Shown: positions 1-64,000 of the stretch, piece by piece | Position numbering within the stretch: position 1 is the stretch's first letter | Layout of the letters: each line of letters begins with the position of its first letter | Source of the DNA: Arthrobacter mangrovi | GTDB lineage: Bacteria > Actinomycetota > Actinomycetes > Actinomycetales > Micrococcaceae | Direction: 5' to 3' | Assembly: GCF_026011795.1 (NCBI RefSeq) | Contig: NZ_BRVS01000006.1 | Coordinates: 1 to 64,000, forward strand | Length of the DNA: 64,000 nt | The notes under the pieces: generated by a model | Database searches by the model: none | Told to the model about the DNA's origin: nothing | Seen by the model: only the letters and a program-made list of their open reading frames with translations | Program-made: the position numbers and the translations under genes

Positions 1-2
1 TT

Positions 3-203
3 TTTCATGGCCGCTTACACGCATCTGACTGGGAAGCCAAGATCAAGGATGCTTGGGCGCTGGAGAGGCAACTGTTCAAGGGGTTCGGATGGGAACTTCG
101 TGGTAACGGGCAAGACGAACCAGAAGGATTCTGGCGCACGGGCAGTGAAGATCTTTTCCGTCAGCGGATCGCTCGCTTCCAGCTCGAGAATGAAGCGATC
201 TAA
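3..203 (+). CDS. C-terminal end of an unknown protein (cut by window edge)
   Basis: The third forward frame is open from the window edge to a TAA at 201-203 and gives about 66 residues rich in W, E, K and R (for example DWEAKIKDAW and EGFWRTGSEDLF), which looks like real amphipathic protein. The start lies outside the window. No family is recognised. The overlapping reading frames at this place have proline/arginine-rich, out-of-frame character and are not credible. It is the only forward-strand coding signal before 1550. Confidence 0.5.
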   Translation, partial: FHGRLHASDWEAKIKDAWALERQLFKGFGWELRGNGQDEPEGFWRTGSEDLFRQRIARFQLENEAI

Positions 204-461
204 TCGTCCTACCGTTGGGAAATTTGGCCTTAAAATCTGTCTCGTTAAGGGACCCTTTGCTGGGGCACGGCCAGCCGGCCCGCCTCTCGGAAGGCCGCCC
301 CGGATTTCCTGGCGTGGGCTTGTCTCATCAATATGTCTCACTCGGAGCATTCTCAGTAACAAAGAAGGAGGCCTTTGACGGGACCCGCGGAGCGGCATAG
401 CCGGCATCCGGAATAAAGCGGTAGGGCGGGTCCCTCAATTGGTTTGCCGCCAAGAACCACC

Positions 462-491
462 AGAGACCCCTGCCAATTGGCAGGGGTCTCT
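462..491 (-). terminator. Perfect 30-bp palindrome after the 501-656 ORF
   Basis: The 15-bp arm AGAGACCCCTGCCAA is followed directly by its exact complement. It begins 10 bases past the stop of the minus-strand 51-residue ORF, the usual place for a terminator. No T-run follows on either side, so an operator or other dyad cannot be excluded. Confidence 0.55.
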
Positions 492-500
492 CGTTAGATG

Positions 501-656
501 TTAGGACTCAGGGAGCCAAAGGCTGAGCTTACGGCGCTTGTAGCGCTCCACCGGACGGGGGAAGTTCGGTCCTCCCCATGAGAACTCAACGTCTTCCTCC
601 GGCTCGCTGGGAAGCCGGGCAAGCGGATTTACCGCTGTGTCCCTGGCGCCGCTCAC
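501..656 (-). CDS. Small 51-residue protein, unknown function
   Basis: A GTG start at 656 overlaps the TGA of the preceding YjzC-like remnant (GTGA), so it would be translationally coupled to it. The product is acidic in its first half (SEPEEDVEFSW) and basic near the end (VERYKRRKLS), ending WLPES. The sequence has coding character, unlike the opposite strand, and a perfect palindrome follows the stop. I do not recognise the family. The ORF is short, so expression is inferred from coupling and from the terminator-like dyad only. Confidence 0.45.
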   Translation of the reverse strand: MSGARDTAVNPLARLPSEPEEDVEFSWGGPNFPRPVERYKRRKLSLWLPES

Positions 657-842
657 TTCTTGCCACCGGACTTGTTCTTGGTCCCGTCAACGAGCCTGTA
701 ACCCTCGCCCTACCCCCTTGGTCGGGGGTAGGGGATTGCCCTTGGTGGAAGTGACTTCCTTATTGCGGCTCCCGCCGCGGCGGCCGACTACTTCGTATTG
801 TCCTGAGTGCGGAGCCTTCTGGCCCGGTCGGTAAGTGGTCAT
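653..842 (-). pseudogene. YjzC-like small protein, frameshifted
   Basis: From an ATG at 842 the minus strand reads MTTYRPGQKAPHSGQYEVVG and continues through RNKEVTSTKGNPLPPTKG, then runs out of frame to a stop at 687-689. In the neighbouring frame the tail GEGYRLVDGTKNKSGGKK continues to a TGA at 653-655. The opening RPGQKAP.SG.Y..VG is typical of the small YjzC-type family. One frameshift near 709-730 would join both parts. The shift lies within a 10-bp hairpin (708-717 with 724-733) whose G-run could cause slippage or a sequencing error. The following ORF overlaps the restored stop by 4 bp, which supports the repaired frame being the ancestral one. Confidence 0.55.
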
Positions 843-859
843 TAGTGTTCTTTCTACTA

Positions 860-1005
860 ATGCGCCAACCGTGGGGCGACACGCCGTGCACTTGGCGACG
901 GATGCCGGTACCCCCTAAGCTGTTTCGTATTCCCCTGCCAAGGAAACGAATGCCTCAGTTGGCTGCTGTGCTGGTTCTCAGCGACGGTCGCCGCTGAGGT
1001 TTTTT
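860..1005 (+). ncRNA. Candidate small structured RNA ending in a terminator
   Basis: About 145 bases that can fold: an outer pairing GCCAAC (863-868) with GTTGGC (958-963), an inner hairpin TTCGT/ACGAA plus TTCC/GGAA (about 926-953), and a final Rho-independent terminator at 977-1005. It is divergent from the YjzC-like remnant. No known RNA family was recognised. A 45-codon ORF from an ATG at 859 to a TGA in the terminator stem exists but has no ribosome site and no recognisable content. Confidence 0.3.
977..1005 (+). terminator. Rho-independent terminator
   Basis: Stem CTCAGCG (977-983) pairs with CGCTGAG (992-998) across an 8-base loop and is followed by a run of six T at 1000-1005. This is one of the few classical terminators with a T-run in the window. 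Confidence 0.7.
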
Positions 1006-1701
1006 GTTGGTTGCCCAACACGTCACAATCTACTACATCTAGTGTGTGCATCTCGCCGAAACCCCTAGATGATGTATTACAAGTATGTTATTCATCCCCT
1101 GTGTCGTCCACAGGAACCAGGGATGCCGGTGTCGGTGAAACCATTGATTTTCCGCGGATTTGCTGCGGCGTCTGGAGTGGCCATCCACAGCCTGTGGAGG
1201 CACTTGCCCACAGCTCTGAAAAACTCCGTGTCGCGCGCTCTTCGGCGTGTCCCTAAACGACTGCCCGAAGGCGCCACTCGTAGACACGACGGAGCCCTGC
1301 ACCAGATCCTCCAGGAGCAGAACCGATACCCCGCTTAGGAGAAGCGGCAGCTCGCCCAGGAACTCGAAGGCGACGTGGAACGTTCAGTCCGGGACGTGGC
1401 CTGGATGCGGCGGCCACACGCTGTCAGCGTGCCGGCCCAGCCGCCACCGGGCAACATCCCCGGACGGACAGCTTCCGAGGCACAACCTAGGCACCCGCAC
1501 CTGAATGTTCAGAGGGACCTAGGCCGCTAATCCTGACAGTTCAAAGCAGGCATGGTGCGCCGCCTTCTGCGGCACACCATGCCTGTCCTAGTTGTCTTTC
1601 ACGGTGTAGTTTCCGCTATCGATTGGATTGTTCAATCCTTCTTTCGCGTCACTGTGAAGGCGGTCAGCCCCGGTTCTCGAAACCGGTTGCGGTGCACTTG
1701 G
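1006..1701. other. Gene-poor stretch with DnaA-box-like repeats and a coding relic
   Basis: No convincing intact gene. TCCACAG/CTGTGGA motifs recur at 1107-1114, 1184-1190, 1192-1198 (the last two form a 15-bp dyad) and as TTGCCCACAG at 1204-1213. Forward frame 1 reads GALHQILQEQNRYPA up to a TAG at 1336-1338, then EKRQLAQELEGDVERSVRD and on to a TAA at 1528-1530. This looks like a charged helix interrupted by a stop, possibly a decayed gene. Confidence 0.35.
1547..1585 (-). terminator. Strong hairpin after gabD
   Basis: An 11-bp arm CAGGCATGGTG (1547-1557) pairs with 1575-1585, then one mismatch and five more pairs around a 5-base loop. It lies 117 bases past the gabD stop on the minus strand. 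There is no long T-run. Confidence 0.55.
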
Positions 1702-3162
1702 TTACTGGTGGGGGATGAACGTGTACTTGTACTCGAGGAATTCATCGATCCCGAGCACGCCGCCTTCGCGTCCCATCCCCGACGCCTTTACGCCTCCCAG
1801 AGGCGCTGCGACGTCGGAAATGATGCCCGAGTTGATGCCGAGCATTCCGACTTCCATCCGCCGCGCGACCCGGTGGGCGCGGGCGAGATCATTCGTCATC
1901 AAGTAGCCGGCCAGTCCATAGGCGGTGTCGTTGGCGATCGCGATCGCGTCGTCTTCGTCGCTGAACGGAATGATGGGTGCGACTGGCCCAAAGATCTCTT
2001 CTTGCATGAGCCGCGCGTCGCGGGGCACGTTTGCAAGCACGGTCGGCGGGTAGAACGATCCTGCTCCGTCGGGGATGACCCCGCCGGTGCGGGCGTCGGC
2101 GCCGCGGGACACGGCGTCATCCACGAGAGACTGAATGCGTTCGACGCTGGCGCCATCAATCATCGGCCCGATGTCCGTGCCCTCGTCCAAACCGTTGCCG
2201 ACGCGCAGCGAAGCGAACTTCTCGGCCAACCGGGTGGCGAGTTCGTCGGCGATGCCTTCGTGGACCAGGACGCGGTTGGCTGCGGTGCAGGCTTCGCCCA
2301 TGTTGCGCATCTTGGCTGCGGTGATTTCCGTGACGGCACGGTCCAGGTCGACGTCGTCGAAGACGATGAAGGGCGCGTTGCCGCCGAGCTCGAGCGAGGT
2401 GCGGATCATGTGGTCGGAACACTGGCCGTGGAGCTTGCTGCCAACGAGCGTGGAACCGGTGAACGACAAGTGGCGTACCAGTCCTTCGCTGAGCAGGGGG
2501 GCCACCATAGCGCTGGAGCTAGAGGTCGTGACCACGTTGATGGTGCCCGCGGGTGCCCCGGCTTCCTCGAAAATCTTCGCGAGGAACAACATCGTCAAGG
2601 GGGTCTTCTCGGCAGGCTTGACGACGACGGCGCAGCCGGTGGCGATCGCGGGGGCGATCTTGCGGGCGCCCATTGCCAGGGGGAAGTTCCAGGGCGTGAT
2701 CAGCAGCGACACGCCGACGGGTTCACGGGACAGAACGATCTGTCCCCTGCCGCTGGGCGACTCGGCGTGCGATCCCTGGACGCGCACCCCTTCCTGCGCG
2801 TACCACTGCAGATAGCCAGCGGAGTATTCGATCTCGCCGCGTGCTTCGGCGAGCGGCTTGCCCATTTCCGCGGTCATGATGGCCGCGAGCTGCTCCTTCG
2901 ATTCCAGCAGCAGTTTGTGCGCGGCGAGCAGGATATCGGCGCGGGCGCGTGCGGGCATCGCCGCGAAAGCAGCCTGGGCGGTGTTGGCGGCAGCAACTGC
3001 GCGGCGTCCGTCTTCCGGACTGGCATCGGGGATGGAGGCGATGACCTCGCCGGTTGCCGGGTTCTGTACCTGGATCCGGGGCCGGTCGGGAAGGTCTTCC
3101 CAGCGTCCATTGATGAACAGTTCGGTCTGCAGCCCTGCCGGCGCCTGGGTGGTGATGGTCAT
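1702..3162 (-). CDS. gabD: Succinate-semialdehyde dehydrogenase (NAD(P)+)
   Basis: A 486-residue aldehyde dehydrogenase of the SSADH type that oxidises succinate semialdehyde to succinate, the last step of GABA breakdown, in the cytosol. Visible features: the nucleotide-site segment TPWNFPLAMGARKIAPA, the catalytic glutamate in LELGGNAP, the catalytic cysteine in GEACTAANR, and the C-terminal GGVKASGMGREGG. Length is normal for the family. The ATG at 3162 was chosen because AAAGGA lies six bases upstream and the resulting N-terminus is typical; a longer frame upstream lies inside the preceding gene. The start overlaps the stop of the flavo/Fe-S oxidase (ATGA), so the two are coupled. Substrate assignment is inferred from sequence and from the gabT neighbour. 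Confidence 0.88.
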   Translation of the reverse strand: MTITTQAPAGLQTELFINGRWEDLPDRPRIQVQNPATGEVIASIPDASPEDGRRAVAAANTAQAAFAAMPARARADILLAAHKLLLESKEQLAAIMTAEMGKPLAEARGEIEYSAGYLQWYAQEGVRVQGSHAESPSGRGQIVLSREPVGVSLLITPWNFPLAMGARKIAPAIATGCAVVVKPAEKTPLTMLFLAKIFEEAGAPAGTINVVTTSSSSAMVAPLLSEGLVRHLSFTGSTLVGSKLHGQCSDHMIRTSLELGGNAPFIVFDDVDLDRAVTEITAAKMRNMGEACTAANRVLVHEGIADELATRLAEKFASLRVGNGLDEGTDIGPMIDGASVERIQSLVDDAVSRGADARTGGVIPDGAGSFYPPTVLANVPRDARLMQEEIFGPVAPIIPFSDEDDAIAIANDTAYGLAGYLMTNDLARAHRVARRMEVGMLGINSGIISDVAAPLGGVKASGMGREGGVLGIDEFLEYKYTFIPHQ

Positions 3163-6077
3163 GGTTGTCCTTTGTCTTGTGAGGTGGTCAGGGGGTCGAG
3201 GAGTTCGGCCAGGTGGAGGCTCTTGCGTTCGGGGTCCAGCTGTTTGACCTGCATAGCGCAGCTGAATCCGTCGGCGAGGACGGGCGTGCTTTCGGGCGTA
3301 CCGGCGAGTGCCGGAGCGAGTGCCTGTTCGGCAACTTCCATGGATATGTCGTAGTGGTTGGCTTCGAAGCCGAAGTTGCCGGCGACACCGCAGCATCCGG
3401 TGGCTTCGGTGACGTCGGCTACGCCCAGAGCTGCGAGGGCTTTGCGCTGGATGGTGGCGCCGAAGGTGGAGTATTCGTGGCAGTGTGTCTGCACGGTCAC
3501 GGCCGCGGGGACGACCGGGGGTGTCCAGCCGCCAGCGATCCAGCCGGTGACGGCCTCGGCGAAACTGTGGATCCGGCGGGAGACGCGTTTGGCGGCCTCG
3601 GTGCCGAGCAGCTCGGGCCCGTCCTTTTTCAGCGCGGCGGCGCAGCTGGGTTCGATGACGACGATCGGGGCGTCCGTCCCGTCATCAAGTTTCGCCACCG
3701 TTTTGGCCATCATTTTCTTGGCTGTGTCGAGCTGCCCGGTGGAGATCCAGGTCAGTCCACAGCAGGCGTCGCGCTCACATGAGATCCGGCGTCCGGTGCC
3801 TTCGATAACCCGGGCTGCGGCGCCTGCGACTTCGGGGCGGAAGCCCTTGGTGAATGAGTCGACAAACAGCACGGTGTCACTGGTCTCGTGATTGCTGCCG
3901 AAGCCTGCGAGTGCATCGCGGAGCATCTTGCGGGACGCGAATTTCGGCATGGCGCGCTTGGTGGTGAGGCCGCCGGCGGCGGCAACGGCTTTGCCGAGCG
4001 GGCTTCCCATCACCAGATTGACGAGGGGGCTGACCAATGTGGTGATCTTCAGCCAGCGCGGCAGCCAGCCCAGGGAGAAGTGCGACAGGGGCCGCATCTT
4101 GCCGTCATAGTAGTGCGAGAAGAACTCCGACTTGTACGTGGCCATGTCCACCCCGGCCGGACAGTCGTTCGAGCAGGCCTTGCAGGCAAGGCACAGGTCC
4201 AGGGCCTCGCGGACGTCTTCTGATTGCCAGCCTTCGTCGATGCTTCGGGCTCCGCGGACCATGTCCTGCAGGACGCGGGAGCGGCCGCGGGTCGAGTCCT
4301 TTTCGTCGCCGGTGGCCCTGAAGCTCGGGCACATCACCCCGCCGGCGTCGGACCGGCATCGGCCCACCCCGATGCAGGCCTGGACGGCGTGCACCCATTT
4401 GTCGGCGCCTGCAGCGGCGGCCTCCTTGGGGCGGAGTTCGAAGTGGGTGCGCCATTCACGGTCCGGGACGCCCTCGAGGGCGAGGTGGGTGTCGATGGGG
4501 TCGGGGTCCGTGATGGATCCGGGGTTCATGATGCCTGCTTTGTCCCACAGGCCGCGGTAGGTCTCGAACGCAGTGATCATCGCGGGGGAGTACATGACGG
4601 GGAGGAATTCGGAGCGGGCCCGTCCGTCGCCGTGCTCGCCGGAGAGGGATCCGCCGTGGCGGACGACCAGTTCGGCGGCGGCATGGGTGAACTTGCGGTA
4701 GACGGCCCGGCCGTCCTCGCTGCGCAGGTCGTAGGTGATGCGGATGTGCATGCAGCCGGCACCGAAGTGCCCGTACATGATCCCCGTCAGCCCGTAGACC
4801 TGCAGCAGCCGGCGGAAGTCGGCCAGGTAGGCGGCCAGGTTTTCCGGGGCGACGGCGGAATCTTCCCAGCCGGCCTGCGATTCGCCGCCGGCGGCCGGGC
4901 GGGAGGAGAGACCGGCGCCGTCCTCGCGCACCCGCCACAGGGTGGCCCGCTGCACGGGGTCCGGGACGGCCCGGCCATCGACCAGGCGGCCGTTGGCGGC
5001 CAGCTGCTCCAGCAGCCGGTCTGCTTCCCGGGAGACATCCTCCGGGTTCTCCCCGTCCAGGTCCACGTACAGGAATGCCTTCCCCTCGGGAAGGCCGAGG
5101 ACGGAGTCTGCGCCGCGGCGCAACCGCATGGTGTCGACGATGGCCTCATCGATTCCTTCGACCGCGGCGGGAGAGAATTCGAGGATGGTTTCGATGTCCT
5201 TCGCGGCGTCGACGACGTCGGCGTAGCCCAGGCAGACCAGCAGCGCGCTTGGGGCCTTGGGTACCAGCTTCATCCGTGCGCGGACCACCACGGCGCAGGT
5301 GCCCTCCGTGCCCACCAGGGCCCGGGCCACGTTCAGCCCGTTCTCCGGCAGCAGGTTGGCCAGATGGTAGCCGGAAACCTGCCGCTGGATACGTCCCAGC
5401 TCAGTCCGGAACGCGGCCAGGTTGTCCCGGGCGAGTTCCTTCAGGTCTTCGCTCAGTTCGAAGGCGCGCGATACCGAGTAGGCGTCGGCTGGGTCCGTTG
5501 CCCGCAGACCGGTGGGCGTGGCCGTGAGTTGCGCGCCGTCCGAGGTGACGACGTCGACTTCGGCAACGTGGTCCGAGGTCCGGCCGTATCGCACGGAGTG
5601 GTTGCCGCAAGCGTCGTTGCCGATCGCGCCGCCGACAGTGGCGCGGGTCTTCGAGGAAGGGTCCGGCGCGAACGTCAGCTGTCCGCCCGTGGCATCCTCG
5701 GCTTCCCGGGTGAGGTGGGAGAGGATGACGCCCGCCTCGACGTCAGCTGTCTGGGCGTCCTCGTCGATGCTGAGGATCCGATTCATGTGCCGGGAGAAAT
5801 CCAGGACGATACCGGGACCGATGGCGTTGCCGGCCATCGATGTCCCGCCGCCGCGGCTGACTAGCGGCGTGCCGGTCTCCCGGCACGCCGCCACGACCGC
5901 AACTACGTCGCCAACACTGCGCGGAAAAACCACGCCCACGGGCGGAACCCGGAAATTCGAGGCATCGTAGGAGTACTCGGCTATCCGGTGGCCTGAGATT
6001 TCAGCGCGCACGCCAGCAGCTTCAAGCCGCGCCAGGATCGGTGCGCGCTCGGGGGCGGAAAGGACATCTTGGGTCAT
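3159..6077 (-). CDS. FAD- and Fe-S-binding oxidase, D-2-hydroxyglutarate dehydrogenase-like (YdiJ/Dld type)
   Basis: A 972-residue fusion: an N-terminal FAD-binding domain of the PCMH/VAO type (SRGGGTSMAGNAIGPG), the FAD-linked oxidase C-terminal domain, then ferredoxin-like cysteine clusters (CIGVGRCRSDAGGVMC and CLACKACSNDCPAG), and two CCG domains (ACCGLTW and GCCGVAGNFG). Length and order match the YdiJ group, whose E. coli member oxidises D-2-hydroxyglutarate; D-lactate or glycolate are alternatives. It sits between gabT (8 bases upstream) and gabD (ATGA overlap). Some 4-hydroxybutyrate or succinate-semialdehyde reactions are coupled to 2-oxoglutarate and make D-2-hydroxyglutarate, which this enzyme could recycle. 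That role is inference. Confidence 0.8.
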   Translation of the reverse strand: MTQDVLSAPERAPILARLEAAGVRAEISGHRIAEYSYDASNFRVPPVGVVFPRSVGDVVAVVAACRETGTPLVSRGGGTSMAGNAIGPGIVLDFSRHMNRILSIDEDAQTADVEAGVILSHLTREAEDATGGQLTFAPDPSSKTRATVGGAIGNDACGNHSVRYGRTSDHVAEVDVVTSDGAQLTATPTGLRATDPADAYSVSRAFELSEDLKELARDNLAAFRTELGRIQRQVSGYHLANLLPENGLNVARALVGTEGTCAVVVRARMKLVPKAPSALLVCLGYADVVDAAKDIETILEFSPAAVEGIDEAIVDTMRLRRGADSVLGLPEGKAFLYVDLDGENPEDVSREADRLLEQLAANGRLVDGRAVPDPVQRATLWRVREDGAGLSSRPAAGGESQAGWEDSAVAPENLAAYLADFRRLLQVYGLTGIMYGHFGAGCMHIRITYDLRSEDGRAVYRKFTHAAAELVVRHGGSLSGEHGDGRARSEFLPVMYSPAMITAFETYRGLWDKAGIMNPGSITDPDPIDTHLALEGVPDREWRTHFELRPKEAAAAGADKWVHAVQACIGVGRCRSDAGGVMCPSFRATGDEKDSTRGRSRVLQDMVRGARSIDEGWQSEDVREALDLCLACKACSNDCPAGVDMATYKSEFFSHYYDGKMRPLSHFSLGWLPRWLKITTLVSPLVNLVMGSPLGKAVAAAGGLTTKRAMPKFASRKMLRDALAGFGSNHETSDTVLFVDSFTKGFRPEVAGAAARVIEGTGRRISCERDACCGLTWISTGQLDTAKKMMAKTVAKLDDGTDAPIVVIEPSCAAALKKDGPELLGTEAAKRVSRRIHSFAEAVTGWIAGGWTPPVVPAAVTVQTHCHEYSTFGATIQRKALAALGVADVTEATGCCGVAGNFGFEANHYDISMEVAEQALAPALAGTPESTPVLADGFSCAMQVKQLDPERKSLHLAELLDPLTTSQDKGQP

Positions 6078-6085
6078 GGCGGTCT

Positions 6086-7363
6086 TTAGACTCCAGCTTC
6101 GGCAGGCACAGCGCCCACGACTGCGCCTACTGCCGCTTCAAAGCGTGACAGGCCGGCTTCGATTTCGTTCTCGGTAGCAACGAGCGCCGGGATGAGGCGG
6201 ACGACATTGCTCTCGGGCCCGCAAGTGAGGGTTAAGAGCTTCTGTTTAGTGGTGGCCTGCTGGACAGATGCCGCCGTTGCGGCATCGGGGGACCCGTCGG
6301 CTGCAGTGAATTCGATGCCCTGCATCAGGCCGATCCCGCGAACGTCGCCGATCGCAGGGAACCTGGCCTGGATTTCCTTCAGGCCCGCCTGAAGCTGGTC
6401 ACCGCGGATCCGGGCGTTCTCGACCAGGCCTTCCTCTTCGATAACGCCGAGCGTGGCGACCCCGGCTGCGGCGGCGGCCGCGTTGCCGCCGTAGGTGCCG
6501 CCCTGGGAGCCGGGCCAGGCCTTGGACATCGTTTCGGTGGAGGCGGCGATCGCCGAGATCGGGAAACCGGAAGCGATGCCTTTGGCGGTAATAAGGATGT
6601 CGGGGGATGCGCTGGAGTGCTGGTGGCCCCAGAACCTGCCGGTGCGGCCCACGCCGGCCTGAACCTCGTCGAAGATGAGCTTGATGCCGTGCCGGTCCGC
6701 CCGTTCGCGCAGACCCTCCATGAAGGCCGGTGGGGTAGGCAGGTAGCCACCGTCGCCAAGGGCAGGCTCGATCAGGAAGGCGGCGGTATCGTTCGGTGCG
6801 GTGCGTGTCTTGAGGAGGTAGTCCAGCTCCTTCAGCGCAAATTCCACGGCAGTGGCCTCGTCCCAGCCATATCGGTAGGCGTACGGGAACGCCGACATAT
6901 GGACACCGGCCATGAGCGGGGCGTACCCGGCGGAGAATTTAGTTCCGGCGGTGGTCAAGGAAGCGGCCGCCACGGTGCGGCCATGGAACCCGCCTTGGAA
7001 GACCACAATGTTGGGCCGGCCGGTCGCCATCCTGGCAAGGCGGATCGCAGCCTCGACGGCCTCCGAGCCCGAGTTGGCGTAAAACACCGAATCCAGGCCC
7101 GCGGGCAGAACCTCCCCGAGCTTCTCCGTCAGTTCCAGCAGCGGCTTGTGCATCACCGTCGTGTATTGGGCGTGGATGATCTTGCCGACCTGCTCGCGGG
7201 CGGCGGCGACAACTTTGGGGTGGCAGTGACCGGTGCTGGTCACGCCGATGCCCGTCGTGAAGTCCAGGTACTCCTGGCCGTCCGTGGCATAGATCCAGCT
7301 GCCAAGGGCATGGTCGACGACCACGGGCGTGGCCTGCTTGAGGATAGGGCTGAGGGAAGTCAT
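6086..7363 (-). CDS. gabT: 4-aminobutyrate aminotransferase (class III, PLP)
   Basis: A 425-residue class III aminotransferase, close to the usual GabT length. Visible features: the phosphate-binding YANSGSEAVEAAIRLAR, the GGFHGRT segment, FDEVQAGVGRTGRFWGHQ with the PLP-ring aspartate, and the Schiff-base lysine in ILITAKGIASGFP. It would convert GABA and 2-oxoglutarate to succinate semialdehyde and glutamate. The ATG at 7363 is preceded by GAAGGTG six bases upstream. It is the first gene of the operon with the flavo/Fe-S oxidase and gabD. Other omega-amino acids are possible substrates. Confidence 0.87.
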   Translation of the reverse strand: MTSLSPILKQATPVVVDHALGSWIYATDGQEYLDFTTGIGVTSTGHCHPKVVAAAREQVGKIIHAQYTTVMHKPLLELTEKLGEVLPAGLDSVFYANSGSEAVEAAIRLARMATGRPNIVVFQGGFHGRTVAAASLTTAGTKFSAGYAPLMAGVHMSAFPYAYRYGWDEATAVEFALKELDYLLKTRTAPNDTAAFLIEPALGDGGYLPTPPAFMEGLRERADRHGIKLIFDEVQAGVGRTGRFWGHQHSSASPDILITAKGIASGFPISAIAASTETMSKAWPGSQGGTYGGNAAAAAAGVATLGVIEEEGLVENARIRGDQLQAGLKEIQARFPAIGDVRGIGLMQGIEFTAADGSPDAATAASVQQATTKQKLLTLTCGPESNVVRLIPALVATENEIEAGLSRFEAAVGAVVGAVPAEAGV

Positions 7364-7553
7364 TGGTCACCTTCGTCGGATCGTAATGCGACCAGCACCC
7401 TCGTGACCCGGAAACGGGTGATGGTTGAGGATGCTGGCTGCGCAAGTTGCTGCGGGACTATTTGGAAGCGACGCCTGCGGACTGCTGCTGCGGCAAAATC
7501 GGCCATGGAGTTGAGCGGCCTTGTGCAAGGTCTGTCCGCTCCCGCCACGTACG

Positions 7554-7594
7554 GAAGTGGCGCCCACACCTCGAAGGAGGTGCGGGGCCACTTC
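7554..7594 (-). terminator. Long hairpin after the HAD gene
   Basis: An 8-bp outer stem (GAAGTGGC with GCCACTTC) continues, past a one-base bulge, into further paired blocks closing on a GAAG loop. It lies 10 bases past the HAD gene stop and separates that operon from gabT. The 7364-7553 remainder should hold the gabT promoter; a small ACCCG-GAAA-CGGGT hairpin sits at 7406-7419. Confidence 0.65.
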
Positions 7595-7604
7595 GCGTCG
7601 TCGC

Positions 7605-8282
7605 TCAGTTATTCCAGAAGTCAGGCAGCGTCGAAAGATCCTGGATCTCGTGGTACGGCTGGTAGAAATCGCTGCCCTTGAACCCGTAGCGGTTCACCCA
7701 GATGCGGCGCACGCCGTACTGCTTCGCGGGCATGATGTCGTACTCCCAACCCTGCGCGACGTGGGTGACGAGGCTAGGGTCGCGATCGATCGTCTTGAAG
7801 AGGTGCTCGAAGGCACCGGGGCGGGGCTTGTACCAGCCGGCGTCCTCGGCCGTGATCACGTAGTCGAACTCGACGCCGATCGTCTTGACGTGGTGCGGGA
7901 TGAAATCGCGATCCGAATTCGAGATGATCGCCAGCTGCACGCCCTTCTCCTTGAGCTTGCGCAGCGCCTCCGGTACCTCGGGGAAGACGGGAAGCGACTT
8001 CGCCTCCTCGACGAGCTGGTCGCCGAACGCGTCCTCGTAGCGGGCGCCGTGCAGCAGCATCACGTTCTCAAGCGTCGAGCGCACGAGGTCTTGATACCTG
8101 CGGTAGGGGCCCTCGGCAACGGCCTGGAAGCGCATAACGCGGAGGTTGTCGAGGAAGGTGTCATGATCGATGCCGACCTCGTCAAGGCGCTCCTGCACTA
8201 TCGGCAACGCGAGGCGATTGAGGTCGAAGTCGATCAACGTGCGGTAGCAGTCGAAAGTCGCGATCGGGGTGTTGTTGCTCAT
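7605..8282 (-). CDS. HAD-superfamily hydrolase, 2-haloacid dehalogenase-like
   Basis: A 225-residue HAD subfamily IA protein. Motif I is FDCYRTLIDFD, with the nucleophile aspartate; the family usually has DxYGT, and here arginine replaces the glycine. Motif II is IISNSD, the lysine is in GWYKPRPGAF, and motif III is the VAQGWEYDIMPA segment. The ATG at 8282 is chosen over 8312 because GTAGGAATA precedes it. Last gene of the ABC importer/flavoenzyme operon, 42 bases after the oxidase. A dehalogenase or a phosphatase/hydrolase of a side product are both possible; the substrate is not readable. Confidence 0.7.
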   Translation of the reverse strand: MSNNTPIATFDCYRTLIDFDLNRLALPIVQERLDEVGIDHDTFLDNLRVMRFQAVAEGPYRRYQDLVRSTLENVMLLHGARYEDAFGDQLVEEAKSLPVFPEVPEALRKLKEKGVQLAIISNSDRDFIPHHVKTIGVEFDYVITAEDAGWYKPRPGAFEHLFKTIDRDPSLVTHVAQGWEYDIMPAKQYGVRRIWVNRYGFKGSDFYQPYHEIQDLSTLPDFWNN

Positions 8283-8324
8283 TATTCCTACTCTGTCGAG
8301 GTGGTGGGACATATTTAGGGAGGG

Positions 8325-9527
8325 TTACTTCTCGCCGCCGGTGGATGCGACGACGGAATTGTGGGTCGTGATGCCGCTATTGACATCGGTAATGGAGAAA
8401 ACTGGTTTCGCCGCGCTGAGGAAGCCGAGGTCGAACTTGGTGCTCCCGTCGACCACGAGATCCGCGCCGATCTCGCCGAGCGCGGGGGCGAGTTTGAAGC
8501 CGTGCCCGGAGAAGCCGCCGAGCACCACTGTGTTGCTGCGGCCGGGCGCTACTGCCATGAACTCATGCATCGAGCGGGTGTAACTCTCGATGTAGGTCTC
8601 TAGCCGCACGGGATTCGGATCAAGGGCCGGGAGAAGGTCGCGCAGGATCCAAGAGAACTTCTCAATTTCGGCTTGCGCCTCCTTGTGGCCAAACTTCCGT
8701 GGCACCGAGTCGGGGTCACCCGTCGGCAGGTGGTCGTTGAAGCCGAGCCCAAGCTTTACGAGCTTCTCGTCTGCGTTCGGGATGCCGTAGCAGTAGGAGG
8801 GGGCGACCCGCATGAAGGGTGGCAGGCCCCGCAGACTACTGTCGTCCTTGCCCGAGAACCACGCCGAGGTGAGGCGCCGCGTCACGATCCAGTCGCGAAG
8901 CTCGGGCACGAGCTTCGTGGTCCAACCGCCGCAGGCCACAAGCACCCGGTCGACATTGAGGCTCTCGCCGGATTCGAGCCGGAGGGTGACGCCGTCGGCC
9001 CGCTCGTCTACTGCGGTGACTGGTGTAAACTCGCGGGCCGTGGCTCCGGCCCGCACCGCCTGCTCGACGGCGACTGAAATGCTCCGCTCGGGCGAGATGA
9101 CACCAGCACCGGTATCCCAGATGCCAACGTCCCCGTCTGCCATCGAGAACTGCGGGAAGAGATCGCGCATTTCCTCGATGCCATAGGTCTCGTGCTCCAG
9201 GTCCCACTCCCGTGCCGCCTGGAGTGCGTGCTCGATCTGCGCATCGGTCGGAGCGCCGAGCAGCAGAGCGCCGATTTTGCGGCGCAGTTGCCGGCCGCCC
9301 GTCAGCTCCAGCTCCTCCCAGAGCTCGTCCGAGCGCTTCACGATCGGCATGTACCCCATCGTGGTGAGTTCGAGGTTCCGGAACAGGCGTCCTTCTCCAC
9401 CCGCCCCCGCGAGCGGGTGGCCGATGTAGCCGCTCTCAAAACCGTGCACCTCGACGCCGGCGCGTTTGCTGAGGCTCCACAGCACCTGTGCACCGATGGC
9501 TCCGAGGCCAACAACACCGATTTTCAT
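8325..9527 (-). CDS. FAD-dependent oxidoreductase, sarcosine oxidase/N-methyltryptophan oxidase-like
   Basis: A 400-residue DAO-family flavoprotein. The N-terminus MKIGVVGLGAIGAQVLWSL is the dinucleotide-binding fold, followed by the G.EGRLFRN segment typical of monomeric sarcosine oxidases and a C-terminal VVLGGFSGHGFKLAPALGE that carries the conserved FSGHGFK stretch. It would oxidise an N-methyl or secondary amino acid with oxygen. The ATG at 9527 is preceded by AAGGAA ten bases upstream; a longer frame adds 20 residues before the Rossmann strand. It lies in an operon with an amino acid ABC importer, so its substrate is probably what the importer brings in. Confidence 0.78.
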   Translation of the reverse strand: MKIGVVGLGAIGAQVLWSLSKRAGVEVHGFESGYIGHPLAGAGGEGRLFRNLELTTMGYMPIVKRSDELWEELELTGGRQLRRKIGALLLGAPTDAQIEHALQAAREWDLEHETYGIEEMRDLFPQFSMADGDVGIWDTGAGVISPERSISVAVEQAVRAGATAREFTPVTAVDERADGVTLRLESGESLNVDRVLVACGGWTTKLVPELRDWIVTRRLTSAWFSGKDDSSLRGLPPFMRVAPSYCYGIPNADEKLVKLGLGFNDHLPTGDPDSVPRKFGHKEAQAEIEKFSWILRDLLPALDPNPVRLETYIESYTRSMHEFMAVAPGRSNTVVLGGFSGHGFKLAPALGEIGADLVVDGSTKFDLGFLSAAKPVFSITDVNSGITTHNSVVASTGGEK

Positions 9528-9638
9528 GATTTTCTCATTCCTTGTGATTCCTTCGTCAGGGCAGCGCAAGGCTGGCACTTCACCCAATCCCGCGCGTTTC
9601 GGGGCACGCGGCTTGCCCCTGCTGGTGCCAGGCTGCGC
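9528..9638 (-). terminator. Intercistronic inverted repeat in the importer operon
   Basis: AGCGCA..CTGGCAC near 9562-9577 can pair imperfectly with GTGCCAGGCTGCGCT near 9624-9638 around a GC-rich loop. It falls between the second permease and the flavoenzyme. It could be an mRNA-processing or attenuating hairpin that sets transporter and enzyme levels apart. Confidence 0.35.
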
Positions 9639-10289
9639 TCAGCGTCCCGTCTTCAGGCGTTCCTCCACGTTCGAGGCGATGCGGGACGACGCGATGCAGA
9701 TCACCGCGTAGATAATGCCCGCGAGAGCCAGAACGTCGAAGTATTGGAACGTCATTGCGCCGATCGAAAACGCCTTGCTCGTGAGCTCGCCGACGCCGAT
9801 GGTGTAAGCGAGCGAGCTGGACTGGAACACCATGATGAGTAGCGACATCATCGGGCCGATGACCGCTCGCATCGCCTGCGGCAGCACGACGTGGAAGAAG
9901 CCCCTCGTCTGGGTGATGCCGAGGCTGGCGAACGCTTCGCGCTGCCCTGGGCCGACGTGCAAGATGCCCGCCCGGAATACCTCGCTCGAGTAGGCCGAGA
10001 GGTTGAGCCCGTGGGCAATGACCATCGTCACGAAGGCGGTGAGGGTGATGCCGCCGCTCGGGAGTCCGAAGTAGAGCAAGTAAATCACCGCGAGGAGCGG
10101 AATGCCGCGGAAAACCTCGATGAACACGATGAAGACCGTACGCATGAGGCGGTTCTGGTGAGTGCTCAGAAGGCCGAACACGAGGCCTAAGGGAAGGCCG
10201 ACCAGGGCGACGCATCCGGTGAGGGCAAGTGAGACCCCGAGGCCCTCCAAGAGGGCTGGCAGCCATTCGATCCATCGGTCGAAGATCAT
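9639..10289 (-). CDS. Amino acid ABC transporter permease (HisM/GlnP type)
   Basis: A 216-residue inner-membrane permease with about five hydrophobic segments. The EAA loop reads GILHVGPGQREAFASLGIT and is followed by VVLPQAMRAVIGPM, matching the polar amino acid family. It overlaps the other permease by 4 bp (ATGA). The pair probably forms a heterodimer, with GlnQ-type ATPase and lipoprotein encoded next to it. Confidence 0.88.
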   Translation of the reverse strand: MIFDRWIEWLPALLEGLGVSLALTGCVALVGLPLGLVFGLLSTHQNRLMRTVFIVFIEVFRGIPLLAVIYLLYFGLPSGGITLTAFVTMVIAHGLNLSAYSSEVFRAGILHVGPGQREAFASLGITQTRGFFHVVLPQAMRAVIGPMMSLLIMVFQSSSLAYTIGVGELTSKAFSIGAMTFQYFDVLALAGIIYAVICIASSRIASNVEERLKTGR

Positions 10290-10942
10290 ACGGTCACCAC
10301 CTTTCTGCGGACCACGCTGTCGACATAGCGCGAGAAGTACGACAGCGGGATCCCGACAAGCAGGTAGAGCACGGCCGCGATCGAGAAGACGAGCACTGCG
10401 GGGGCGCCCCGGGAGACCTCGAGCTGCGCCATGAAGATGATGTCGGCGACGCCGATGATCGATGCCTTTGCGCTGTCCTTCAGAAGGCTCACCGCGTACG
10501 ACGCCGAGGGCGGCATCGCAATGTTGACGGCCTGGGGTGCGACGACCCGCCAGAACTGGTGGGTCGGTGTGAGGCCGAGCGCCATGGCGGCTTCGCGTTG
10601 GCCCTTGTGCACGTTATCGATGCCGGCCCGGAAGTTCTCCGCGAGGTAGGCGCCCGAGATGAGGCTCAGGCCGATGAGTGCGGCGGGTAGCGGTTCGAGT
10701 GCGATGAGCGGGCTGATGCCGTAGTAGATAATCAGCAGCCACACGAGAGGCGGCACACCGCGGCAGATGTCGATGATGCCTATGGCGAGCCAGCGCAAGA
10801 CCCGCAGATGGGACGTGCGCGCCAGCGCCAGCGGCACCGCGAGGACGCTTCCGGCGACGAAGGAGACCACCGTCAGGATCACCGTAATGCTAAGACCGGC
10901 TCCGATGCCCGAAAAAAGGGTCTCGATACTGATGCCGTTCAT
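10286..10942 (-). CDS. Amino acid ABC transporter permease (HisQ/GlnP type)
   Basis: A 218-residue permease of the same family as its neighbour. The EAA loop reads [19 protein letters not shown] and is followed by [13 protein letters not shown]. Hydrophobic segments near residues 12-40, 50-75, 85-100 and 180-205 suggest the usual five-helix core. It overlaps both the ATPase gene and the second permease by 4 bp, so the importer genes are translationally coupled. Confidence 0.88.
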
Positions 10943-11706
10943 CTATTCAGCACCGCCTGCAGGAACGTCTTGGTGCGCTCCTGGGTCGGGTTGGTGAACA
11001 CCTGCTCGGGTGAGCCCTCCTCCAGGATGCGTCCGCGGTCAAGCAGCAGCACCCGGTCCGCCACCCGCTCCGCGAACCGCATCTCGTGGGTTACGACAAT
11101 CATCGTCATGCCGGTCTCAGCGAGGTCGCGCATTACCTTCAGCACTTCGTCGGCGATCTCGGGATCGAGCGCCGACGTGGGCTCATCGAAAAGCATTATC
11201 TCGGGATCGAGCGCGAGCGCCCGGGCGATCGCGATGCGCTGCTGCTGTCCGCCCGAGCACTGCGAGGGCTTGGCGGAGGCTTTATCGGGCAGACCAACCT
11301 GAGCGAGGAGTTTCATCGCGTACTCCTCGGCCTCCTGTTTCGACCGCTTTCCATTGAGTGTCTGGGCGAGCACGATGTTCTGCAGCACGCTTAGATGCGG
11401 GAAGAGGTTGAAGCTCTGGAACACCATGCCCACTCGGCGGCGCAGTTGTACCAGCTCGTGCTTCGAGGGATTGAGGGGGTTTTTGAAGACCTGCTCGCCA
11501 TCGAGGGTGAGGCCGCCGCTGGTCGGCCGCTCGAGGTAGTTGAGGCAGCGGAGGAAAGTGCTCTTGCCTGCGCCGCTCGGACCGATGAGGGCGATGACTT
11601 CGCCCGCGTGCACCTCGAGAGAGATACCTTTGAGCACGTCATTGGCGCCGTACGATTTCGAAATCGAGTTGGCGTTAAGCAGGACCCGGTTTTCAGTCAT
11701 GTCCAT
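10939..11706 (-). CDS. Amino acid ABC transporter ATP-binding protein (GlnQ type)
   Basis: A 255-residue ATPase. Walker A is [12 protein letters not shown], the signature is [16 protein letters not shown], Walker B is [15 protein letters not shown], and the switch histidine is in VVTHEM. These are standard for the polar amino acid importers (HisP/GlnQ). The start at ATG 11706 is plausible; a second ATG two codons later is an alternative. It lies 27 bases after the binding protein gene. Confidence 0.9.
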
Positions 11707-11733
11707 GATGAGTTTCAGTTCCGTGGATCAGGG

Positions 11734-12603
11734 TCAGGACCCGCTCGAGACGATGAACTGGGGGTCCAGACCGTACTCTTCGAACTGCGCTTTCATCTCC
11801 CCGGAATCCTGATATTCACTGAGCACGACGTTGACGGCGTCGTTGAGGTCGGTTTCGCCCTTCTTCACGAGCACGACGGCGAGGGCCTCCTTCTGTGTAT
11901 GGGGCAGCTTGTCGGATTTCTGCATGGTCTTCAGGGTTAGGTCCTTGTACTGGTCCTGGGTAAGGCGCCACGAATTTGCGTGGTTGTTCACGATTCCGAC
12001 ATCAATACGACCGGCCTTCACGTCGTCGATGACAGCGACGTCGGACTGGTATTCAGTGATGTTGTCTCCATAGAGCGCGTGCAGCTGCTCGTTCCAGAGG
12101 TATCCCTGCGGGGTGCCGATCTTCTTTCCCTCCAGCGCCTCCGGGGTATCCCAGTCCTGGCCTTTGGTGACGAGGCCCATGCGGCTCTCGTACATCGGGT
12201 TGCTCACCTCGAAGAGCTCGCGGCGCTCGTCGTTGACGGTCCAGTTGCTCGACGAGATGTCGGCGCGGTTGTTCTGCAGGCCCTCAATGGCTCCGGCGAA
12301 CGAGGTTACCTGTGCGTCGAGCTCGAGGCAGAGGTCGGCTGCGATCTTCTGCAGCAGCTCGCCCTCGATGCCGGAGGGTGTGCCCCCCTGCATGGTGACG
12401 AACGGCGGGTGTTCGACGACGAGTGCCTTGAGCTTGCCCTCGGTCATGGTCTCGACCTGTGCGACGGGCGTGCAGTTCTCATCAACGGTGGCTGCGTTGC
12501 CGTTGCTGCTCGAGCAGCCGGTGGCGAGCAACGCGATAGTGGCGAGCACGCCACCGGACGCGACGAGCTTCGAGTGCTTGCGATCGGAGGAGACGATAGC
12601 CAT
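11734..12603 (-). CDS. Amino acid ABC transporter substrate-binding lipoprotein
   Basis: A 289-residue SBP family 3 protein. A basic N-terminus, a hydrophobic stretch and the lipobox LLATGC give a lipid-anchored protein outside the membrane. The mature part shows the SBP_bac_3 pattern (GIEGELLQKIAADL, then a domain ending in AQFEEYGL). It is the first gene of the operon, with GAGG before the ATG at 12603. The ligand is not readable; the flavoenzyme downstream suggests an N-substituted or secondary amino acid. Confidence 0.85.
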   Translation of the reverse strand: MAIVSSDRKHSKLVASGGVLATIALLATGCSSSNGNAATVDENCTPVAQVETMTEGKLKALVVEHPPFVTMQGGTPSGIEGELLQKIAADLCLELDAQVTSFAGAIEGLQNNRADISSSNWTVNDERRELFEVSNPMYESRMGLVTKGQDWDTPEALEGKKIGTPQGYLWNEQLHALYGDNITEYQSDVAVIDDVKAGRIDVGIVNNHANSWRLTQDQYKDLTLKTMQKSDKLPHTQKEALAVVLVKKGETDLNDAVNVVLSEYQDSGEMKAQFEEYGLDPQFIVSSGS

Positions 12604-12677
12604 GGGGGCCTCAATTCAGGTCAGGTCGTCATTGGATGTGACCCACATCAAACCAGTGGGGCAGTGTCACGTCAAGG

Positions 12678-12740
12678 GTAATTTTTGAAGATTACGTTGC
12701 GGACCAATGGTAGATCTTGAATGTTTCGTTCACGTGAACG
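12678..12740. promoter_or_regulatory. Two dyads in the divergent promoter (likely AsnC/Lrp operators)
   Basis: GTAAT (12678-12682) and ATTAC (12691-12695) form one dyad of the AT-rich kind favoured by Lrp/AsnC proteins, and CGTTCACGTGAACG (12727-12740) is a perfect 14-bp palindrome. Both lie between the importer operon and the AsnC-type regulator gene, so they are good candidates for control of both directions. Confidence 0.45.
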
Positions 12741-12757
12741 GCAAAAAGTGCAAGAAT

Positions 12758-13756
12758 ATGACCATGGAAGCAGATGAACTGGACCGGTCGCTCCTGTCAG
12801 CACTCCACGCTGAGGGACGCGCGCCCTGGCCGAAGATCGCCTCGGAAATTGGCAGTTCTGTGAGTACCGTGCGCCGTCGCTACGAGTCGCTGCAGCGCCG
12901 CGGGATCGTACGGGTGATTGGCCGGACTGACGTCTCCCGCCTCGGCTACGGCCCGCCGGCAATGGTGAAGTACCGGGGTCGCGACGCTCTGCGACCGGAG
13001 TTCCTCAGCTGCCTACAGCGGCACCCCAATGTACGCTACCTTTCCGCTACGGTCGGGTCTGCGCACTGCCTGGCCGAAATTGTGCCTCAGTCGCTCTCGT
13101 CGTTGCGTGAGATCCTCTCGGACATCGGGCAGGATTTCGCAGTCTCCTCGGAAGCGTTTGTGGTTACGCACACCTATACCTCCGGCCAGGACTGGCTGCC
13201 CAACAGCGCGAAACGTGACATCGACGTTGAAGTACGCCGCCCGGACGTCGAGCTTTCGGCCGACGAGCGCAACATTCTCGGCATGCTCCTGCGCGACGGG
13301 CGCGCGTCGTTCGCGTCGCTCGCGGCCGCGAGCGACAAATCCGAGAGCACTGTTCGCCGCATCGTCGAGACCCTCCTTGAACAGGAGATCGTCTCGCTAC
13401 GGCTGCTCGTCGAGCCGCAGGTCTTGGGCTTCCAGGCGATGTTCTGGGCGCTACTCGACATCGAGCCGTCGCGCCTACCCGAGGCCGCGAGCATCCTCGC
13501 CGAGAATCCCGCGACCAAGACCCTCTTCGCTACGGCAGGCAGCTGCAACCTCATCGGGCAGTTCGTACTGCCCCGGCACACCGATACTTACGCCTTTACG
13601 ACCCAGGTGCTCGGCGCCCTCCCCGGCGCCCGCAGCGCGGAGACACTTCTCGAATCTGCTACTTACAAGCGCGTATGGAACCTCGTGACGGGTGACAGCT
13701 ACGGCGACGTTGCGGGCCCAGCCTGGCTGTTCGGCGAGGGATCAGGAGACAGCTGA
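12758..13756 (+). CDS. Tandem Lrp/AsnC-family transcriptional regulator
   Basis: A 332-residue protein, twice the usual AsnC length: two copies of helix-turn-helix plus ligand-binding-like domain. The first HTH begins DELDRSLLSALHAEGR and carries IASEIGSSVSTVRRR; the second begins LSADERNILGMLLRDGR with LAAASDKSESTVRRI. The ATG at 12758 gives the normal AsnC N-terminus; an upstream ATG at 12707 would add 17 unusual residues and cover the palindrome at 12727-12740. It is divergent from the importer operon and probably controls it in response to the imported amino acid. Confidence 0.78.
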   Translation: MTMEADELDRSLLSALHAEGRAPWPKIASEIGSSVSTVRRRYESLQRRGIVRVIGRTDVSRLGYGPPAMVKYRGRDALRPEFLSCLQRHPNVRYLSATVGSAHCLAEIVPQSLSSLREILSDIGQDFAVSSEAFVVTHTYTSGQDWLPNSAKRDIDVEVRRPDVELSADERNILGMLLRDGRASFASLAAASDKSESTVRRIVETLLEQEIVSLRLLVEPQVLGFQAMFWALLDIEPSRLPEAASILAENPATKTLFATAGSCNLIGQFVLPRHTDTYAFTTQVLGALPGARSAETLLESATYKRVWNLVTGDSYGDVAGPAWLFGEGSGDS

Positions 13757-13833
13757 GGACACCCGTTACTCAAAGCCGGAGTTGGAGGAAGCAGTACCAT
13801 TCCGTTGCACGGTCACAACCGTTGGAGGTTCCG

Positions 13834-14886
13834 TTGAAACCCCGAGTTATCGTCGTCCTGGCGAAGGACGCCCCGGTCCGCGGCGATTTTGCGCTCATCG
13901 AGGAGGTCGCTGTGCCCGTGTATGTGCGCACCGCCGAAGAACTGTGCGCTGCGCGGCGGGACGCTCGTGTGATGCTTGTATGGGACCTCGCCACGACGCT
14001 GATCCGCGATTGTGGACCGGAGGGGCTCGAATGGATTCAGACGAATAGTATCGGCGTAAATGCGGTCGCAACGCCCGAGGTTGCCGCTTCAAAGGTGCTC
14101 GTCACGAACACCCGGGGGCTCTTCGAGCAGCCCATGGCGGAGTTCGTGCTCGCAAGCATCCTGCTGCAAGCGAAAGACATGAGGCGCTCGATCGAGAACC
14201 AGCGAAGGCGGGTATGGGATCAGCGCTCCACGCTGCGGCTGCAGGGACGCAGGGCCGCCGTGATCGGTGCGGGCGGGGTGGGCGCACGCATCGCGCTGCT
14301 GCTCAGGACTGTCGGGATGGACGTCGACATCGTGGGCCGCACGCCGCGCATCGACGGCGGGGCGGTGGACGGCCGCATGCTGGGCCCGGTGCGGGGCATG
14401 GACGAACTGCCGGAACTGCTGCCGGAAATCGACGACCTCGTGCTCGCGGCACCGCTCACCGACTCGACGCGGGGCCTGATCGGCGCACGGGAGCTCGCAG
14501 TCATGCGGCCCAACGCCCATGTGGTGAACGTGGGGCGCGGGCCGCTGCTCGATGAGGATGCCCTGCTCGCAGCCCTGCAATCAGGACGCATTGGCGCCGC
14601 CACACTCGATGTCTTCGAGACCGAGCCTCTCAGGGCGGATCATCCGTTCTGGGAGATGGAGAACGTCTTTGTGTCTCCGCACCAGTCGGCGGATTTCGTG
14701 GGCTGGCAGCGCGCCGCGGTCGAGATGTTCGTGCGCAATCTTCGTCGATGGCAGCAGGGGGAGCAGCTTGAGAACGTGGTGGATCTTACGGGGTTCGTGC
14801 TCGACGTAATGAGGTGCGGCAGCACGGCGCACAGTTTCGCCACAGGTTCGGGACAGGAACGGACAATGTGCGCGGGGCAGAATTAG
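13834..14886 (+). CDS. D-2-hydroxyacid dehydrogenase (NAD-dependent) with an odd C-terminal tail
   Basis: About 350 residues of the D-isomer-specific 2-hydroxyacid dehydrogenase family. The NAD-binding fold is AAVIGAGGVGARIALLL, the catalytic arginine lies in HVVNVGRGPLLDEDAL, the glutamate in LDVFETEPL and the histidine in FVSPHQSA. It interconverts 2-hydroxy and 2-oxo acids. The TTG at 13834 follows TGGAGG by five bases; TTG at 13822 is also in frame. The family normally ends near ENVVDLTG (about 14800). The last 28 residues read through direct repeats that look like the promoter of the next gene, as if the native stop were lost at a junction. Confidence 0.75.
   Translation: MKPRVIVVLAKDAPVRGDFALIEEVAVPVYVRTAEELCAARRDARVMLVWDLATTLIRDCGPEGLEWIQTNSIGVNAVATPEVAASKVLVTNTRGLFEQPMAEFVLASILLQAKDMRRSIENQRRRVWDQRSTLRLQGRRAAVIGAGGVGARIALLLRTVGMDVDIVGRTPRIDGGAVDGRMLGPVRGMDELPELLPEIDDLVLAAPLTDSTRGLIGARELAVMRPNAHVVNVGRGPLLDEDALLAALQSGRIGAATLDVFETEPLRADHPFWEMENVFVSPHQSADFVGWQRAAVEMFVRNLRRWQQGEQLENVVDLTGFVLDVMRCGSTAHSFATGSGQERTMCAGQN
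14830..14868 (+). promoter_or_regulatory. Response-regulator box, site 1 (11-bp direct repeats)
   Basis: CACAGTTTCGC (14830), CACAGGTTCGG (14841) and GACAGGAACGG (14852) follow one another at exactly 11 bp and are followed by ACAAT. This is the spacing bound by OmpR/PhoB-type regulators. A TAGGGT that could be a -10 element is at 14884-14889, and the response regulator starts at 14996. Related sites occur at 17276 and 19469. Confidence 0.55.
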
Positions 14887-14995
14887 GGTTAAGCCAGCGC
14901 CCGGGACGTGCTGCCCCTATGTTTTCGTCGCGCAGCGAAAGCAGGCGGTCCGCCGGGATGCCGTCCGACCCGGACCCGATCCAGAGGATACCTAC

Positions 14996-15745
14996 ATGCC
15001 CGATTCCCCGCGCCAGTCCACGACCCGCGACCTGCCGCGTCTTGCGCACCCGGACGGCAGCCCGATCCGGGCGCTGGTGGTCGACGACGAGGCGAGCCTG
15101 GCGGAGCTGGTGAGCATGGGTCTCGGCATGATCGGCTGGGACGTCGTCACCGTCGGCGACGGGCAGGCGGCGGTCAACGCCGCCCGGGACTTCCGCCCGG
15201 ATGTCCTGGTCCTCGATGTGATGATGCCCGGCCTCGACGGGCTGGAGGCGCTCGAAAGGATCCGCGCGTTCGCCCCCGAGGTGCCGGCGCTTTTCCTCAC
15301 CGCGAAGGACGCGGTGCAGGACCGGATCGAGGGCCTCGCTGCGGGCGGGGACGACTACGTGACCAAGCCGTTCAGCATGGAGGAGCTCGTCCTGCGGCTG
15401 CACCGGCTGGTCCAGCGTTCGGGCGTGGCCGCCTCGGACTCGGCCGACCTGGTGGTGGGCGACCTCATCCTGAACCTCGACACCCGCGAGGTCACCCGCG
15501 GCGGCGAGGACATTTCGCTCACCTCGACCCAGTGGGAGCTGCTCCGCTACCTGATGGAGAATCCCAAGCACGTGCTGAGCAAGGCCCAGATCCTCGACAA
15601 CGTCTGGAAGTACGACTTCGGCGGCCAGGCGAACGTCGTCGAACTCTACATTTCCTACCTGCGCAAGAAGATCGACGCCGGCCGCGCGCCCATGATCCAC
15701 ACGGTCCGCGGCGTCGGCTATGTCCTGAAGCCCGCCGCGTCGTGA
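14996..15745 (+). CDS. OmpR/PhoB-family response regulator
   Basis: A 249-residue response regulator. The receiver domain has the acidic pair VVDDEAS (D30, D31), the phospho-acceptor D74 in LVLDVMMPG and the lysine in FLTAKD. The C-terminal winged helix carries LTSTQWELLRYLMENP and VELYISYLRKKID. A 20-residue N-terminal extension precedes the receiver. The stop overlaps the GTG of the kinase gene. It resembles the TrcR/PrrA group of actinobacteria. The 11-bp repeats in front of it suggest autoregulation, and the same repeats in the genes behind suggest they are its targets. Confidence 0.9.
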   Translation: MPDSPRQSTTRDLPRLAHPDGSPIRALVVDDEASLAELVSMGLGMIGWDVVTVGDGQAAVNAARDFRPDVLVLDVMMPGLDGLEALERIRAFAPEVPALFLTAKDAVQDRIEGLAAGGDDYVTKPFSMEELVLRLHRLVQRSGVAASDSADLVVGDLILNLDTREVTRGGEDISLTSTQWELLRYLMENPKHVLSKAQILDNVWKYDFGGQANVVELYISYLRKKIDAGRAPMIHTVRGVGYVLKPAAS

Positions 15746-17313
15746 GCCCCCGTACTGCCGTCCGGTCGCCGGGGCACCCGAGGGTGCGGAACCGGCACCT
15801 GCGGACCCGGCTGATCCTCGCCACGCTGGCCCTGCTGACGGCCATCTGCGTGGCGATCGGCGTCTTCAGCCACGTGGCAATGAGCAGTTACCTGACGGGG
15901 GAGATCGACGGCGGTCTGACGCACGCCGCGGGGCGGGCCGGCTTCCCGGACGGGCCGCGGCCGGGAGACATCAAACCGCCCGCCGGGGGAGTGAACCCGG
16001 AAAACGCCGCCGGCCAGCGGCCGGGCACGCTCAACGTGTTGTTCCGGGACGGACAAGTGCAGAACTCGGCTCTAGTGCAGGACGACGGCAGCACCGAGCC
16101 GCTGTCCGCGGAGGACCTGACGCTGTTGGGCTCGGTCGACCCGGCGAGCGGGCCGACGGACCTGGTCTTGTCCAGCGGACGCTACCGGGTGGTGGCGGCG
16201 GATCTGCCGGCGCAGGCCGGCCCGGAAGGCACCGTCCTGGTCACCGGGCTCTCGACGGCGGAGCGGGACAGCGCCCTGGCCTCGCTCGACATCACGATGG
16301 CGGGCCTGTCGCTGGCCGGCCTGCTGACCACCGGGCTTGTCGGCACCATCATTATCCGCCGCTCGCTGCGCCCACTGGAGGAGCTCGCCGCCGTCGCCAA
16401 TTCCGTCTCGCAGCTGCCGCTGGAGTCGGGCGAGGTGGAGGTTCCCGTGCGGGTTCCGCCGGCCGTGTCGCACCCGGGATCCGAGGTGGGGACGGTCGGG
16501 CTGGCGCTGAACAAGATGATCGACCATGTCACGAACGCCCTGCGGGCCCGGCACGCGAGCGAGACGAAGGTGCGGCAGTTCGTTGCCGACGCGAGCCACG
16601 AGCTTCGCACCCCGCTGACCGCCATCCGCGGCTACACCGAGCTGGTCCTGGACCGGGCGCAGGTCGATCCGACCGAGCGGGCCGCCCTGGAACGCGTCGA
16701 CAGCGAGTCCAAGCGCATGTCCGCGCTGGTGGAGGACCTGCTGCTGCTCGCCCGGCTGGACGAGGGGCAGCGCGGCGAGCCGACCGAGGTGGACCTGACC
16801 GAGCTGATCATCGAGGCCACCAGCGACGCCCAGGTCACGGCCCCGGACTACGAGTGGAAGCTGGAGCTGCCGGAGGACCCCGTCGTCGTTCCCGGCGTGG
16901 ACGACGAGCTGCGGCAAGTGCTGATCAACCTGCTCTCCAACGCGCACAAGCACACGCCGCCGGGGACCCGGGTGGTGACCGCGCTGCAGGTGGCCGACGG
17001 CCGGGTCTGGCTGACGGTGACCGACAACGGCCCCGGCATCGATCCGGCCTTCCTCGACACTATTTTCTCCCGGTTCAGCCGGGCGGATACGGCCCGCACC
17101 GTTCCCGCCGGAAGCACCGCAGGCAAGGGCAAGTCCGGCAGCTCGGGGCTGGGCTTGGCCATCGTCCAGGCGCTGCTCGAGGCGAACGGCGGGACCGTCA
17201 GCGTGGACAGCGAGCCCGGCTGCACCCGCTTCACCGTGGTGCTGCCGCTAGCCGTCGCGGATGATCAAACCGTTTCACAGGAGCGGCATAAGAACGGTCA
17301 ATTCCGGGCATAG
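15742..17313 (+). CDS. Sensor histidine kinase
   Basis: A 523-residue membrane kinase starting at a GTG that overlaps the regulator stop (GTGA). Membrane helix about residues 21-45, an extracellular sensor region of about 130 residues, a second helix about 178-205, HAMP, then the phospho-acceptor histidine in ASHELRTPLTAIRGY. The N box is LLSNAHKHTPPG, G1 is VTDNGPGID, and G2 is SGLGLAIV. It is the cognate partner of the preceding regulator. The C-terminus (QERHKNGQFRA) overlaps the second direct-repeat site. The signal is unknown; the operon context suggests an envelope or polymer cue. Confidence 0.9.
   Translation: MSPRTAVRSPGHPRVRNRHLRTRLILATLALLTAICVAIGVFSHVAMSSYLTGEIDGGLTHAAGRAGFPDGPRPGDIKPPAGGVNPENAAGQRPGTLNVLFRDGQVQNSALVQDDGSTEPLSAEDLTLLGSVDPASGPTDLVLSSGRYRVVAADLPAQAGPEGTVLVTGLSTAERDSALASLDITMAGLSLAGLLTTGLVGTIIIRRSLRPLEELAAVANSVSQLPLESGEVEVPVRVPPAVSHPGSEVGTVGLALNKMIDHVTNALRARHASETKVRQFVADASHELRTPLTAIRGYTELVLDRAQVDPTERAALERVDSESKRMSALVEDLLLLARLDEGQRGEPTEVDLTELIIEATSDAQVTAPDYEWKLELPEDPVVVPGVDDELRQVLINLLSNAHKHTPPGTRVVTALQVADGRVWLTVTDNGPGIDPAFLDTIFSRFSRADTARTVPAGSTAGKGKSGSSGLGLAIVQALLEANGGTVSVDSEPGCTRFTVVLPLAVADDQTVSQERHKNGQFRA
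17276..17303 (+). promoter_or_regulatory. Response-regulator box, site 2
   Basis: CACAGGAGCGG (17276-17286) is followed directly by CATAAGAACGG (17287-17297) and TCAATT. Aligned with 14841-14868 it matches in about 21 of 28 positions. A TAGGGT lies at 17311-17316, and the surface-cluster gene starts at 17336. Confidence 0.55.
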
Positions 17314-17335
17314 GGTGCCTCCGTAAAACGGAGGT

Positions 17336-18376
17336 ATGACATCCAAAAGCACCCGCCCGATGGGGCGCCTCCGCAAAACCGTCCTCGCCTCCACCCTCGC
17401 CGTGACGCTCGCCGCGGGCGGCACCGCTGCCTGGGCCATCGACCGGTTCGTGGTCGAGAAGGTCGAGATCTCCAACGTCTCCGAGTACGAGGCGAGCCGG
17501 ACGGCGGCGACATCCGCCGGCTCGGCCTCGGGCGGCTCCGCCGCCGACGATTCCGGCGTGAGTAACGCCGACACAGCTGACTCGACCGATACCGACTCTG
17601 CCGATACAGCCGCCACCGAGGAGACCCTCACGGACACCTCCTACCAGTCCGGCGGCGACAGCATCAACATCTCCACCGTGGTGACCGGCTCCGGAGCTGA
17701 GACGGTCACCTACTACGTTGCCGACGTCGTACTTTCCGATGCCACGACGCTGCGCTCCGCCTTCGCACAGGACAGCTTCGGCGAAAACATCACCGAAACC
17801 ACGTCGGGCATCGCCGAGGCCAACAACGCGCTGTTCGCCATCAACGGCGACTACTACGGCTTCCGCAGCACCGGCATCGTGATCCGCAACGGCGTGGTCT
17901 ACCGGGACGAGGCCGCGCGCGAAGGCCTCGCCTTCTACCAGGACGGCACCGTCAAGGTGTACGACGAGACCGCCACGACCGCCCAGCAGCTGGTGGACGA
18001 TGGCGTCTGGAATACCCTCTCCTTCGGCCCCGCGCTGCTGGAAGACGGCCAGATCGTCGACGGCATCGAGGACGTCGAGGTGGACACCAACTTCGGCAAC
18101 CACTCCATCCAGGGCGAACAGCCGCGCACCGCCGTCGGCGTGATCGACGAGAACCACCTAGTGTTCGTCGTCGTCGACGGCCGCGCCGAGGGCTACAGCG
18201 ACGGCGCCACCATGACCGAGCTGGCCGGCATCATGCAGGACCTCGGCGCCGAAACCGCGTACAACATCGACGGCGGCGGCTCCTCCACCATGTACTTCAA
18301 CGGCGCGCTGGTGAACAACCCGCTGGGCCGGGGCGAGGAACGCGGCACCTCCGACATCCTCTACATCGGGCAGTAG
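17336..18376 (+). CDS. Secreted phosphodiester glycosidase (NAGPA)-domain protein
   Basis: A 346-residue protein with an N-terminal membrane anchor or signal (about residues 13-35), a Ser/Thr/Asp-rich linker (about 50-95) and a NAGPA domain with the typical FAINGDYYGFRSTG, PRTAVGVI and YNIDGGGSSTMYFNG motifs. The family includes the uncovering enzyme domain and exopolysaccharide-associated proteins; it acts on sugar phosphodiesters or polymer outside the cell. First gene of the surface cluster, three bases before the glycosyltransferase. GGAGG lies directly against the ATG at 17336, so a start eight codons later is possible. Confidence 0.8.
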   Translation: MTSKSTRPMGRLRKTVLASTLAVTLAAGGTAAWAIDRFVVEKVEISNVSEYEASRTAATSAGSASGGSAADDSGVSNADTADSTDTDSADTAATEETLTDTSYQSGGDSINISTVVTGSGAETVTYYVADVVLSDATTLRSAFAQDSFGENITETTSGIAEANNALFAINGDYYGFRSTGIVIRNGVVYRDEAAREGLAFYQDGTVKVYDETATTAQQLVDDGVWNTLSFGPALLEDGQIVDGIEDVEVDTNFGNHSIQGEQPRTAVGVIDENHLVFVVVDGRAEGYSDGATMTELAGIMQDLGAETAYNIDGGGSSTMYFNGALVNNPLGRGEERGTSDILYIGQ

Positions 18377-18378
18377 CC

Positions 18379-19542
18379 ATGATCATCCTGATTCCCGCCT
18401 TCGAGCCGGACCTGAAGCTCATCACCCTCATCGCGGGCCTGCGCGCCGCGGACCGGCGGCTCGCCGTGCTGGTGGTGGACGACGGCAGCGGGCCGGACTT
18501 CGCGCCGGTGTTCGAGGCCGCGCGGTCCGCCGGGGCCACCGTCATCGGCTACCCGCGCAACCGGGGCAAGGGCCAGGCCCTGAAGACCGGCTTCGACTAC
18601 GTGGCGCGGCACCATCCGGGCCGCGGCGTGGTCTGCGCGGACAGCGACGGCCAGCACGCCATTTCGGACATCCTGCGCGTGGCGGACCGCGTGCGGGACG
18701 CCAATAACGACGGCGGCGTCCCCGGCCGGGTGCCGGACGGTTGCGTCATGGTGCTGGGGGAGCGGCGGTTCGACGGCGCCGTTCCCGCCCGGAGCCGGAT
18801 CGGCAACACGGTGACCCGGGCGCTGTTCCGGCTGGCGTCCGGCACCGCGCTGCACGACACCCAGACCGGGCTGCGCGGGTATCCGGCGGCCATGCTGCCC
18901 TGGCTGCAGAGCGTGCCCGGGGACCGCTACGAGTACGAGCTCAACCTGCTGCTCCGCGCCGGCCCGGCCGGACACCGGATCGAGAGCATCGAGATCGCCA
19001 CGATCTACCTGGCCGGCAACGAGTCCTCTCACTTCCGGCCGCTGGCCGACTCGGTCCGGATCTACCTGCCGCTGCTGAAGTTCGCGCTGTCGGGCTTCGC
19101 CGCCTTCGGGATCGACCTGGCCGCGTTCATCGTCCTCGGCCACGTCCTGGATTCGCTGCTGGCGGCGGTGGTCGGCGCGCGCATCATCAGCTCGACCGTC
19201 AACTTCCTGGTCAACCGCAACCTGGTCTTCCCCGGCGGCCGGCAGACGCGGCTTGTTGCCGCTGGTGTCAGGTACTTCGGCCTCGTCGCCGCGCTGATGG
19301 GCTGCAACTACGCGCTGATCTTTCTGCTGACGCATGCCGGCCTGCCGGCGGTCCCGGCGAAGCTGCTGACCGAGGCGCTGCTTTTCGGCGTGAGCTTCGC
19401 CCTGCAGCGGCGGTTCCTGTCCGGCAAAGCCCAGTCCGGAAAAGCTCATATGCCCGGTACTGGATCGACACAGGAACGGCATAGCAACGTCCCGGATCGT
19501 AGAAAACGAACAGCAAGGCACCACCTGGAGAACATCGCATGA
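18379..19542 (+). CDS. Glycosyltransferase family 2 fused to a GtrA-like membrane domain
   Basis: 387 residues. The GT-A fold part has VVDDGSGPDF, CADSDGQHA (the DxD-like site) and the acceptor segment DTQTGLRGY. From about residue 230 come four hydrophobic segments of the GtrA type (FGIDLAAFIVLGHVLDSLL; RYFGLVAALMGCNYALIFLL). It probably moves a lipid-linked sugar across or at the membrane. The last 40 residues (QERHSNVPDRRKRTARHH) are basic, unlike the family, and cover the third direct-repeat site. It overlaps DUF4956 by 4 bp. Confidence 0.82.
   Translation: MIILIPAFEPDLKLITLIAGLRAADRRLAVLVVDDGSGPDFAPVFEAARSAGATVIGYPRNRGKGQALKTGFDYVARHHPGRGVVCADSDGQHAISDILRVADRVRDANNDGGVPGRVPDGCVMVLGERRFDGAVPARSRIGNTVTRALFRLASGTALHDTQTGLRGYPAAMLPWLQSVPGDRYEYELNLLLRAGPAGHRIESIEIATIYLAGNESSHFRPLADSVRIYLPLLKFALSGFAAFGIDLAAFIVLGHVLDSLLAAVVGARIISSTVNFLVNRNLVFPGGRQTRLVAAGVRYFGLVAALMGCNYALIFLLTHAGLPAVPAKLLTEALLFGVSFALQRRFLSGKAQSGKAHMPGTGSTQERHSNVPDRRKRTARHHLENIA
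19469..19490 (+). promoter_or_regulatory. Response-regulator box, site 3 (inside the GT gene)
   Basis: CACAGGAACGG (19469-19479) is followed directly by CATAGCAACGT (19480-19490), the same tandem 11-mer as at 17276. It lies 49 bases before the DUF4956 start, so an internal promoter for DUF4956, VTC and possibly the beta-helix gene is likely. Confidence 0.5.
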
Positions 19543-20174
19543 ACATCCTCATCCTGATCGCAGCCGACCTGGTAGCGATTACCCTGCTCACCTTCGCCCT
19601 CTACCTGCGCCGGCACCGCCGCCGCGACCTCGCCGTCTCCTACCTCGGCATGAATGTCGGCGTCCTCGCCGTCGCCACGGCCCTGTCGGGATCCACGGCC
19701 GCCGTCGGCCTCGGCCTGGGCCTGTTCGGCGTGCTGTCCATCATCCGCCTCCGTTCCACCGAGCTGGCCCAGCACGAGGTGGCCTACTACTTCTCCGCCC
19801 TCGCCCTCGGCCTGATCGCCGGCGTCGGCAGCGACCCGCTCTGGCTCCCGCTGCTCCTCATGGGACTGATCCTCACCGTCATGTTCGTCGGTGACCACTC
19901 CCGGGTGCTGCCCGGCTACCGGCACCAGATCGTGGTGCTGGACCAGGCGATCGGCGACGAAGCGCTCCTACGGGAACGGCTCGCCCTGGTGCTCGGCGCC
20001 CGGATCCACTCCGCCACTGTGTCCGAACTGGACCTGGTGAATGACAAGACCATCGTCGAGGTCCGCTACGAAGCCGCCCGGCAGCCCGGACAGACCCGCT
20101 TCGCCGAGCACTCGCCGTTCGAGGCCCCGCAGCCGCTCCACTTGACCGATCCGGCCGCAGCGAGGGCCTCGTGA
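19539..20174 (+). CDS. DUF4956 membrane protein
   Basis: A 211-residue protein with four hydrophobic segments in the first 115 residues and a cytosolic C-terminal domain. The central FGVLSIIRLRSTELAQHEVAYYF is the DUF4956 signature. The family occurs beside VTC-domain genes, as here (GTGA overlap with the next gene), but its function is not established. It may form a membrane partner for the VTC protein. Confidence 0.85.
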   Translation: MNILILIAADLVAITLLTFALYLRRHRRRDLAVSYLGMNVGVLAVATALSGSTAAVGLGLGLFGVLSIIRLRSTELAQHEVAYYFSALALGLIAGVGSDPLWLPLLLMGLILTVMFVGDHSRVLPGYRHQIVVLDQAIGDEALLRERLALVLGARIHSATVSELDLVNDKTIVEVRYEAARQPGQTRFAEHSPFEAPQPLHLTDPAAARAS

Positions 20175-20962
20175 ACCCCGCGGCCACGATGGCGGAGGAT
20201 CTGTACGGCCGGCCCGCCATCGGACTCGACGAACTCAATGCCGCCGCCGCCCTGCAGACCAGGGTCGACCGGAAATACGTGATCGGCGAAGACGAAGCCG
20301 CGCTGGTCCTCGGCAGCTTCCACGCCGAGGTCCGCGTGCTCGAGATGCAGGGCAAGAGGTCCTTCGCCTACGACTCCGTCTACTTCGACACCCCGGACCT
20401 GGAGAGCTACCTGCTCGCGGCCTACGGGCGCCGTCGTCGCTACAAGATCCGGACCCGGACGTACGTGGACAGCCACCTCAGCTTCCTGGAAGTCAAGACC
20501 GAGGGAGCCCGCGCCGCCACCGTCAAGGAACGCATTCCCTACGGTCTCGGGGACAGCCACACCATCACCCCGGAAGGCCTGGCCTACATCAACGAAACCC
20601 TGCAGGAGACGGTGGGGAACCCGCCGTCGGACGCGCTCTCCCCGGTCCTCGAAACGGCCTACCACCGATTCACCCTGTACCTGCCTACCTCCGGCAGCCG
20701 GGCCACCATCGACGTCGGCGTCACCTGGCGCCACCCCGGCGGGCCGGCCAAGGTCCTGCACCGGGCGGTCATCCTCGAGACGAAATCCGGCTCCGCGGCG
20801 AGCGGCCTGGACCGCCACCTGTGGGCCCACGGCATCCGCCCCAGCAGGATCTCCAAGTTCGCCACAGGCATGGCCGCACTCAACCCCGAGCTGCCCGCCA
20901 ACCGCTGGCACCGCACCCTCGCCAACAGCCTGACCCTGCGGCCCCTGGCCCGCGCGAGCTGA
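20171..20962 (+). CDS. VTC-domain protein (polyphosphate polymerase-like)
   Basis: A 263-residue VTC tunnel-domain protein starting at a GTG that overlaps the DUF4956 stop. Motifs: RVDRKYVI, FAYDSVYFDTPDLESY, a basic RRRRYKIRTRTY, FLEVKTEG and ILETKSGS, giving the ring of basic and acidic residues expected of an inorganic-triphosphate/polyphosphate tunnel. Eukaryotic VTC makes polyphosphate. Bacterial VTC proteins next to DUF4956 and CotH kinases are linked to surface or spore-coat modification. A polymerase or nucleotidyl-type role is inferred, not shown. Confidence 0.85.
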   Translation: MNPAATMAEDLYGRPAIGLDELNAAAALQTRVDRKYVIGEDEAALVLGSFHAEVRVLEMQGKRSFAYDSVYFDTPDLESYLLAAYGRRRRYKIRTRTYVDSHLSFLEVKTEGARAATVKERIPYGLGDSHTITPEGLAYINETLQETVGNPPSDALSPVLETAYHRFTLYLPTSGSRATIDVGVTWRHPGGPAKVLHRAVILETKSGSAASGLDRHLWAHGIRPSRISKFATGMAALNPELPANRWHRTLANSLTLRPLARAS

Positions 20963-21057
20963 CCACTCAAGCCGATCCCCTCAGACACCTACCTCGGACG
21001 CCTGCTTCGAGCGTCCCGCTTCGAGCCACCTACCCCAAGACCTTCAAAGGAACTCCC

Positions 21058-22788
21058 ATGCCCAACTTCGCCACTTTCCGCCGGCCCAACCCCACCACTT
21101 CCGTCCGCACGAATCCGACCTCTGCCACTCCGTCCAACCCCACCTCTGCCAGCCGGCCCAACCCCGCCTCTGCCGGCCTGACTAGCTCCATCTCATCGGG
21201 CCGCAGGACCACCGGCCGTGCCGCCGCGCTGAAAACCTCGATAGCGGCCCTGGCCCTCGCCCTGTCACTGGCCAGCTGCAGCGCAGCCGCGTCCACGACG
21301 TCCACCTCAAGCAGCAACACAGCCGGGTCGGCCACCGCCGCAGCCGCCGGTACAACGCAGGATTCCACCGCCGCCGCCAGCGCCGATGCCATCACGGAGG
21401 ACACCCACTTCGACGCCGACGACCTCATCTGGGACGCCACCGACGAGGTGTCGGTGACTCTCGTCGACGCGGCCAGCACCGCAGAGGGCGACGGCGTCAC
21501 GGTCGACGGCGACACCGTCACCATCACCGCGGCCGGCACCTACCGGCTCTCCGGCAGCCTGTCCGACGGGCAGGTCGTCATCGCCGCGGGGGAGGAGGAC
21601 GTAGTGCGCGTCATCCTCGACGGCGTCGAACTCACCAGCAACACCGGTTCGCCGTTCGTGGTCAACTCCGCCAACGAAGCCCTGGTCTTCCTCGAGGACG
21701 GCAGCTCCAACAGCCTCACCGACGCCGCGACTTACTCCGACACCGGGACCGACGCGCCGAACGCCCCGCTGTATTCGATGGCGGACCTGACCATCGCCGG
21801 CACCGGCTCGCTGACGGTCAACGGCAACTCGAACAACGGCATCACCTCCAAGGACGGACTGGTCCTGGCCGACGGCAACGTCACGGTGGACGCGGCCGAT
21901 GACGGCATTGTGGGCAAGGACTACCTGGTCCTGCTCGGCGGCAGCTACAACGTCACAGCCGCCGGCGACGGCGTCAGGGCCACCAACGAGGAGGACGAAG
22001 GCCGCGGCTGGCTAACGGTCTACGGCGGCGAACTGACGGCGTCCTCCGGTGACGACGGCCTCAAAGCGGCCAACCTGCTCACCGTCAACGCCGGAACCGT
22101 GAACATCACCGAGTCGGTGGAAGGCGTCGAGGCGCAGGACATCGTCATCAACGGCGGCAGCGTGGACGTCACTTCAAGTGACGACGGCGTGAACGCGGCG
22201 GGCGGTTCCACGGCCACCACCGCGACGCAGGGCGGAGCCGGCGCTCCGATGGGCGGCCCCGGCGGAGGGGGCGGCGGTTCGATGGAAGTCGGCGACTACT
22301 CGGTCACCGTGACCGGCGGAGACCTCACCATCAACGCCCAAGGCGACGGCCTGGACTCCAACGGAAACGCCAGCATCACCGGCGGCACCGTGACCGTCAA
22401 CGGGCCCACCAGCGACGGCAACGGCGCGCTGGACGTGAACGGCGAACTGACCGTCGACGGCGGAACCCTCGCCGCCGCCGGCAGCGCAGGCATGGCGGGA
22501 ACGCCGTCGGACTCCTCGAAGCAGTCGGGCGTCCAGGTGACCTTCGGATCCGCCGTGTCCGCCGGAACGCTCATCCAGATCGTCGACGCCGACGGCAACA
22601 TCGTCGCCTCCTTCACCCCCGCCAAGGACACCGCCTCCCTCGTCTACTCCAGCGCGGACATCACCGCCGGCGACACCTACACCGTCTACACCGGCGGCAC
22701 CGAAGGCAGCACCGACGGCGCCGAAAACGCCGGCACCGTCACCGCCGGCGAATACACCCAGGAGCACTTCGGCGGCCCCGGCTTCTAG
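21058..22788 (+). CDS. Secreted Cthe_2159-like beta-helix carbohydrate-binding protein
   Basis: A 576-residue exported protein. After a Pro/Asn/Thr/Ser-rich N-terminus, a hydrophobic segment ends in a lipobox-like LSLASC. The mature part repeats short strands such as GLVLADGNVTVDAADDGI and YGGELTASSGDDGL, the ladder pattern of right-handed beta-helix Cthe_2159-type proteins. A Gly-rich linker lies at about residue 400 (GGPGGGGGG). The ATG at 21058 has AAAGGA seven bases upstream. The Cthe_2159 group binds cellulose or pectin-like polymers. In many genomes a CotH kinase takes this place beside VTC/DUF4956; here the beta-helix protein does. Confidence 0.8.
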   Translation: MPNFATFRRPNPTTSVRTNPTSATPSNPTSASRPNPASAGLTSSISSGRRTTGRAAALKTSIAALALALSLASCSAAASTTSTSSSNTAGSATAAAAGTTQDSTAAASADAITEDTHFDADDLIWDATDEVSVTLVDAASTAEGDGVTVDGDTVTITAAGTYRLSGSLSDGQVVIAAGEEDVVRVILDGVELTSNTGSPFVVNSANEALVFLEDGSSNSLTDAATYSDTGTDAPNAPLYSMADLTIAGTGSLTVNGNSNNGITSKDGLVLADGNVTVDAADDGIVGKDYLVLLGGSYNVTAAGDGVRATNEEDEGRGWLTVYGGELTASSGDDGLKAANLLTVNAGTVNITESVEGVEAQDIVINGGSVDVTSSDDGVNAAGGSTATTATQGGAGAPMGGPGGGGGGSMEVGDYSVTVTGGDLTINAQGDGLDSNGNASITGGTVTVNGPTSDGNGALDVNGELTVDGGTLAAAGSAGMAGTPSDSSKQSGVQVTFGSAVSAGTLIQIVDADGNIVASFTPAKDTASLVYSSADITAGDTYTVYTGGTEGSTDGAENAGTVTAGEYTQEHFGGPGF

Positions 22789-22809
22789 CCCACCGCCCTC
22801 GCAACGCAG

Positions 22810-22844
22810 AGGCCGCCGCCGTCCCTCAAGGACGGCGGCGGCCT
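22810..22844 (+). terminator. Terminator of the surface cluster
   Basis: A 15-bp perfect stem (AGGCCGCCGCCGTCC with its complement) around a five-base loop, 21 bases after the beta-helix gene stop. It has only TT after it, as is common in high-G+C genomes. Confidence 0.75.
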
Positions 22845-23304
22845 TGCCCGCAGCAGCTAATGGGCCGCCAGACCCTTCGCCGGATGCCCTCGAGAATACG
22901 GGCAGCGCAGCACAATGCGGTTCCAAGGAGCATTGACAGACTGGCGCCGGAGGGGCGAAATGCCGACACCTCGCGGCTGCGGCAGCAGCTGCCATGGGTC
23001 TGGGTGGCCCCGTTCCTCCTGCCTACTTGCCCGTTGGCGCTGCTGACTCTCGCCTTGGCCTACGGGCTCTTTGCCTTCGGTTTGGCCGTAACTGCATTCG
23101 GGTAGTCGGCCGTGAGTTCCGCGAAGACAACCTGCTGATGACCAAAACTGGTTGAGGGGCGCGGGGATTGACCCTACGCCCCTCAATCGAGCGGTACACG
23201 CAGCCTGTGCCGGCCACGCCCATTGTAGAAGCACTATTGCCCACTGCATATGTGCCGCTCTCGCCCGTGGGTGGGTATTGCCCAGCCAGTTCGAGGGCTG
23301 ATCC
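22845..23304. other. Intergenic stretch with one inverted repeat
   Basis: No credible gene. TTGAGGGGCG (23152-23161) pairs with CGCCCCTCAA (23177-23186) and may end the minus-strand operon whose last stop is at 23305. A forward 81-codon frame (22860-23105) ends in a hydrophobic stretch but has no ribosome site and starts next to the preceding terminator. Confidence 0.4.
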
Positions 23305-24408
23305 CTATGCTGGCAGCTCCAGTTCCCAGTCCTTGACGTCCGCTACGGGTGCGAAGAGGCTTCCGTCGAGTTCGTCGAGGTCCAGGTTGTTCCTCACACG
23401 GTGTGGCCAGTTGCGGTTGGCGAGGGCCGCTTTGCCGAGCGCAATGACATCGGCCGCACCGTCGCCGATCAGCGACGCCGCGGTTTCCGGATGGTCCAGG
23501 TTGCCGTTTGCGATTACCGCTACCCCGGAGTGCCGCTTGGCGAGCGTGGCCAGGGATGCCCCGGTGTCGTTGAAGGCGGGGGCAGTGGCACGGTATTCGG
23601 TGGTGTGGATGTAATCGATCCCGGTGGCTCCCAGCGAGGAGAATATCGTCTTCGCCTCTTCTTCTCCTCCGCCCCACTTGTGCTCGTTGTCGCTGACCTT
23701 AGCTTGGGAAATACGGATTCCCACCGTCATGTCCGAACCGACCGCGTCGCGGACGGCGCGGCAGATTTCGGCCGCGAACCGTACCCGGTTTTCGGACGAG
23801 CCTCCGTAGTTGTCCGTCCTTTTGTTCAGGTAGTCGGTGAGGAACTGATCGATCAGGTATCCGTTGGCGCCATGGATTTCTATGCCGTCGAAGCCTGCAT
23901 GCTTGGCCCGCAGGGCAGCGGCGACAAAGCCTCTGCGGACTTCGTCCATCTGGTCTGGCGTGATTTCCGAGGGGACGGAATAGGGGCCTTCTCCGCGGTA
24001 GAAGGCCAACTGCTCGCCCTTGGGGGCGATGGCAGACGGGCCGACGGAGGAATCGACGAACGCGTTGCCCTGGGCCTGACCTCCCGCGTGCATGAGCTGG
24101 GCGAAAATCTTCGCCCCGGCGGCGTGGACGACCTCGACGATTTTCGCCCAGGACCGGGCCTGTTCGGGAGTCGCGATGCCGGGCTGGAAAAGGTAGCCCT
24201 GGCTGTAGGCGGTGTCCGGGTAGATGCCCTCGGTGATGAGCAGTCCGAAGCCTCCGCGTGCGTAGGCTTCGTAGTAGGAAGCCATTCTTTCGGTAGCGTG
24301 TCCGTTTTCGGTGGCGCTGATACGCGTCATGGGCGCCAGCGCAATACGGTTGGTTATCTCTGTCGAACCGATCCGGACAGGGTTCCAGAGGGGAGCATGG
24401 TTCGGCAC
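23305..24408 (-). CDS. Old Yellow Enzyme-family alkene reductase
   Basis: A 367-residue FMN flavoprotein of the N-ethylmaleimide reductase/OYE class. Motifs: NRIALAPMTR, the active-site HGANGYLIDQFL, DNYGGSSENR and VIANGNLDHP. It reduces activated C=C bonds (enones, maleimides) with NAD(P)H. The GTG at 24408 was chosen because GGAGG sits five bases upstream and the next residues PNHAPLWNPV are typical. Last gene of the LacI-flanked operon. Its OYE family and the imidase-like gene upstream together suggest an unsaturated cyclic imide or related substrate. Confidence 0.85.
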   Translation of the reverse strand: MPNHAPLWNPVRIGSTEITNRIALAPMTRISATENGHATERMASYYEAYARGGFGLLITEGIYPDTAYSQGYLFQPGIATPEQARSWAKIVEVVHAAGAKIFAQLMHAGGQAQGNAFVDSSVGPSAIAPKGEQLAFYRGEGPYSVPSEITPDQMDEVRRGFVAAALRAKHAGFDGIEIHGANGYLIDQFLTDYLNKRTDNYGGSSENRVRFAAEICRAVRDAVGSDMTVGIRISQAKVSDNEHKWGGGEEEAKTIFSSLGATGIDYIHTTEYRATAPAFNDTGASLATLAKRHSGVAVIANGNLDHPETAASLIGDGAADVIALGKAALANRNWPHRVRNNLDLDELDGSLFAPVADVKDWELELPA

Positions 24409-24551
24409 GAAGGCCTCCTTCAGTTTTGTGGGGGTGAAGGGAAGGCCCGCCCATCAAATGTGAGCGGGCCCCCTGGCACAGCGTTTGGGTGCAGGCTTTC
24501 TATTCCTGCTCCGCGGGCCGCTTGCCCAGCCAAGAGCGGCCTGAACAGCGA

Positions 24552-24974
24552 TCAGGCCGCCAGTGCGTTGCTGGCGTGGACCAGTAGCGCGACGGTAAAC
24601 TGCCGGGCATCCAGCGTCGGGTCCGCCCGCTGCGGCGGTGTGTCCAGAATTTGTTTGAACCCGGCATCGTACGGTGACGTGCGCCAGGGGCCGGCCGCGT
24701 ACGGCTCCACGGTTATCTCTGCCGCGGCTTGGAGTTGTTCCCAGTCCACGGCCCCTGTCCGTGCGATGTGGCCGGCCACTGCTTCCAGTTCGCTGGCGAT
24801 GAACTGCTGTCCGGTGCGCTTGCGCAGCACCCACCGACCGCCGAACCTTGAGAGCGTCATGCGGCTGCCGACGGCACATTGCAGCAGGGCGGTTACCTCA
24901 GAGGTGAGTCCGTTGAGATTGGCATAAGCCGTGAGACGGGAGACGGCCGTTCCGCCGGGGCAGGCTCCGCACAT
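24552..24974 (-). CDS. Small protein with N-terminal CxxC, unknown
   Basis: 140 residues beginning MCGACPGGTAVSRLTAY; the CGAC pair could bind metal or act in redox. The rest is a soluble alpha/beta-like sequence with WVLRKRTG and FTVALLVHASNALAA. I recall similar short actinobacterial proteins of unknown function but no named family. It lies 20 bases after an SDR gene and 143 before the OYE gene, so it belongs to the operon. Confidence 0.6.
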   Translation of the reverse strand: MCGACPGGTAVSRLTAYANLNGLTSEVTALLQCAVGSRMTLSRFGGRWVLRKRTGQQFIASELEAVAGHIARTGAVDWEQLQAAAEITVEPYAAGPWRTSPYDAGFKQILDTPPQRADPTLDARQFTVALLVHASNALAA

Positions 24975-24994
24975 GGTTGCTTCTTTCTTCCGGG

Positions 24995-25744
24995 TTAGGG
25001 CATGACGTCGCCGCTGTTGGGCCCGAGAGTCTGACCCGTGTACAGGTCGCCGCCGGGGGAGGACGCCAGCAGCAGCGCGGTCGGGGCCACTTCATGGGCC
25101 TGCCCGAAGCGGCCGATAGGCAGCTCGGCCTGCTTGGCGGCCTTCCAGTCCGGGGAGAGCCCGTCGATCAACGGGGTGACAATCGGGCCCGGGGCGATGA
25201 CATTGGCCAGGATGTGGTGCGGGGCCAGTTCCAGCGCCAGCGACTTCGTGAACCCGATGACCCCGGCCTTGGCCGCGGTGTAGTGGGCCAGATTGACTCC
25301 GCCCTTGATGCCCAACTGTGAGGCGATGTTGATGATCCGTCCGCCGCCGCGCTTGACCATTTCCGGTGCGGCCCACCGGCAGCTGAGGAAGACGCCCTTC
25401 AGGTCCACCTCGAGGGTGCGGTCGAAAGTCTCCGGGCTCATCTCCAGGAAGGGCGTCTCGTCAAGGATGCCGGCGCTGTTGACTAGGATGTCGATGCCCC
25501 CGTGTTCGGCCGCGGCGGCAACCACGGCCGCCCGCACCCCGTCGCTGTCGGTGACATCCGCGGCGTGGTAGGAGGTGTTGGTCCCATAACCGGCGCATTC
25601 GGCGGCGATTTCCTTGGCGTGCTGTTCGTTCAGATCCAGCAGAGCCAGGGACGCGCCTTCCTGGGCGAAAAGCCGGGCGATGGCCGCTCCCATGCCGCTG
25701 CCGGCGCCGGTGATGACGGCAACTTTTCCAGTGAGTTGGTTCAT
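24995..25744 (-). CDS. SDR-family oxidoreductase
   Basis: A 249-residue classical short-chain dehydrogenase: TGAGSGMGAAIA for NAD(P) binding, NSAG, the catalytic serine in INIASQLG, and the YTAAK active site. ATG 25744 is preferred over 25750 because AGGA then lies seven bases upstream. Related to FabG/3-hydroxyacyl or polyol dehydrogenases. Acts on a hydroxy/keto intermediate of the operon pathway; the exact reaction is not readable. Confidence 0.8.
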   Translation of the reverse strand: MNQLTGKVAVITGAGSGMGAAIARLFAQEGASLALLDLNEQHAKEIAAECAGYGTNTSYHAADVTDSDGVRAAVVAAAAEHGGIDILVNSAGILDETPFLEMSPETFDRTLEVDLKGVFLSCRWAAPEMVKRGGGRIINIASQLGIKGGVNLAHYTAAKAGVIGFTKSLALELAPHHILANVIAPGPIVTPLIDGLSPDWKAAKQAELPIGRFGQAHEVAPTALLLASSPGGDLYTGQTLGPNSGDVMP

Positions 25745-25770
25745 GTTCATATCCTGTCGTAGCGGTTCAG

Positions 25771-26550
25771 TCAGGAGGGCCAGCGGACAGTGAGGCCGCC
25801 GTCGACGATGATCTGCTGGCCGGTGACGTAGGCAGAGTCGTCGCTGGTGAGGAAGCGGATCACCCGGGCTGCCTCGTCGACGTTGCCGACGCGGCCCCAG
25901 GGGATGAGCCGGCCGGCCTCGTCCAGGCCCTTGCGGCCCAGGGAGTTGACGCCGTCGAGGGACTGCGGGCTTTCGATCAGTCCCGGGATGACGGTGTTGA
26001 CCCGGATTTTGCGTGGGGCCAGTTCGACGGCCAGGGACCGGCACATGCCCAGCAGTCCGGACTTGGCGGCCGCGTAGTGGCTGTGTTCCTCCCAGCCGTA
26101 GACTCCTCCGGCGATGGAGGAGGTGGCGACCATCGCGCCCGGCCCGTCCATGCGGGTGGCGCATGAGCGGAAGGTGCGCATTACGCCGGAGAGATCCACG
26201 GCCATCATGTCGTCCCAGGCCTGGTCGGTCATGTCCTCGAGCGCTGCCCGGCGCAGGATTCCGGCGGCGGCGATGGAGATGTCCAGCCGGCCAAAGACGT
26301 CCAGCGCGGTCTGAGCAAGCGTCTCGGTGCCGTTAATGCTGCGAACATCCACCGGCACCGGGACGCACTTGCCTCCTGCTGCTTCCACCGCCTGGACGGT
26401 TTCGTTGACGTCGTGCGGGTCGGCTGGCAGGTAGCCGACCACAGAGTGGGCGCCGGCGCGGGCGTACGCGACGGCCAGTGCCTGACCGATGCCGCTGCCG
26501 CCGCCCGAGATGACCGCGACCTTTCCTTCAAGTCCGTCGTCGCGGATCAT
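25771..26550 (-). CDS. SDR-family oxidoreductase
   Basis: A 259-residue classical SDR with SGGGSGIGQALA, the AAAG strand, VATSSIAGG with the catalytic serine, and YAAAKSG. The ATG at 26550 has AGGAGG seven bases upstream and overlaps the transporter stop (ATGA). It differs clearly from the next SDR, so the pair probably does two different steps or works on two enantiomers. Confidence 0.8.
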   Translation of the reverse strand: MIRDDGLEGKVAVISGGGSGIGQALAVAYARAGAHSVVGYLPADPHDVNETVQAVEAAGGKCVPVPVDVRSINGTETLAQTALDVFGRLDISIAAAGILRRAALEDMTDQAWDDMMAVDLSGVMRTFRSCATRMDGPGAMVATSSIAGGVYGWEEHSHYAAAKSGLLGMCRSLAVELAPRKIRVNTVIPGLIESPQSLDGVNSLGRKGLDEAGRLIPWGRVGNVDEAARVIRFLTSDDSAYVTGQQIIVDGGLTVRWPS

Positions 26551-27902
26551 GCCGAAACCTCCTGTGCCTTCTTGTGGTCGCCGATGCGGTTGGTGGTACG
26601 GGTTCCGAGCATGAACAGACCCGAGAGCAGCATGAACAGGGAGCCGGTCAGGATTGCCGCGGTCACCATGGGCAGTCCTGCCGTGAGCAGGATGCTGAGC
26701 AGGCCGGAGCCCACGATGCCTCCGATCGGGGCCATGACGTGCGCGACGTTGGTGCCGGTGCCGCGCACGTGGGCAGGGAAGGACTCGCCCATGTAGAACA
26801 GCAGGGCGGAGTACGGACCGGTCAGGAAGAACAGGGTCAGCGCGTACAGGGGGATGATGAAGGCTTCCGTTCCCGGGCCCAGCAGCATGATCAGGCTGAC
26901 GGTGCCGCCGGCGGTCCAGCCGAGCACGACGGTGAGCTTGCGGCCGATGCGGTCGCCGAGCCAGCCGTGGAAGACGTAGCCGCAGAATCCGACGGCGTTC
27001 GCGAGCACGAGGATGACCAGGGCGTTGTCGAAGGAGACCTGCTTGGCCTCGACGAGTACCGTGGTGCCCAGGACCGCGAACACCTGAATACCGATCCAGT
27101 TCGCGAACCACGCCAATGACAGGCAGATCGTATGCCGGCGCAGCTGGGGCGTGAAGACATCGCGGAGCCGGGCCTGATGGTGGCTGCCTTCTTCCAGGTC
27201 GTGTTCGGCCGCCAGCGCATTGGCGCCTTCGATGTCGCCGGCGGCACGGCGGCGCTTGACCTCCTTCATGGCGGCGAAGGTGGGTGATTCGGGCAGCTTG
27301 AGCGCCATGACGACGACGATCAGGGACAGCACGGCGGCGACGACGAAGCTCCAGCGCCAGCCGATGACCGGCAGCAGCAGTGCGGACAGGCCGGCGGAGA
27401 TTAGCGCGCCGATCGGCCAACCGCCCTGCACCAGGCTGTAGAGCAGGCCGCGGCCCTTGGCTTTCTTATAGATCTCGTTGAGGTAGACGGCGTTGACGAC
27501 CTCTTCGGACATGGAAAAGCCGGAGAAGGAGCGGATGATGATCAGGCTCACCGCGCCCATGACGGCGCCGGTTAGCCCGGAGGCGACCGCGCCGCCGATC
27601 ATTAGCAGGATCAGGGCCTTCTTGCGTCCCAGCTTGTCCAGGATGGTGCCGACCACCAGGGAGACGATGAACACGCCGATGGTGGCGAAGGTGTTAATGG
27701 CGGTGGCCTCGGCCGTGGACCAGCCGAAGTCCTCGCTGATGACGGGCAGCAGGGTGCCGAAGAGGGTGAAGTCGTAGACGGAGGCGACCCAGGCGATGAA
27801 GCAGACGACCGAGACGTAGGTGATGGTCTTCCTGGTAATCGGTGTATTCCAGGGCTCGACTGCCGAAGGCGCCGGCCGGGACAGGGTGGGTGGAGTGCTC
27901 AT
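26547..27902 (-). CDS. MFS transporter, metabolite:H+ symporter-like
   Basis: A 451-residue, 12-helix major facilitator. The loop 2-3 motif is GTILDKLGRKKA, and its repeat is GWLGDRIGRK. The first helix contains YDFTLFGTLLP, as in carboxylate and aromatic-acid symporters. It presumably imports the operon's substrate. It lies 8 bases after the deacetylase-fold gene. Confidence 0.8.
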   Translation of the reverse strand: MSTPPTLSRPAPSAVEPWNTPITRKTITYVSVVCFIAWVASVYDFTLFGTLLPVISEDFGWSTAEATAINTFATIGVFIVSLVVGTILDKLGRKKALILLMIGGAVASGLTGAVMGAVSLIIIRSFSGFSMSEEVVNAVYLNEIYKKAKGRGLLYSLVQGGWPIGALISAGLSALLLPVIGWRWSFVVAAVLSLIVVVMALKLPESPTFAAMKEVKRRRAAGDIEGANALAAEHDLEEGSHHQARLRDVFTPQLRRHTICLSLAWFANWIGIQVFAVLGTTVLVEAKQVSFDNALVILVLANAVGFCGYVFHGWLGDRIGRKLTVVLGWTAGGTVSLIMLLGPGTEAFIIPLYALTLFFLTGPYSALLFYMGESFPAHVRGTGTNVAHVMAPIGGIVGSGLLSILLTAGLPMVTAAILTGSLFMLLSGLFMLGTRTTNRIGDHKKAQEVSA

Positions 27903-27910
27903 ACTGGTTC

Positions 27911-28789
27911 CTAACGGGGGTTGCGCTTGGCGAAGTCGCGGGCGATGTCTTCCATGCAGGCGAACTCGACGCCGTCATGGCCCTGGATGTGGTCGAAGAG
28001 CCGCTCGAGCATGAGCAGGTTCTGCGGACGGCCGGAGACGTCGGGGTGGATGGTGATGGGGAAGACGGCGTAGTCCATCTCGCGGTAGACCCAGTCGAAC
28101 TGGTCCTTCCAGAGCTGTTCGATATCCCGGGGGCTGACGAAGCCGTGGCTGTTGGGGCTGCCCTTGATGAACATCATGGGAGGCAGGTCATCCAGGTACC
28201 AGTTGGCGGGAATTTCGATGAGGTCGGTTTCTTGGCCGCGGACCAGTGGCTTCATCCATTCCTGGGCGGAGTCGGCGTCGTAGTTGATCTTGGTCCAGTT
28301 GTCGCCGACCCGCACATAGTAGGGGCTGAAGTCGTTGTGCATCAGGGAGTGGTCGTACAGGAAGCCGCGCTCGAGCAGGATCTCGTTGGTCACCGGGGAG
28401 AATTCCCACCAGGGTGCCACGTAGCCGACTGGTTTCTTCCCGGTGCGGGAGACGAACAGATCGATGCAGTGGTCCAGAACCTCGGTTTCCTGTTTGCGGG
28501 TCATCGCGATCGGGTTTTCGTGGCTGTAGCCGTGGACGCCGACTTCGTGGCCGGCAGCGACGGTTGCCTCGAACTGCTCCGGGAAAGTCTCGATTGAATG
28601 GCCGGGCCAGAACCATGTGACGGGCATCTGCCGGTCCGTGGCCAGTTTCAGCAGGCGGGGAACGCCGACTTCCCCCGCGAAGAGGCCGCGGGAAATGTCG
28701 CCGGGGGAATCTTCGCCGCCGTAGGAGCCCAGCCAGCCGCCGACGGCGTCGACATCAATGCCGACGGATACATAGATCTTCTTGGACAC
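27911..28789 (-). CDS. CE4-fold hydrolase (polysaccharide deacetylase family), imidase- or allantoinase-like
   Basis: A 292-residue protein with the NodB-type fold: the metal/acid region [11 protein letters not shown], the metal histidines in [11 protein letters not shown], and HPDVSGRP near the end. The GTG at 28789 has AGGAGG just upstream. No signal peptide is visible, so it is cytosolic and unlikely to act on wall polymer. As I recall, the cyclic imide hydrolase of Pseudomonas putida belongs to this fold and has nearly the same length (about 293 residues); PuuE allantoinase is another cytosolic relative. Ring opening of a cyclic imide or ureide is inferred. Confidence 0.7.
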
Positions 28790-28812
28790 AATTCCTCCTG
28801 AGGGATGAAGGG

Positions 28813-29781
28813 TTAGCGGTAGAGGGAAAAGACGTGGGGAAAGTCCCGTGGGGACGTTCCGTGGGAAAGCAGAAGGGCTGCGAGGATCCGCGCCTGGAAT
28901 GGATTCAGGTCTGCTGAAGGCACGGCTCCGGCGCTCACCAAGTCGGTACCGCCACCGTTGCCGTAGGTCGGCACGACCGGTCCCCAGGGCGTGCGTGTGC
29001 TCAGCACGACGGGGCATCCTCGCGCCACGGCAGAGGCGACCGATTCGGCAAAGCCGGGGCCTGCATTGCCGACGCCGGATCCCGCCAGGACGATTGCGTC
29101 GGCCCCGGCAGTTACGGCATAGTCGAACAGTTCCGTGGTCGCCCCGGGATAGACGGTGACGATTTCCACGCGGATTGTGTCGAACGCCGATGACGGCAGC
29201 GGCAGGGGCCGGCGCGTGAGCGGCAGGCCGGTGACGATGAGCTCATCGCCTGCCATGTGCGCGACTTCGCATCCTCCGGCGAAGGGATTGGCCGCCGTCG
29301 TATGGGCCTTGCGCGCTCCCCGCGCCGATCGGATGTAACCGCTGAAGGCGATGAGGACTCCTGCTCCCCGCAGCTCCGGCGATCCTGCGGCAAGCACGGC
29401 TTCCTCCAGATTGCGCGGACCGTCCGGATTGGGGCTGTCTGCCGTCCGCTGTGCGCCGGTCAGGACCACGGTCTTGGGTGAATCATGGACCAGATCCAGG
29501 AGGAAGGCAGTCTCCTCCATGGTGTCGGTGCCGTGGGTGACGACCACCCCGTCCACCTGCTCGTCCTCGAGGGATTTGTTGACGAATTCGGCAATGGTCC
29601 GCAGATCACCCAAGCCGAGCCGGTAGCTGCCGGTGGTCAGGATGTCCTGGGATACGACGCTGTCCCTGCCTGACAAACCCAGGAGCAGGACCTCAGCGCT
29701 GTCGGATGCAACCGCACCGGTGCCGCTGCCCTTCCGGGAGGCGATTGTGCCGCCGGTTCCAAAAATCTGAATGTGAGCCAA
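28813..29781 (-). CDS. Asparaginase-family amidohydrolase
   Basis: A 322-residue type I/II-like asparaginase. First catalytic threonine in [12 protein letters not shown]; second in [12 protein letters not shown] with its aspartate; lysine in GARKAHTT. No signal peptide. The TTG at 29781 follows GGGAG by about nine bases; an ATG at 29868 is in frame but would place the operators inside the gene. First gene of the operon. In an imide pathway it could cleave the half-amide to acid and ammonia. Plain asparagine hydrolysis is the alternative. Confidence 0.78.
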
Positions 29782-29817
29782 TGCCCGAAACTCCCTATGT
29801 TCGTGTGCTTCGTTACA

Positions 29818-29853
29818 CAAACGATTGAGGCAAACGTATGCCGCAAACGTTTG
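29818..29853. promoter_or_regulatory. Three LacI-type operators at 13-bp spacing
   Basis: CAAACGATTG (29818-29827), CAAACGTATG (29831-29840) and CAAACGTTTG (29844-29853) repeat exactly every 13 bp; the last is a perfect palindrome with the central CG usual for LacI-family operators. An 11-bp inverted repeat TTACACAAACG / CGTTTGTGTAA (29813-29823, 29848-29858) encloses the array. It lies between the asparaginase start and the LacI gene. Confidence 0.7.
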
Positions 29854-29951
29854 TGTAAGCCGCTGCAAAAGATAGTATGGGAAGACGATGTGAGGCGCAA
29901 CACGTTCACGAAGAATTTACGCCGGAGGCAGGAAGGAAACACGACGGAAAC

Positions 29952-30953
29952 ATGGCTGCTGCTGAACCGGTCACGCTCAAGGTCCTCGCCAAGGAGTTGG
30001 GGCTCAACGTCTCAACGGTGTCCCGGGTGCTCAACGACCCGGCCGGGCCCGACTCGAAGTGGGCCTCCGCCCAAACAACCGCACGGATCTTCGCCCTGGC
30101 CCGCGAACGCGGTTACACCCGCAACCCGCATGCAGCCTCGCTGCGCACCGCGCGCTCAAACATGGTGGGAGTGATCGTTCCGCGCCTGCAGGACTTCGTT
30201 CTGGCCACCATGTACGAAGGAGTCGATGAGGCCGCCACCGAGCAAGGTCTTTTCACCGTCGTCGCCAACTCCCTGGATAAAGCGGAAACCCAGAGGGCCA
30301 AAGCCGAGATGCTGCTCGAGCGGCGGGCGGACGGGTTGATCTTTGGGGATGCCCATCTGACCGAGCCCTACCTCGAAGAGCTGAAGGGCCGCGGCGTGCC
30401 CTTTGCGCTGATCAACCGCACCTGCGGAGAGCACCTGTCGGTAACCTGCGATGACTACGCCGGCGGACGGCTTGTTGCCGAACACCTGATATCCACCGGA
30501 CGCACCCGCTTCGGGGTCATCGCCGGCGACCCCACGACTTCCACATCCCAGGACCGTACCCGTGGTTTCCTGGACGTGATGCGCGAAAAAGGGATCAATG
30601 TTCTGGAAGACAGAATTATCCATGGGGGCTTCGATGCGGCCGCCGGCCAGAAGGCTGCCATCGGCCTGCTCGCTCACCCGGAGAAGCCCGAAGCCATCTT
30701 CGCGGTCAACGACTTCGCCGCCATTGGCGCCCTCGGGGTGCTTCAGGAACGCGGCATCCGGGTCCCAGACGACATCGCCCTGGCCGGCTTCAACGACACC
30801 CCCTTGGCTGCGGGCGTCAACCTCACCACCGTCCGCTCACCCATGCACGAAATCGGCCGCCAGGGCCTCCAGACGCTCCAGCACCTGATCGGCGGCGGCA
30901 CCGTGGCCAGTACCAAACTTGCGCCCACCCTGATTGTGCGCGCAAGCGGCTAA
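29952..30953 (+). CDS. LacI-family transcriptional regulator
   Basis: A 333-residue repressor. HTH and hinge at the N-terminus (VTLKVLAKELGLNVSTVSRV, then a hinge with GYTRNPHAASLRT) and a periplasmic-binding-like ligand domain with VIVPRLQDF, RADGLIFGD, DDYAGGRLVAEHL and IFAVNDFAAIGAL. The ATG at 29952 is chosen because the family starts about eight residues before the HTH; an upstream ATG at 29877 would add a low-complexity leader. It is divergent from the seven-gene operon and should bind the three operators between them. Confidence 0.85.
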   Translation: MAAAEPVTLKVLAKELGLNVSTVSRVLNDPAGPDSKWASAQTTARIFALARERGYTRNPHAASLRTARSNMVGVIVPRLQDFVLATMYEGVDEAATEQGLFTVVANSLDKAETQRAKAEMLLERRADGLIFGDAHLTEPYLEELKGRGVPFALINRTCGEHLSVTCDDYAGGRLVAEHLISTGRTRFGVIAGDPTTSTSQDRTRGFLDVMREKGINVLEDRIIHGGFDAAAGQKAAIGLLAHPEKPEAIFAVNDFAAIGALGVLQERGIRVPDDIALAGFNDTPLAAGVNLTTVRSPMHEIGRQGLQTLQHLIGGGTVASTKLAPTLIVRASG

Positions 30954-31063
30954 GCCCGCCACCTTCGGACCCGGAAAGGGGAACGGCCGAAAAAGCTGAT
31001 GACCGTCGTCGTTCATGGACAGAGGACGTGAGGTGCATCAGCGTCAATGTCTAAGCTGGTGCG

Positions 31064-32155
31064 GTGCGTACCTTCGGCGTCGAAGAGGAACTCCTGCTGG
31101 TCGATGAGGAGACCGGGGAGGTCGTGCCCCGGGTGGAAGAGGTCCTCAGCCAGGGCCGGTTTCCGGACTCCGGGATCCGGCTGGTGTCGGAGCTGCAGAT
31201 GGAGCAGCTTGAGGTCATAAGTCCGGTGCATACGCGGCTCGAGGAGTTGGCTGCGGACATTTCCGCGGGCAGGTCGTTGGCCGACAGGCTGGCCAAGAGA
31301 GCGGGAGTGCGGGCGGCCGCGTTGGCAACGCCGGTTCTTCCGTTCACGCCGCATCTGTCCGGCGTGCCGCGGGTGGACGCGATGCGGGAAAGGTTCGGCC
31401 TGATCACCCGCGAGCAGCTGACGGGTGCCTGCCATGTGCATGTCGGGGTGGAGTCGGACGAGGAGGGCGTGGCCGTCCTGGACCGGATCCGCATCTGGCT
31501 TCCCGTGCTGAGCGCGCTGAGCACGAACTCGCCGTTCTGGCAGGGCCGGGACACCGGATACGAGAGCTACCGGATCCAGTCTCTCGCGCGGTGGCCGATG
31601 GCGGGGCCGGCCGAGATTTACGGCTGCGCCGACGCGTATCGTCAGCGTCTGCGGGCCCTGCTGGATACGCGGGTGCCGCTCGACGAGGCCATGCTTTACC
31701 TGGATGCGCGGCTGTCCCGCAACTATCCCACCGTGGAGATCCGCGTCGCCGATGTGTGCCTCCATCCCGGTGACACGGTACTGATCGCGGGCCTGTGCCG
31801 GGCCCTGGTCGAAACGGCTGCGAGGCAATGGCGCGTGGGAGTGCCGCCGGTTCCCGTCCCCGCAGCCGTGCTGAGGCTGGCGGGATGGCGGGCGAGCAGG
31901 TCGGGGATTGCCGGAGAACTTCTCGATCCGGAACGCGGGGTTCCGCGCCCCGTTGGTCAGGTACTCGAGGCGCTCATCGATCACCTGTCGCCGGCACTGG
32001 TCGACAGCGGAGACGACCAGCAAGTCAAAGCGCTGCTCAAACAACTGGTGAGCAGGGGAACCGGTGCCCAGTACCAGCGCCGGCATCTCCAGCAAACCGG
32101 GACGCTGACCCACGTCGTCCGGACAGCTCTGGAAGCCACCCACAGCCGTCTATGA
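31064..32155 (+). CDS. Carboxylate-amine ligase, YbdK/glutamate-cysteine ligase family 2
   Basis: A 363-residue GCS2-family protein. Motifs: FGVEEELLLVD at the start, ACHVHVGVES, SLARWPMAGPAE, and VEIRVADVCLH. Members have weak gamma-glutamyl-cysteine ligase activity; actinobacteria use mycothiol and carry several paralogues of unclear role. GTG 31064 is the start that begins right before the conserved first strand. It has its own transcription unit after the LacI gene. Confidence 0.82.
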   Translation: MRTFGVEEELLLVDEETGEVVPRVEEVLSQGRFPDSGIRLVSELQMEQLEVISPVHTRLEELAADISAGRSLADRLAKRAGVRAAALATPVLPFTPHLSGVPRVDAMRERFGLITREQLTGACHVHVGVESDEEGVAVLDRIRIWLPVLSALSTNSPFWQGRDTGYESYRIQSLARWPMAGPAEIYGCADAYRQRLRALLDTRVPLDEAMLYLDARLSRNYPTVEIRVADVCLHPGDTVLIAGLCRALVETAARQWRVGVPPVPVPAAVLRLAGWRASRSGIAGELLDPERGVPRPVGQVLEALIDHLSPALVDSGDDQQVKALLKQLVSRGTGAQYQRRHLQQTGTLTHVVRTALEATHSRL

Positions 32156-32291
32156 GTTCGGCCTCCCAGCGCGTCACGTGCTGCTACCGGGGAAGCCCGC
32201 CGAATCCGGGCGGACAGCTATGCCTAGCAGCACCCTCGCCGGGGGACATCACCGGCCTACTCCCTGGGGCTAAGGTAGACGTGGATCGGGG

Positions 32292-32513
32292 TTAGAAGGC
32301 CGCGATGGCGACGAGTTCTTCGGTGAAGCCGTAGGGCACCTGGTCGGTCAGTTCCACGATGTACTGCCCTGGACCTGTCTTTGTGACCAGGACCCCATGC
32401 AGTCTGTCCACGGCGGCTTCGCGCTGGAACTCTTCCACGGCCGCGTTCAGCAGGCGGTGTGCTTGGTCCACCGTGCTGACGGTGATCTTCTTTTTGGCGA
32501 GTGCGGCGTTCAT
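32292..32513 (-). CDS. Small protein of 73 residues, unknown
   Basis: Reads MNAALAKKKITVSTVDQAHR and continues LNAAVEEFQREA, with DQVPYGFTEELVAIAAF at the C-terminus. The composition is that of a folded alpha/beta domain. An in-frame ATG at 32528 would give five more residues; neither start has a strong ribosome site. It is divergent from the GMC operon across a shared 20-bp inverted repeat, which may put it under the same control. Function unknown. Confidence 0.55.
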   Translation of the reverse strand: MNAALAKKKITVSTVDQAHRLLNAAVEEFQREAAVDRLHGVLVTKTGPGQYIVELTDQVPYGFTEELVAIAAF

Positions 32514-32619
32514 GCAGGTCAATCTCATTTCGGCGTTGCGGGAGAGGGCGGCTGCATCTCCGATGCTGCTGCCCGTCCCGTTCATTCTGATGGGATGGGT
32601 CCCGTACCAAACAGGTTCT

Positions 32620-32636
32620 TTATCGCGGGATGAGAA
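32620..32636. promoter_or_regulatory. GATAA-type dyad, site 1 (likely IclR operator)
   Basis: TTATCGCGGGATGAGAA: TTATC and GAGAA separated by seven bases, an imperfect dyad. It is the mirror copy of 32735-32751 and related to the perfect dyad at 36470-36486. Confidence 0.5.
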
Positions 32637-32734
32637 TCGAGTGTCCGAGCACGCTCGGGAGGAAGACGCTTTTAAGGAGTGGGGCGGGCCGGTCAAACAC
32701 GGTGGCTGAGGGAAGCGCCGGCGTCGCAATTTCA

Positions 32735-32751
32735 TTCTCACCCCCCGATAA
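32735..32751. promoter_or_regulatory. GATAA-type dyad, site 2 (likely IclR operator)
   Basis: TTCTCACCCCCCGATAA: TTCTC and GATAA separated by seven bases, 131 bases before the GMC small-subunit gene at 32883. Inverted copy of site 1. Confidence 0.5.
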
Positions 32752-32882
32752 AGGGCATTGGCGCGGGAGCGGCGCACCCGACAGACTGCTGGCACCGGCT
32801 CGCGCCTTGGAGGTGGAGGATCTCCTGCGGCCTCCCGGCCGGCGAGCCAAGGCAGATACTCTCTCGACCCGAGGTGACAACG

Positions 32883-33461
32883 ATGGTGTTTCCCGCGAAA
32901 TATTCGCAGCTCAACGCGCTTGAGCTGACTGAGGAGGCCCGGAAGGTCCTGACCCGGATCATCCGGGTGGCCTTTCCGCATCCCCAGATTCCCGACGGGC
33001 CGTACGAGCGGATGATGCAGAAGATCATCGAGGTCTCGGAGGAATCCCGCTGGTTCCGGATGGCGCTCACGCAGGGCCTGATGACCTTGGACTCGCTGAC
33101 CGAGGAGCATTTCCTGGACCTCCCCGACGAGAGGGCGCTGGCGGTGCTCAAACGCGTCGCAGACCTGGAGTTCTTCGGCTTCATCCGCCGGACGACGGTC
33201 CTGAACTTCTATGAGGACCCGGAGGTCTGCGAAGTCCTGGGCTACGAGGGGGAGTCGTTCTCTAAGGGCGGCTACATCAACCGTGGTTTCAACGACCTGG
33301 ACTGGCTGCCCGAACCTCGCATCGAGGAGAGCGAAGAGACGCTGACGGAGGTCGGCCCGCTGCCCTACCAGCTGGCAGCCAAGTCCCCGGGCGAGGGCAT
33401 TGAAGCCGTGGAAGACCTCTTCAAGGGCACCGACAAGGTCGAAGGAGCACAGTCGCTGTGA
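32883..33461 (+). CDS. Gluconate 2-dehydrogenase subunit 3-like protein
   Basis: A 192-residue protein encoded directly before a GMC oxidoreductase, in the position of the small subunit of gluconate 2-dehydrogenase/fructose dehydrogenase-type enzymes. It contains LTRIIRVAFPHPQIPDGPYE and FFGFIRRTTVLNFYEDPEV. No twin-arginine or Sec signal is visible, which is unusual for the periplasmic relatives. ATG 32883 has GAGGTG eight bases upstream. The stop overlaps the GMC start (GTGA). Confidence 0.7.
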   Translation: MVFPAKYSQLNALELTEEARKVLTRIIRVAFPHPQIPDGPYERMMQKIIEVSEESRWFRMALTQGLMTLDSLTEEHFLDLPDERALAVLKRVADLEFFGFIRRTTVLNFYEDPEVCEVLGYEGESFSKGGYINRGFNDLDWLPEPRIEESEETLTEVGPLPYQLAAKSPGEGIEAVEDLFKGTDKVEGAQSL

Positions 33462-35044
33462 GCATCCAGGATGAATCTGCACGTTTCGATTACGACGACG
33501 ATTCGGTCGTCGTCATCGTGGGGTCCGGTGCCGGCGGCGGCACGCTCGCGCACGAGCTAGTGGAGAAGGGCGTCAAGGTCGTCCTGCTGGAGGCCGGACC
33601 GTACCTGACCAACGAGGACTACGAGAACGACGAGTGGCGGGCCTTCAACCAGATGGCCTGGCTGGACCCGCGGACAACGTCGGGCTCGTGGCGGATCGCC
33701 CGGGACTTCCCGAACCTGCCGGCGTGGCTCGTCAAGGCGGTCGGCGGCACGACGACGCACTGGTCCGGCGCGACCCCGCGGTTCAAGGCCCACGAGTTCA
33801 AGGCGCGCTCTGCCTACGGCCGGATCGACGGCGCGAACCTGCTGGACTGGCCCATCAGCCTCGAGGACCTGGCCCCCTACTACGACCGCGCCGAGCAGAA
33901 GATGGGCAGCACCCACCGGCACGGGCGTCCGCCGCTGCCGGCCAACAACAACTACAAGGTGCTGGCCAACGGCGCCGAGCGCCTTGGCTACCGGCACTTC
34001 GCCACGGGCCCCTACGCCACCAACGCGGAGCCCTACGACGGCCGGCCGGCGTCCATCCAGGACGGCTTCAACTTCCAGGGCGATAAGAACAAGTCCAAGT
34101 GGTCCATCATGGTCTCCGAAATCCCGAAGGCGCTCAGGACCGGCAAGCTGGACCTCCGCCCGGACAGCCAGGCCGTGCAGATCACCCATACTCCGGAAGG
34201 CAAGGCGGACAGCGTCCTCTACATCGACGGCGAGGGCAACCTGCAGCGCCAGAAGGCCCGCCTCGTGGCCGTGGCCGGCAACGCCATCGAGACGCCGCGG
34301 CTGCTCATGCTCTCGGCCTCGCCGCTCTTCCCCGACGGGCTCGCCAACTCCTCCGGCCAGCTCGGGCGCAATTACATGCGCCACACCACCGGCTCCGTCT
34401 ACGCGCAGTTCGATAGGCCGGTCAACATGCACCGCGGCGAGACCATGGCGGGCCTGATCGCCGACGAATCCCGCCACGACGTCGACCGGGGTTTCGCCGG
34501 CGGCTACTACATGGAGACCATCTCGCTGGGCCCGGCGTTCCTGGCCAGCTTCGTGGACCCCGGCGCCTGGGGCCCGGGTTTCGCCGCGCTGCTGGACGGC
34601 TATGCCAACACGGCCGGCCTCTGGATCGTCGGCGAGGACATGCCGCAGCAGGACAACCGGGTGACCCTGAACAGCACCGTGCAGGACCGGCTGGGCCTGC
34701 CCGTGCCCAACGTGCACTTCGACGACCACCCGAACGACGTGGCCATGCGGGAGCACGGCTACCAGCAGGGGTCGCTGCTGTACGAAGCGGTCGGCGCCCG
34801 CTCTTCGCACCACACGCCGCCCTACCCGTCGACCCACAACCTGGGCACGGCCCGGATGAGCGAACGTCCGGAAGACGGCGTCGTAAATGCCTTCGGGCAG
34901 ACGCACGACGTGCCGAACCTCTTCGTCTCGGACGGGTCGCAGTTCACCACCGGAGCGGCGGCCAACCCGACGCTGACCATCGTGGCGCTGGCCATCCGGC
35001 AGGCCGAATACATCGCGGACCAGATGGTATCCGCGGCCCTGTAG
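33458..35044 (+). CDS. GMC-family FAD oxidoreductase
   Basis: A 528-residue GMC oxidoreductase. FAD-binding fold VVIVGSGAGGGTLAHEL and LLEAGP; AVGGTTTHWSG; and the C-terminal segment NLGTARMSERPEDGVV with SDGSQFTTGAAANPTLT, where the active-site His/Asn are expected. It oxidises an alcohol or sugar hydroxyl. With the small subunit it resembles gluconate 2-dehydrogenase or fructose dehydrogenase, but no cytochrome c gene follows. Sugar or glycoside 3-oxidases of Arthrobacter relatives are another possibility. Confidence 0.85.
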   Translation: MSIQDESARFDYDDDSVVVIVGSGAGGGTLAHELVEKGVKVVLLEAGPYLTNEDYENDEWRAFNQMAWLDPRTTSGSWRIARDFPNLPAWLVKAVGGTTTHWSGATPRFKAHEFKARSAYGRIDGANLLDWPISLEDLAPYYDRAEQKMGSTHRHGRPPLPANNNYKVLANGAERLGYRHFATGPYATNAEPYDGRPASIQDGFNFQGDKNKSKWSIMVSEIPKALRTGKLDLRPDSQAVQITHTPEGKADSVLYIDGEGNLQRQKARLVAVAGNAIETPRLLMLSASPLFPDGLANSSGQLGRNYMRHTTGSVYAQFDRPVNMHRGETMAGLIADESRHDVDRGFAGGYYMETISLGPAFLASFVDPGAWGPGFAALLDGYANTAGLWIVGEDMPQQDNRVTLNSTVQDRLGLPVPNVHFDDHPNDVAMREHGYQQGSLLYEAVGARSSHHTPPYPSTHNLGTARMSERPEDGVVNAFGQTHDVPNLFVSDGSQFTTGAAANPTLTIVALAIRQAEYIADQMVSAAL

Positions 35045-35068
35045 GGCCGGCCGCTTGGAACACCGGAG

Positions 35069-35097
35069 GGGAGGGGCAGGTCCGGCCTGCCCCTCCC
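35069..35097. terminator. Bidirectional terminator between GMC and IclR genes
   Basis: A 12-bp perfect stem (GGGAGGGGCAGG with its complement) around a five-base loop, between the convergent stops at 35044 and 35152. Confidence 0.7.
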
Positions 35098-35151
35098 GCC
35101 GCGTGTGGCAGAAACGTGTGGCGGGGCCCTGCGGGGGAGGTGCCTGGCGGG

Positions 35152-35940
35152 TCAGAGCTGCAGCATCGGCGTGCCGCGCAGCGCCCGGCTCACCTTGTCC
35201 GCCGTATCGCGCAGCAGCGCTTCCGTCCGGGCGCACCGGCCGGCGAAATCCTCGGGATCCATGGAAACGGCCACGGATCCGATGGTCTGGCCGGCGGGAC
35301 TGGTGACCGGCGCGGCCATGCAGGAGGCGCCGCGGATGAACTCCTCCCGCTCCACCGCGATCCCGCAGGCGAGCACGTTCCGCAGCTCGGCCTCGAGCTG
35401 GTCGGGGCTGCTGATCGTGCGGTCCGTCATTTCCGGCAGGCCGTGGCGCTCCAGGTAGGCTGCCCGCCGCTCCGGATCCATCGCAGCCAGCAGGACCTTG
35501 CCGAAGGCCGTGGCATGGGCCGCGTCGTTGAAGCCGAATCCCATCGGCGTGATGCGCGGCCGGGCGGGGGAGTCGACCACGTGGGCGACCACGATGTCGT
35601 CGCCGCGGTGCACGGCGTAGTAGGCGGCGGCGTCCGCACGGACGTGCAGCTCGCGGATGAGCCTCGCCACCGCGGGCGGCGTGCCGATCTGGCGCCGCAG
35701 CGAGCTGTCCAAGGCGTGCAGTTTGTAGCCCAGCCCGTAGCGGCTCTCGTCCTTGAGGTGGACCAGGTGCTCGGAGGCCACCAGGGTCTTGAGCAGCCGG
35801 TAGACCGTGGGCAGGGGCATGTCCAGTGCCGCCGCGATTTCCTTCGCGGACATCCCGCGGCTGTTGGACGCGACCACGTCGAGCAGCGCGAAAGCCTTCC
35901 GGACCGAGGCCATCCCCGTCAGCACATCATTGCGTCCCAT
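35152..35940 (-). CDS. IclR-family transcriptional regulator
   Basis: A 262-residue IclR protein. N-terminal winged helix (VRKAFALLDVVASNSRGMSA; IAAALDMPLPTVYRLLKTL) and the ligand domain with HATAFGKVLLAAM and GIAVEREEFIRGASCMAAPV. It sits in the centre of the GMC/ABM/FAD-FeS group, so it most likely controls that group through the GATAA-type dyads. An 11-bp inverted repeat with one mismatch (about 35949-35975) lies just upstream of its own start. Confidence 0.87.
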   Translation of the reverse strand: MGRNDVLTGMASVRKAFALLDVVASNSRGMSAKEIAAALDMPLPTVYRLLKTLVASEHLVHLKDESRYGLGYKLHALDSSLRRQIGTPPAVARLIRELHVRADAAAYYAVHRGDDIVVAHVVDSPARPRITPMGFGFNDAAHATAFGKVLLAAMDPERRAAYLERHGLPEMTDRTISSPDQLEAELRNVLACGIAVEREEFIRGASCMAAPVTSPAGQTIGSVAVSMDPEDFAGRCARTEALLRDTADKVSRALRGTPMLQL

Positions 35941-35987
35941 GTCACATAGTGTGTCCCGCGGCGGCGGGGCACACCAAATACTAAGAA

Positions 35988-36039
35988 CGACGGCGATCCC
36001 TCGGGTTCCGTGCGGAGGGAACCTAAGGGATCGCCGTCG
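35988..36039 (-). terminator. Large hairpin after the ABM gene
   Basis: A 14-bp stem (CGACGGCGATCCCT with its complement) plus an inner GGTTCC/GGAACC stem. It lies 32 bases past the ABM gene stop on the minus strand and before the IclR start. Confidence 0.65.
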
Positions 36040-36070
36040 CCGGGAGCGGAGCCGGCGGGGCCGGACGGGG

Positions 36071-36391
36071 CTACGCGACCGTGAGTTCCCCCATCCGGTC
36101 CCAGTCGCTGCCTTCGATCTGCCGGCTGATAATCTTCGGCGTCTCCGCCAGGGCCTCCGGCATTTCCTTCATGGCCTGCTGGAAGTGCTCGCTGTTGACG
36201 TGGTCGCCCGCCGCATCGTCCTGGAATGCCTCCACCAGCACGAACTCGTTCGGATTCTCGACGCTGCGCGACCAGTCGAACCACAGGTTCCCGGGCTCGC
36301 GGCGGGTTGCCTCGGTGAACTCGCGCGTCAGGTCCAGCCAACGGTCGGACCAGTCGGGCTTGACGTTGAACTTCACGACGATGAAAATCAT
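36071..36391 (-). CDS. Antibiotic biosynthesis monooxygenase (ABM)-domain protein
   Basis: A 106-residue ferredoxin-like ABM/YgiN-type protein: IFIVVKFNVKPDWSDRW, FTEATRREPGNLWFDWSRS and FVLVEAFQDDAAGDHVNSEHF. Such proteins are small dimeric monooxygenases or quinone/heme-binding enzymes. ATG 36391 has GGAAGGAC about nine bases upstream. Divergent from the FAD/Fe-S dehydrogenase across a perfect GATAA dyad. Confidence 0.78.
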   Translation of the reverse strand: MIFIVVKFNVKPDWSDRWLDLTREFTEATRREPGNLWFDWSRSVENPNEFVLVEAFQDDAAGDHVNSEHFQQAMKEMPEALAETPKIISRQIEGSDWDRMGELTVA

Positions 36392-36469
36392 GGGATTTGT
36401 CCTTCCGAAGTGGTGGATTCTCCTGCCCTTCCGAGTGTTGCCCGTGCGGCTGCCGGCATCCAACGGGCT

Positions 36470-36486
36470 TTATCGCTTGGTGATAA
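36470..36486. promoter_or_regulatory. GATAA-type dyad, site 3 (perfect)
   Basis: TTATCGCTTGGTGATAA: TTATC-N7-GATAA, a perfect dyad between the divergent ABM and FAD/Fe-S genes. It shares CTTTATCGC with site 1. Confidence 0.55.
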
Positions 36487-36564
36487 CAAGCGGCGGATAT
36501 TCCGGTGCCGCCCCATAGGCTGAGGAAGTTCGGAGAATGTTGTCTTGAGGAAGGCGGGTGGACA

Positions 36565-39393
36565 ATGCTGAGCACGCTTCGCGCTGCGGTGGCCGATCCG
36601 GCCCAGGTGAAGACCCGCGCGATCGACCTGCACGCCAACGCGCATGATGCCTCGCATTTCCTGCTGGTCCCGCAGGCCGTCGTCGTTGCCGGCAACGCGG
36701 GCGAGGTGGGCGCGCTGATGCGGGCCAGCGCCGCCCAAGGCCTGCCGCTAACGTTCCGCTCCGGGGGCACCAGCCTCAGCGGACAGGCCGTGACCGACGG
36801 CGTGCTGGTGGACGTGCGCCGCAACTTCCGGGACATCGAGGTGCTTGACGGCGGTGACCGGGTCCGCGTGCAGCCCGGCGCCACGGTCCGGGCGCTCAAT
36901 GCCAGGCTGGCCCGCTACGGCCGGAAATTCGGTCCCGACCCGGCGAGCGAATCCGCCTGCACGATCGGCGGCGTGGTGGCCAACAACTCGTCGGGAATGA
37001 ACTGCGGCACCACCGAGAACGCTTACCGGACGCTCGAGTCGCTCACCGTCGTCCTCCCGTCCGGGACGGTCGTCGACACCGGCGCCCCGGACGCGGATGA
37101 CCGACTGCGCCAGCTGGAGCCCGACCTGTATGAAGGGCTGGACCGGCTGGCCCGGCGGGTCCGCGGGAACCCCGCCTCCGCGGCCACGATCCGGCGGCAG
37201 TTCTCCATGAAGAACACCATGGGCTACGGCCTGAACTCGTTCCTGGACTTCGAGCGGCCGGTCGACATGCTGGCCCATCTGATCGTCGGCAGCGAGGGCA
37301 CCCTGGGCTTCGTCGCCGAGGCCGTCTTCCGCACGGTCCCGCGCCCCGCCCACGCGGCCACCGGTCTGCTGGTCTTCCCGGATCTGGAGGCCGCCAACGC
37401 CGGCCTGCCCGCCATCGTGGAAACCGGCGCGGCCACCGTCGAACTCCTGGACTCCCTGTCGCTGAAGGTGGGCCAGACGCTGAAGGGCGCGCCCGCCGTC
37501 GTCAGCGACCTGGCGGTGCGCGACCACACGGCCTTGCTGGTCGAGTATTCCGCCCGGACGCCGGAGCGGCTGGCGGACCTGCGGCACCGCGGGGCCGCCG
37601 CGCTCGCGGGACTGGGGCTCGCATCGGCGCCCGACTTCACGACAGATGCGTCCACCCGGTCCGGGCTGTGGCACCTGCGCAAGGGGCTGTACGCCTCGGT
37701 CGCCGGGGCCCGGCCGCAGGGAACCACTGCGCTGCTCGAGGACATCGTGGTTCCCGTCCCGGCGCTGGGCCGGACCTGCCGCGAGCTGGTCAGGCTGTTC
37801 GACAAGTACAGCTACCGGAACAGCGTGATCTTCGGCCATGCGAAGGACGGCAATGTGCATTTCATGCTCACGGACGGCTTCGCCAGCGGGGCGGAGCTGG
37901 AACGCTACAGCGCGTTCACCGAGGACATGGTGGACCTGGTGCTCGGCGAGGGCGGGTCGCTCAAGGCCGAGCACGGAACCGGACGCGTCATGGCACCGTA
38001 CGTGCGGCGCCAGTACGGCGACGAGCTCTACGACGTGATGCGCCAGCTCAAGCGGCTCTTCGACCCGGCCGGGCTGCTCAGCCCCGGGGTGCTGCTCGAC
38101 GACGATCCCGAGGCGCACCTGCGGCACATCAAGACCGCGCCGCCGGTGGCCGAAGAGGTGGACCGCTGCGTCTCCTGCGGCTACTGCGAGCCGGTGTGCC
38201 CGAGCAAGGACCTGACGCTGACCCCGCGGCAGCGGATCGTCACGCTCCGCGCCATCGAGGCCGCCCGCCGGACCGGGGACACCGCGCTGGCGGAGCAGCT
38301 GGAGAAGGACTACGACTACGAGTCGGTCCAGACCTGCGCCGTGGACGGCATGTGCCAGACGGCCTGCCCGGTGGACATCAACACGGGGCTGCTGGTGAAG
38401 CGGCTGCGGCGCGAGGACTCCGGTGCGGCCGACAATGCCGCGTGGAACTTCGCGGCCAAGCACTGGGGGACCGTGACGCGCGGGGCAGGCCTTGCGCTCG
38501 ACGCCGTCGCCAAGGTCCCGGCCGGTGCGGTGCTGCCGGCCAACAAGGCAGCCCGGGCCGTGCTGGGACCTGACCGGGTGCCGCTCTACTCGCCGGAACT
38601 ACCGGGCGGCGGGTCGAGGCGCCGGCGCCCTGCCCCCGCCGGACAACCGGCGGCCGTCTACTTTCCCGCGTGCGTGGGCACCATGTTCGGTCCGGCCGGA
38701 ACCGGGAGGGACGACGGCGGTGCCTCGGGTGGCGCGGGGGTCCAGGCCAGCTTCGAGCAGCTGGCGCAGCGTGCCGGCATCGAACTGCTGGTTCCGGCCG
38801 GCATCGACGGCCTCTGCTGCGGCACGCCCTGGTCTTCCAAGGGCATGGCCGCCGGCCAGGACACCATGCGCGAGAAGACCCTCGCGGCCCTCCGGGAGGC
38901 AACCCGGGACGGCGAACTGCCCATCATCTGCGACGCGTCTTCCTGCACCGAGGGCCTGCGGCAGGCCGTCGCATCGGATGAGCCGCTGGTCGGACAGGCC
39001 CGGCTGCGGATTGTCGACGCCGTCGATTTCGCCGCCGAGCAGATCCTGCCCAAGCTTCCCGACCACCCGAAGCTCGCCTCGCTGGCCCTGCACCCGACCT
39101 GCTCCTCGACCCGTATGGGCCTGAACCCGGCGTTGACCGCCGTCGCCGAAGCCGTCGCCGACCGGGTGGAGGTTCCGGACAACTGGGGCTGCTGCGCCTT
39201 CGCCGGCGACCGCGGCATGCTCCACCCCGAGCTGACGGCCTCCGCAACCCGGAAGCAGGGGCAGGAGGCGGCCGCCCTCGGGGCAGCCGCCTACGCCTCC
39301 TGCAACCGCACCTGCGAACTCGGCATGACCCGGGCGACCGGGCAGGACTACCGGCACGTCCTCGAACTCCTGGAGGAGCTCACCCGGCCCTGA
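36565..39393 (+). CDS. FAD- and Fe-S-binding dehydrogenase, D-lactate dehydrogenase-like
   Basis: A 942-residue fusion: FAD-binding domain (FRSGGTSLSGQAVTDG), FAD-oxidase C-terminal domain (HAKDGNVHFML; EHGTGRVMAPY), two ferredoxin clusters (CVSCGYCEPVCP; CAVDGMCQTACP) and CCG domains (GLCCGTPW; GCCAFAG). This is the respiratory Dld-II type, which oxidises D-lactate or another D-2-hydroxy acid and passes electrons to the quinone pool. ATG 36565 gives the family start. A paralogue of the enzyme at 3159-6077 but only distantly similar. The last CCG motif has CCA instead of CCG. Confidence 0.82.
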   Translation: MLSTLRAAVADPAQVKTRAIDLHANAHDASHFLLVPQAVVVAGNAGEVGALMRASAAQGLPLTFRSGGTSLSGQAVTDGVLVDVRRNFRDIEVLDGGDRVRVQPGATVRALNARLARYGRKFGPDPASESACTIGGVVANNSSGMNCGTTENAYRTLESLTVVLPSGTVVDTGAPDADDRLRQLEPDLYEGLDRLARRVRGNPASAATIRRQFSMKNTMGYGLNSFLDFERPVDMLAHLIVGSEGTLGFVAEAVFRTVPRPAHAATGLLVFPDLEAANAGLPAIVETGAATVELLDSLSLKVGQTLKGAPAVVSDLAVRDHTALLVEYSARTPERLADLRHRGAAALAGLGLASAPDFTTDASTRSGLWHLRKGLYASVAGARPQGTTALLEDIVVPVPALGRTCRELVRLFDKYSYRNSVIFGHAKDGNVHFMLTDGFASGAELERYSAFTEDMVDLVLGEGGSLKAEHGTGRVMAPYVRRQYGDELYDVMRQLKRLFDPAGLLSPGVLLDDDPEAHLRHIKTAPPVAEEVDRCVSCGYCEPVCPSKDLTLTPRQRIVTLRAIEAARRTGDTALAEQLEKDYDYESVQTCAVDGMCQTACPVDINTGLLVKRLRREDSGAADNAAWNFAAKHWGTVTRGAGLALDAVAKVPAGAVLPANKAARAVLGPDRVPLYSPELPGGGSRRRRPAPAGQPAAVYFPACVGTMFGPAGTGRDDGGASGGAGVQASFEQLAQRAGIELLVPAGIDGLCCGTPWSSKGMAAGQDTMREKTLAALREATRDGELPIICDASSCTEGLRQAVASDEPLVGQARLRIVDAVDFAAEQILPKLPDHPKLASLALHPTCSSTRMGLNPALTAVAEAVADRVEVPDNWGCCAFAGDRGMLHPELTASATRKQGQEAAALGAAAYASCNRTCELGMTRATGQDYRHVLELLEELTRP

Positions 39394-39430
39394 TGTTCCT
39401 CGCGCTGCAGGCTTGTCTTCCTTCCAGGTC

Positions 39431-39769
39431 CTAGCGCGGCTGGGCGGGATTGGTCGGGTCGCCGTGCGAAGGCGGGTTGATGGGCGGGCCGGACGTCGCG
39501 GGAGACACGGGCGAACCCTGCTGGCTCTGGCTGACTTCGGGCATGTTCTCCGGAATGGATCCGCTGGGTTCCGCACCGTTCTTCAGTGCGTCGATGCGGG
39601 ACTGCAGAACCTGTACAACGGGCAGGCGATTGCCGTGCCCCTGCTCGTAGTCGAGCAGCGCCTGCACACCCTGCTCATCCAGCGGCGAGATGCGGGACCC
39701 CAATGTGCCGAGCGGGATGTGATCATAATCCGGAAGCGGCAATTCCTCGCGGTTCAAAGACTCATTCAT
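39431..39769 (-). CDS. Conserved small protein, unknown
   Basis: 112 residues with an ordered N-terminal half (LPLPDYDHIPLGTLGSRI; ALLDYEQGHGNRLPVVQVL) and a Pro/Ser/Gln-rich disordered tail. I recall short actinobacterial proteins with the pattern LPL.DYD..PLG.L..RI...LD, without a known function. Convergent with the FAD/Fe-S gene. Confidence 0.6.
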   Translation of the reverse strand: MNESLNREELPLPDYDHIPLGTLGSRISPLDEQGVQALLDYEQGHGNRLPVVQVLQSRIDALKNGAEPSGSIPENMPEVSQSQQGSPVSPATSGPPINPPSHGDPTNPAQPR

Positions 39770-39909
39770 GGTTCCTCCTAGGCTGGAAGCAGACGTTTGG
39801 TGGATCTGTGATGGTCAGCCTGACGTGGTTCGAATCTAGTCCTGACACCGGCAGGAAGTAAGGGCAAGCGGAAGATCCGCCGGACTTGAGCGCCAGGGGA
39901 GACCGAAGC

Positions 39910-41097
39910 TCAGGCAGGGTCCTCCACTCGGGCATCCGCACGCTCGGCAGGGGACCGGTCTGCCGCCGGGTAGGCGAACATGATGGCGGCCGATGCTGCC
40001 CAGGCGAGACCGACGCCGGCGAGGGCGAGCCCGGCACCGAGGCCGGCGGCGGTTCCGGCGAGGGCGGCGCCGGCTGCCGAGGCGCTGGTGCGCAGGCCGG
40101 CTCCGACGGTGAAGACCTGGGCCTTGAGTTCGGGCTGGCTGAGGTGGCTGCGGAGGAAGAGCATGGTGGTGGTGCTGGGCGCGGTGAAGACGCCGGAGAG
40201 GCCGATCGCGATTATGGTCCAGGTGGTCCCGAGGTCGAAGGCGGCGGCGATGGTGCAGGCGCCGGTGGCGAAGTAGCCGGCCATCATGACCAGGTGGGGG
40301 CGGGCGCGGGTGGGCCGGATGGTCTCCCACACCGCTCCGAGCAGGCTGCCGACGGCGAAGGCCGTGACGAGGACGGCGCCCTCGGCGGCCGAGCCGATGC
40401 GTTCGATGGAGAGCGCGACGGCGGCGACGGCCAGTCCGCCCTGGCCGAGCTGGGTCAGGGTCGAGGCTCCGGTCACCACGGCCAGGCGCCGGTTGCCGAC
40501 GATCTGGGCCAGGCCCGCCTTGACGGATTGCCAGACCGAACCGTCGGGAGCCGGGTGGGAGGAGCGGCGGATCACGACCGCGCTCACCGCGCCGAGGGCG
40601 GCCGCGGCCGAGAGCATCCAGAGCGCGGCCGGGGCGGGCACGAACAGCACCAGGATGGCGACGAGGGCGGGGCCGCCGACGGCGGAGGAATTGTAGGAGA
40701 GCGCGTCGTAGGCGAAGGCCCGGCGCTTGTCCGGGATGGCGTCGGAGACGAAGCTGGAGAGCCCGCCCATGAAGAACGGGGCGACCGCTCCCGCGACGGC
40801 CAGGGCCGCGAAGACGACCGGGAGCGGGATGTGGCCGAGGAACGCTGTGATTGCGAAGGCGACGGCGGTCAGCACGCCCGATGCCGCGATGAGGAGGCCC
40901 GGCCTGCGCGCACGGTCGAGGACCGCGCCGACCAGCGGGGCGGCAACCACGCTCGGGCCGAGGGAGACGGAGACCAGGGCGCCGCCGAGGACGACGTCGT
41001 CCATTTGCTGCACGGCCAGGATCGGGATCGCCACGGCGGAGCCGGCAATGGCCAGTCGCGGCGGGGCCGACGCGGCAAGGTATCCGAGGGCGCTCAT
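39910..41097 (-). CDS. MFS transporter
   Basis: A 395-residue, 12-helix major facilitator. The N-terminal half has GAVLDRARRPGLLIAA in the loop 2-3 position and SDAIPDKRRAFAYDALSYN. It resembles drug-efflux-type MFS proteins. It stands alone, so no substrate can be inferred. Confidence 0.75.
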   Translation of the reverse strand: MSALGYLAASAPPRLAIAGSAVAIPILAVQQMDDVVLGGALVSVSLGPSVVAAPLVGAVLDRARRPGLLIAASGVLTAVAFAITAFLGHIPLPVVFAALAVAGAVAPFFMGGLSSFVSDAIPDKRRAFAYDALSYNSSAVGGPALVAILVLFVPAPAALWMLSAAAALGAVSAVVIRRSSHPAPDGSVWQSVKAGLAQIVGNRRLAVVTGASTLTQLGQGGLAVAAVALSIERIGSAAEGAVLVTAFAVGSLLGAVWETIRPTRARPHLVMMAGYFATGACTIAAAFDLGTTWTIIAIGLSGVFTAPSTTTMLFLRSHLSQPELKAQVFTVGAGLRTSASAAGAALAGTAAGLGAGLALAGVGLAWAASAAIMFAYPAADRSPAERADARVEDPA

Positions 41098-41556
41098 GAT
41101 CCGGAGGGGCTTCCTTTCGGTCGTGGGAGTCTCTGGGCTGGCTGTCCGCGGGCGCGGCCACCGCTCTTAGGCAAGCATGCCCGAACGCAGCCGACGGGTG
41201 GCGACGGCGCGCGTGCGTTAACGTCCGAGTTGCTTTCTGGACCAAGTCACTGGCTGTTACCGCCGCTACCGGCGCCATGCAGGCAGGAGGCGCCGGCATG
41301 GCCAGTGCTGACAGTGGGTACGAGGCTGACAATCAGTGGGATGAGACCACCGCCAACGTGACCGGAAGCGGACGTCCACCCGAACGTGGACGCCGACGTC
41401 GATGCGGACACCTCGTCCGACAGCACCAGGGACGGCGGAGAGGACAACGACGGCGGTCTGCTCTAAATCCCGATCCTCGACAACGGTGCTATTGCCATCG
41501 CGTCGGAATGATGCCCAGAGTGGACTTACGGGTGTGACTGCACGAAGGAAGGACCT
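41098..41556. other. Intergenic stretch, possible coding relic
   Basis: No intact gene. One forward frame reads PAWPVLTVGTRLTISGMRPP up to a TGA at 41359-41361, then PEADVHPNVDADVDADTSSD and on to GGEDNDGGLL before a TAA. The acidic tail looks coding, so a decayed gene is possible. The SDR ribosome site (AAGGAAGGA) ends the stretch. Confidence 0.35.
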
Positions 41557-42288
41557 ATGGCGCGGATCTTCATCACCGGCTCCACCGACGGGCTCGGCCG
41601 GGCCACGGCACGGACGCTTTTGGACCAGGGGCACGACGTCGTCGTTCATGCCCGTAGCACCGGACGCCTGGCCTCGGTCCGGGATCTCCTCGACCGCGGC
41701 GCGCTCGGGGCGGTCGGCGACCTATCCGACATAGAGGAAACGCGCGGCGTCGCCGACCAGGTGAACCGGGCCGGTCCGCTGGACGCCGTGGTGCACAACG
41801 CGGGCGTGCTCGGCGGTGCTCACGTCTTCCAGGTCAACGTCGTCGCGCCCTACCTGCTAACCACCCTCATCCAGCGGCCGCGCCGACTGATCTACCTCAG
41901 CAGCGGCATGCACCACGGCGGCAGCGCCGACCTGGCCGGCATCGACCGGGACGGCGCGGCGGCCCGTGTCTCCTACTCGGACAGCAAGCTCTACGTCACC
42001 GCCCTGGCCTTGGTCGTGGCCCGGTTGTGGCCGGACGTTCTGAGCAACGCCGTCGATCCCGGCTGGGTGCCCACCAAAATGGGCGGCCCGAACGCCCCTG
42101 ACGACCTCCGGCTGGGCCATCTCACCCAGGCGTGGCTTGCCGTCAGTGAAGACCCGGAGGCCCTCACGAGCGGCGGCTACTGGCACCACCAGCGGCGGCA
42201 GCAGGCACACCGGTCCGCCTATGATGAGCGGCTGCAGACCGAGTTGCTGGACCAGCTGGCCCGCATCACCGGGGAGCGCCTCACCTGA
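41557..42288 (+). CDS. SDR-family oxidoreductase
   Basis: A 243-residue short-chain dehydrogenase with FITGSTDGLGRATA, VHNAGVLGG, IYLSSGMHH and the active-site YSDSKLY. The sequence HQRRQQAHRSAYDERLQ near the end is typical of a subgroup close to retinol-dehydrogenase-like SDRs. AAGGAAGGA lies six bases before the ATG. It is convergent with the DUF6421 gene. Confidence 0.8.
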   Translation: MARIFITGSTDGLGRATARTLLDQGHDVVVHARSTGRLASVRDLLDRGALGAVGDLSDIEETRGVADQVNRAGPLDAVVHNAGVLGGAHVFQVNVVAPYLLTTLIQRPRRLIYLSSGMHHGGSADLAGIDRDGAAARVSYSDSKLYVTALALVVARLWPDVLSNAVDPGWVPTKMGGPNAPDDLRLGHLTQAWLAVSEDPEALTSGGYWHHQRRQQAHRSAYDERLQTELLDQLARITGERLT

Positions 42289-42383
42289 ACCAGACACCGG
42301 GCCTTGCGGCAGCTGCCGCCGCTTAGGACCTCGTCGACCCGCAACAACTACGTTGAGCTGCTTTGTCCTTGGAATCCCTCAGC

Positions 42384-43778
42384 TCACGGGGCATCCCCGG
42401 TGGAGTCCCTGGGGGCATCAGTTTCGCCGGTAATGCCGGCGGTTGATTCGATAACGGGCCGCATCTTCTTCTCCAACGCCTCATAAAACATCGAGTACGG
42501 GAACTCGTCATCGAGAACCAGATCGGTCAGGCCGCGCGGCGGCCCGGCCAACGGCAGCGCTTCGGGCCCCTTCGCCCAGGTTGAGGCCGGGTGCGGCGTC
42601 ACTGTGGAGGAGATCAGTTCGTAGGCGGCCAGCCAGTGGGCGATCTTGGGCCGGTCGATGGAGCGCCAGTAGAGTTCCTCGATGCCCTGGCCGAGCGCGA
42701 CGACGACTTCGGCGACGTTCTCCCAGTCAATGGTGAGTTTCGTATCGGTCCAATGGAGCACCCGGTGCTGGTGCATCCACGCGAACAGCAACTGGCCGCC
42801 GAGACCGTCATAGTTGCGCACCCGCGGCCCGGTCATGGCAAACCGGAAGATCCTGTCAAAGATGACCGCATACTGCACGAGCTTGGCGTGCCTCCGGGCC
42901 TCCGGGCTTGCGTCCTTATCCTTTTCAATCTTGACGGCTTCACCGAAAGCAGTGAGGTCGCAGCGCAGTTCCTCCAGGGTGTAGAGGAAGAACGGCATCC
43001 GCTGCTTGATCATGAAGGGGTCGAAGGGCAGGTCCCCGCGCATATGCGTGCGGTCATGGATCAGGTCCCACATGACGAAGGTCTCCTCCGTCAGATGCTG
43101 GTCATCCAGGAAGTCAGCGGCATCAGCCGGCAGGTCCAGTGAAGTGACCCGCGCGGCCTCCCGCAGAACCCGACGGAACCGTGCAGCCTCACGGTCAGCA
43201 AAGATGGCGCCCCAGCTGAAGGTGGGGGTCTCGCGTACCGCGACGGATTCGGGGAAGAGCACGGCAGAGTTCGACTCGTACCCCGGGGTGAAGTCGATGA
43301 AGCGGACGGGAAGAAACATCGGGTTGGAATATGCCCCGGCCTCCAGTTCGGCAACGAACTCCGGCCAGGCGACTTCGATCAGCACGGCCTCGAGGTGCCG
43401 ATTCGTGCTGCCATTCTGCGTGTACATCGGGAACACCACCAAGTGCCGCAGGCGGTCCACCCGATTCAGCTGGGGCTGGAAGGCCACCAAAGAGTCCAGG
43501 AAATCAGGAACCTCGAAGCCCGAAGCCTGCCATGCCGCCAGGTCTTCGCAGACCCGTTCCAGGTACTCGGCATCATGCGGAAACAACGGAGCAAGCTCAC
43601 CGATGGCCTCCAGAACCGTGTCGACCAAGGCGTCCGCCCGCGGCTTGTCCGCCGGCTCCTGCACGGACCCGTCCTGGGCCTGCAGAAGCTGGAAGCTGCT
43701 GGCCGCCTGCTTCAACACTGCCCAAGCGGGATGGGACCGAAGCTCGTCAATGGTCAGTTCCTCAAGCTGCAGCGTCAT
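42384..43778 (-). CDS. DUF6421-family protein
   Basis: A 464-residue soluble protein matching, as I recall, the actinobacterial DUF6421 family. Features: HRVLHWTDTKLTIDWENVAEV, MWDLIHDRTHMRGDLPFDPF with several His/Asp that could bind metal, and a Trp-rich tail. The family is of unknown function but is often encoded next to an SDR, as here in convergent orientation. Confidence 0.7.
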   Translation of the reverse strand: MTLQLEELTIDELRSHPAWAVLKQAASSFQLLQAQDGSVQEPADKPRADALVDTVLEAIGELAPLFPHDAEYLERVCEDLAAWQASGFEVPDFLDSLVAFQPQLNRVDRLRHLVVFPMYTQNGSTNRHLEAVLIEVAWPEFVAELEAGAYSNPMFLPVRFIDFTPGYESNSAVLFPESVAVRETPTFSWGAIFADREAARFRRVLREAARVTSLDLPADAADFLDDQHLTEETFVMWDLIHDRTHMRGDLPFDPFMIKQRMPFFLYTLEELRCDLTAFGEAVKIEKDKDASPEARRHAKLVQYAVIFDRIFRFAMTGPRVRNYDGLGGQLLFAWMHQHRVLHWTDTKLTIDWENVAEVVVALGQGIEELYWRSIDRPKIAHWLAAYELISSTVTPHPASTWAKGPEALPLAGPPRGLTDLVLDDEFPYSMFYEALEKKMRPVIESTAGITGETDAPRDSTGDAP

Positions 43779-44448
43779 GTGGGCGTCCTTTCCGGAATGT
43801 GTCGGGGTAACGGCTTGGACGCTACAGCAGAGACAGATGTATTTACGCTGAGTCTGCTTTTAGGTAAGCATCTCTTGGGCTAAGACGAGCTACCGAGGAG
43901 CAGAGGCTGTCTTTTGCTCGCGCTCGGTTCGTCCCGGCCTCGCCGCGAACTGACGTCTTCTCAAGATTGCTTCTGGCGGCCGCTACTCCTGGTCCATCCA
44001 TGGAATCTGCAGGTGCCGGCGGCAACGCGCGCGGATACCACATCACCAAGCAGGACTTACCGGTGAAAGCAGGAAGATTAGCTAGTCTTGTGCTCGCTGC
44101 CCGCATTCAGAAGAAACGCCTAAGAGTTCGCCGCGCTGTGGCGCAACAATAGCGCCGAAAAGTGCTCCTTCTTTTCGCGATGTTAGCTTGATCACGATCC
44201 TTCGCGGCGGGCTTGCCGGGAGGCTCAATCCACCGAAGCTACCTTCCCGGAGGCACCATGGGATTCAGATCCGCAGCGCAAAAAGATGACCGGGCCGTTG
44301 CCCCCGGCCGGCCTGAGGCCGGTCGACCCATCGGGGTAGGGCCGGCCTGCCTGCCAGGTGCGGCCATCTTCACGGCTTACGGCAGCCGGGCCGTCGGAAG
44401 CGCATCGAATCTGGGTCTGTGCCCAGCGATGTCTCTGGGCGGTGTCGC
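43779..44448. other. Intergenic stretch with a structured leader before the permease
   Basis: No credible gene. In the permease leader CCGGGAGG (44216-44223) pairs with CCTTCCCGG (44242-44250, one bulge) and the inner GCT pairs with AGC; a second stem joins GACCGG (44288-44293) with CCGGTC (44319-44324). This could be a cis-acting RNA element. A 50-codon basic frame from 44000 has no ribosome site. Confidence 0.35.
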
Positions 44449-46011
44449 GTGACAGCCTTGAGCGGAACTGCTGCTGACGTCAAAGCCGATGCCCTGGCAC
44501 CACACGGAGCCGCTTCAGCGATAGGGACAGGCCGAGGCTCCGGAAAGACGCCCAACGAACTCAAACGGGGGCTAAGCAGCCGCCACTTGCAAATGATCGC
44601 CATAGGCGGTGCGATCGGCACCGGACTGTTTGTCGCCTCCGGCGGCAGCATTTCCCAGGCAGGTCCCGGCGGCGCGTTGGTCGCCTACGCCCTGGTCGGG
44701 CTGATGGTGTTCCTGCTGATGCAGTCGCTAGGCGAGATGTCGGCCAAAATTCCCGTTGCCGGCTCCTTCCAGACCTTTGCCGCCCGTTTCGTCTCCCCGT
44801 CCTTCGGGTTCGCAATCGGCTGGAACTACTGGTTCAACTGGGCCATCACAGTGGCCGCCGAGCTTGTCGCGGCCGGTATCATCATGGACTTCTGGTTCCC
44901 GGGAGTGCCAGGCTGGGTCTGGGCCGGAACCTTCCTGCTGATGCTGACCGGGCTCAACGCGCTTTCGGCCAAGTCCTTCGGCGAGTCGGAATTCTGGCTC
45001 TCCCTTATCAAGGTTGCGGCTGTGGTGGTCTTCCTGATCGCCGGCGTGCTGATGATCTTCGGCATCCTCGGGGGTAACTCCCCGGGCCTGAGTAACTGGG
45101 AAAACCGGGATGACGTGTTCCACGGCGGCTGGGTCTCAATCATCTCCGTCTTCATGATTGCCGGATTTTCCTTCCAGGGCACCGAGCTCGTGGGGGTGGC
45201 CGCAGGCGAAGCCAAGAACCCGCGCCGCGAAGTACCGAAGGCTATTCGTGCGGTCTTCTGGCGCATCATGCTTTTCTATATCGGTGCCATCTTCATCATC
45301 GGCTGCCTGATCCCGTTCACCGATCCCAGCCTCCTGGCATCGGGCGAGGCCGACGTTGCGGTGTCGCCGTTCACTCTGGTCTTCTCCCACGCCGGGATCG
45401 CCTTTGCAGCGGCCCTGATGAACGCGGTGATCCTGACCGCCATCCTGTCCGCAGGCAACTCCGGACTATACGCCTCCACCCGAATGCTCTACGCAATGGC
45501 CCACGACGGCAAGGCGCCGAAAATCTTCGGCCGCACCAACGCACGGGGTGTCCCCGTTCCGGCACTGCTGGCGACTGCGGCCGTAGGACTCTTCGGTTTC
45601 CTCTCCGCGATCGTCGGTCAGGGCGCGGCCTACTCCTGGCTGCTGAACATGTCAGGCCTGTGTGGCTTTATTGTCTGGGCAGGCATCGCGATCTCGCACT
45701 ACCGGTTCCGACGCGGCTTCCTGGCCCAGGGCAACAACGTCAGCGACTTGCCGTACAAGGCATCTTTGTTCCCGATCGGCCCGCTGCTTGCCTTCGCCCT
45801 GCTGGTCCTGGTGATCGCTGGACAGAACTATGAGGCCGTGCTTGCCGGTCGGGGCTTGGAAGTGCTGACCTCGTACATCGGGCTGCCCGCCTTCATACTC
45901 CTATGGCTCAGCCACCGCTTCATCACCAAGTCGAAGCTGGTGCCGCTGCGCGAGATGGATCTCACCGGACCCGAGGTCCTCGAAGAGGTACCTACCGCCG
46001 GCACCCGCTGA
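44449..46011 (+). CDS. lysP: Lysine/amino acid permease (APC family)
   Basis: A 520-residue, 12-helix amino acid permease. Motifs: GLSSRHLQMIAIGGAIGTGLF, SFQGTELVGVAAGEAKNPRR, FWRIMLFYIGAI, LSAGNSGLYASTRMLYA and ISHYRFRRGFLAQG. The sequence follows LysP closely over its whole length. GTG 44449 was chosen; GTG 44419 is in frame and adds ten residues. About 40 residues precede the first helix. It takes up a basic or other amino acid with protons. Confidence 0.83.
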   Translation: MTALSGTAADVKADALAPHGAASAIGTGRGSGKTPNELKRGLSSRHLQMIAIGGAIGTGLFVASGGSISQAGPGGALVAYALVGLMVFLLMQSLGEMSAKIPVAGSFQTFAARFVSPSFGFAIGWNYWFNWAITVAAELVAAGIIMDFWFPGVPGWVWAGTFLLMLTGLNALSAKSFGESEFWLSLIKVAAVVVFLIAGVLMIFGILGGNSPGLSNWENRDDVFHGGWVSIISVFMIAGFSFQGTELVGVAAGEAKNPRREVPKAIRAVFWRIMLFYIGAIFIIGCLIPFTDPSLLASGEADVAVSPFTLVFSHAGIAFAAALMNAVILTAILSAGNSGLYASTRMLYAMAHDGKAPKIFGRTNARGVPVPALLATAAVGLFGFLSAIVGQGAAYSWLLNMSGLCGFIVWAGIAISHYRFRRGFLAQGNNVSDLPYKASLFPIGPLLAFALLVLVIAGQNYEAVLAGRGLEVLTSYIGLPAFILLWLSHRFITKSKLVPLREMDLTGPEVLEEVPTAGTR

Positions 46012-46091
46012 CCCTCCGAGCGGCCGGATTACGCGTGACGCCCCCGAGGCGCTCACGAGCCGCGGATACAAGCACCATCCAGAAAGCCCGT

Positions 46092-46134
46092 CTTCCCGGG
46101 CTCGGGGCGGCACCCGGGCCCGGGAAGCTTTATT
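46092..46134 (+). terminator. Terminator of the permease gene
   Basis: A 10-bp stem CTTCCCGGGC (46092-46101) with GCCCGGGAAG (46118-46127), followed by CTTTATT, 80 bases after the permease stop and before the convergent OYE stop. Confidence 0.65.
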
Positions 46135-46140
46135 CGGCGG

Positions 46141-47244
46141 CTACCAGGCGGCGCGCCAGTACTGGTCGGCACGGGGGTTGACGTCGCGGGTGATGCCGAG
46201 GGCTTTCGCCGCATTCGCCGGCCAGTGCGCGTCCTTCAGGGCAGCGCGCCCGACGCTCACGCCGTCGGCCTGCCCGGTGACCACGACGTGCTCGGCCTGC
46301 GCCGGGTCCGTGAGGAGCCCGACGGCGGTGACGAAGGAATCGGTGCCGTCCAGGGCTTCACGGACGGCAGCCGCGAGCGGAACCTGGAAGCCCGGGCCGG
46401 AGGGGCCGTGGTAGGACCCGATGCCCGCGCTGGAGAGGTCGAAGGCGGTGACGCCGAGTTCCCGCGCCTCGCGGACAAACCGGAGGGTATCCGCGAGCCG
46501 CCATCCGCCCTCGACCCAGTCGTCTCCGGAGAGGCGGATCGCCAGCGGCTTGTGGTCCGGCCAGGCGGCCCGGATCGCCGCGATGACCTCGCGCGCGTAC
46601 CGGGTGCGGTTCTCGTAGCTGCCGCCGTAGGCGTCTTCACGATGGTTGGTCAGCGGGGAGAGGAACTGGTGGATGAGGTAGCCGTGGGCGGCGTGGATCT
46701 GTACGACGTCGAATCCCGCCTCGTCCGCGCGGCGTGCGGCGTCAGCCCAAGACTGGACCGAGGCCTTGATCCCGTCGACGTCCAGCACATGCGGCTGCGC
46801 CAGGCCGAAGATGTCGGTGGTCGAGGGGCCGACCGTTTCCCAGCCGCCCTCCTCAACTGGGATGGAGCCCTCGGCCTGCCCGGGCAGCCAGGGGTAGGTG
46901 GAGGCCTTGGCGCCGGCGTGTGCCAGCTGGACGCCGATCGCCGCCCCCTGCTCGTGGGCGAAGTCCACGATGGGCTTCCAGGCGTCGCGCTGCGCATCGT
47001 TCCAGAGCCCGGCGTCGCGGTCGGAGATCCGGCCCTCGGGCACTACGGCTGTCGCTTCGGCGACGACGAGTCCGAAGCCGCCGGCGGCACGTGCGCCGAG
47101 ATGAACCAGGTGCCAGTCGGTGGGAACTCCGTCGCGTGCGGTCACCGAGTACTGGCACATCGGGGCGAGCACGGTGCGGTTGCGCAGCTGCAGGCCGGAG
47201 CCGTCGGGGGTGGACAGGGTCGCGGGTTCGAAAAGCTTGCTCAC
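46141..47244 (-). CDS. NADH:flavin oxidoreductase, YqjM-type Old Yellow Enzyme
   Basis: A 367-residue FMN ene-reductase. Motifs: NRTVLAPMCQYS with the redox cysteine of the thermophilic-like YqjM class, HLGARAAGGFGLV, IHAAHGYLIHQFLSPL, DAYGGSYENR and VSVGRAALKDAHW. GTG 47244 has GGAG upstream; an ATG at 47292 is in frame but without a ribosome site. It reduces enones and similar electrophiles and may act in detoxification. Different subclass from the OYE at 23305. Confidence 0.85.
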   Translation of the reverse strand: MSKLFEPATLSTPDGSGLQLRNRTVLAPMCQYSVTARDGVPTDWHLVHLGARAAGGFGLVVAEATAVVPEGRISDRDAGLWNDAQRDAWKPIVDFAHEQGAAIGVQLAHAGAKASTYPWLPGQAEGSIPVEEGGWETVGPSTTDIFGLAQPHVLDVDGIKASVQSWADAARRADEAGFDVVQIHAAHGYLIHQFLSPLTNHREDAYGGSYENRTRYAREVIAAIRAAWPDHKPLAIRLSGDDWVEGGWRLADTLRFVREARELGVTAFDLSSAGIGSYHGPSGPGFQVPLAAAVREALDGTDSFVTAVGLLTDPAQAEHVVVTGQADGVSVGRAALKDAHWPANAAKALGITRDVNPRADQYWRAAW

Positions 47245-47339
47245 GTATTGCTCCAACCGGAGCCCGGTCCCGGCTATTCCTGCAGGGGTCATGGGATGGC
47301 TCACGGCCGCCGACGGTGCTGGCGCGGTATGCGGCCCGC

Positions 47340-48125
47340 TCAGAGGGAGAGCGAGCCGCGGACGATGCTGACGCCGGAGTGGGCAGGGTTGCCATCCAGG
47401 GGCTCGTCGGAGACGTCGACGATCGGGTACTCCGCGAGGTTGAGCCCCGGGGGAATGGCGAAGGTCGCCGATCTGCTGTCCATGACCCCGAGGCTGACGA
47501 GGCCGGAGAGATCGGGCTTGATGAGCCAGACCTCCTGGTAGCCGGAGGCTTCCTGGTCGCTGAGTTCGACGGTCAGCTCGCGTTCGCCGCCGCGCTCGAC
47601 GACCTCCGCGGTGCCGGTGGTGGCGAAGTTGGCCAGCGGTTCGAGCCGGGCCGCGGCCAGCGGCGGGGTCTGGGACTGCTGCGTGACCACCCAGGAGATG
47701 CCGGCTGCCGCGATGACGACGGCGGCGGCTGCGGCAATCAGCCAGAGCGCGGTGTTCCGGCGCGGCGCCGTGCCGGTCCCGCGGGTGCGTGAAGCGGAGC
47801 GCCGGTCGGCCAGGCTCGTGGGTTCCTGCGCCTCCTTGGGTTCCTGCTGCTCCGCTGGTTCCCGCGGCCGTTCCGGCTCCAGCGGATCGGCGGCGAGGGA
47901 CTCGTCCAAAGCGAGCTCCCGGTGAATAGCTGTCCAGACGCCGGCGGAAGGCTGCGTGAGGGTACCCGGGTCGGGCTGGCTGCGCGCTGCGTCCACCGCC
48001 CGGCGGAGGGCGGCGTGCTCCGCGGCGCACGCGCTGCAGGTGCGCAGGTGCTCGTTGTCGGCTTCGCTCGCCACCGGCTCGCCGAGGGCCATGAGGCTGA
48101 GCAGGTCCGGATCAATATGCGGCAC
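47340..48125 (-). CDS. Anti-sigma factor, RskA family
   Basis: A 261-residue membrane anti-sigma factor. The N-terminal zinc-binding anti-sigma domain has the HLRTCSACAAEH motif (H-x3-C-x2-C), then a Glu/Pro-rich linker, a membrane helix at about residues 127-148 (ALWLIAAAAAVVIAAAGISWVV), and an extracellular RskA C-terminal domain ending GNPAHSGVSIVRGSLSL. It holds the SigK-like factor inactive until cleaved. Overlaps the sigma gene by 14 bp. Confidence 0.87.
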   Translation of the reverse strand: MPHIDPDLLSLMALGEPVASEADNEHLRTCSACAAEHAALRRAVDAARSQPDPGTLTQPSAGVWTAIHRELALDESLAADPLEPERPREPAEQQEPKEAQEPTSLADRRSASRTRGTGTAPRRNTALWLIAAAAAVVIAAAGISWVVTQQSQTPPLAAARLEPLANFATTGTAEVVERGGERELTVELSDQEASGYQEVWLIKPDLSGLVSLGVMDSRSATFAIPPGLNLAEYPIVDVSDEPLDGNPAHSGVSIVRGSLSL

Positions 48126-48723
48126 TGTCTACCTCCAATCGGCGTCTCAGGTGCTGCAGGCTGCGGCGGATGTGGCTCTTGACTGTACCCAACGGCAGTT
48201 CGAGCCGGCGGGAAATCTGGTCGTGCGTCAGGTCGTCGAAGAAGGCCAAACGCATGATGGACCCCTGAGGTTCCCCCAGGCGCTCCAGTTCGTCATGGAG
48301 CAGGAGCCGGTCCGCGAGCAGGTCCGCGTCGGGGCCGCCGACAGTGCCGTCAGGGTCGGCAGCCAGCTGAGCCGCCTGGACGCTCCGCAGGTCCTTGATC
48401 GAGGAGGACCGGGCGTCCGCGATGGCATTGCGGGTGATGCCGACGATCCACGCCGGAAGCCGGGCCCGCGAGGGGTCGAAGGTGCTGCGCGAGCGCCAGG
48501 CGCGGATAAAGACTTCCTGCGTCACGTCGTCGGCCCCCGCGCGGTTCCCGAGCGAACGGGCCGCGAGAGTGTGGACGAGCGGAGCGAACTGCCGGTAGGC
48601 CTCGGCGAGGGCGTTTTCGTCCCCGCCGGCGAAGGCCGCGTCGAGTTCCGCGGTCCAGGCACTGGCAGCGGGAGGAGCCAACGGTTGCTCCCTCCAAACT
48701 GCGGCGTAGCGCGTCGCTTCCAT
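48112..48723 (-). CDS. ECF sigma factor, SigK-like
   Basis: A 203-residue ECF sigma factor. Region 2 reads YRQFAPLVHTLAARSLGNRAGADDVTQEVFIRAW in outline, with WIVGITRNAIADARRS-type continuation; region 4 has LAFFDDLTHDQISRRLELPLG and TVKSHIRRSLQHLR. Encoded between a class F sortase and its anti-sigma factor. It probably activates the sortase, its own operon and the DUF4397 gene. Confidence 0.87.
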   Translation of the reverse strand: MEATRYAAVWREQPLAPPAASAWTAELDAAFAGGDENALAEAYRQFAPLVHTLAARSLGNRAGADDVTQEVFIRAWRSRSTFDPSRARLPAWIVGITRNAIADARSSSIKDLRSVQAAQLAADPDGTVGGPDADLLADRLLLHDELERLGEPQGSIMRLAFFDDLTHDQISRRLELPLGTVKSHIRRSLQHLRRRLEVDSAAY

Positions 48724-48738
48724 GGCCGGTTGGACCGC

Positions 48739-49437
48739 TCACCGCGGCACCGCGGTGACTATGACATTGTCGCTGTAGTCCTGGCGCTCGTCCAGCCATC
48801 GGCCCCCGCAGGTCACGAGCTTCAGTTCGGGAGGACCATCCCGGCGGAACAGGGCCCCGCCGTCGAGTTCCCCCTTGTCGACGGAATCGACGCGTGAAAC
48901 CTCGTACTCCAGGACGCCGCCGTCGGCCTGCTCCACCGTCACCCGCGCGCCCGGGTCCAGCCGCTTCAGTTCGGCGAACGGCGCCACATCCGTCAGCGTG
49001 TCGACATGGGCCGCGATCACGGCGCTGCCCTCCTTCGCGCCCGGGACCGTTCCGTGGCGGTACCAGCCGGCCTGGTAGAAGGAGTCCGGAATGACCATTG
49101 CGTTGTCCGGGCCGACGCCGACCTCCACCACGTCGACGGCGATGGACGTGCCTTCGACGCGCAGGAATCGTGGCGGAGCCGGTTCGCGGGGTGCCGGGGC
49201 CAGCGTGGCCTTGTGGAGCGGGATATCCGGCAGATCCGGCGCCGCTTCCGAGGCGGTCCGGGAGGGGGCCGCGGCCGCCGTGCCGGCAACCGGCGCGGAC
49301 GGACCGGCACCGGGAGGCGGGGTGCCGGGAGACGCGGTGCCACAGGCCGTCGCCAGCAGCAGGGCGGCCGCCAGGGACATAACGACGGCGGGGCGTTCCC
49401 TCCGGCGGCGGGTGTTCGTTTTCGCTGGCCGGGTCAT
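48739..49437 (-). CDS. Class F sortase
   Basis: A 232-residue exported protein. Basic N-terminus, hydrophobic segment and a lipobox-like LLLATAC, then a Pro/Ala-rich linker and the sortase domain with catalytic histidine in VIAAHVDT and cysteine in LVTCGGRW. Class F sortases are actinobacterial and attach or process surface proteins with LPXTG-like motifs. It lies 15 bases before the sigma gene, so they are co-transcribed. The adjacent DUF4397 protein lacks LPXTG, so its target is not clear. Confidence 0.85.
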   Translation of the reverse strand: MTRPAKTNTRRRRERPAVVMSLAAALLLATACGTASPGTPPPGAGPSAPVAGTAAAAPSRTASEAAPDLPDIPLHKATLAPAPREPAPPRFLRVEGTSIAVDVVEVGVGPDNAMVIPDSFYQAGWYRHGTVPGAKEGSAVIAAHVDTLTDVAPFAELKRLDPGARVTVEQADGGVLEYEVSRVDSVDKGELDGGALFRRDGPPELKLVTCGGRWLDERQDYSDNVIVTAVPR

Positions 49438-49456
49438 GGCTCTCCTCAGGACGGGG

Positions 49457-49491
49457 CCCGTCCGGTCCCAAGGTGCCAGGGACCGGACGGG
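49457..49491 (-). terminator. Terminator after the DUF4397 gene
   Basis: A 13-bp perfect stem (CCCGTCCGGTCCC with its complement) around a nine-base loop, 54 bases past the DUF4397 stop and before the sortase gene. Confidence 0.7.
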
Positions 49492-49545
49492 CGGATGAAG
49501 GCGGCGCCCATCGGTGCTTAGATGACGTGGACGCCGCCGGCTCAA

Positions 49546-50370
49546 TCAGCCGCGGCGGGCAACAGCGCGCCGCCGCAGGGCCACCGCGCCGGCGCCGAGC
49601 AGGAGCAGGCCGCCGGCAGCGGCACCCGCCATGGCCGCGCCGGTGCCGCCGTCGTCGGCAGCCGCACCCGAGCGGCCGCCGGGAACGGCGCCAGGGTTCG
49701 AGTGCAGGCCCTCGATGTTCTGGACGGCCAGCTGCAGGTTGCCGTCGTCCAGGCTGCCCCAGGCGTAGACAATCGTGTGGGTGCCCTCGGCCACCGTCAC
49801 GTCGGCCGGGCCGATGACGGGGTCCGTGGTGCCTGCAGCAGCGACGGCCGCGGGAACGGTGCCCGGATCCAGGGTGAGGGTCTGCTCGTCCGGATTCTCG
49901 AGGCCCTTGATCACGGCGGTGCCCCCGGCGAGGACGTCCACCGCGGGGGCTGCGGCAGTATGCCGGACCGTCAGCTTGCCCTTGCCGGCGTCGATGGGGG
50001 AGACGTCGTTGGTGTAGAAGTTGGCCGTCGGGTTGCCTTCGGCGTCGAGGTTCGCCACCGCGGTGTAGTTGCCGCCGTCCTTGAGGTCGACATCGACCGG
50101 GCCGATGACTGCTTCATCCGCGCTCGCCGCGTCCGAGGCGGTGATCGCCAGCGAGTGGCCGCCGGCCGGAACCGGCAGCGGACCGGCCAAGGTCCCCGGC
50201 GCAAAGTCGTCCAGGGTGAGCGCACCGTCGACCCACACATCGACGGTGAGGTCCGGCACGCCGTGCAGCACCGACAGCTGGGCCTCGCCATCCGCCGCGT
50301 TGGCGGGCGCGGCGAAACCGGCGGCGGCCATCAGTCCTGCGGCTCCGGTAGCAAGAATCATTCTGCGCAT
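49546..50370 (-). CDS. DUF4397-domain surface protein
   Basis: A 274-residue exported protein. Signal peptide (MRRMILATGAAGLMAAAGF to AANAA), two DUF4397 units beginning LSVLHGVPDLTVDVWVDG and LTVRHTAAAPAVDVLAG, and a C-terminal membrane helix with Arg-rich tail (GGLLLLGAGAVALRRRAVARRG). This tail is of the sortase-substrate shape, but no LPXTG precedes the helix. ATG 50370 has AGGAG eight bases upstream; ATG 50376 is too close. A possible ECF-type promoter (GCATCC at 50448-50453 on the minus strand) lies upstream. Confidence 0.82.
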   Translation of the reverse strand: MRRMILATGAAGLMAAAGFAAPANAADGEAQLSVLHGVPDLTVDVWVDGALTLDDFAPGTLAGPLPVPAGGHSLAITASDAASADEAVIGPVDVDLKDGGNYTAVANLDAEGNPTANFYTNDVSPIDAGKGKLTVRHTAAAPAVDVLAGGTAVIKGLENPDEQTLTLDPGTVPAAVAAAGTTDPVIGPADVTVAEGTHTIVYAWGSLDDGNLQLAVQNIEGLHSNPGAVPGGRSGAAADDGGTGAAMAGAAAGGLLLLGAGAVALRRRAVARRG

Positions 50371-50639
50371 TGCCATCTCTCCTTCATCGGCCCGGGGACC
50401 GGGCGGGATATTGCTGACACCCCTACTACCGGTCGAAACTGCCGTTTGGATGCAGGCGGACGCAGTTTTTTTCGAAACGGTGGAGGGGTCCCAATACCCC
50501 GGGACCGTGGGCCGTGACGTACAGGCCGGCCGGCGGGACAATGAGGGTGGGCAGGGCGGTAAAGTCGCGGCCGCTGCAGCAGTCCCGGGCGCATCCCGGG
50601 GGCGGTTGGGCGGCCGCGGGAGTGTGGGGTGGTGTCGCG

Positions 50640-51107
50640 ATGACCAGGTTCGTGATCGGGCCCGATGTTGCACTGCAGTTGGCGCGGGACAGGGCCCGGA
50701 TTGCGGTGGCGCACCAGCTCGTGGCGCCGACTTTGCTGCGCTCGCAGGTCCTCTCCGTTCTCTACCGGGAGGTGCGCAGCGGTGCGATGGAGTCGCGTGA
50801 GGCGGAGCGGCAGCTCGACTACCTGCGCGGCCTGCGGATCCGGCTGCTGGGAGATCGTGCCTTGCAGCGGGCCGCATGGAAGGTAGCCAGCGAACTTGGG
50901 TGGCCGGACACTTTCGAGGCCGAATACGTGGCTCTGGCCCAGCTTCAGGCCGACGCCTTTGTGACCCTTGACCAGCAGCTCGCGCGGTCCGCTCGGAAAC
51001 TGGTGAAGCTCGCAGAGCCCGAGGCGTTATTCGTACCTGCCGGTACCGACAGGAGGCCAGGCAGCGGCGGAGGACGCCATCGGAAGCTGCCGCCGCTCAA
51101 GATCTAG
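50640..51107 (+). CDS. PIN-domain protein, VapC-like, no antitoxin beside it
   Basis: A 155-residue PIN-fold protein. Acidic residues expected for metal binding: VIGPDVAL, PDTFEAEYVAL and DAFVTLDQQL. At the second acidic position, where toxins often have ELRSE, this one has APTLLRSQV with glutamine. I recall actinobacterial VapC-type proteins with the same RSQV, so it may be normal for the subgroup. No VapB-like ORF is seen on either side. An RNase toxin or a household RNase are both possible. Confidence 0.7.
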   Translation: MTRFVIGPDVALQLARDRARIAVAHQLVAPTLLRSQVLSVLYREVRSGAMESREAERQLDYLRGLRIRLLGDRALQRAAWKVASELGWPDTFEAEYVALAQLQADAFVTLDQQLARSARKLVKLAEPEALFVPAGTDRRPGSGGGRHRKLPPLKI

Positions 51108-51112
51108 GAAGT

Positions 51113-51144
51113 GCTCGTCGCGGTCCTCGACGGCCACGACGAGC
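51113..51144. terminator. Hairpin between the convergent PIN and small unknown genes
   Basis: GCTCGTCG (51113-51120) pairs with CGACGAGC (51137-51144). It lies between the stops at 51107 and 51182. Confidence 0.5.
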
Positions 51145-51181
51145 GCAGATTGAGGCGCGCCCTCAGACCGTGGGCGGACAG

Positions 51182-51538
51182 CTAGCTGGCTTCGGGTTCC
51201 GCCGCGCGGTCCTGGGCGAACCTATTCGCGACGGCGCCGGCACAAACTCCGGCGGCTGCGCTCACGAGCTCCGGCGGGATGCCGGCAGCGAGGGCAATGC
51301 TGATCTCCTCATCGCAGGCAGCTTTCGCCTGGTCCAGCGCCCATTCGGCTGCTTCGACCTCCCCCGCCCGGACCGTGACGGCCGCCAGCGCCTTCTTCTG
51401 TTCGGTGGAAAGGCTGGCCACGGCGTCCGTCTCCCCGTCCGGCAACGGGAGGACCTCGGGTGCTGACTCGACGATTACGTCTGCCTCCAGCGCCGCAACG
51501 GACAGGGGCAGAGTCTTTGGTTCAGCAATGGGCTCCAT
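51182..51538 (-). CDS. Small alanine-rich protein, unknown
   Basis: 118 residues with an acidic, proline-containing N-terminal third (SAPEVLPLPDGETDA) and a helical, Ala/Glu-rich remainder (AAEWALDQAKAACDEEISIAL; VSAAAGVCAGAVANRFAQ). ATG 51538 has GAAGGG upstream. Likely soluble helical protein; no family recognised. Confidence 0.5.
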   Translation of the reverse strand: MEPIAEPKTLPLSVAALEADVIVESAPEVLPLPDGETDAVASLSTEQKKALAAVTVRAGEVEAAEWALDQAKAACDEEISIALAAGIPPELVSAAAGVCAGAVANRFAQDRAAEPEAS

Positions 51539-51752
51539 GGAGGTCCCTTCCAAGCGAGAGGGGCGGGCCTTCTGCCTTCCGGGGGAAGGAGGCCTCCGGG
51601 CAAGACCGACCGGTCTCGCTCGTGGCCCACAGCATATACGGGGCCGGTGCCGGATCGTGAATCCTGGACAGAGCGGCTTGGGTCTCGGGCCCTCTTGCGG
51701 GTGCTTACGGCCGCTTGGCGCAGGGGGAAAACCCGTTTCCGGCCAGTGGAAT

Positions 51753-51769
51753 GACCGGTCCGCGACCGG
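51753..51769. promoter_or_regulatory. Palindrome before the TetR gene
   Basis: GACCGGTC (51753-51760) is followed by GACCGG (51764-51769), ending 27 bases before the TetR start. AGACCG-AC-CGGTCT at 51603-51616 lies before the opposite gene. These are possible TetR operators. Confidence 0.4.
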
Positions 51770-51796
51770 ATGCCTGGCGTATCCTAGGTGACTGTC

Positions 51797-52459
51797 ATGA
51801 CCCAAAGCGAAGTCGCCGAATCCCAGCACCCGCGCGAACGGGTGCTGTCCGCCGTCTACCCGCTCTTTGCGCATCGCGGCGTTCGTGATGTGGGCATCGA
51901 CGAGATTATTCGCACTGCCGGAGTGGCCAAGGCGACGTTCTACCGGCATTTTGCGTCCAAGGAAGCTTTGGTCCTGGCTTTCCTGCAGCGGCGCCACGAG
52001 GTCTTCGGCATTAATTGGCTCCTCGGCGAGGTGGCGCGGCGGGCGACCACTCCGGAGGGACGCTTGCTGGCGATCTTCGATGTCTTTGCCGAATGGTTCG
52101 CCCGCGAGGACTACGAAGCGTGTTCCTTCATCCGCGTGATGTTTGAGTTGGGCGCCTCGGATCCGGCCGGGCAGGCCAGCATTGGCTACCTGCACGAGAT
52201 CCGGAACCAGATCGTCCTGCTGGCCAAGGATGCCGGCCTGGACGATGTGGACGGATTCGCGTGGTCATGGCGGATCCTCATGGCCGGATCGATCGTCACC
52301 GCGGCTGAAGGGGACCTGGGGGCGGCGTCCCGTGCCCGCCGGCTGGCTGCGGCGCTGATCGCCCAGCACCGTCCTGCCACAGCCACCCAAGCCTTCCACT
52401 GCCCGGCATCACCCGGTCACCACGAGGGGACGGGGCAGTTCCGGAGGGAGAACCGGTAA
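51797..52459 (+). CDS. TetR-family transcriptional regulator
   Basis: A 220-residue regulator. HTH: VGIDEIIRTAGVAKATFYRHF with the following ASKEALVLAFL; C-terminal part of the TetR_C type with FAEWFAREDYEACSFIRVM. ATG 51797 has AGGTG six bases upstream; GTG 51788 is in frame. The last 20 codons overlap the opposite small gene. Targets not evident beyond itself and possibly the 51182 gene. Confidence 0.8.
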   Translation: MTQSEVAESQHPRERVLSAVYPLFAHRGVRDVGIDEIIRTAGVAKATFYRHFASKEALVLAFLQRRHEVFGINWLLGEVARRATTPEGRLLAIFDVFAEWFAREDYEACSFIRVMFELGASDPAGQASIGYLHEIRNQIVLLAKDAGLDDVDGFAWSWRILMAGSIVTAAEGDLGAASRARRLAAALIAQHRPATATQAFHCPASPGHHEGTGQFRRENR

Positions 52460-52665
52460 CCATCGTCTTCGAGGTACATTCGCCGGCCGCGGCCGTGGTC
52501 CAGGTACACCCAGATGGTTCGTCCGTCTTCGGTAACGTCGTCGACGACGCCGGTCTCCTTCACCCGCCGGGGGTGTTCGATGGCGACCGGGTCTCCCGGG
52601 TACAGGCGGCCCGGCCTTTCCTGCACGTTTTGGCGGTCGGGGACCAAAGCGGATTGCTTCGACAT
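52417..52665 (-). CDS. Small protein of 82 residues, unknown
   Basis: Reads RLYPGDPVAIEHPRRVKETG and TIWVYLDHGRGRRMYLEDDG, with several aromatic and charged residues that suggest a small beta-barrel fold. It is eight bases after FolD's stop codon in the opposite sense (FolD ends at 52674) and its C-terminus overlaps the TetR gene end by 43 bp. Probably the last gene of the folD unit. Function unknown. Confidence 0.6.
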   Translation of the reverse strand: MSKQSALVPDRQNVQERPGRLYPGDPVAIEHPRRVKETGVVDDVTEDGRTIWVYLDHGRGRRMYLEDDGYRFSLRNCPVPSW

Positions 52666-52673
52666 GGCGCGCC

Positions 52674-53570
52674 TTACCTGATTGACCTAACGGTTCCGCT
52701 GGATACCAGCGGGCCCTTCGCTTCCACCGCAGCCCGGGCAGCCACGGAGGTGTGGAGCAGGAGGAGAGCGGTAGTGATGGTGCCGACGCCGCCGGGAACC
52801 GGCGAGAGCGCCGACGCAACCTGCTCCACCGAGTGTGCGTCGACGTCGCCGGCCAGGGCGCCGTCCTCGAGCACATTGGTTCCCACATCGACCACGACGG
52901 CGCCGGGCGCCACATGCCGTTCGGTCACCAGCCCGGGCCGTCCGGCGGCAACGACGACGACGTCGGCAGCCCGCGTGTAGTCCTCCAATGGCCGCGACCG
53001 GGAGTGGCAGATGGTGACCGATGCATTGCGTTCGAGCAGCAGGTGCAGCAGCGGTTTGCCAACGACGGCGGACCTTCCGACAATGGCGACGTGCCGGCCT
53101 TCGACGGGGACGTCGTAATGGACGAGCAGCTCCACGACGGCCCGTGCCGTAGCGGGAGCGAAAGCCGGGAGTCCGACGGCCAGGCGGCCAAGGCTCAGCG
53201 GGTTGGCGCCGTCGATATCTTTTCCCGGGTCGATGTGGGGGACGAGCTCGTCGGCCTGTACTCCGTCCGGAAGCGGGGTCTGCAGGATGATGCCGTGTGT
53301 CTGCCGGTCTTCGCTGAGCTCGGACAGCGTGGACTTGAGCTGCTCAGCGGAGGCTGTCGGGCCCAGATCGATGATCCTGCAGTCCACGCCGGCCTTGTCT
53401 GCGGCCTTGGCGATGGAGCGGACGTACCAATGCGTTGACTCGTTGTCGGTGGCTACGACAACCGCGAGGGCAGGAACGATCCCGTCGGACGCCAGCCGTG
53501 CGACATTGTCCGCTATCCCGGCCCGGAGTGCCTTGGCCACCGGTGCACCGGCGAGGGAAACCGCGCTCAT
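52674..53570 (-). CDS. folD: Methylenetetrahydrofolate dehydrogenase/cyclohydrolase
   Basis: A 298-residue FolD protein. Motifs: the catalytic lysine region STHWYVRSIAKAADKAG, ILQTPLPDGVQA, DIDGANPLSLGRLA and the NADP loop IVGRSAVVGKPL. It interconverts methylene-, methenyl- and formyl-tetrahydrofolate. It overlaps the cyclodeaminase gene by 4 bp (ATGA). Together with purU and the formate dehydrogenase it forms a route for oxidising C1 units from demethylation reactions. Confidence 0.9.
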   Translation of the reverse strand: MSAVSLAGAPVAKALRAGIADNVARLASDGIVPALAVVVATDNESTHWYVRSIAKAADKAGVDCRIIDLGPTASAEQLKSTLSELSEDRQTHGIILQTPLPDGVQADELVPHIDPGKDIDGANPLSLGRLAVGLPAFAPATARAVVELLVHYDVPVEGRHVAIVGRSAVVGKPLLHLLLERNASVTICHSRSRPLEDYTRAADVVVVAAGRPGLVTERHVAPGAVVVDVGTNVLEDGALAGDVDAHSVEQVASALSPVPGGVGTITTALLLLHTSVAARAAVEAKGPLVSSGTVRSIR

Positions 53571-54190
53571 GCCAGCACCCGCTTCCGCACCCGGCCGGCG
53601 AGGTCATCGGCGGACTCAATCGCCCGGTCGGCGCGCAGGACCTCCGCTTGGAGGGCGTCCTGCAGGCTGGTGTCCTTGATCGCCTTGATGTTGATGTCCA
53701 AGGTAATCCGGGCCGTAGCGATCGCCGCACGTGCTGCTTCCGCCGCTGCCGCAACGTCGCTGATGACGTTGGCGTTGCCGATATGGGCCAGCTCGCGGCC
53801 GAGGGCGATGACTTGTTCCCCCACTTCTATGAGCGCCCGGGGCGGTTCGGCTGCCCGCGCCAGCGCTGCCTGGACGGCCCGGCTGCGGCATGCCCGTTCA
53901 TCGTCGGAGCCGCCCGGCAGCCCGTAGGCCGCGATGACGGCGGCGAAGGCTTCCTCGTCGTCGTCGGAAATGCGCACGGCGGCGGGTATCAGTCCGTCGG
54001 CGGCGGCGATGATGCGTTCGACGTCGTCCGCATCGTCCGCATATTTGGGGCCGGTGGAGTAGCGGGCAACCATGGCGATGAGGGCTGCCCCCTGGGCTGC
54101 GTGCAGGGCCCCTGCGGCGCCTCCGCCTGGCGTCGGCTGCCGGGCTGCCAGGCGCTGGAGGTAGTTGTTGATGGTATCGGAACTGGTCAT
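53567..54190 (-). CDS. Cyclodeaminase/cyclohydrolase family protein (FTCD/FchA-like)
   Basis: A 207-residue protein matching the cyclodeaminase domain alone: RQPTPGGGAAGALHAAQGAALIAMVARYS and GNANVISDVAAAAEAARAAI. The formiminotransferase part is absent. In the context of folD and purU it may act as methenyl-tetrahydrofolate cyclohydrolase (FchA-like) or formimino-THF cyclodeaminase. ATG 54190 has no good ribosome site; TTG 54205 is in frame. Confidence 0.75.
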   Translation of the reverse strand: MTSSDTINNYLQRLAARQPTPGGGAAGALHAAQGAALIAMVARYSTGPKYADDADDVERIIAAADGLIPAAVRISDDDEEAFAAVIAAYGLPGGSDDERACRSRAVQAALARAAEPPRALIEVGEQVIALGRELAHIGNANVISDVAAAAEAARAAIATARITLDINIKAIKDTSLQDALQAEVLRADRAIESADDLAGRVRKRVLA

Positions 54191-54240
54191 GGGGAGGTGG
54201 TCCAATCGGCCGTGCTGAGATGGCTGGCAGGGTAGGGGGT

Positions 54241-54281
54241 CGCGGCCCCGGTCCTGGAGGTTGAGCGGGACCGGGGCCGCG
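54241..54281 (-). terminator. Strong hairpin between purU and the cyclodeaminase gene
   Basis: A 14-bp stem (CGCGGCCCCGGTCC with its complement) around a 13-base loop. It lies 20 bases past the purU stop and may end or attenuate transcription before the folD unit. Confidence 0.65.
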
Positions 54282-54301
54282 GGTCTTTGTACGTTGCCTG
54301 G

Positions 54302-55228
54302 TCAGCGGAAGACGACGGTGCTGTGCCCGTCCAGCAGGACACGGTGTTCGCAGTGCCAGCGGACGGCGCGGGAGAGGGCCAGGGCCTCGGCGTCCTGTCC
54401 CACCGTCGACAAGGCCGTCGGATGGTAGGTGTGGTCCACGCGGATGACTTCCTGCTCGATGATGGGCCCTTCATCCAGGTCGGCCGTCACGTAGTGGGCG
54501 GTGGCCCCGACCAGCTTGACCCCGCGCGCGTAGGCCTGGTGGTACGGCCGTGCGCCCTTGAAGCCCGGCAGGAAGGAATGGTGGATGTTGATCGCCCGGC
54601 CCTCGAGGGCGGTGCAGAGTTCGTTCGACAGGATCTGCATGTAGCGGGCAAGGACGACGAGGTCGATCTCATGCTCGTCGACCAGGCGGAGAAGCGCCTG
54701 TTCGGCTTCCGGTTTGTTCCCGGAAGAGATCGGGATGTGCACGAAGGGCAGTCCCGCGGCCTCCGCCATCGGGCGCAGGTCTTCATGGTTGGATACGACG
54801 AGCGCAATCTCGCCGCCCAGTGTCCCTGCCCGCCAGCGGAAGATCAGGTCGTTCAGGCAGTGCCCGAATTTCGACACCATGACCAGCAGCCGCATCCGGG
54901 TCTGGTCATGGAACTCATACGTCATGCCGAAACGATCGGCGATGTCCTGGAATTCCTCCGCCAGGTGTCCAGCGTCCAAGGCGCCGGCACCAGAGAAGGC
55001 CGTCCGGAGGTAGACCTTGCCCCGGACTGAGTCGTCGAACTGCTGGTGCTCATTGATGTTGAATCCGTGCTCGACCAGGAAGCTCGTCACCGCATGGACG
55101 ATGCCCGGGCGCTCGGGACATGCCATTGTCAGCAGGAACCGGGGCGACGTTTTTGCTGCATCAGGCTGAGGGTTGGCAGGCGTTGCGAGGGCGGTGCCGG
55201 CCAAAGCTGCCGGATTCAGTAAAGTCAT
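54302..55228 (-). CDS. purU: Formyltetrahydrofolate deformylase
   Basis: A 308-residue PurU protein: an N-terminal ACT domain (LTMACPERPGIVHAVTSFL) and a formyl-transferase fold with NIHHSFLPGFKGARPYHQAY and ATAHYVTADLDEGPIIEQE, carrying the catalytic Asn-His-Asp set. It releases formate from 10-formyl-THF and frees THF. ATG 55228 is followed by the typical short leader before the ACT domain. The formate dehydrogenase encoded upstream can dispose of the formate. Confidence 0.88.
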   Translation of the reverse strand: MTLLNPAALAGTALATPANPQPDAAKTSPRFLLTMACPERPGIVHAVTSFLVEHGFNINEHQQFDDSVRGKVYLRTAFSGAGALDAGHLAEEFQDIADRFGMTYEFHDQTRMRLLVMVSKFGHCLNDLIFRWRAGTLGGEIALVVSNHEDLRPMAEAAGLPFVHIPISSGNKPEAEQALLRLVDEHEIDLVVLARYMQILSNELCTALEGRAINIHHSFLPGFKGARPYHQAYARGVKLVGATAHYVTADLDEGPIIEQEVIRVDHTYHPTALSTVGQDAEALALSRAVRWHCEHRVLLDGHSTVVFR

Positions 55229-55393
55229 CGGATCTCTTTGTCCCATCTCAGATTTGGTTCTGGCTCGAATAGCGCAACATTCGTCGCGATGTGCAACTCG
55301 TCCAGAGTGGCGCACTTCACATATGGTGTCAATACTTTTTGGCGTGAATTCTTCGTCCGCCTCTCAGCCAGTTCTTTGACAGGCAGTTTTGCC

Positions 55394-55433
55394 TAAAAAC
55401 GCCTCCTCATTCCGCGCGCTGAAGGCAGGAGGG
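55394..55433 (-). terminator. Weak terminator after the formate dehydrogenase gene
   Basis: CCTCCT (55402-55407) pairs with AGGAGG (55427-55432), and on the minus strand a run of five T follows (55395-55399). The 55229-55393 stretch should hold the purU promoter. Confidence 0.45.
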
Positions 55434-55495
55434 TGCCCTACCTCCTACCCGTGACCCTGGTTCTGCGGCAGCAGTCCCAATCGAGCAGCGCGGTA

Positions 55496-57817
55496 CTAGC
55501 TGAGTTGGGGCTCCTCGCGGGGCACGAACCGGACCGTCATCGCCTTGTAGCCGGGCGTGTTCGATTCCCGGGCGACAAGGTCACGGTGCACCAGGACGTT
55601 GGCCTCCGGGAAGTAGGCAGCCGCGCAGCCCCTTGCGGTTGGGTAGGCGACCAGGCGGAATTTTTCGGCCCTGCGTTCGGTGCCTTTGAACGTGCTGATG
55701 ACGTCCACGAGGTCGCGGTCCGCGAAGCCCAGGTCCTTCAGGTCTTCGGGATTGACCAGGACCACGCGCCGGCCGCCCGAGATGCCGCGGTACCGGTCAT
55801 CCAGGCCGTAGAACGTCGTGTTGTACTGGTCGTGGCTGCGCATGGTCTGCAGGATCAGGTGGCCTTCCGGCGCCTCCAGGTACTCCAGCGGGCTGACGGT
55901 GAACCGGCCCTTCCCGATGTCCGTGGCGAAGGAGCGGGTGTCCCGCGGCGGGTTGGGCAGCACGAAGCCGTTCTTGTTGCGGATCCGCTGGTTGAAGTTC
56001 TCGAAGCCGGGCAGGACCCGGGAGATGTGGTCGCGGATGACGTCGTAGTCCTCGGCCATGGCCCGCCAGTCCACCGGGTGGTCGTCGCCAAGCGTGGCCT
56101 GGGCCATGCGGGCGATGATGACGGGCTCGGCCAGCAGGTGTTCGCTGACCGGCGCCAGCCGGCCCTGCGTGGACTTGACCACGGACATGGAGTCCTCGAC
56201 GGAGAGGAACTGTGCTCCCTTGGGGTGCTTGTCGTCTTTGTCGGTGCGGCCGAGGGTCGGCAGGATCAGCGAGGTCCGCCCGTGGACGATGTGGGAGCGG
56301 TTGGGCTTGGTCGATACGTGCACCGTCAGTCCCGCCCGTTTCATGCCGGCTTCCAGTGCCTCGGTATCGGAGCAGGCCAGGGCGAAATTGCCGCCCATGG
56401 AGACGAAGACATCCACCTCATCGTCCATGAACGCCTCGAGGGTTTCGGTCGCGTCGACGCCGTGATCCCGCGGGGAAGCGATGCCGAATTCCTTGTCCAG
56501 TGCTTCAAGCAGCCATTCCTTGGGCTTCTCCCAGATGCCCATGGTGCGGTCGCCCTGGACGTTGGAGTGGCCGCGGACCGGGCAGGCGCCGGCGCCTGGC
56601 TTGCCGAAGTTGCCCTGCATCAAAAGGATGTTGATGATTTCGCGCAGCGTGTTCACCGAATGCGGCTGCTGGGTCACGCCCAGGGCCCAGCAGATGATGG
56701 TTGCCTTCGACCTGGCCAGCATGCCGGCGATCCTGGTGATTTCCAGGCGGGACAGTCCGGTGGCCCTTTCGGTCTCGGACCAGTCCAGGTGGCTGCGGGC
56801 TTCACGGTATTCCTGGAACCCGTCCGTCCGGGCAGCGATAAAGTCATGGTCGACGACGGTTCCGGGGGACCGCTTCTCCTCTTCCAGGAGCAGGTGGCCC
56901 AGCGCCTGGAAGAGGGCGAGGTCGCCGCCGACCTTGACCTGAAGGAACTCGTCGGCGACCTGGTCGCCGCCGCGCATCAGGTTGCCCGGGCTCTGCGGGT
57001 CCTTGAATTTCAGCAGGCCGGCTTCGGGCAGCGGGTTCACGGCAACAACCTTGCCGCCGTTGTGCCGGCACTCCGTCAGGGCGGACAGCATGCGTGGATG
57101 GTTCGTGCCCGGATTCTGGCCCACGACCATGATCAGCTCGGCCTTGTGCATGTCGTCCAGGGAAACCGTGCCCTTGCCGATGCCGATCGTCGGGTTGAGC
57201 GCCGATCCGGAGGATTCGTGGCACATGTTCGAGCAGTCCGGGAGGTTGTTGGTGCCGATCGACCGGGCGAACAGCTGGTACATGAATGCGGTTTCATTGG
57301 CCGTCCGGCCGGAGGTGTAGAAAACGCAGCGGTCCGGCGTCGTGGCCCGGATGTGTTCGCCGATCAGGTCGAACGCGTCGGTCCAGGAGATCGGGGAGTA
57401 GTGCGTCTCGCCTTCGCGGATGACGACCGGCTCCGTGATCCGGCCCTGGTTGCCCAGCCAGTATTCGGTCTTTCCGGCCAGTTCTTCGATCGAGTGCGCC
57501 GCCCAGAACTCCGGGGTCACCGTCCGGAGGGTATTTTCCTCCGCGATGGCCTTTGCACCGTTTTCGCAGAACTCGGCCGGCTTGCGCGGGCCCGAGATGG
57601 GTTCCGGCCAGGCGCAGCCCGGGCAATCGAAGCCGCCCCGCTGGTTGACCCGCAGCATGGACCGGACGGTCCGGGTGATGCCGGCCTGGGAGATGCCGCG
57701 GTCCAGGGATACCGTGACAGCCTTGATCCCGGCCGCTGCCGTTTTGGGTTCATGGACAACGAGTTCGTTCTCGTCGATGTCCTGGACGGGAGCGCTGCGC
57801 TTGATGGGATTGATCAT
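55496..57817 (-). CDS. FdhF/YdeP-family molybdopterin oxidoreductase, probable formate dehydrogenase
   Basis: A 773-residue molybdopterin enzyme. The N-terminal cysteines are in GFDCPGCAWPEP with CENGAKA further on; SNMCHESSGSAL lies at the Mo site region. Molybdopterin-binding motifs include GQNPGTNHPRML and QGNFGKPGAGACPVRGHSN. ATG 57817 has AGGAG upstream. FdhF/YdeP proteins are single-subunit and lack the full ferredoxin arrays of NAD-linked FDHs. With purU and folD, formate oxidation to CO2 is the likely role. Acid-resistance YdeP is the alternative. Confidence 0.82.
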   Translation of the reverse strand: MINPIKRSAPVQDIDENELVVHEPKTAAAGIKAVTVSLDRGISQAGITRTVRSMLRVNQRGGFDCPGCAWPEPISGPRKPAEFCENGAKAIAEENTLRTVTPEFWAAHSIEELAGKTEYWLGNQGRITEPVVIREGETHYSPISWTDAFDLIGEHIRATTPDRCVFYTSGRTANETAFMYQLFARSIGTNNLPDCSNMCHESSGSALNPTIGIGKGTVSLDDMHKAELIMVVGQNPGTNHPRMLSALTECRHNGGKVVAVNPLPEAGLLKFKDPQSPGNLMRGGDQVADEFLQVKVGGDLALFQALGHLLLEEEKRSPGTVVDHDFIAARTDGFQEYREARSHLDWSETERATGLSRLEITRIAGMLARSKATIICWALGVTQQPHSVNTLREIINILLMQGNFGKPGAGACPVRGHSNVQGDRTMGIWEKPKEWLLEALDKEFGIASPRDHGVDATETLEAFMDDEVDVFVSMGGNFALACSDTEALEAGMKRAGLTVHVSTKPNRSHIVHGRTSLILPTLGRTDKDDKHPKGAQFLSVEDSMSVVKSTQGRLAPVSEHLLAEPVIIARMAQATLGDDHPVDWRAMAEDYDVIRDHISRVLPGFENFNQRIRNKNGFVLPNPPRDTRSFATDIGKGRFTVSPLEYLEAPEGHLILQTMRSHDQYNTTFYGLDDRYRGISGGRRVVLVNPEDLKDLGFADRDLVDVISTFKGTERRAEKFRLVAYPTARGCAAAYFPEANVLVHRDLVARESNTPGYKAMTVRFVPREEPQLS

Positions 57818-57894
57818 GATCTCCTGCTTGCCCTGCAATTGTTGTCGAATGCTGCCCCCACCGCCGGAGGGCAGTCCTGTGCCTGCCCTCCGGT

Positions 57895-58524
57895 CTAGTG
57901 GCCGCGGGCGATCCATTCGTCGAGGTGTGGTGCTTCGGCGCCAATGCTGGTGGCGTCGCCGTGGCCGGTGTTGACGGTGGTTTCGGCGGGCAGGGTGAGC
58001 AGGCGGCTCTTGATCGAGTCGATGATGGTCTCGAAGCTGGAGTAGCTGCGGCCGGTGGCGCCGGGGCCGCCGTTGAAGAGGGTGTCGCCGCTGAACAGGA
58101 CGGCCTCGGACGGCAGGTGGAAGCACACGGAGCCGGGGGAGTGGCCGGGGGTGTGCAGGGCGGTCAGGGTGGTTCCGGCGATGTCGAAGCTGTCGCCGTC
58201 GTTGATGGCGTGGTCCGGGGCGGAGTCGGGGTAGACGGCGTCCCAGAGCATGCGGTCGCCGTCGTGGAGGTAGACCTCGGCGCCGAGGAGTCGGCGGGTT
58301 TCGCCGGCGGCGCGGATGTGGTCGTCGTGGCCGTGCGTGAGCAGGATGGCCTTCACGGTGCGGTCTCCCACTGCTTCGGCGACGGCGGCCGGGTTGTGTG
58401 CGGGGTCGATCACGATGGCTTCGGAGTCGTCGCCGATGATCCAGACGTTGTTGTCAACGTCCCAGGTCCCGCCGTCGAGGGAGAAGGTGCCGGAGGTGAC
58501 GAGGTTCTCGATGCGAACGCTCAT
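57895..58524 (-). CDS. MBL-fold hydrolase, mycothiol-associated type
   Basis: A 209-residue glyoxalase II-like protein. Metal motif LLTHGHDDHIRAAG, then HTPGHSPGSVCFHLP, FSGDTLFNGGPGATGR and NTGHGDATS. It closely resembles the hydrolase that follows mycothiol-dependent formaldehyde dehydrogenase in actinobacteria (Rv2260-like). It may hydrolyse S-formylmycothiol. ATG 58524 has AGGAG seven bases upstream and overlaps the short ORF before it (ATGA). Confidence 0.82.
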   Translation of the reverse strand: MSVRIENLVTSGTFSLDGGTWDVDNNVWIIGDDSEAIVIDPAHNPAAVAEAVGDRTVKAILLTHGHDDHIRAAGETRRLLGAEVYLHDGDRMLWDAVYPDSAPDHAINDGDSFDIAGTTLTALHTPGHSPGSVCFHLPSEAVLFSGDTLFNGGPGATGRSYSSFETIIDSIKSRLLTLPAETTVNTGHGDATSIGAEAPHLDEWIARGH

Positions 58525-58607
58525 GCGGCGGCTCCTGCCGAACGCAGGATGTCGCCGATTGCGGCGTTATTTTGCCGGGCATTGACCGCCCTGACTTCGT
58601 GAACCAT
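58521..58607 (-). pseudogene. 28-codon remnant of S-(hydroxymethyl)mycothiol dehydrogenase (internal deletion)
   Basis: The whole ORF reads MVHEVRAVNARQNNAA then IGDILRSAGAAA. The first part matches the start of mycothiol-dependent formaldehyde dehydrogenase (MVH.VRAVIAR.KNAP). The second resembles its C-terminal end (GDVLRSVV). The gene normally encodes about 360 residues and precedes exactly this MBL hydrolase. A good ribosome site (AGGAAGGA, 8 bases) and the ATGA overlap with the MBL gene are retained, so an in-frame internal deletion is the simplest reading. A leader peptide is the alternative. Confidence 0.55.
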
Positions 58608-58850
58608 GGCTGGCAGTCCTTCCTGAAAATGAGGATCTTGCGGCAGCGTGCAGCTTCGGACCGCTACTGCCGTCTGGCGGGTTGGCTGCAGCGTAATGTG
58701 CAACGTGCATCGCCATCTGAAACAGCGTGGCCTACGCCACTGCCGATGTCAATCAATTCGCTCCTCCGGAGTCGCTGACTTCCGAAGTGGGGAAATGTAA
58801 GGTCGTCAGCAACGATCCACCGGACCACTGACCCAGCGAGGAGGACAGCC

Positions 58851-59168
58851 ATGGCCGTCGACAATGACGAGCAGCGGATCCTGGCCGAATGGAGCCGGCG
58901 GCTGACTCGGGAACTGCAGATCCGGGACCTGGATGTGGACGTGGAATTGCTCCTGGAGCTGGCGAGAAAGTCGGCCGAGTCAGTGATTCACGCGACCGCC
59001 CCGGTCACCACATTCCTGGTGGGATACGCGGCCGGCTTCGACGCCGGGGCTGCAGGCACGGGTAAGAAGGCGCCGGCTGAGGGAGCTGTTTCCGAGGCGG
59101 CCGGCATCGCCTTTCGACTCTGCGAGGCGGCACGCAACGAGGGGCCGGGTCCAAGGCAAAGGGACTGA
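58851..59168 (+). CDS. DUF6457 protein, molybdenum-cofactor associated
   Basis: A 105-residue helical protein: LAEWSRRLTRELQI, VDVELLLELARKSAESVIHA and APVTTFLVGYAAGFDAG. This matches DUF6457, which often accompanies or is fused to molybdenum cofactor genes (MobA, FdhD). GAGGAGGA lies six bases before the ATG. Its presence next to the molybdopterin formate dehydrogenase fits. Confidence 0.78.
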   Translation: MAVDNDEQRILAEWSRRLTRELQIRDLDVDVELLLELARKSAESVIHATAPVTTFLVGYAAGFDAGAAGTGKKAPAEGAVSEAAGIAFRLCEAARNEGPGPRQRD

Positions 59169-59226
59169 CCGCGGAGGCCGATGGCGAAGATCCTCCAGCG
59201 GCTCCCGGATCTCCCGGGCCACGCGG

Positions 59227-61869
59227 TCAAACTCTCCCGAAGCGGATGCGGCCGCGTCCTCTCCGCCGCCCCGCGAGCCAGCGCGACGCGGCGCCCATGA
59301 CGCAGGTGGCAAGCGCCCAGTAGGCGACGCCGGCGGCGAGGGAGGCCGCGACGGCCAGGGCGGGGGAGATGGGCACGAGGCCGGGGTAGACGAGCCAGTG
59401 GGTGAGGTAGGCGTGGAGGGACGCGGCGGCGAGCACGCCGAACAGCCGGTGCAGGCCGGCGGGCACGGGGAGGGCAGGCAGCCAGGCCAGCAGGAGGACG
59501 CCGGCCAGGATGGTGGAGTCGCGGTAGGGCTCGCCGAAGAAGCCGGGCACGGTCAGCCCGGCCAGCGCCGAGACGGCCAGCCGGGGAGCCAGGCCACGGA
59601 GCCGGGAGGCGAAGGCGGGCGGGGGGATCGGGCCGCCGCGGCGGGCTGCTGCCGGCCGTGCCTGCGCGGCGGCCCAGCCGAGGGCGAAGAGCCAGAGCAC
59701 CGGGGCGGGGTTCGGTGCCGGCAGGACCACGATCCCGAACCTGGTCAGCAGCCCGAGCGCGGTCAGGGCCAGCGGGAAGGCGAACGGGAAGCGGCGCTCC
59801 GCCCGCGCCACCGGGGGAATCGCGAGCAGCGCGGCCACGGCGGCCAGCAGGTACACCAGCATCTCGACGAACCAGAAGTCCCAGCGCGTGGACCACGTCT
59901 CCGGACCCATGAACGAGTTGAGCAGCACGATGTTCTCCAGTCCGTACCGGTCCGTGAGCAGGTAGGCGGCGGCGATGAAGGCGACGCTGGGAACGATGAT
60001 CCGGCCGACGCTGCGCCCGTGGCGCTTCAGCCGCTGGGTCCGGGCGCCGCCGAGCTGGAAGCGGGCGAAGTTGAACCCGGCCACCGCGAAGAGCACATGC
60101 GCCATGCCCGGCCAGTGGAAGAGCTGCGCGTGGGTGCCGATGATCGCGACAATGCCGAGCGCCCGCAGAACGATGCCGGTCTCCAGCCGCACGAACACGC
60201 GCCGGCGGCCGGAGCGCGCTGATGCCGCGCGCCCGGACCGCTGCCGGCCCCGTGCGGCAGGGGGGTCCTTCGGAGCCAGTTCGCCGACCGGCGTGACGTG
60301 CCAGTCCGCGGGCAGGTGCCCGAGCGCCCGCTCCAACCGGACCGACGCGGCGACATAGGACAGCGAGTCCCCGCCGAGCGAGACGAATGTGTCCCCGTCC
60401 CGCACTTCGTTGCAGTCCAGCGCCTCGGCGAAGATGGCCCGCACGTCCTCCGGGGGTCCCGCCGCATGTCGCTCCGGTTCCGAAACCTCCGGCACCGGGG
60501 CGGCCAGCGCCAGCACCGCCGGGTAGTCCACTTTGCCGTTGGCAAGCCGGGGGACGCTGGCGACGGCGTAAACCTCCACCGCGGCGCGCGGCAGCCCTAG
60601 CCGTTGAGCCAGTACCTTGCCGAGGATGCCCGGGTCATGTCCGCCCTCGACCGCGACCACCAGGCTCCGGTCCGATCCGGCGGCAGCGGCCGTGGCGCCG
60701 AGCTCGGCCAGGACCTTCTCCACCTGCCCCAGGTCGATGCGCAGCCCCGCGATCTTCACGAACCGGCTGAGCCGCCCCACCACCTCGTACACTCCCGAGG
60801 GCCGCAGCCGCGCCAGATCGCCGGTGCGGAGCTCGCCGACCATGCGTCCCAAGGCCAGGTCCTCCGGCCGCTCGGCGTAGCCCAGCATGACGTTCGGCCC
60901 GGAGTAGACCAACTCGCCGTCCGGCAGCCCGGGCACCGGCTCGATCCGGAACGCGCCGCCCGAAACGGGAACCCCGATCGTCCCCGGATTGTCGGCGGCC
61001 AGCCGCGGCGGCAGGTACGCCATCCGCGCGGTGGCCTCGGTCTGCCCGTACATCACGAACAGGTCCCACCCGCGGCGCTCGCCGAGTTCCCGGTAGCGGC
61101 GCACCGTGTCCGGATCCAGTCGACCGCCGGCTTGCGTGACGTACCGCAGGCCGGGCAGGTCCATGTCCGCGAACCCAACCCGCTCCAGCAGCTCGAACGT
61201 GTACGGAACCCCGGCGAACGTCGTCGCACGGTGTTTCCGGAACAGTTCCCAGAAGCACGGGTCCACTACGGACAGGCCGGTGAGGACCAGGCCGGCACCG
61301 CGCAACAGGTGGCTGTTGATCACCGAGAGGCCGTAGCAGTAGGACATCGGCAGCGTGGTGGCGGCGCGGTCCTCGGGCCGGATGTCCAGGTAGCCGGCGA
61401 TCGACTCCGCGTTGGACTGCAGGTTCTCCTGCGAGAGCCGCACCAGCTTGGGCGAGCCGGTGGAGCCGGACGTGCTCAGCAGGAGGGCCAGCTCCGGATG
61501 CAGCTCGTGCCGCGTGCCGGTCCGGCGCTCCTGGAGCACCGGTGCGCCGTCGCCGGAGCGCAGGACGACGTCCGGATCGTACGCCGCGAGGACCGATTCG
61601 AGTGCCGCGGGCTTGTCCGCCGGCACGAGGATCAGCGGATGTCCTGCGGACAGTGCCGCCAGGTACGCGATGAGGGAATCGACGTCGTTCGCCGCCGCCA
61701 GCACGGCCAGCCGCCGCACCGGGCCCAGCCGGCCCGCAACCTCGTCGACTCGGTCCGCCAGTTCGCGGTAGGTCAGCGCCCCGTCCCTCGTGAGGACTCC
61801 GGGCCGGTCGCCGTAGCGGGCCAGATCGGCGGCGAAACGGACGCGGGCTAGGTCGAGCTCAATAGTCAC
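59227..61869 (-). CDS. Adenylation - carrier - acyltransferase fusion (NRPS-like)
   Basis: An 880-residue multidomain protein. Adenylation domain (about 1-455): LLLSTSGSTGSPKLVRLS, VMYGQTEATARMAYL, GELRTGDLARL and LANGKVDYPAV. Carrier domain (about 470-540) with the phosphopantetheine serine in FVSLGGDSLSYVAAS. From about 580, an acyltransferase_3-type membrane domain with about ten helices (GIVLRALGIVAIIGTHAQLFHW). It would activate an amino or carboxylic acid, load it on the carrier and transfer it to a membrane or lipid acceptor. GTG 61869 is the start; an iron-box-like site lies directly upstream. Confidence 0.78.
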   Translation of the reverse strand: MTIELDLARVRFAADLARYGDRPGVLTRDGALTYRELADRVDEVAGRLGPVRRLAVLAAANDVDSLIAYLAALSAGHPLILVPADKPAALESVLAAYDPDVVLRSGDGAPVLQERRTGTRHELHPELALLLSTSGSTGSPKLVRLSQENLQSNAESIAGYLDIRPEDRAATTLPMSYCYGLSVINSHLLRGAGLVLTGLSVVDPCFWELFRKHRATTFAGVPYTFELLERVGFADMDLPGLRYVTQAGGRLDPDTVRRYRELGERRGWDLFVMYGQTEATARMAYLPPRLAADNPGTIGVPVSGGAFRIEPVPGLPDGELVYSGPNVMLGYAERPEDLALGRMVGELRTGDLARLRPSGVYEVVGRLSRFVKIAGLRIDLGQVEKVLAELGATAAAAGSDRSLVVAVEGGHDPGILGKVLAQRLGLPRAAVEVYAVASVPRLANGKVDYPAVLALAAPVPEVSEPERHAAGPPEDVRAIFAEALDCNEVRDGDTFVSLGGDSLSYVAASVRLERALGHLPADWHVTPVGELAPKDPPAARGRQRSGRAASARSGRRRVFVRLETGIVLRALGIVAIIGTHAQLFHWPGMAHVLFAVAGFNFARFQLGGARTQRLKRHGRSVGRIIVPSVAFIAAAYLLTDRYGLENIVLLNSFMGPETWSTRWDFWFVEMLVYLLAAVAALLAIPPVARAERRFPFAFPLALTALGLLTRFGIVVLPAPNPAPVLWLFALGWAAAQARPAAARRGGPIPPPAFASRLRGLAPRLAVSALAGLTVPGFFGEPYRDSTILAGVLLLAWLPALPVPAGLHRLFGVLAAASLHAYLTHWLVYPGLVPISPALAVAASLAAGVAYWALATCVMGAASRWLAGRRRGRGRIRFGRV

Positions 61870-61882
61870 CGGTGAAGCATAA

Positions 61883-61901
61883 GGAGCAAAGGCTAACCTT
61901 A
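61883..61901 (-). promoter_or_regulatory. IdeR/DtxR-like iron box
   Basis: On the minus strand TAAGGTTAGCCTTTGCTCC: the left half agrees well with the consensus TTAGGTTAGGCTAACCTAA, the right half weakly. It lies 14 bases before the GTG of the fusion gene. TGCGTACG is repeated at 61903-61910 and 61922-61929. Confidence 0.45.
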
Positions 61902-62096
61902 CTGCGTACGTTAAGGTCTGTTGCGTACGACGGCGGGACGAACCGTTTCATCCGCATCTCCACGGTTCCGCCGGGTCATCTGCGGCCAAAATTGCGAGGC
62001 CGAAGTGCGGACTCCGGGAAGGCGTTTGCCCTCTGGTCGCCGCCACCCGCGAGTGGGAATATGGGGATGCCACTACCTGATAGGGAGTGATTCGCC

Positions 62097-62681
62097 ATGG
62101 ACGAGACGGCGAAGGGGGAGCAAGGGGACAAGGGCTTCTGGCACACGGCGCCGGGCCTGATTACTGCCGTAGCAGCGCTGATTACCGCCCTCGGCGGGAT
62201 CCTGGGCATTCTGGTCCAGAGCGGCGTGATCGACTGGGGAAACGACGGCCAGCAGCTCAGCGCGACCCAGGGCCCGGCTGGAGCGGCCGACTCCGAAGGG
62301 GAAAACCGGCCCGAAGATGCGAAGCCGGTACCGGAGCAGGCCGGGACGAGCCCCGTACCATGGGACCGGGCCGATGCCGACCTGGTGCGGCGGGACGGGA
62401 CGAGCACAACGGTCAAAGCCTCCACGGTGGCTCTCGCGTGTACGACCGGCAGTCTTCAGTTCGAGAACGGCCAGCAGATCAGCCTGGAAAACGTGCGCTC
62501 CATCCGGTTCGACGCGATCTACATGGACAGCGCGAGCGCGGATGGACTGGTGACGCTGCTGGACGGGCAGGAGCTGACGGACCCCATCTACACCTGGAAC
62601 TGCCCCGTCTGGGCACAGAACAAGCTCGGCCGGGTGCAGATCGAGCTCGGGGACATACGGCTGGTCAAGTTCAACCGCTGA
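62097..62681 (+). CDS. Membrane-anchored protein, unknown
   Basis: 194 residues: a charged N-terminus, one membrane helix at about residues 20-42 (LITAVAALITALGGILGILV), an acidic disordered linker (about 48-85) and a compact outer domain with two cysteines (ALACTTGSL; YTWNCPVWA) that could form a disulphide. The outer domain reads like a small beta-rich binding module. GGGAG precedes the ATG at 62097. No family recognised. Confidence 0.65.
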   Translation: MDETAKGEQGDKGFWHTAPGLITAVAALITALGGILGILVQSGVIDWGNDGQQLSATQGPAGAADSEGENRPEDAKPVPEQAGTSPVPWDRADADLVRRDGTSTTVKASTVALACTTGSLQFENGQQISLENVRSIRFDAIYMDSASADGLVTLLDGQELTDPIYTWNCPVWAQNKLGRVQIELGDIRLVKFNR

Positions 62682-62866
62682 CCCCAAGCCGCGCGGGACC
62701 ACCAGTAGCGGCGGGCCGAAGCGCCCCGCCGCACTCCCGGCGTCGTTCCCCTGGGAAATTTCCCGTTGATTCCACGGCGCCGCTGCCGGGCGGGGGCGGC
62801 TTCTGGTTGACTCGGCTTGGGTGGCCGCGGATTCCCTGCGGCCTGCGGCAGAAAGGACTGATCTAC

Positions 62867-63625
62867 ATGGCACAGTTCGACGGCAAGGTTGCCTTGGTGA
62901 CCGGCGGCGGTTCCGGCATCGGCGAGGCGATCAGCAAGGAGCTCGCGGCCAAGGGCGCCAGCGTCGTGGTCACCGACATCAACCTGGAAGCGGCAGAGCG
63001 GGTGGCCAAGGAGATTGCCGACGGCGGGGGCACGGCCTCGGCGGTGCAGCAGGACACCGCGCGCAAGGAGGATTCCGAGAAGGCGGTACGGCACGCCGTC
63101 GATACTTACGGTGCCCTGCACTACGCGGTCAACAACGCCGGCATCGGCGGCAAGAACGCGCCGGCGGGCGAGGTTGACCTGGCGGACTGGGACAAGGTCA
63201 TCGACATCAACCTCAACGGCGTGCTCTACGGCATGCGCTACCAGATCCCGGAGATGCTCAAGGCCGGCGGCAAGAACTCGGCCATCGTGAACATGGCCTC
63301 CATCCACGGCTCCGTCGCCGCCCTAGGCAACGGCGCCTACACCGCGGCGAAGCACGGCGTCGTCGGCCTGACCAAGAACGCGGCCGCCGAGTACGGGCCC
63401 GAGGGCCTGCGCATCAACTCCGTCGGCCCCGGCTACATCAACACGCCGCTCGTGGTGAATAGCCTGAGCGAAGACATCCGCAAGGCGCTCGAGGGCAAGC
63501 ACGCACTCGGACGCCTCGGCACGGCCGAGGAAGTCGCCCATCTGGTCAGCTTCCTGCTCTCGGACGACGCCTCGTTCATGACGGGCGGCTACTACCTGGT
63601 CGACGGCGGCTACACGGCGGTGTAG
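62867..63625 (+). CDS. SDR-family oxidoreductase, FabG/3-hydroxyacyl-like
   Basis: A 252-residue classical SDR: VTGGGSGIGEAISKEL, NNAGIGG, the serine in VNMASIHGS and YTAAKHGVVGLTKN, and a C-terminus MTGGYYLVDGGYTAV. ATG 62867 has AAAGGA nine bases upstream. It resembles acetoacetyl-CoA or 3-oxoacyl reductases and glucose-dehydrogenase-type SDRs. Monocistronic, with a strong terminator behind it. Confidence 0.83.
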   Translation: MAQFDGKVALVTGGGSGIGEAISKELAAKGASVVVTDINLEAAERVAKEIADGGGTASAVQQDTARKEDSEKAVRHAVDTYGALHYAVNNAGIGGKNAPAGEVDLADWDKVIDINLNGVLYGMRYQIPEMLKAGGKNSAIVNMASIHGSVAALGNGAYTAAKHGVVGLTKNAAAEYGPEGLRINSVGPGYINTPLVVNSLSEDIRKALEGKHALGRLGTAEEVAHLVSFLLSDDASFMTGGYYLVDGGYTAV

Positions 63626-63669
63626 CGGCAGCCCGCCACCGGCGGTGACCGCAAGGTTCCCGGAAAAGG

Positions 63670-63708
63670 GAAGGGCAGCGGCTTCGCTTGGCGAAGCCCC
63701 TGCCCTTC
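63670..63708 (+). terminator. Terminator after the SDR gene
   Basis: A 17-bp stem with one mismatch (GAAGGGCAG and GGCTTCG arms) around a five-base loop, 45 bases after the SDR stop. Confidence 0.75.
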
Positions 63709-63766
63709 GCCGTCTCCGGCCGGCCCAGGCGTTGCCCGGGTGCGGTGCTGGTGCCAAGGTGGAGGC

Positions 63767-64000
63767 ATGCCTATCGAGGTGCGCGCAGCAACCGTGTTCG
63801 ATGACGTGAAGCAGGTCCTGGGGCCGAAGCGTGCGGATGCGAACGTGTGCTGGTGCCTGAGCTACAGGGTGCCGTCGAAGGAGAACCGGACGCTGCTGGG
63901 ACAGGACCGCGGCAAGCGGGTGCAGGAGCTGTGCGGGGAGGATCCGCCGCCGGGCGTGCTGGCGTACGACGGCGACGAGGTGGTGGGCTGGGCCGCGGTC
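63767..64000 (+). CDS. GNAT-family N-acetyltransferase (N-terminal part, cut by window end)
   Basis: 78 codons from ATG 63767 to the window edge: MPIEVRAATVFDDVKQVLGP, then NVCWCLSYRVPSKENR and VLAYDGDEVVGWAAV. The last segment is the GNAT beta4 strand before the acetyl-CoA site, which lies outside the window. The CWCLSY stretch occurs in a group of actinobacterial GNAT proteins of unknown acceptor. GGAGG is close to the ATG. Confidence 0.72.
   Translation, partial: MPIEVRAATVFDDVKQVLGPKRADANVCWCLSYRVPSKENRTLLGQDRGKRVQELCGEDPPPGVLAYDGDEVVGWAAV

Follow-up and report, generated by a model that had tools for sequence, protein, structure and literature searches.

The 64,000-nt stretch of Arthrobacter mangrovi DNA analysed here (the window) carries a seven-gene cassette that we tentatively read as an envelope system under regulatory control, with a bacterial polymerase resembling Vtc4 at its centre; it might make and export polyphosphate, or a phosphate-transfer product, for use at the surface. 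Four computed features underlie this reading: the gene content of the cassette, its neighbourhood in other genomes, the fold and residues of the VTC protein, and the positions of a short direct repeat. The A. mangrovi genome comprises 4.43 Mb in 52 contigs, and the nearest named relatives of its DUF4956 protein belong to Arthrobacter.

A seven-gene cassette containing a Vtc4-like protein

Pfam bore out the seven genes and their order as proposed in the initial annotation, namely response regulator (RR), histidine kinase (HK), NAGPA, glycosyltransferase (GT2-GtrA), DUF4956, VTC and Cthe_2159. Together with the neighbouring sequence elements, they are arranged as follows:

14830–14856, + strand: putative RR operator 5′ of the RR gene, CACAG-N6-CACAG-N6-GACAG direct repeats with an 11-bp period
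14996–15745, + strand: OmpR/PhoB-type response regulator (Pfam Response_reg and Trans_reg_C)
15742–17313, + strand: histidine kinase, GTG start over the RR stop (Pfam HAMP/HisKA/HATPase_c)
17336–18376, + strand: NAGPA-domain protein with an N-terminal hydrophobic segment (Pfam NAGPA, 8.7e-41)
18379–19542, + strand: GT2 fused to a GtrA/DPMS membrane domain, DSD motif (Pfam GT2 and GtrA_DPMS_TM)
19469–19484, + strand: second putative operator, CACAG-N6-CATAG, one mismatch, overlapping the 3′ end of the GT reading frame
19539–20174, + strand: DUF4956 membrane protein (Pfam DUF4956, 2.7e-57)
20171–20962, + strand: VTC-domain (triphosphate tunnel) protein, Vtc4-like (Pfam VTC, 8.1e-24)
21058–22788, + strand: Cthe_2159 beta-helix lipoprotein, lipobox LASC (Pfam Cthe_2159, 2.2e-71)
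22806–22847, + strand: GC-rich hairpin 3′ of the Cthe_2159 gene, resembling a terminator but lacking a T run

The first six genes are joined by overlaps or gaps of ≤22 bp: 4-bp overlaps at the RR/HK, GT/DUF4956 and DUF4956/VTC junctions, and gaps of 22 bp between HK and NAGPA and 2 bp between NAGPA and GT. A gap of 95 bp separates VTC from Cthe_2159, for which we took the ATG at 21058 as the start although the open reading frame begins at 20821; the HK start was taken as the GTG at 15742. The hairpin 3′ of the Cthe_2159 gene has a predicted energy of −42 kcal/mol (z −4.84), and an Rfam search of the window returned no match. Genome-wide, DUF4956, VTC and CotH each gave a single match.

The VTC profile matched over positions 2–234 of 235 with 84.9 bits (cut-off 23), and the closest PDB sequence match was yeast Vtc4. 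The AF2 model (pLDDT 92.8) had 3g3r as its top Foldseek match (E 5e-12); ygiF, thiamine triphosphatase and further tunnel enzymes were also matched. R94 and R96 are profile-aligned to the Arg pair of Vtc4 (R264/R266 type), which is reported to be essential in yeast (PMC8749416). In a 120-row alignment, counting ungapped rows only, R94, R96, K92, E107, K109, K119, R166, R177 and K229 were invariant (116/116), E203 and K205 were identical in 115/115 rows and R121 in 115/116; despite their conserved look, R34 (103/116), R89 (109/116), R114 (111/116) and R226 (85/116) varied. E203 may be the equivalent of Vtc4 E426. The initial annotation had made its reading depend on the tunnel lysines and arginines, and these are kept: the Arg pair and the other invariant basic residues are intact. 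Judged by its model, the window protein has a Vtc4-like fold with the essential Arg pair. Eukaryotic Vtc4 additionally carries an SPX regulatory domain and a DUF202 membrane domain; in the 263-aa window protein, Pfam found no domain besides VTC, neither SPX nor DUF202. The window genome also matches one PPK1 and three PPK2 proteins, so that VTC likely serves a polyphosphate pool separate from theirs.

The model of DUF4956 comprises five predicted helices and a C-terminal beta-alpha-beta-beta domain. Ten residues (R28, D30, R70, R72, S73, T74, E75, Q78, H79 and E80) are identical in 50/50 aligned sequences; they would lie on or beside Arg-rich loops that the positive-inside rule places in the cytoplasm. 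This layout and a motif are features of MgtC, which is why we considered a kinship with MgtC/SapB; it was not adopted, as hhalign on shallow alignments gave a probability of 5.3 versus 6.6 for the reversed control. By analogy with the Vtc4 complex, where a positively charged path is described from the tunnel exit to the membrane channel (PMC9911596), the Arg-rich loops could have the same role. The membrane part of the model is weak (pLDDT blocks of 56–77), a sequence search found no solved relative and a fold search gave nothing at E ≤0.001, only chance-level matches; export of a phosphate product by DUF4956 is thus a guess.

The DUF4956–VTC neighbourhood is conserved

To place the cassette among its relatives, we derived models from the window proteins and used them to annotate loci, the CotH models being trimmed to the domain. 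In the named-genome set, the best 80 of 291 DUF4956 relatives, DUF4956 occurred with VTC in 79 of the 80 loci, the remaining one (L040) being cut off by the end of its contig. Cthe_2159 was present in 50 of these loci, CotH in 32, both in five and neither in three. A family sample of 120 genomes contained VTC in 37, CotH in 10 and Cthe_2159 in 17; from it we drew a second set of 36 stretches, representing 34 of the 36 non-window VTC genomes (without G216 and G219) and repeating some species of the first set. Here DUF4956 accompanied VTC in all 36 loci, 12 of which had Cthe_2159, five CotH and one both. Since 20 of the 36 had neither within 7 kb, the lipoproteins are not obligatory neighbours.

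The initial annotation's view of DUF4956 and VTC, often with CotH, as known neighbours agrees with the 79/80 loci and with published descriptions: DUF4956, CotH and a polyphosphate polymerase are described as an accessory set beside Gram-positive Pel genes (PMC7112168), and VTC and CotH genes occur together in NELoc-2 of Clostridium perfringens (PMC2879425). Conservation of the neighbourhood in relatives, which it had proposed as a check, was found in dozens of loci, a recurrence that places the gene arrangement beyond chance. L107 and L118, which share a genus label, both carry the five non-regulatory genes, arranged as DUF4956-VTC-Cthe_2159-NAGPA-GT, and their retention despite reordering argues for a functional set. 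Farther afield, three alphaproteobacterial plasmids (two Aminobacter, one Shinella) carry DUF4956-VTC followed by a phytase-like gene (Pfam-confirmed for one), and one Deinococcus plasmid reads CotH-VTC-DUF4956. The gene after DUF4956-VTC is thus drawn from surface- or phosphate-related families: Cthe_2159, CotH and phytase-like.

VTC was matched in 20 of 148 genomes of a class-wide sample, a sporadic distribution, and in none of five sampled genomes of the same genus. Of 14 genomes used as controls, the same three (Corynebacterium glutamicum, Bacteroides ihuae and Methanosarcina acetivorans) had both a VTC and a DUF4956 match; two of the three, as well as Bacillus subtilis, matched CotH, and the third matched Cthe_2159. 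C. glutamicum is one of the two with CotH, and PPK1 gave no match there. One of the five congeneric genomes (G231) has DNA 90 percent identical to window positions 14825–18678, in which the frames of RR, HK and NAGPA are broken and the GT match is restricted to the first 100 residues; DUF4956, VTC and Cthe_2159 were not found in the 19 kb examined. The broken frames fit decay, with assembly errors as the alternative explanation, and that the remaining genes should decay once the core is lost is consistent with one system.

Surface lipoproteins and the NAGPA–glycosyltransferase pair

The window Cthe_2159 protein matches 4peu, which we take to be the structure of Cthe_2159 itself, at 4.1e-54, and a lipobox is present in 22 of 23 aligned members. 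The namesake is reported to bind cellulose and polygalacturonic acid and to be lyase-like (PMC6712302). In the family sample, 17 genomes carry Cthe_2159, which in 13 adjoins VTC; any CotH occurs in only two of these 13, the window's own and G170. According to the initial annotation, Cthe_2159 takes the place of CotH, a kinase family. This holds for the slot after VTC, but CotH itself is retained: the only CotH match of the window genome, with a lipobox-type N-terminus, lies on a different contig (G000:C7) behind the same putative operator. Across the 116 loci, the six proteins it matches best are cassette-linked CotH proteins (L002, L005, L099, L028, L006 and L047; 48–62 percent identity). One of four CotH proteins scanned (L055) has a cellulose-binding domain.

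NAGPA and the glycosyltransferase had been described as additions to the known set, and the survey agrees, with the refinement that they come as a pair. Both are present in 43 of the 80 named-genome loci and in seven of the 36 family-sample loci, and neither ever occurs alone. Cthe_2159 accompanies the pair in 41 of the 43, and the other two loci (L040 and L045) end at contig edges. Outside the cassette, the pair was found at none of 29 non-window NAGPA loci (cassette GT model, within ∼1.5 kb). The NAGPA signature (RTAxG, DGGGSS, VDGR) is present in 26/26 aligned sequences, with 3ohg, 6pkg and 6ozd as relatives of known structure; the GT motif D-S/T-D-G-Q/H is found in 46/50, and the GT2 domain and the GtrA_DPMS membrane domain are both present. 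Four of the protein alignments were hand-picked subsets of 47, 50, 26 and 23 rows. In GtrABC systems, GT2 and GtrA make and flip a polyprenyl-phosphate sugar, after which a third, GT-C transferase follows; a Pfam scan of the cassette's seven genes plus two genes upstream found no such transferase. As a polyprenyl-phosphate sugar is a glycosyl phosphodiester, a natural hypothesis is that NAGPA takes as substrate what GT, its constant partner, produces.

A widespread regulator and a CACAG repeat

The initial annotation saw a dedicated sensor and regulator in front of the cassette. In the window, as in some of its relatives, an OmpR-type RR and an HK are indeed linked to it, but the regulator is not exclusive to it. 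Both genes lie within 7 kb in six of the 80 named-genome loci, several others having a short receiver-only regulator of a different kind (Pfam on one, L037), and in 19 of the 36 family-sample loci, in 12 of which low scores indicate a different two-component subfamily (L086-type). We then surveyed 31 hand-chosen Micrococcaceae genomes, 19 with and 12 without VTC, for RR relatives at ≥61 percent identity. Such relatives were present in 28 of the 31 (own genome included): 19/19 with VTC and 9/12 without, and a strictly dedicated regulator was rejected on the strength of the latter. The window genome has two RR copies (one on contig C6, the other on C1 at 75 percent identity), and the regulator is far from VTC or on a different contig in five of the 13 genomes with VTC-adjacent Cthe_2159. 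From these positions, a widespread regulator seems to control the cassette, with a copy often carried along.

In the upstream sequences we noticed a direct repeat, CACAG-N6-CACAG, with an 11-bp period. As the pattern was picked after viewing these sequences, we used permuted words and other spacers as controls. Across the 116 loci there were 74 exact matches; spacers of 3–5 and 7–11 gave ≤15, and 30 permuted words gave a median of 4, the runners-up (GCACA 42, ACAGC 17, CAGCA 12) being mostly shifted or related to CACAG. In the Micrococcaceae loci (n = 50; L002–L050 and L052, including the MAG L031 and L047, labelled Sporosarcina at 65 percent GC), an exact repeat starts 67–76 bp 5′ of DUF4956 in 48 (missing in L021 and L024), which, given shared descent, are not 48 independent events. 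The corresponding figures are 0/30 for the other actinobacterial loci and 10/36 for the second set. The window copy (19469) has one mismatch and starts 70 bp 5′ of the DUF4956 start. Exact repeats also stand 5′ of RR genes of the same subfamily (3/7 and 4/5 loci in the two sets) and of CotH (3/7 and 0/5), and never 5′ of NAGPA or VTC.

Within the window alone, the four matches with ≤1 mismatch equal the shuffles (4.03), so that the evidence for the repeat is positional and comparative. A generic direct-repeat search of 14780–15000 returned no family, the 5-bp units being shorter than its minimum length. The whole window genome has 12 exact matches versus 0 for the reversed pattern. One lies 51 bp 5′ of the unlinked CotH gene, for which the chance is ∼1 in 7000 per 100-bp promoter; others are close to the paralogous two-component system on contig 1, 5′ of acyltransferase-like, small membrane protein and carrier/hexapeptide protein genes, and ∼170 bp 5′ of a peptidase gene, with four further sites on C2, C4, C18 and C21. 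The occurrence of the repeat at DUF4956, RR and the unlinked CotH suggests one regulon, which, if it is one, would be wider than the cassette; that the RR binds the repeats is a reading of their co-occurrence.

A possible mechanism and its alternatives

Taken as an envelope system, the cassette might work as follows. Cytosolic VTC would build polyphosphate, or transfer gamma-phosphates, from NTP, and DUF4956, as its membrane partner, would take up the product at the invariant Arg-rich loops and pass it outward, where the surface lipoproteins Cthe_2159 and CotH would use or hold it. GT2-GtrA would synthesize a polyprenyl-phosphate sugar and flip it, while NAGPA would cleave or transfer at a glycosyl-phosphodiester, so that sugar and phosphate chemistry could meet on one surface polymer; we infer that this product contains phosphate. 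The OmpR-type regulator, of a kind found Micrococcaceae-wide, would activate DUF4956-VTC-Cthe_2159, its own operon and CotH via CACAG-N6-CACAG. A more specific version seems unlikely to hold in all its parts: that bacteria have their own Vtc4-type synthase-exporter (VTC and DUF4956), which puts polyphosphate or activated phosphate outside for CotH, Cthe_2159 or phytase-like proteins, and that in Micrococcaceae NAGPA, acting on a lipid-linked sugar phosphodiester, replaces GT-C, with one regulator governing the whole, including the unlinked CotH.

The same genes might instead serve to scavenge phosphate from surface polymers rather than to build them, VTC-DUF4956 being a triphosphatase-like device for phosphate or polyphosphate turnover or sensing while NAGPA and the lipoproteins degrade or bind glycosyl-phosphate polymers. 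NAGPA is a hydrolase family, Cthe_2159 is reported as lyase-like (PMC6712302), the third alphaproteobacterial gene is phytase-like, and the VTC model also matches ygiF and enzymes of the thiamine triphosphatase type. The top sequence and fold matches of VTC, however, are polyphosphate polymerases and not triphosphatases, GT2-GtrA is a synthetic type of enzyme that never occurs without NAGPA in the surveyed loci, and CotH is a kinase family; we consider scavenging rather unlikely.

Two further explanations concern the lipoproteins and the polysaccharide context. VTC-DUF4956 could supply an outside phosphoryl donor to CotH-type kinases, with Cthe_2159 as substrate or scaffold and no bulk polymer made. 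In its favour, VTC is accompanied by CotH in some loci, by Cthe_2159 in others and by both in a few, and the CotH of the window genome, nearest to cassette-linked CotH proteins, bears the same repeats; with CotH in only 2/13 family-sample genomes having VTC-adjacent Cthe_2159, the cassette usually does without the kinase, and extracellular protein phosphorylation appears distinctly unlikely. That the genes are a biofilm or exopolysaccharide accessory set modifying a polysaccharide made elsewhere, as at Gram-positive Pel loci, is in our view quite improbable, even though cotH, polyphosphate-polymerase and DUF4956 genes are reported beside pel in streptococci, clostridia and bifidobacteria (PMC7112168) and the L055 CotH has its cellulose-binding domain; a slight counterweight is that Pfam found no polysaccharide synthase among the few neighbouring genes scanned.

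Polyphosphate in bacteria is usually ascribed to PPK1 and PPK2 (PMC10657179, PMC8776046), and on the favoured envelope reading a Vtc4-like enzyme working with a membrane protein would add a route of its own, possibly one of export. VTC with DUF4956 was seen in actinobacteria, alphaproteobacteria and Deinococcus, with profile matches also in C. glutamicum, B. ihuae and M. acetivorans; C. glutamicum, a laboratory organism with these matches, one to CotH and none to PPK1, makes the question of the polyphosphate route directly testable. The repeat, in turn, predicts co-working genes, including an unlinked CotH that gene order alone would miss.

Comparison with known systems

The DUF4956-VTC-CotH neighbourhood is already known; new is the variant with Cthe_2159, the NAGPA-GT pair, a two-component system and the repeats. 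In full-text literature, from which subscription papers are mostly absent, DUF4956 is named in three papers found, none of those found mentions DUF4956 and 'VTC domain' together, nor was DUF4956-VTC met with Cthe_2159, NAGPA, GT and the repeats. The cassette shares with the described Pel-accessory set (PMC7112168) a DUF4956 gene beside a polyphosphate polymerase, there with CotH and near polysaccharide-type genes, and NELoc-2 (PMC2879425) likewise has VTC with CotH near polysaccharide-type genes. In contrast to both, CotH is unlinked here, and the cassette also contains Cthe_2159, NAGPA, GT2-GtrA and a two-component system.

The yeast VTC complex (PMC9911596, PMC8749416) and the window protein have in common the tunnel fold, the Arg pair of the R264/R266 type and probably a membrane-coupled layout, whereas the window protein lacks SPX and DUF202, has DUF4956 as a separate partner and is linked to a two-component system. 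Surface glycosylation of the GtrABC type resembles the cassette in its GT2 and GtrA, which make and flip a polyprenyl-phosphate sugar, but the window cassette has NAGPA as the partner of its GT where a GT-C transferase would be expected. With the NAGPA/uncovering enzyme family, finally, the window NAGPA shares the phosphodiester glycosidase signature residues, and it is set apart by its N-terminal hydrophobic segment and its operon with a polyphosphate-polymerase-like protein.

Related loci and gene neighbourhoods

DUF4956-VTC with a convergent two-component system of a different kind is a recurring arrangement, seen at loci L086, L089, L093-L096, L101, L102 and L119. On alphaproteobacterial plasmids (L160, L161 and L163), the pair is accompanied by a phytase-like protein, and on both Aminobacter plasmids among these a subtilase and a sigma-factor gene also lie nearby.

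Arthrobacter agilis UMCV2 carries two copies of the cassette (L004 and L007), one complete and the other consisting of DUF4956-VTC-Cthe_2159, with no NAGPA or GT gene nearby. A complete Arthrobacter-type cassette was also present on the L047 contig (65 percent GC), which is labelled Sporosarcina beigongshangi and is likely a case of contamination or mislabelling.

We also observed a decayed operon remnant in a same-genus relative (L183, G231:C3:396000-415000, positions 6385-10207). The response regulator, histidine kinase and NAGPA frames are all broken, and a search of G231:C3:396000-415000 for the core genes (DUF4956, VTC and Cthe_2159) found none.

Within the window's own genome (G000), the triple form of the CACAG repeat, a putative response-regulator operator, occurs at two further sites, the first of them close to a paralogous two-component system:

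L176 (G000:C1:295500-303000), upstream of a small membrane protein
L182 (G000:C28:37000-43500), upstream of a carrier/hexapeptide protein
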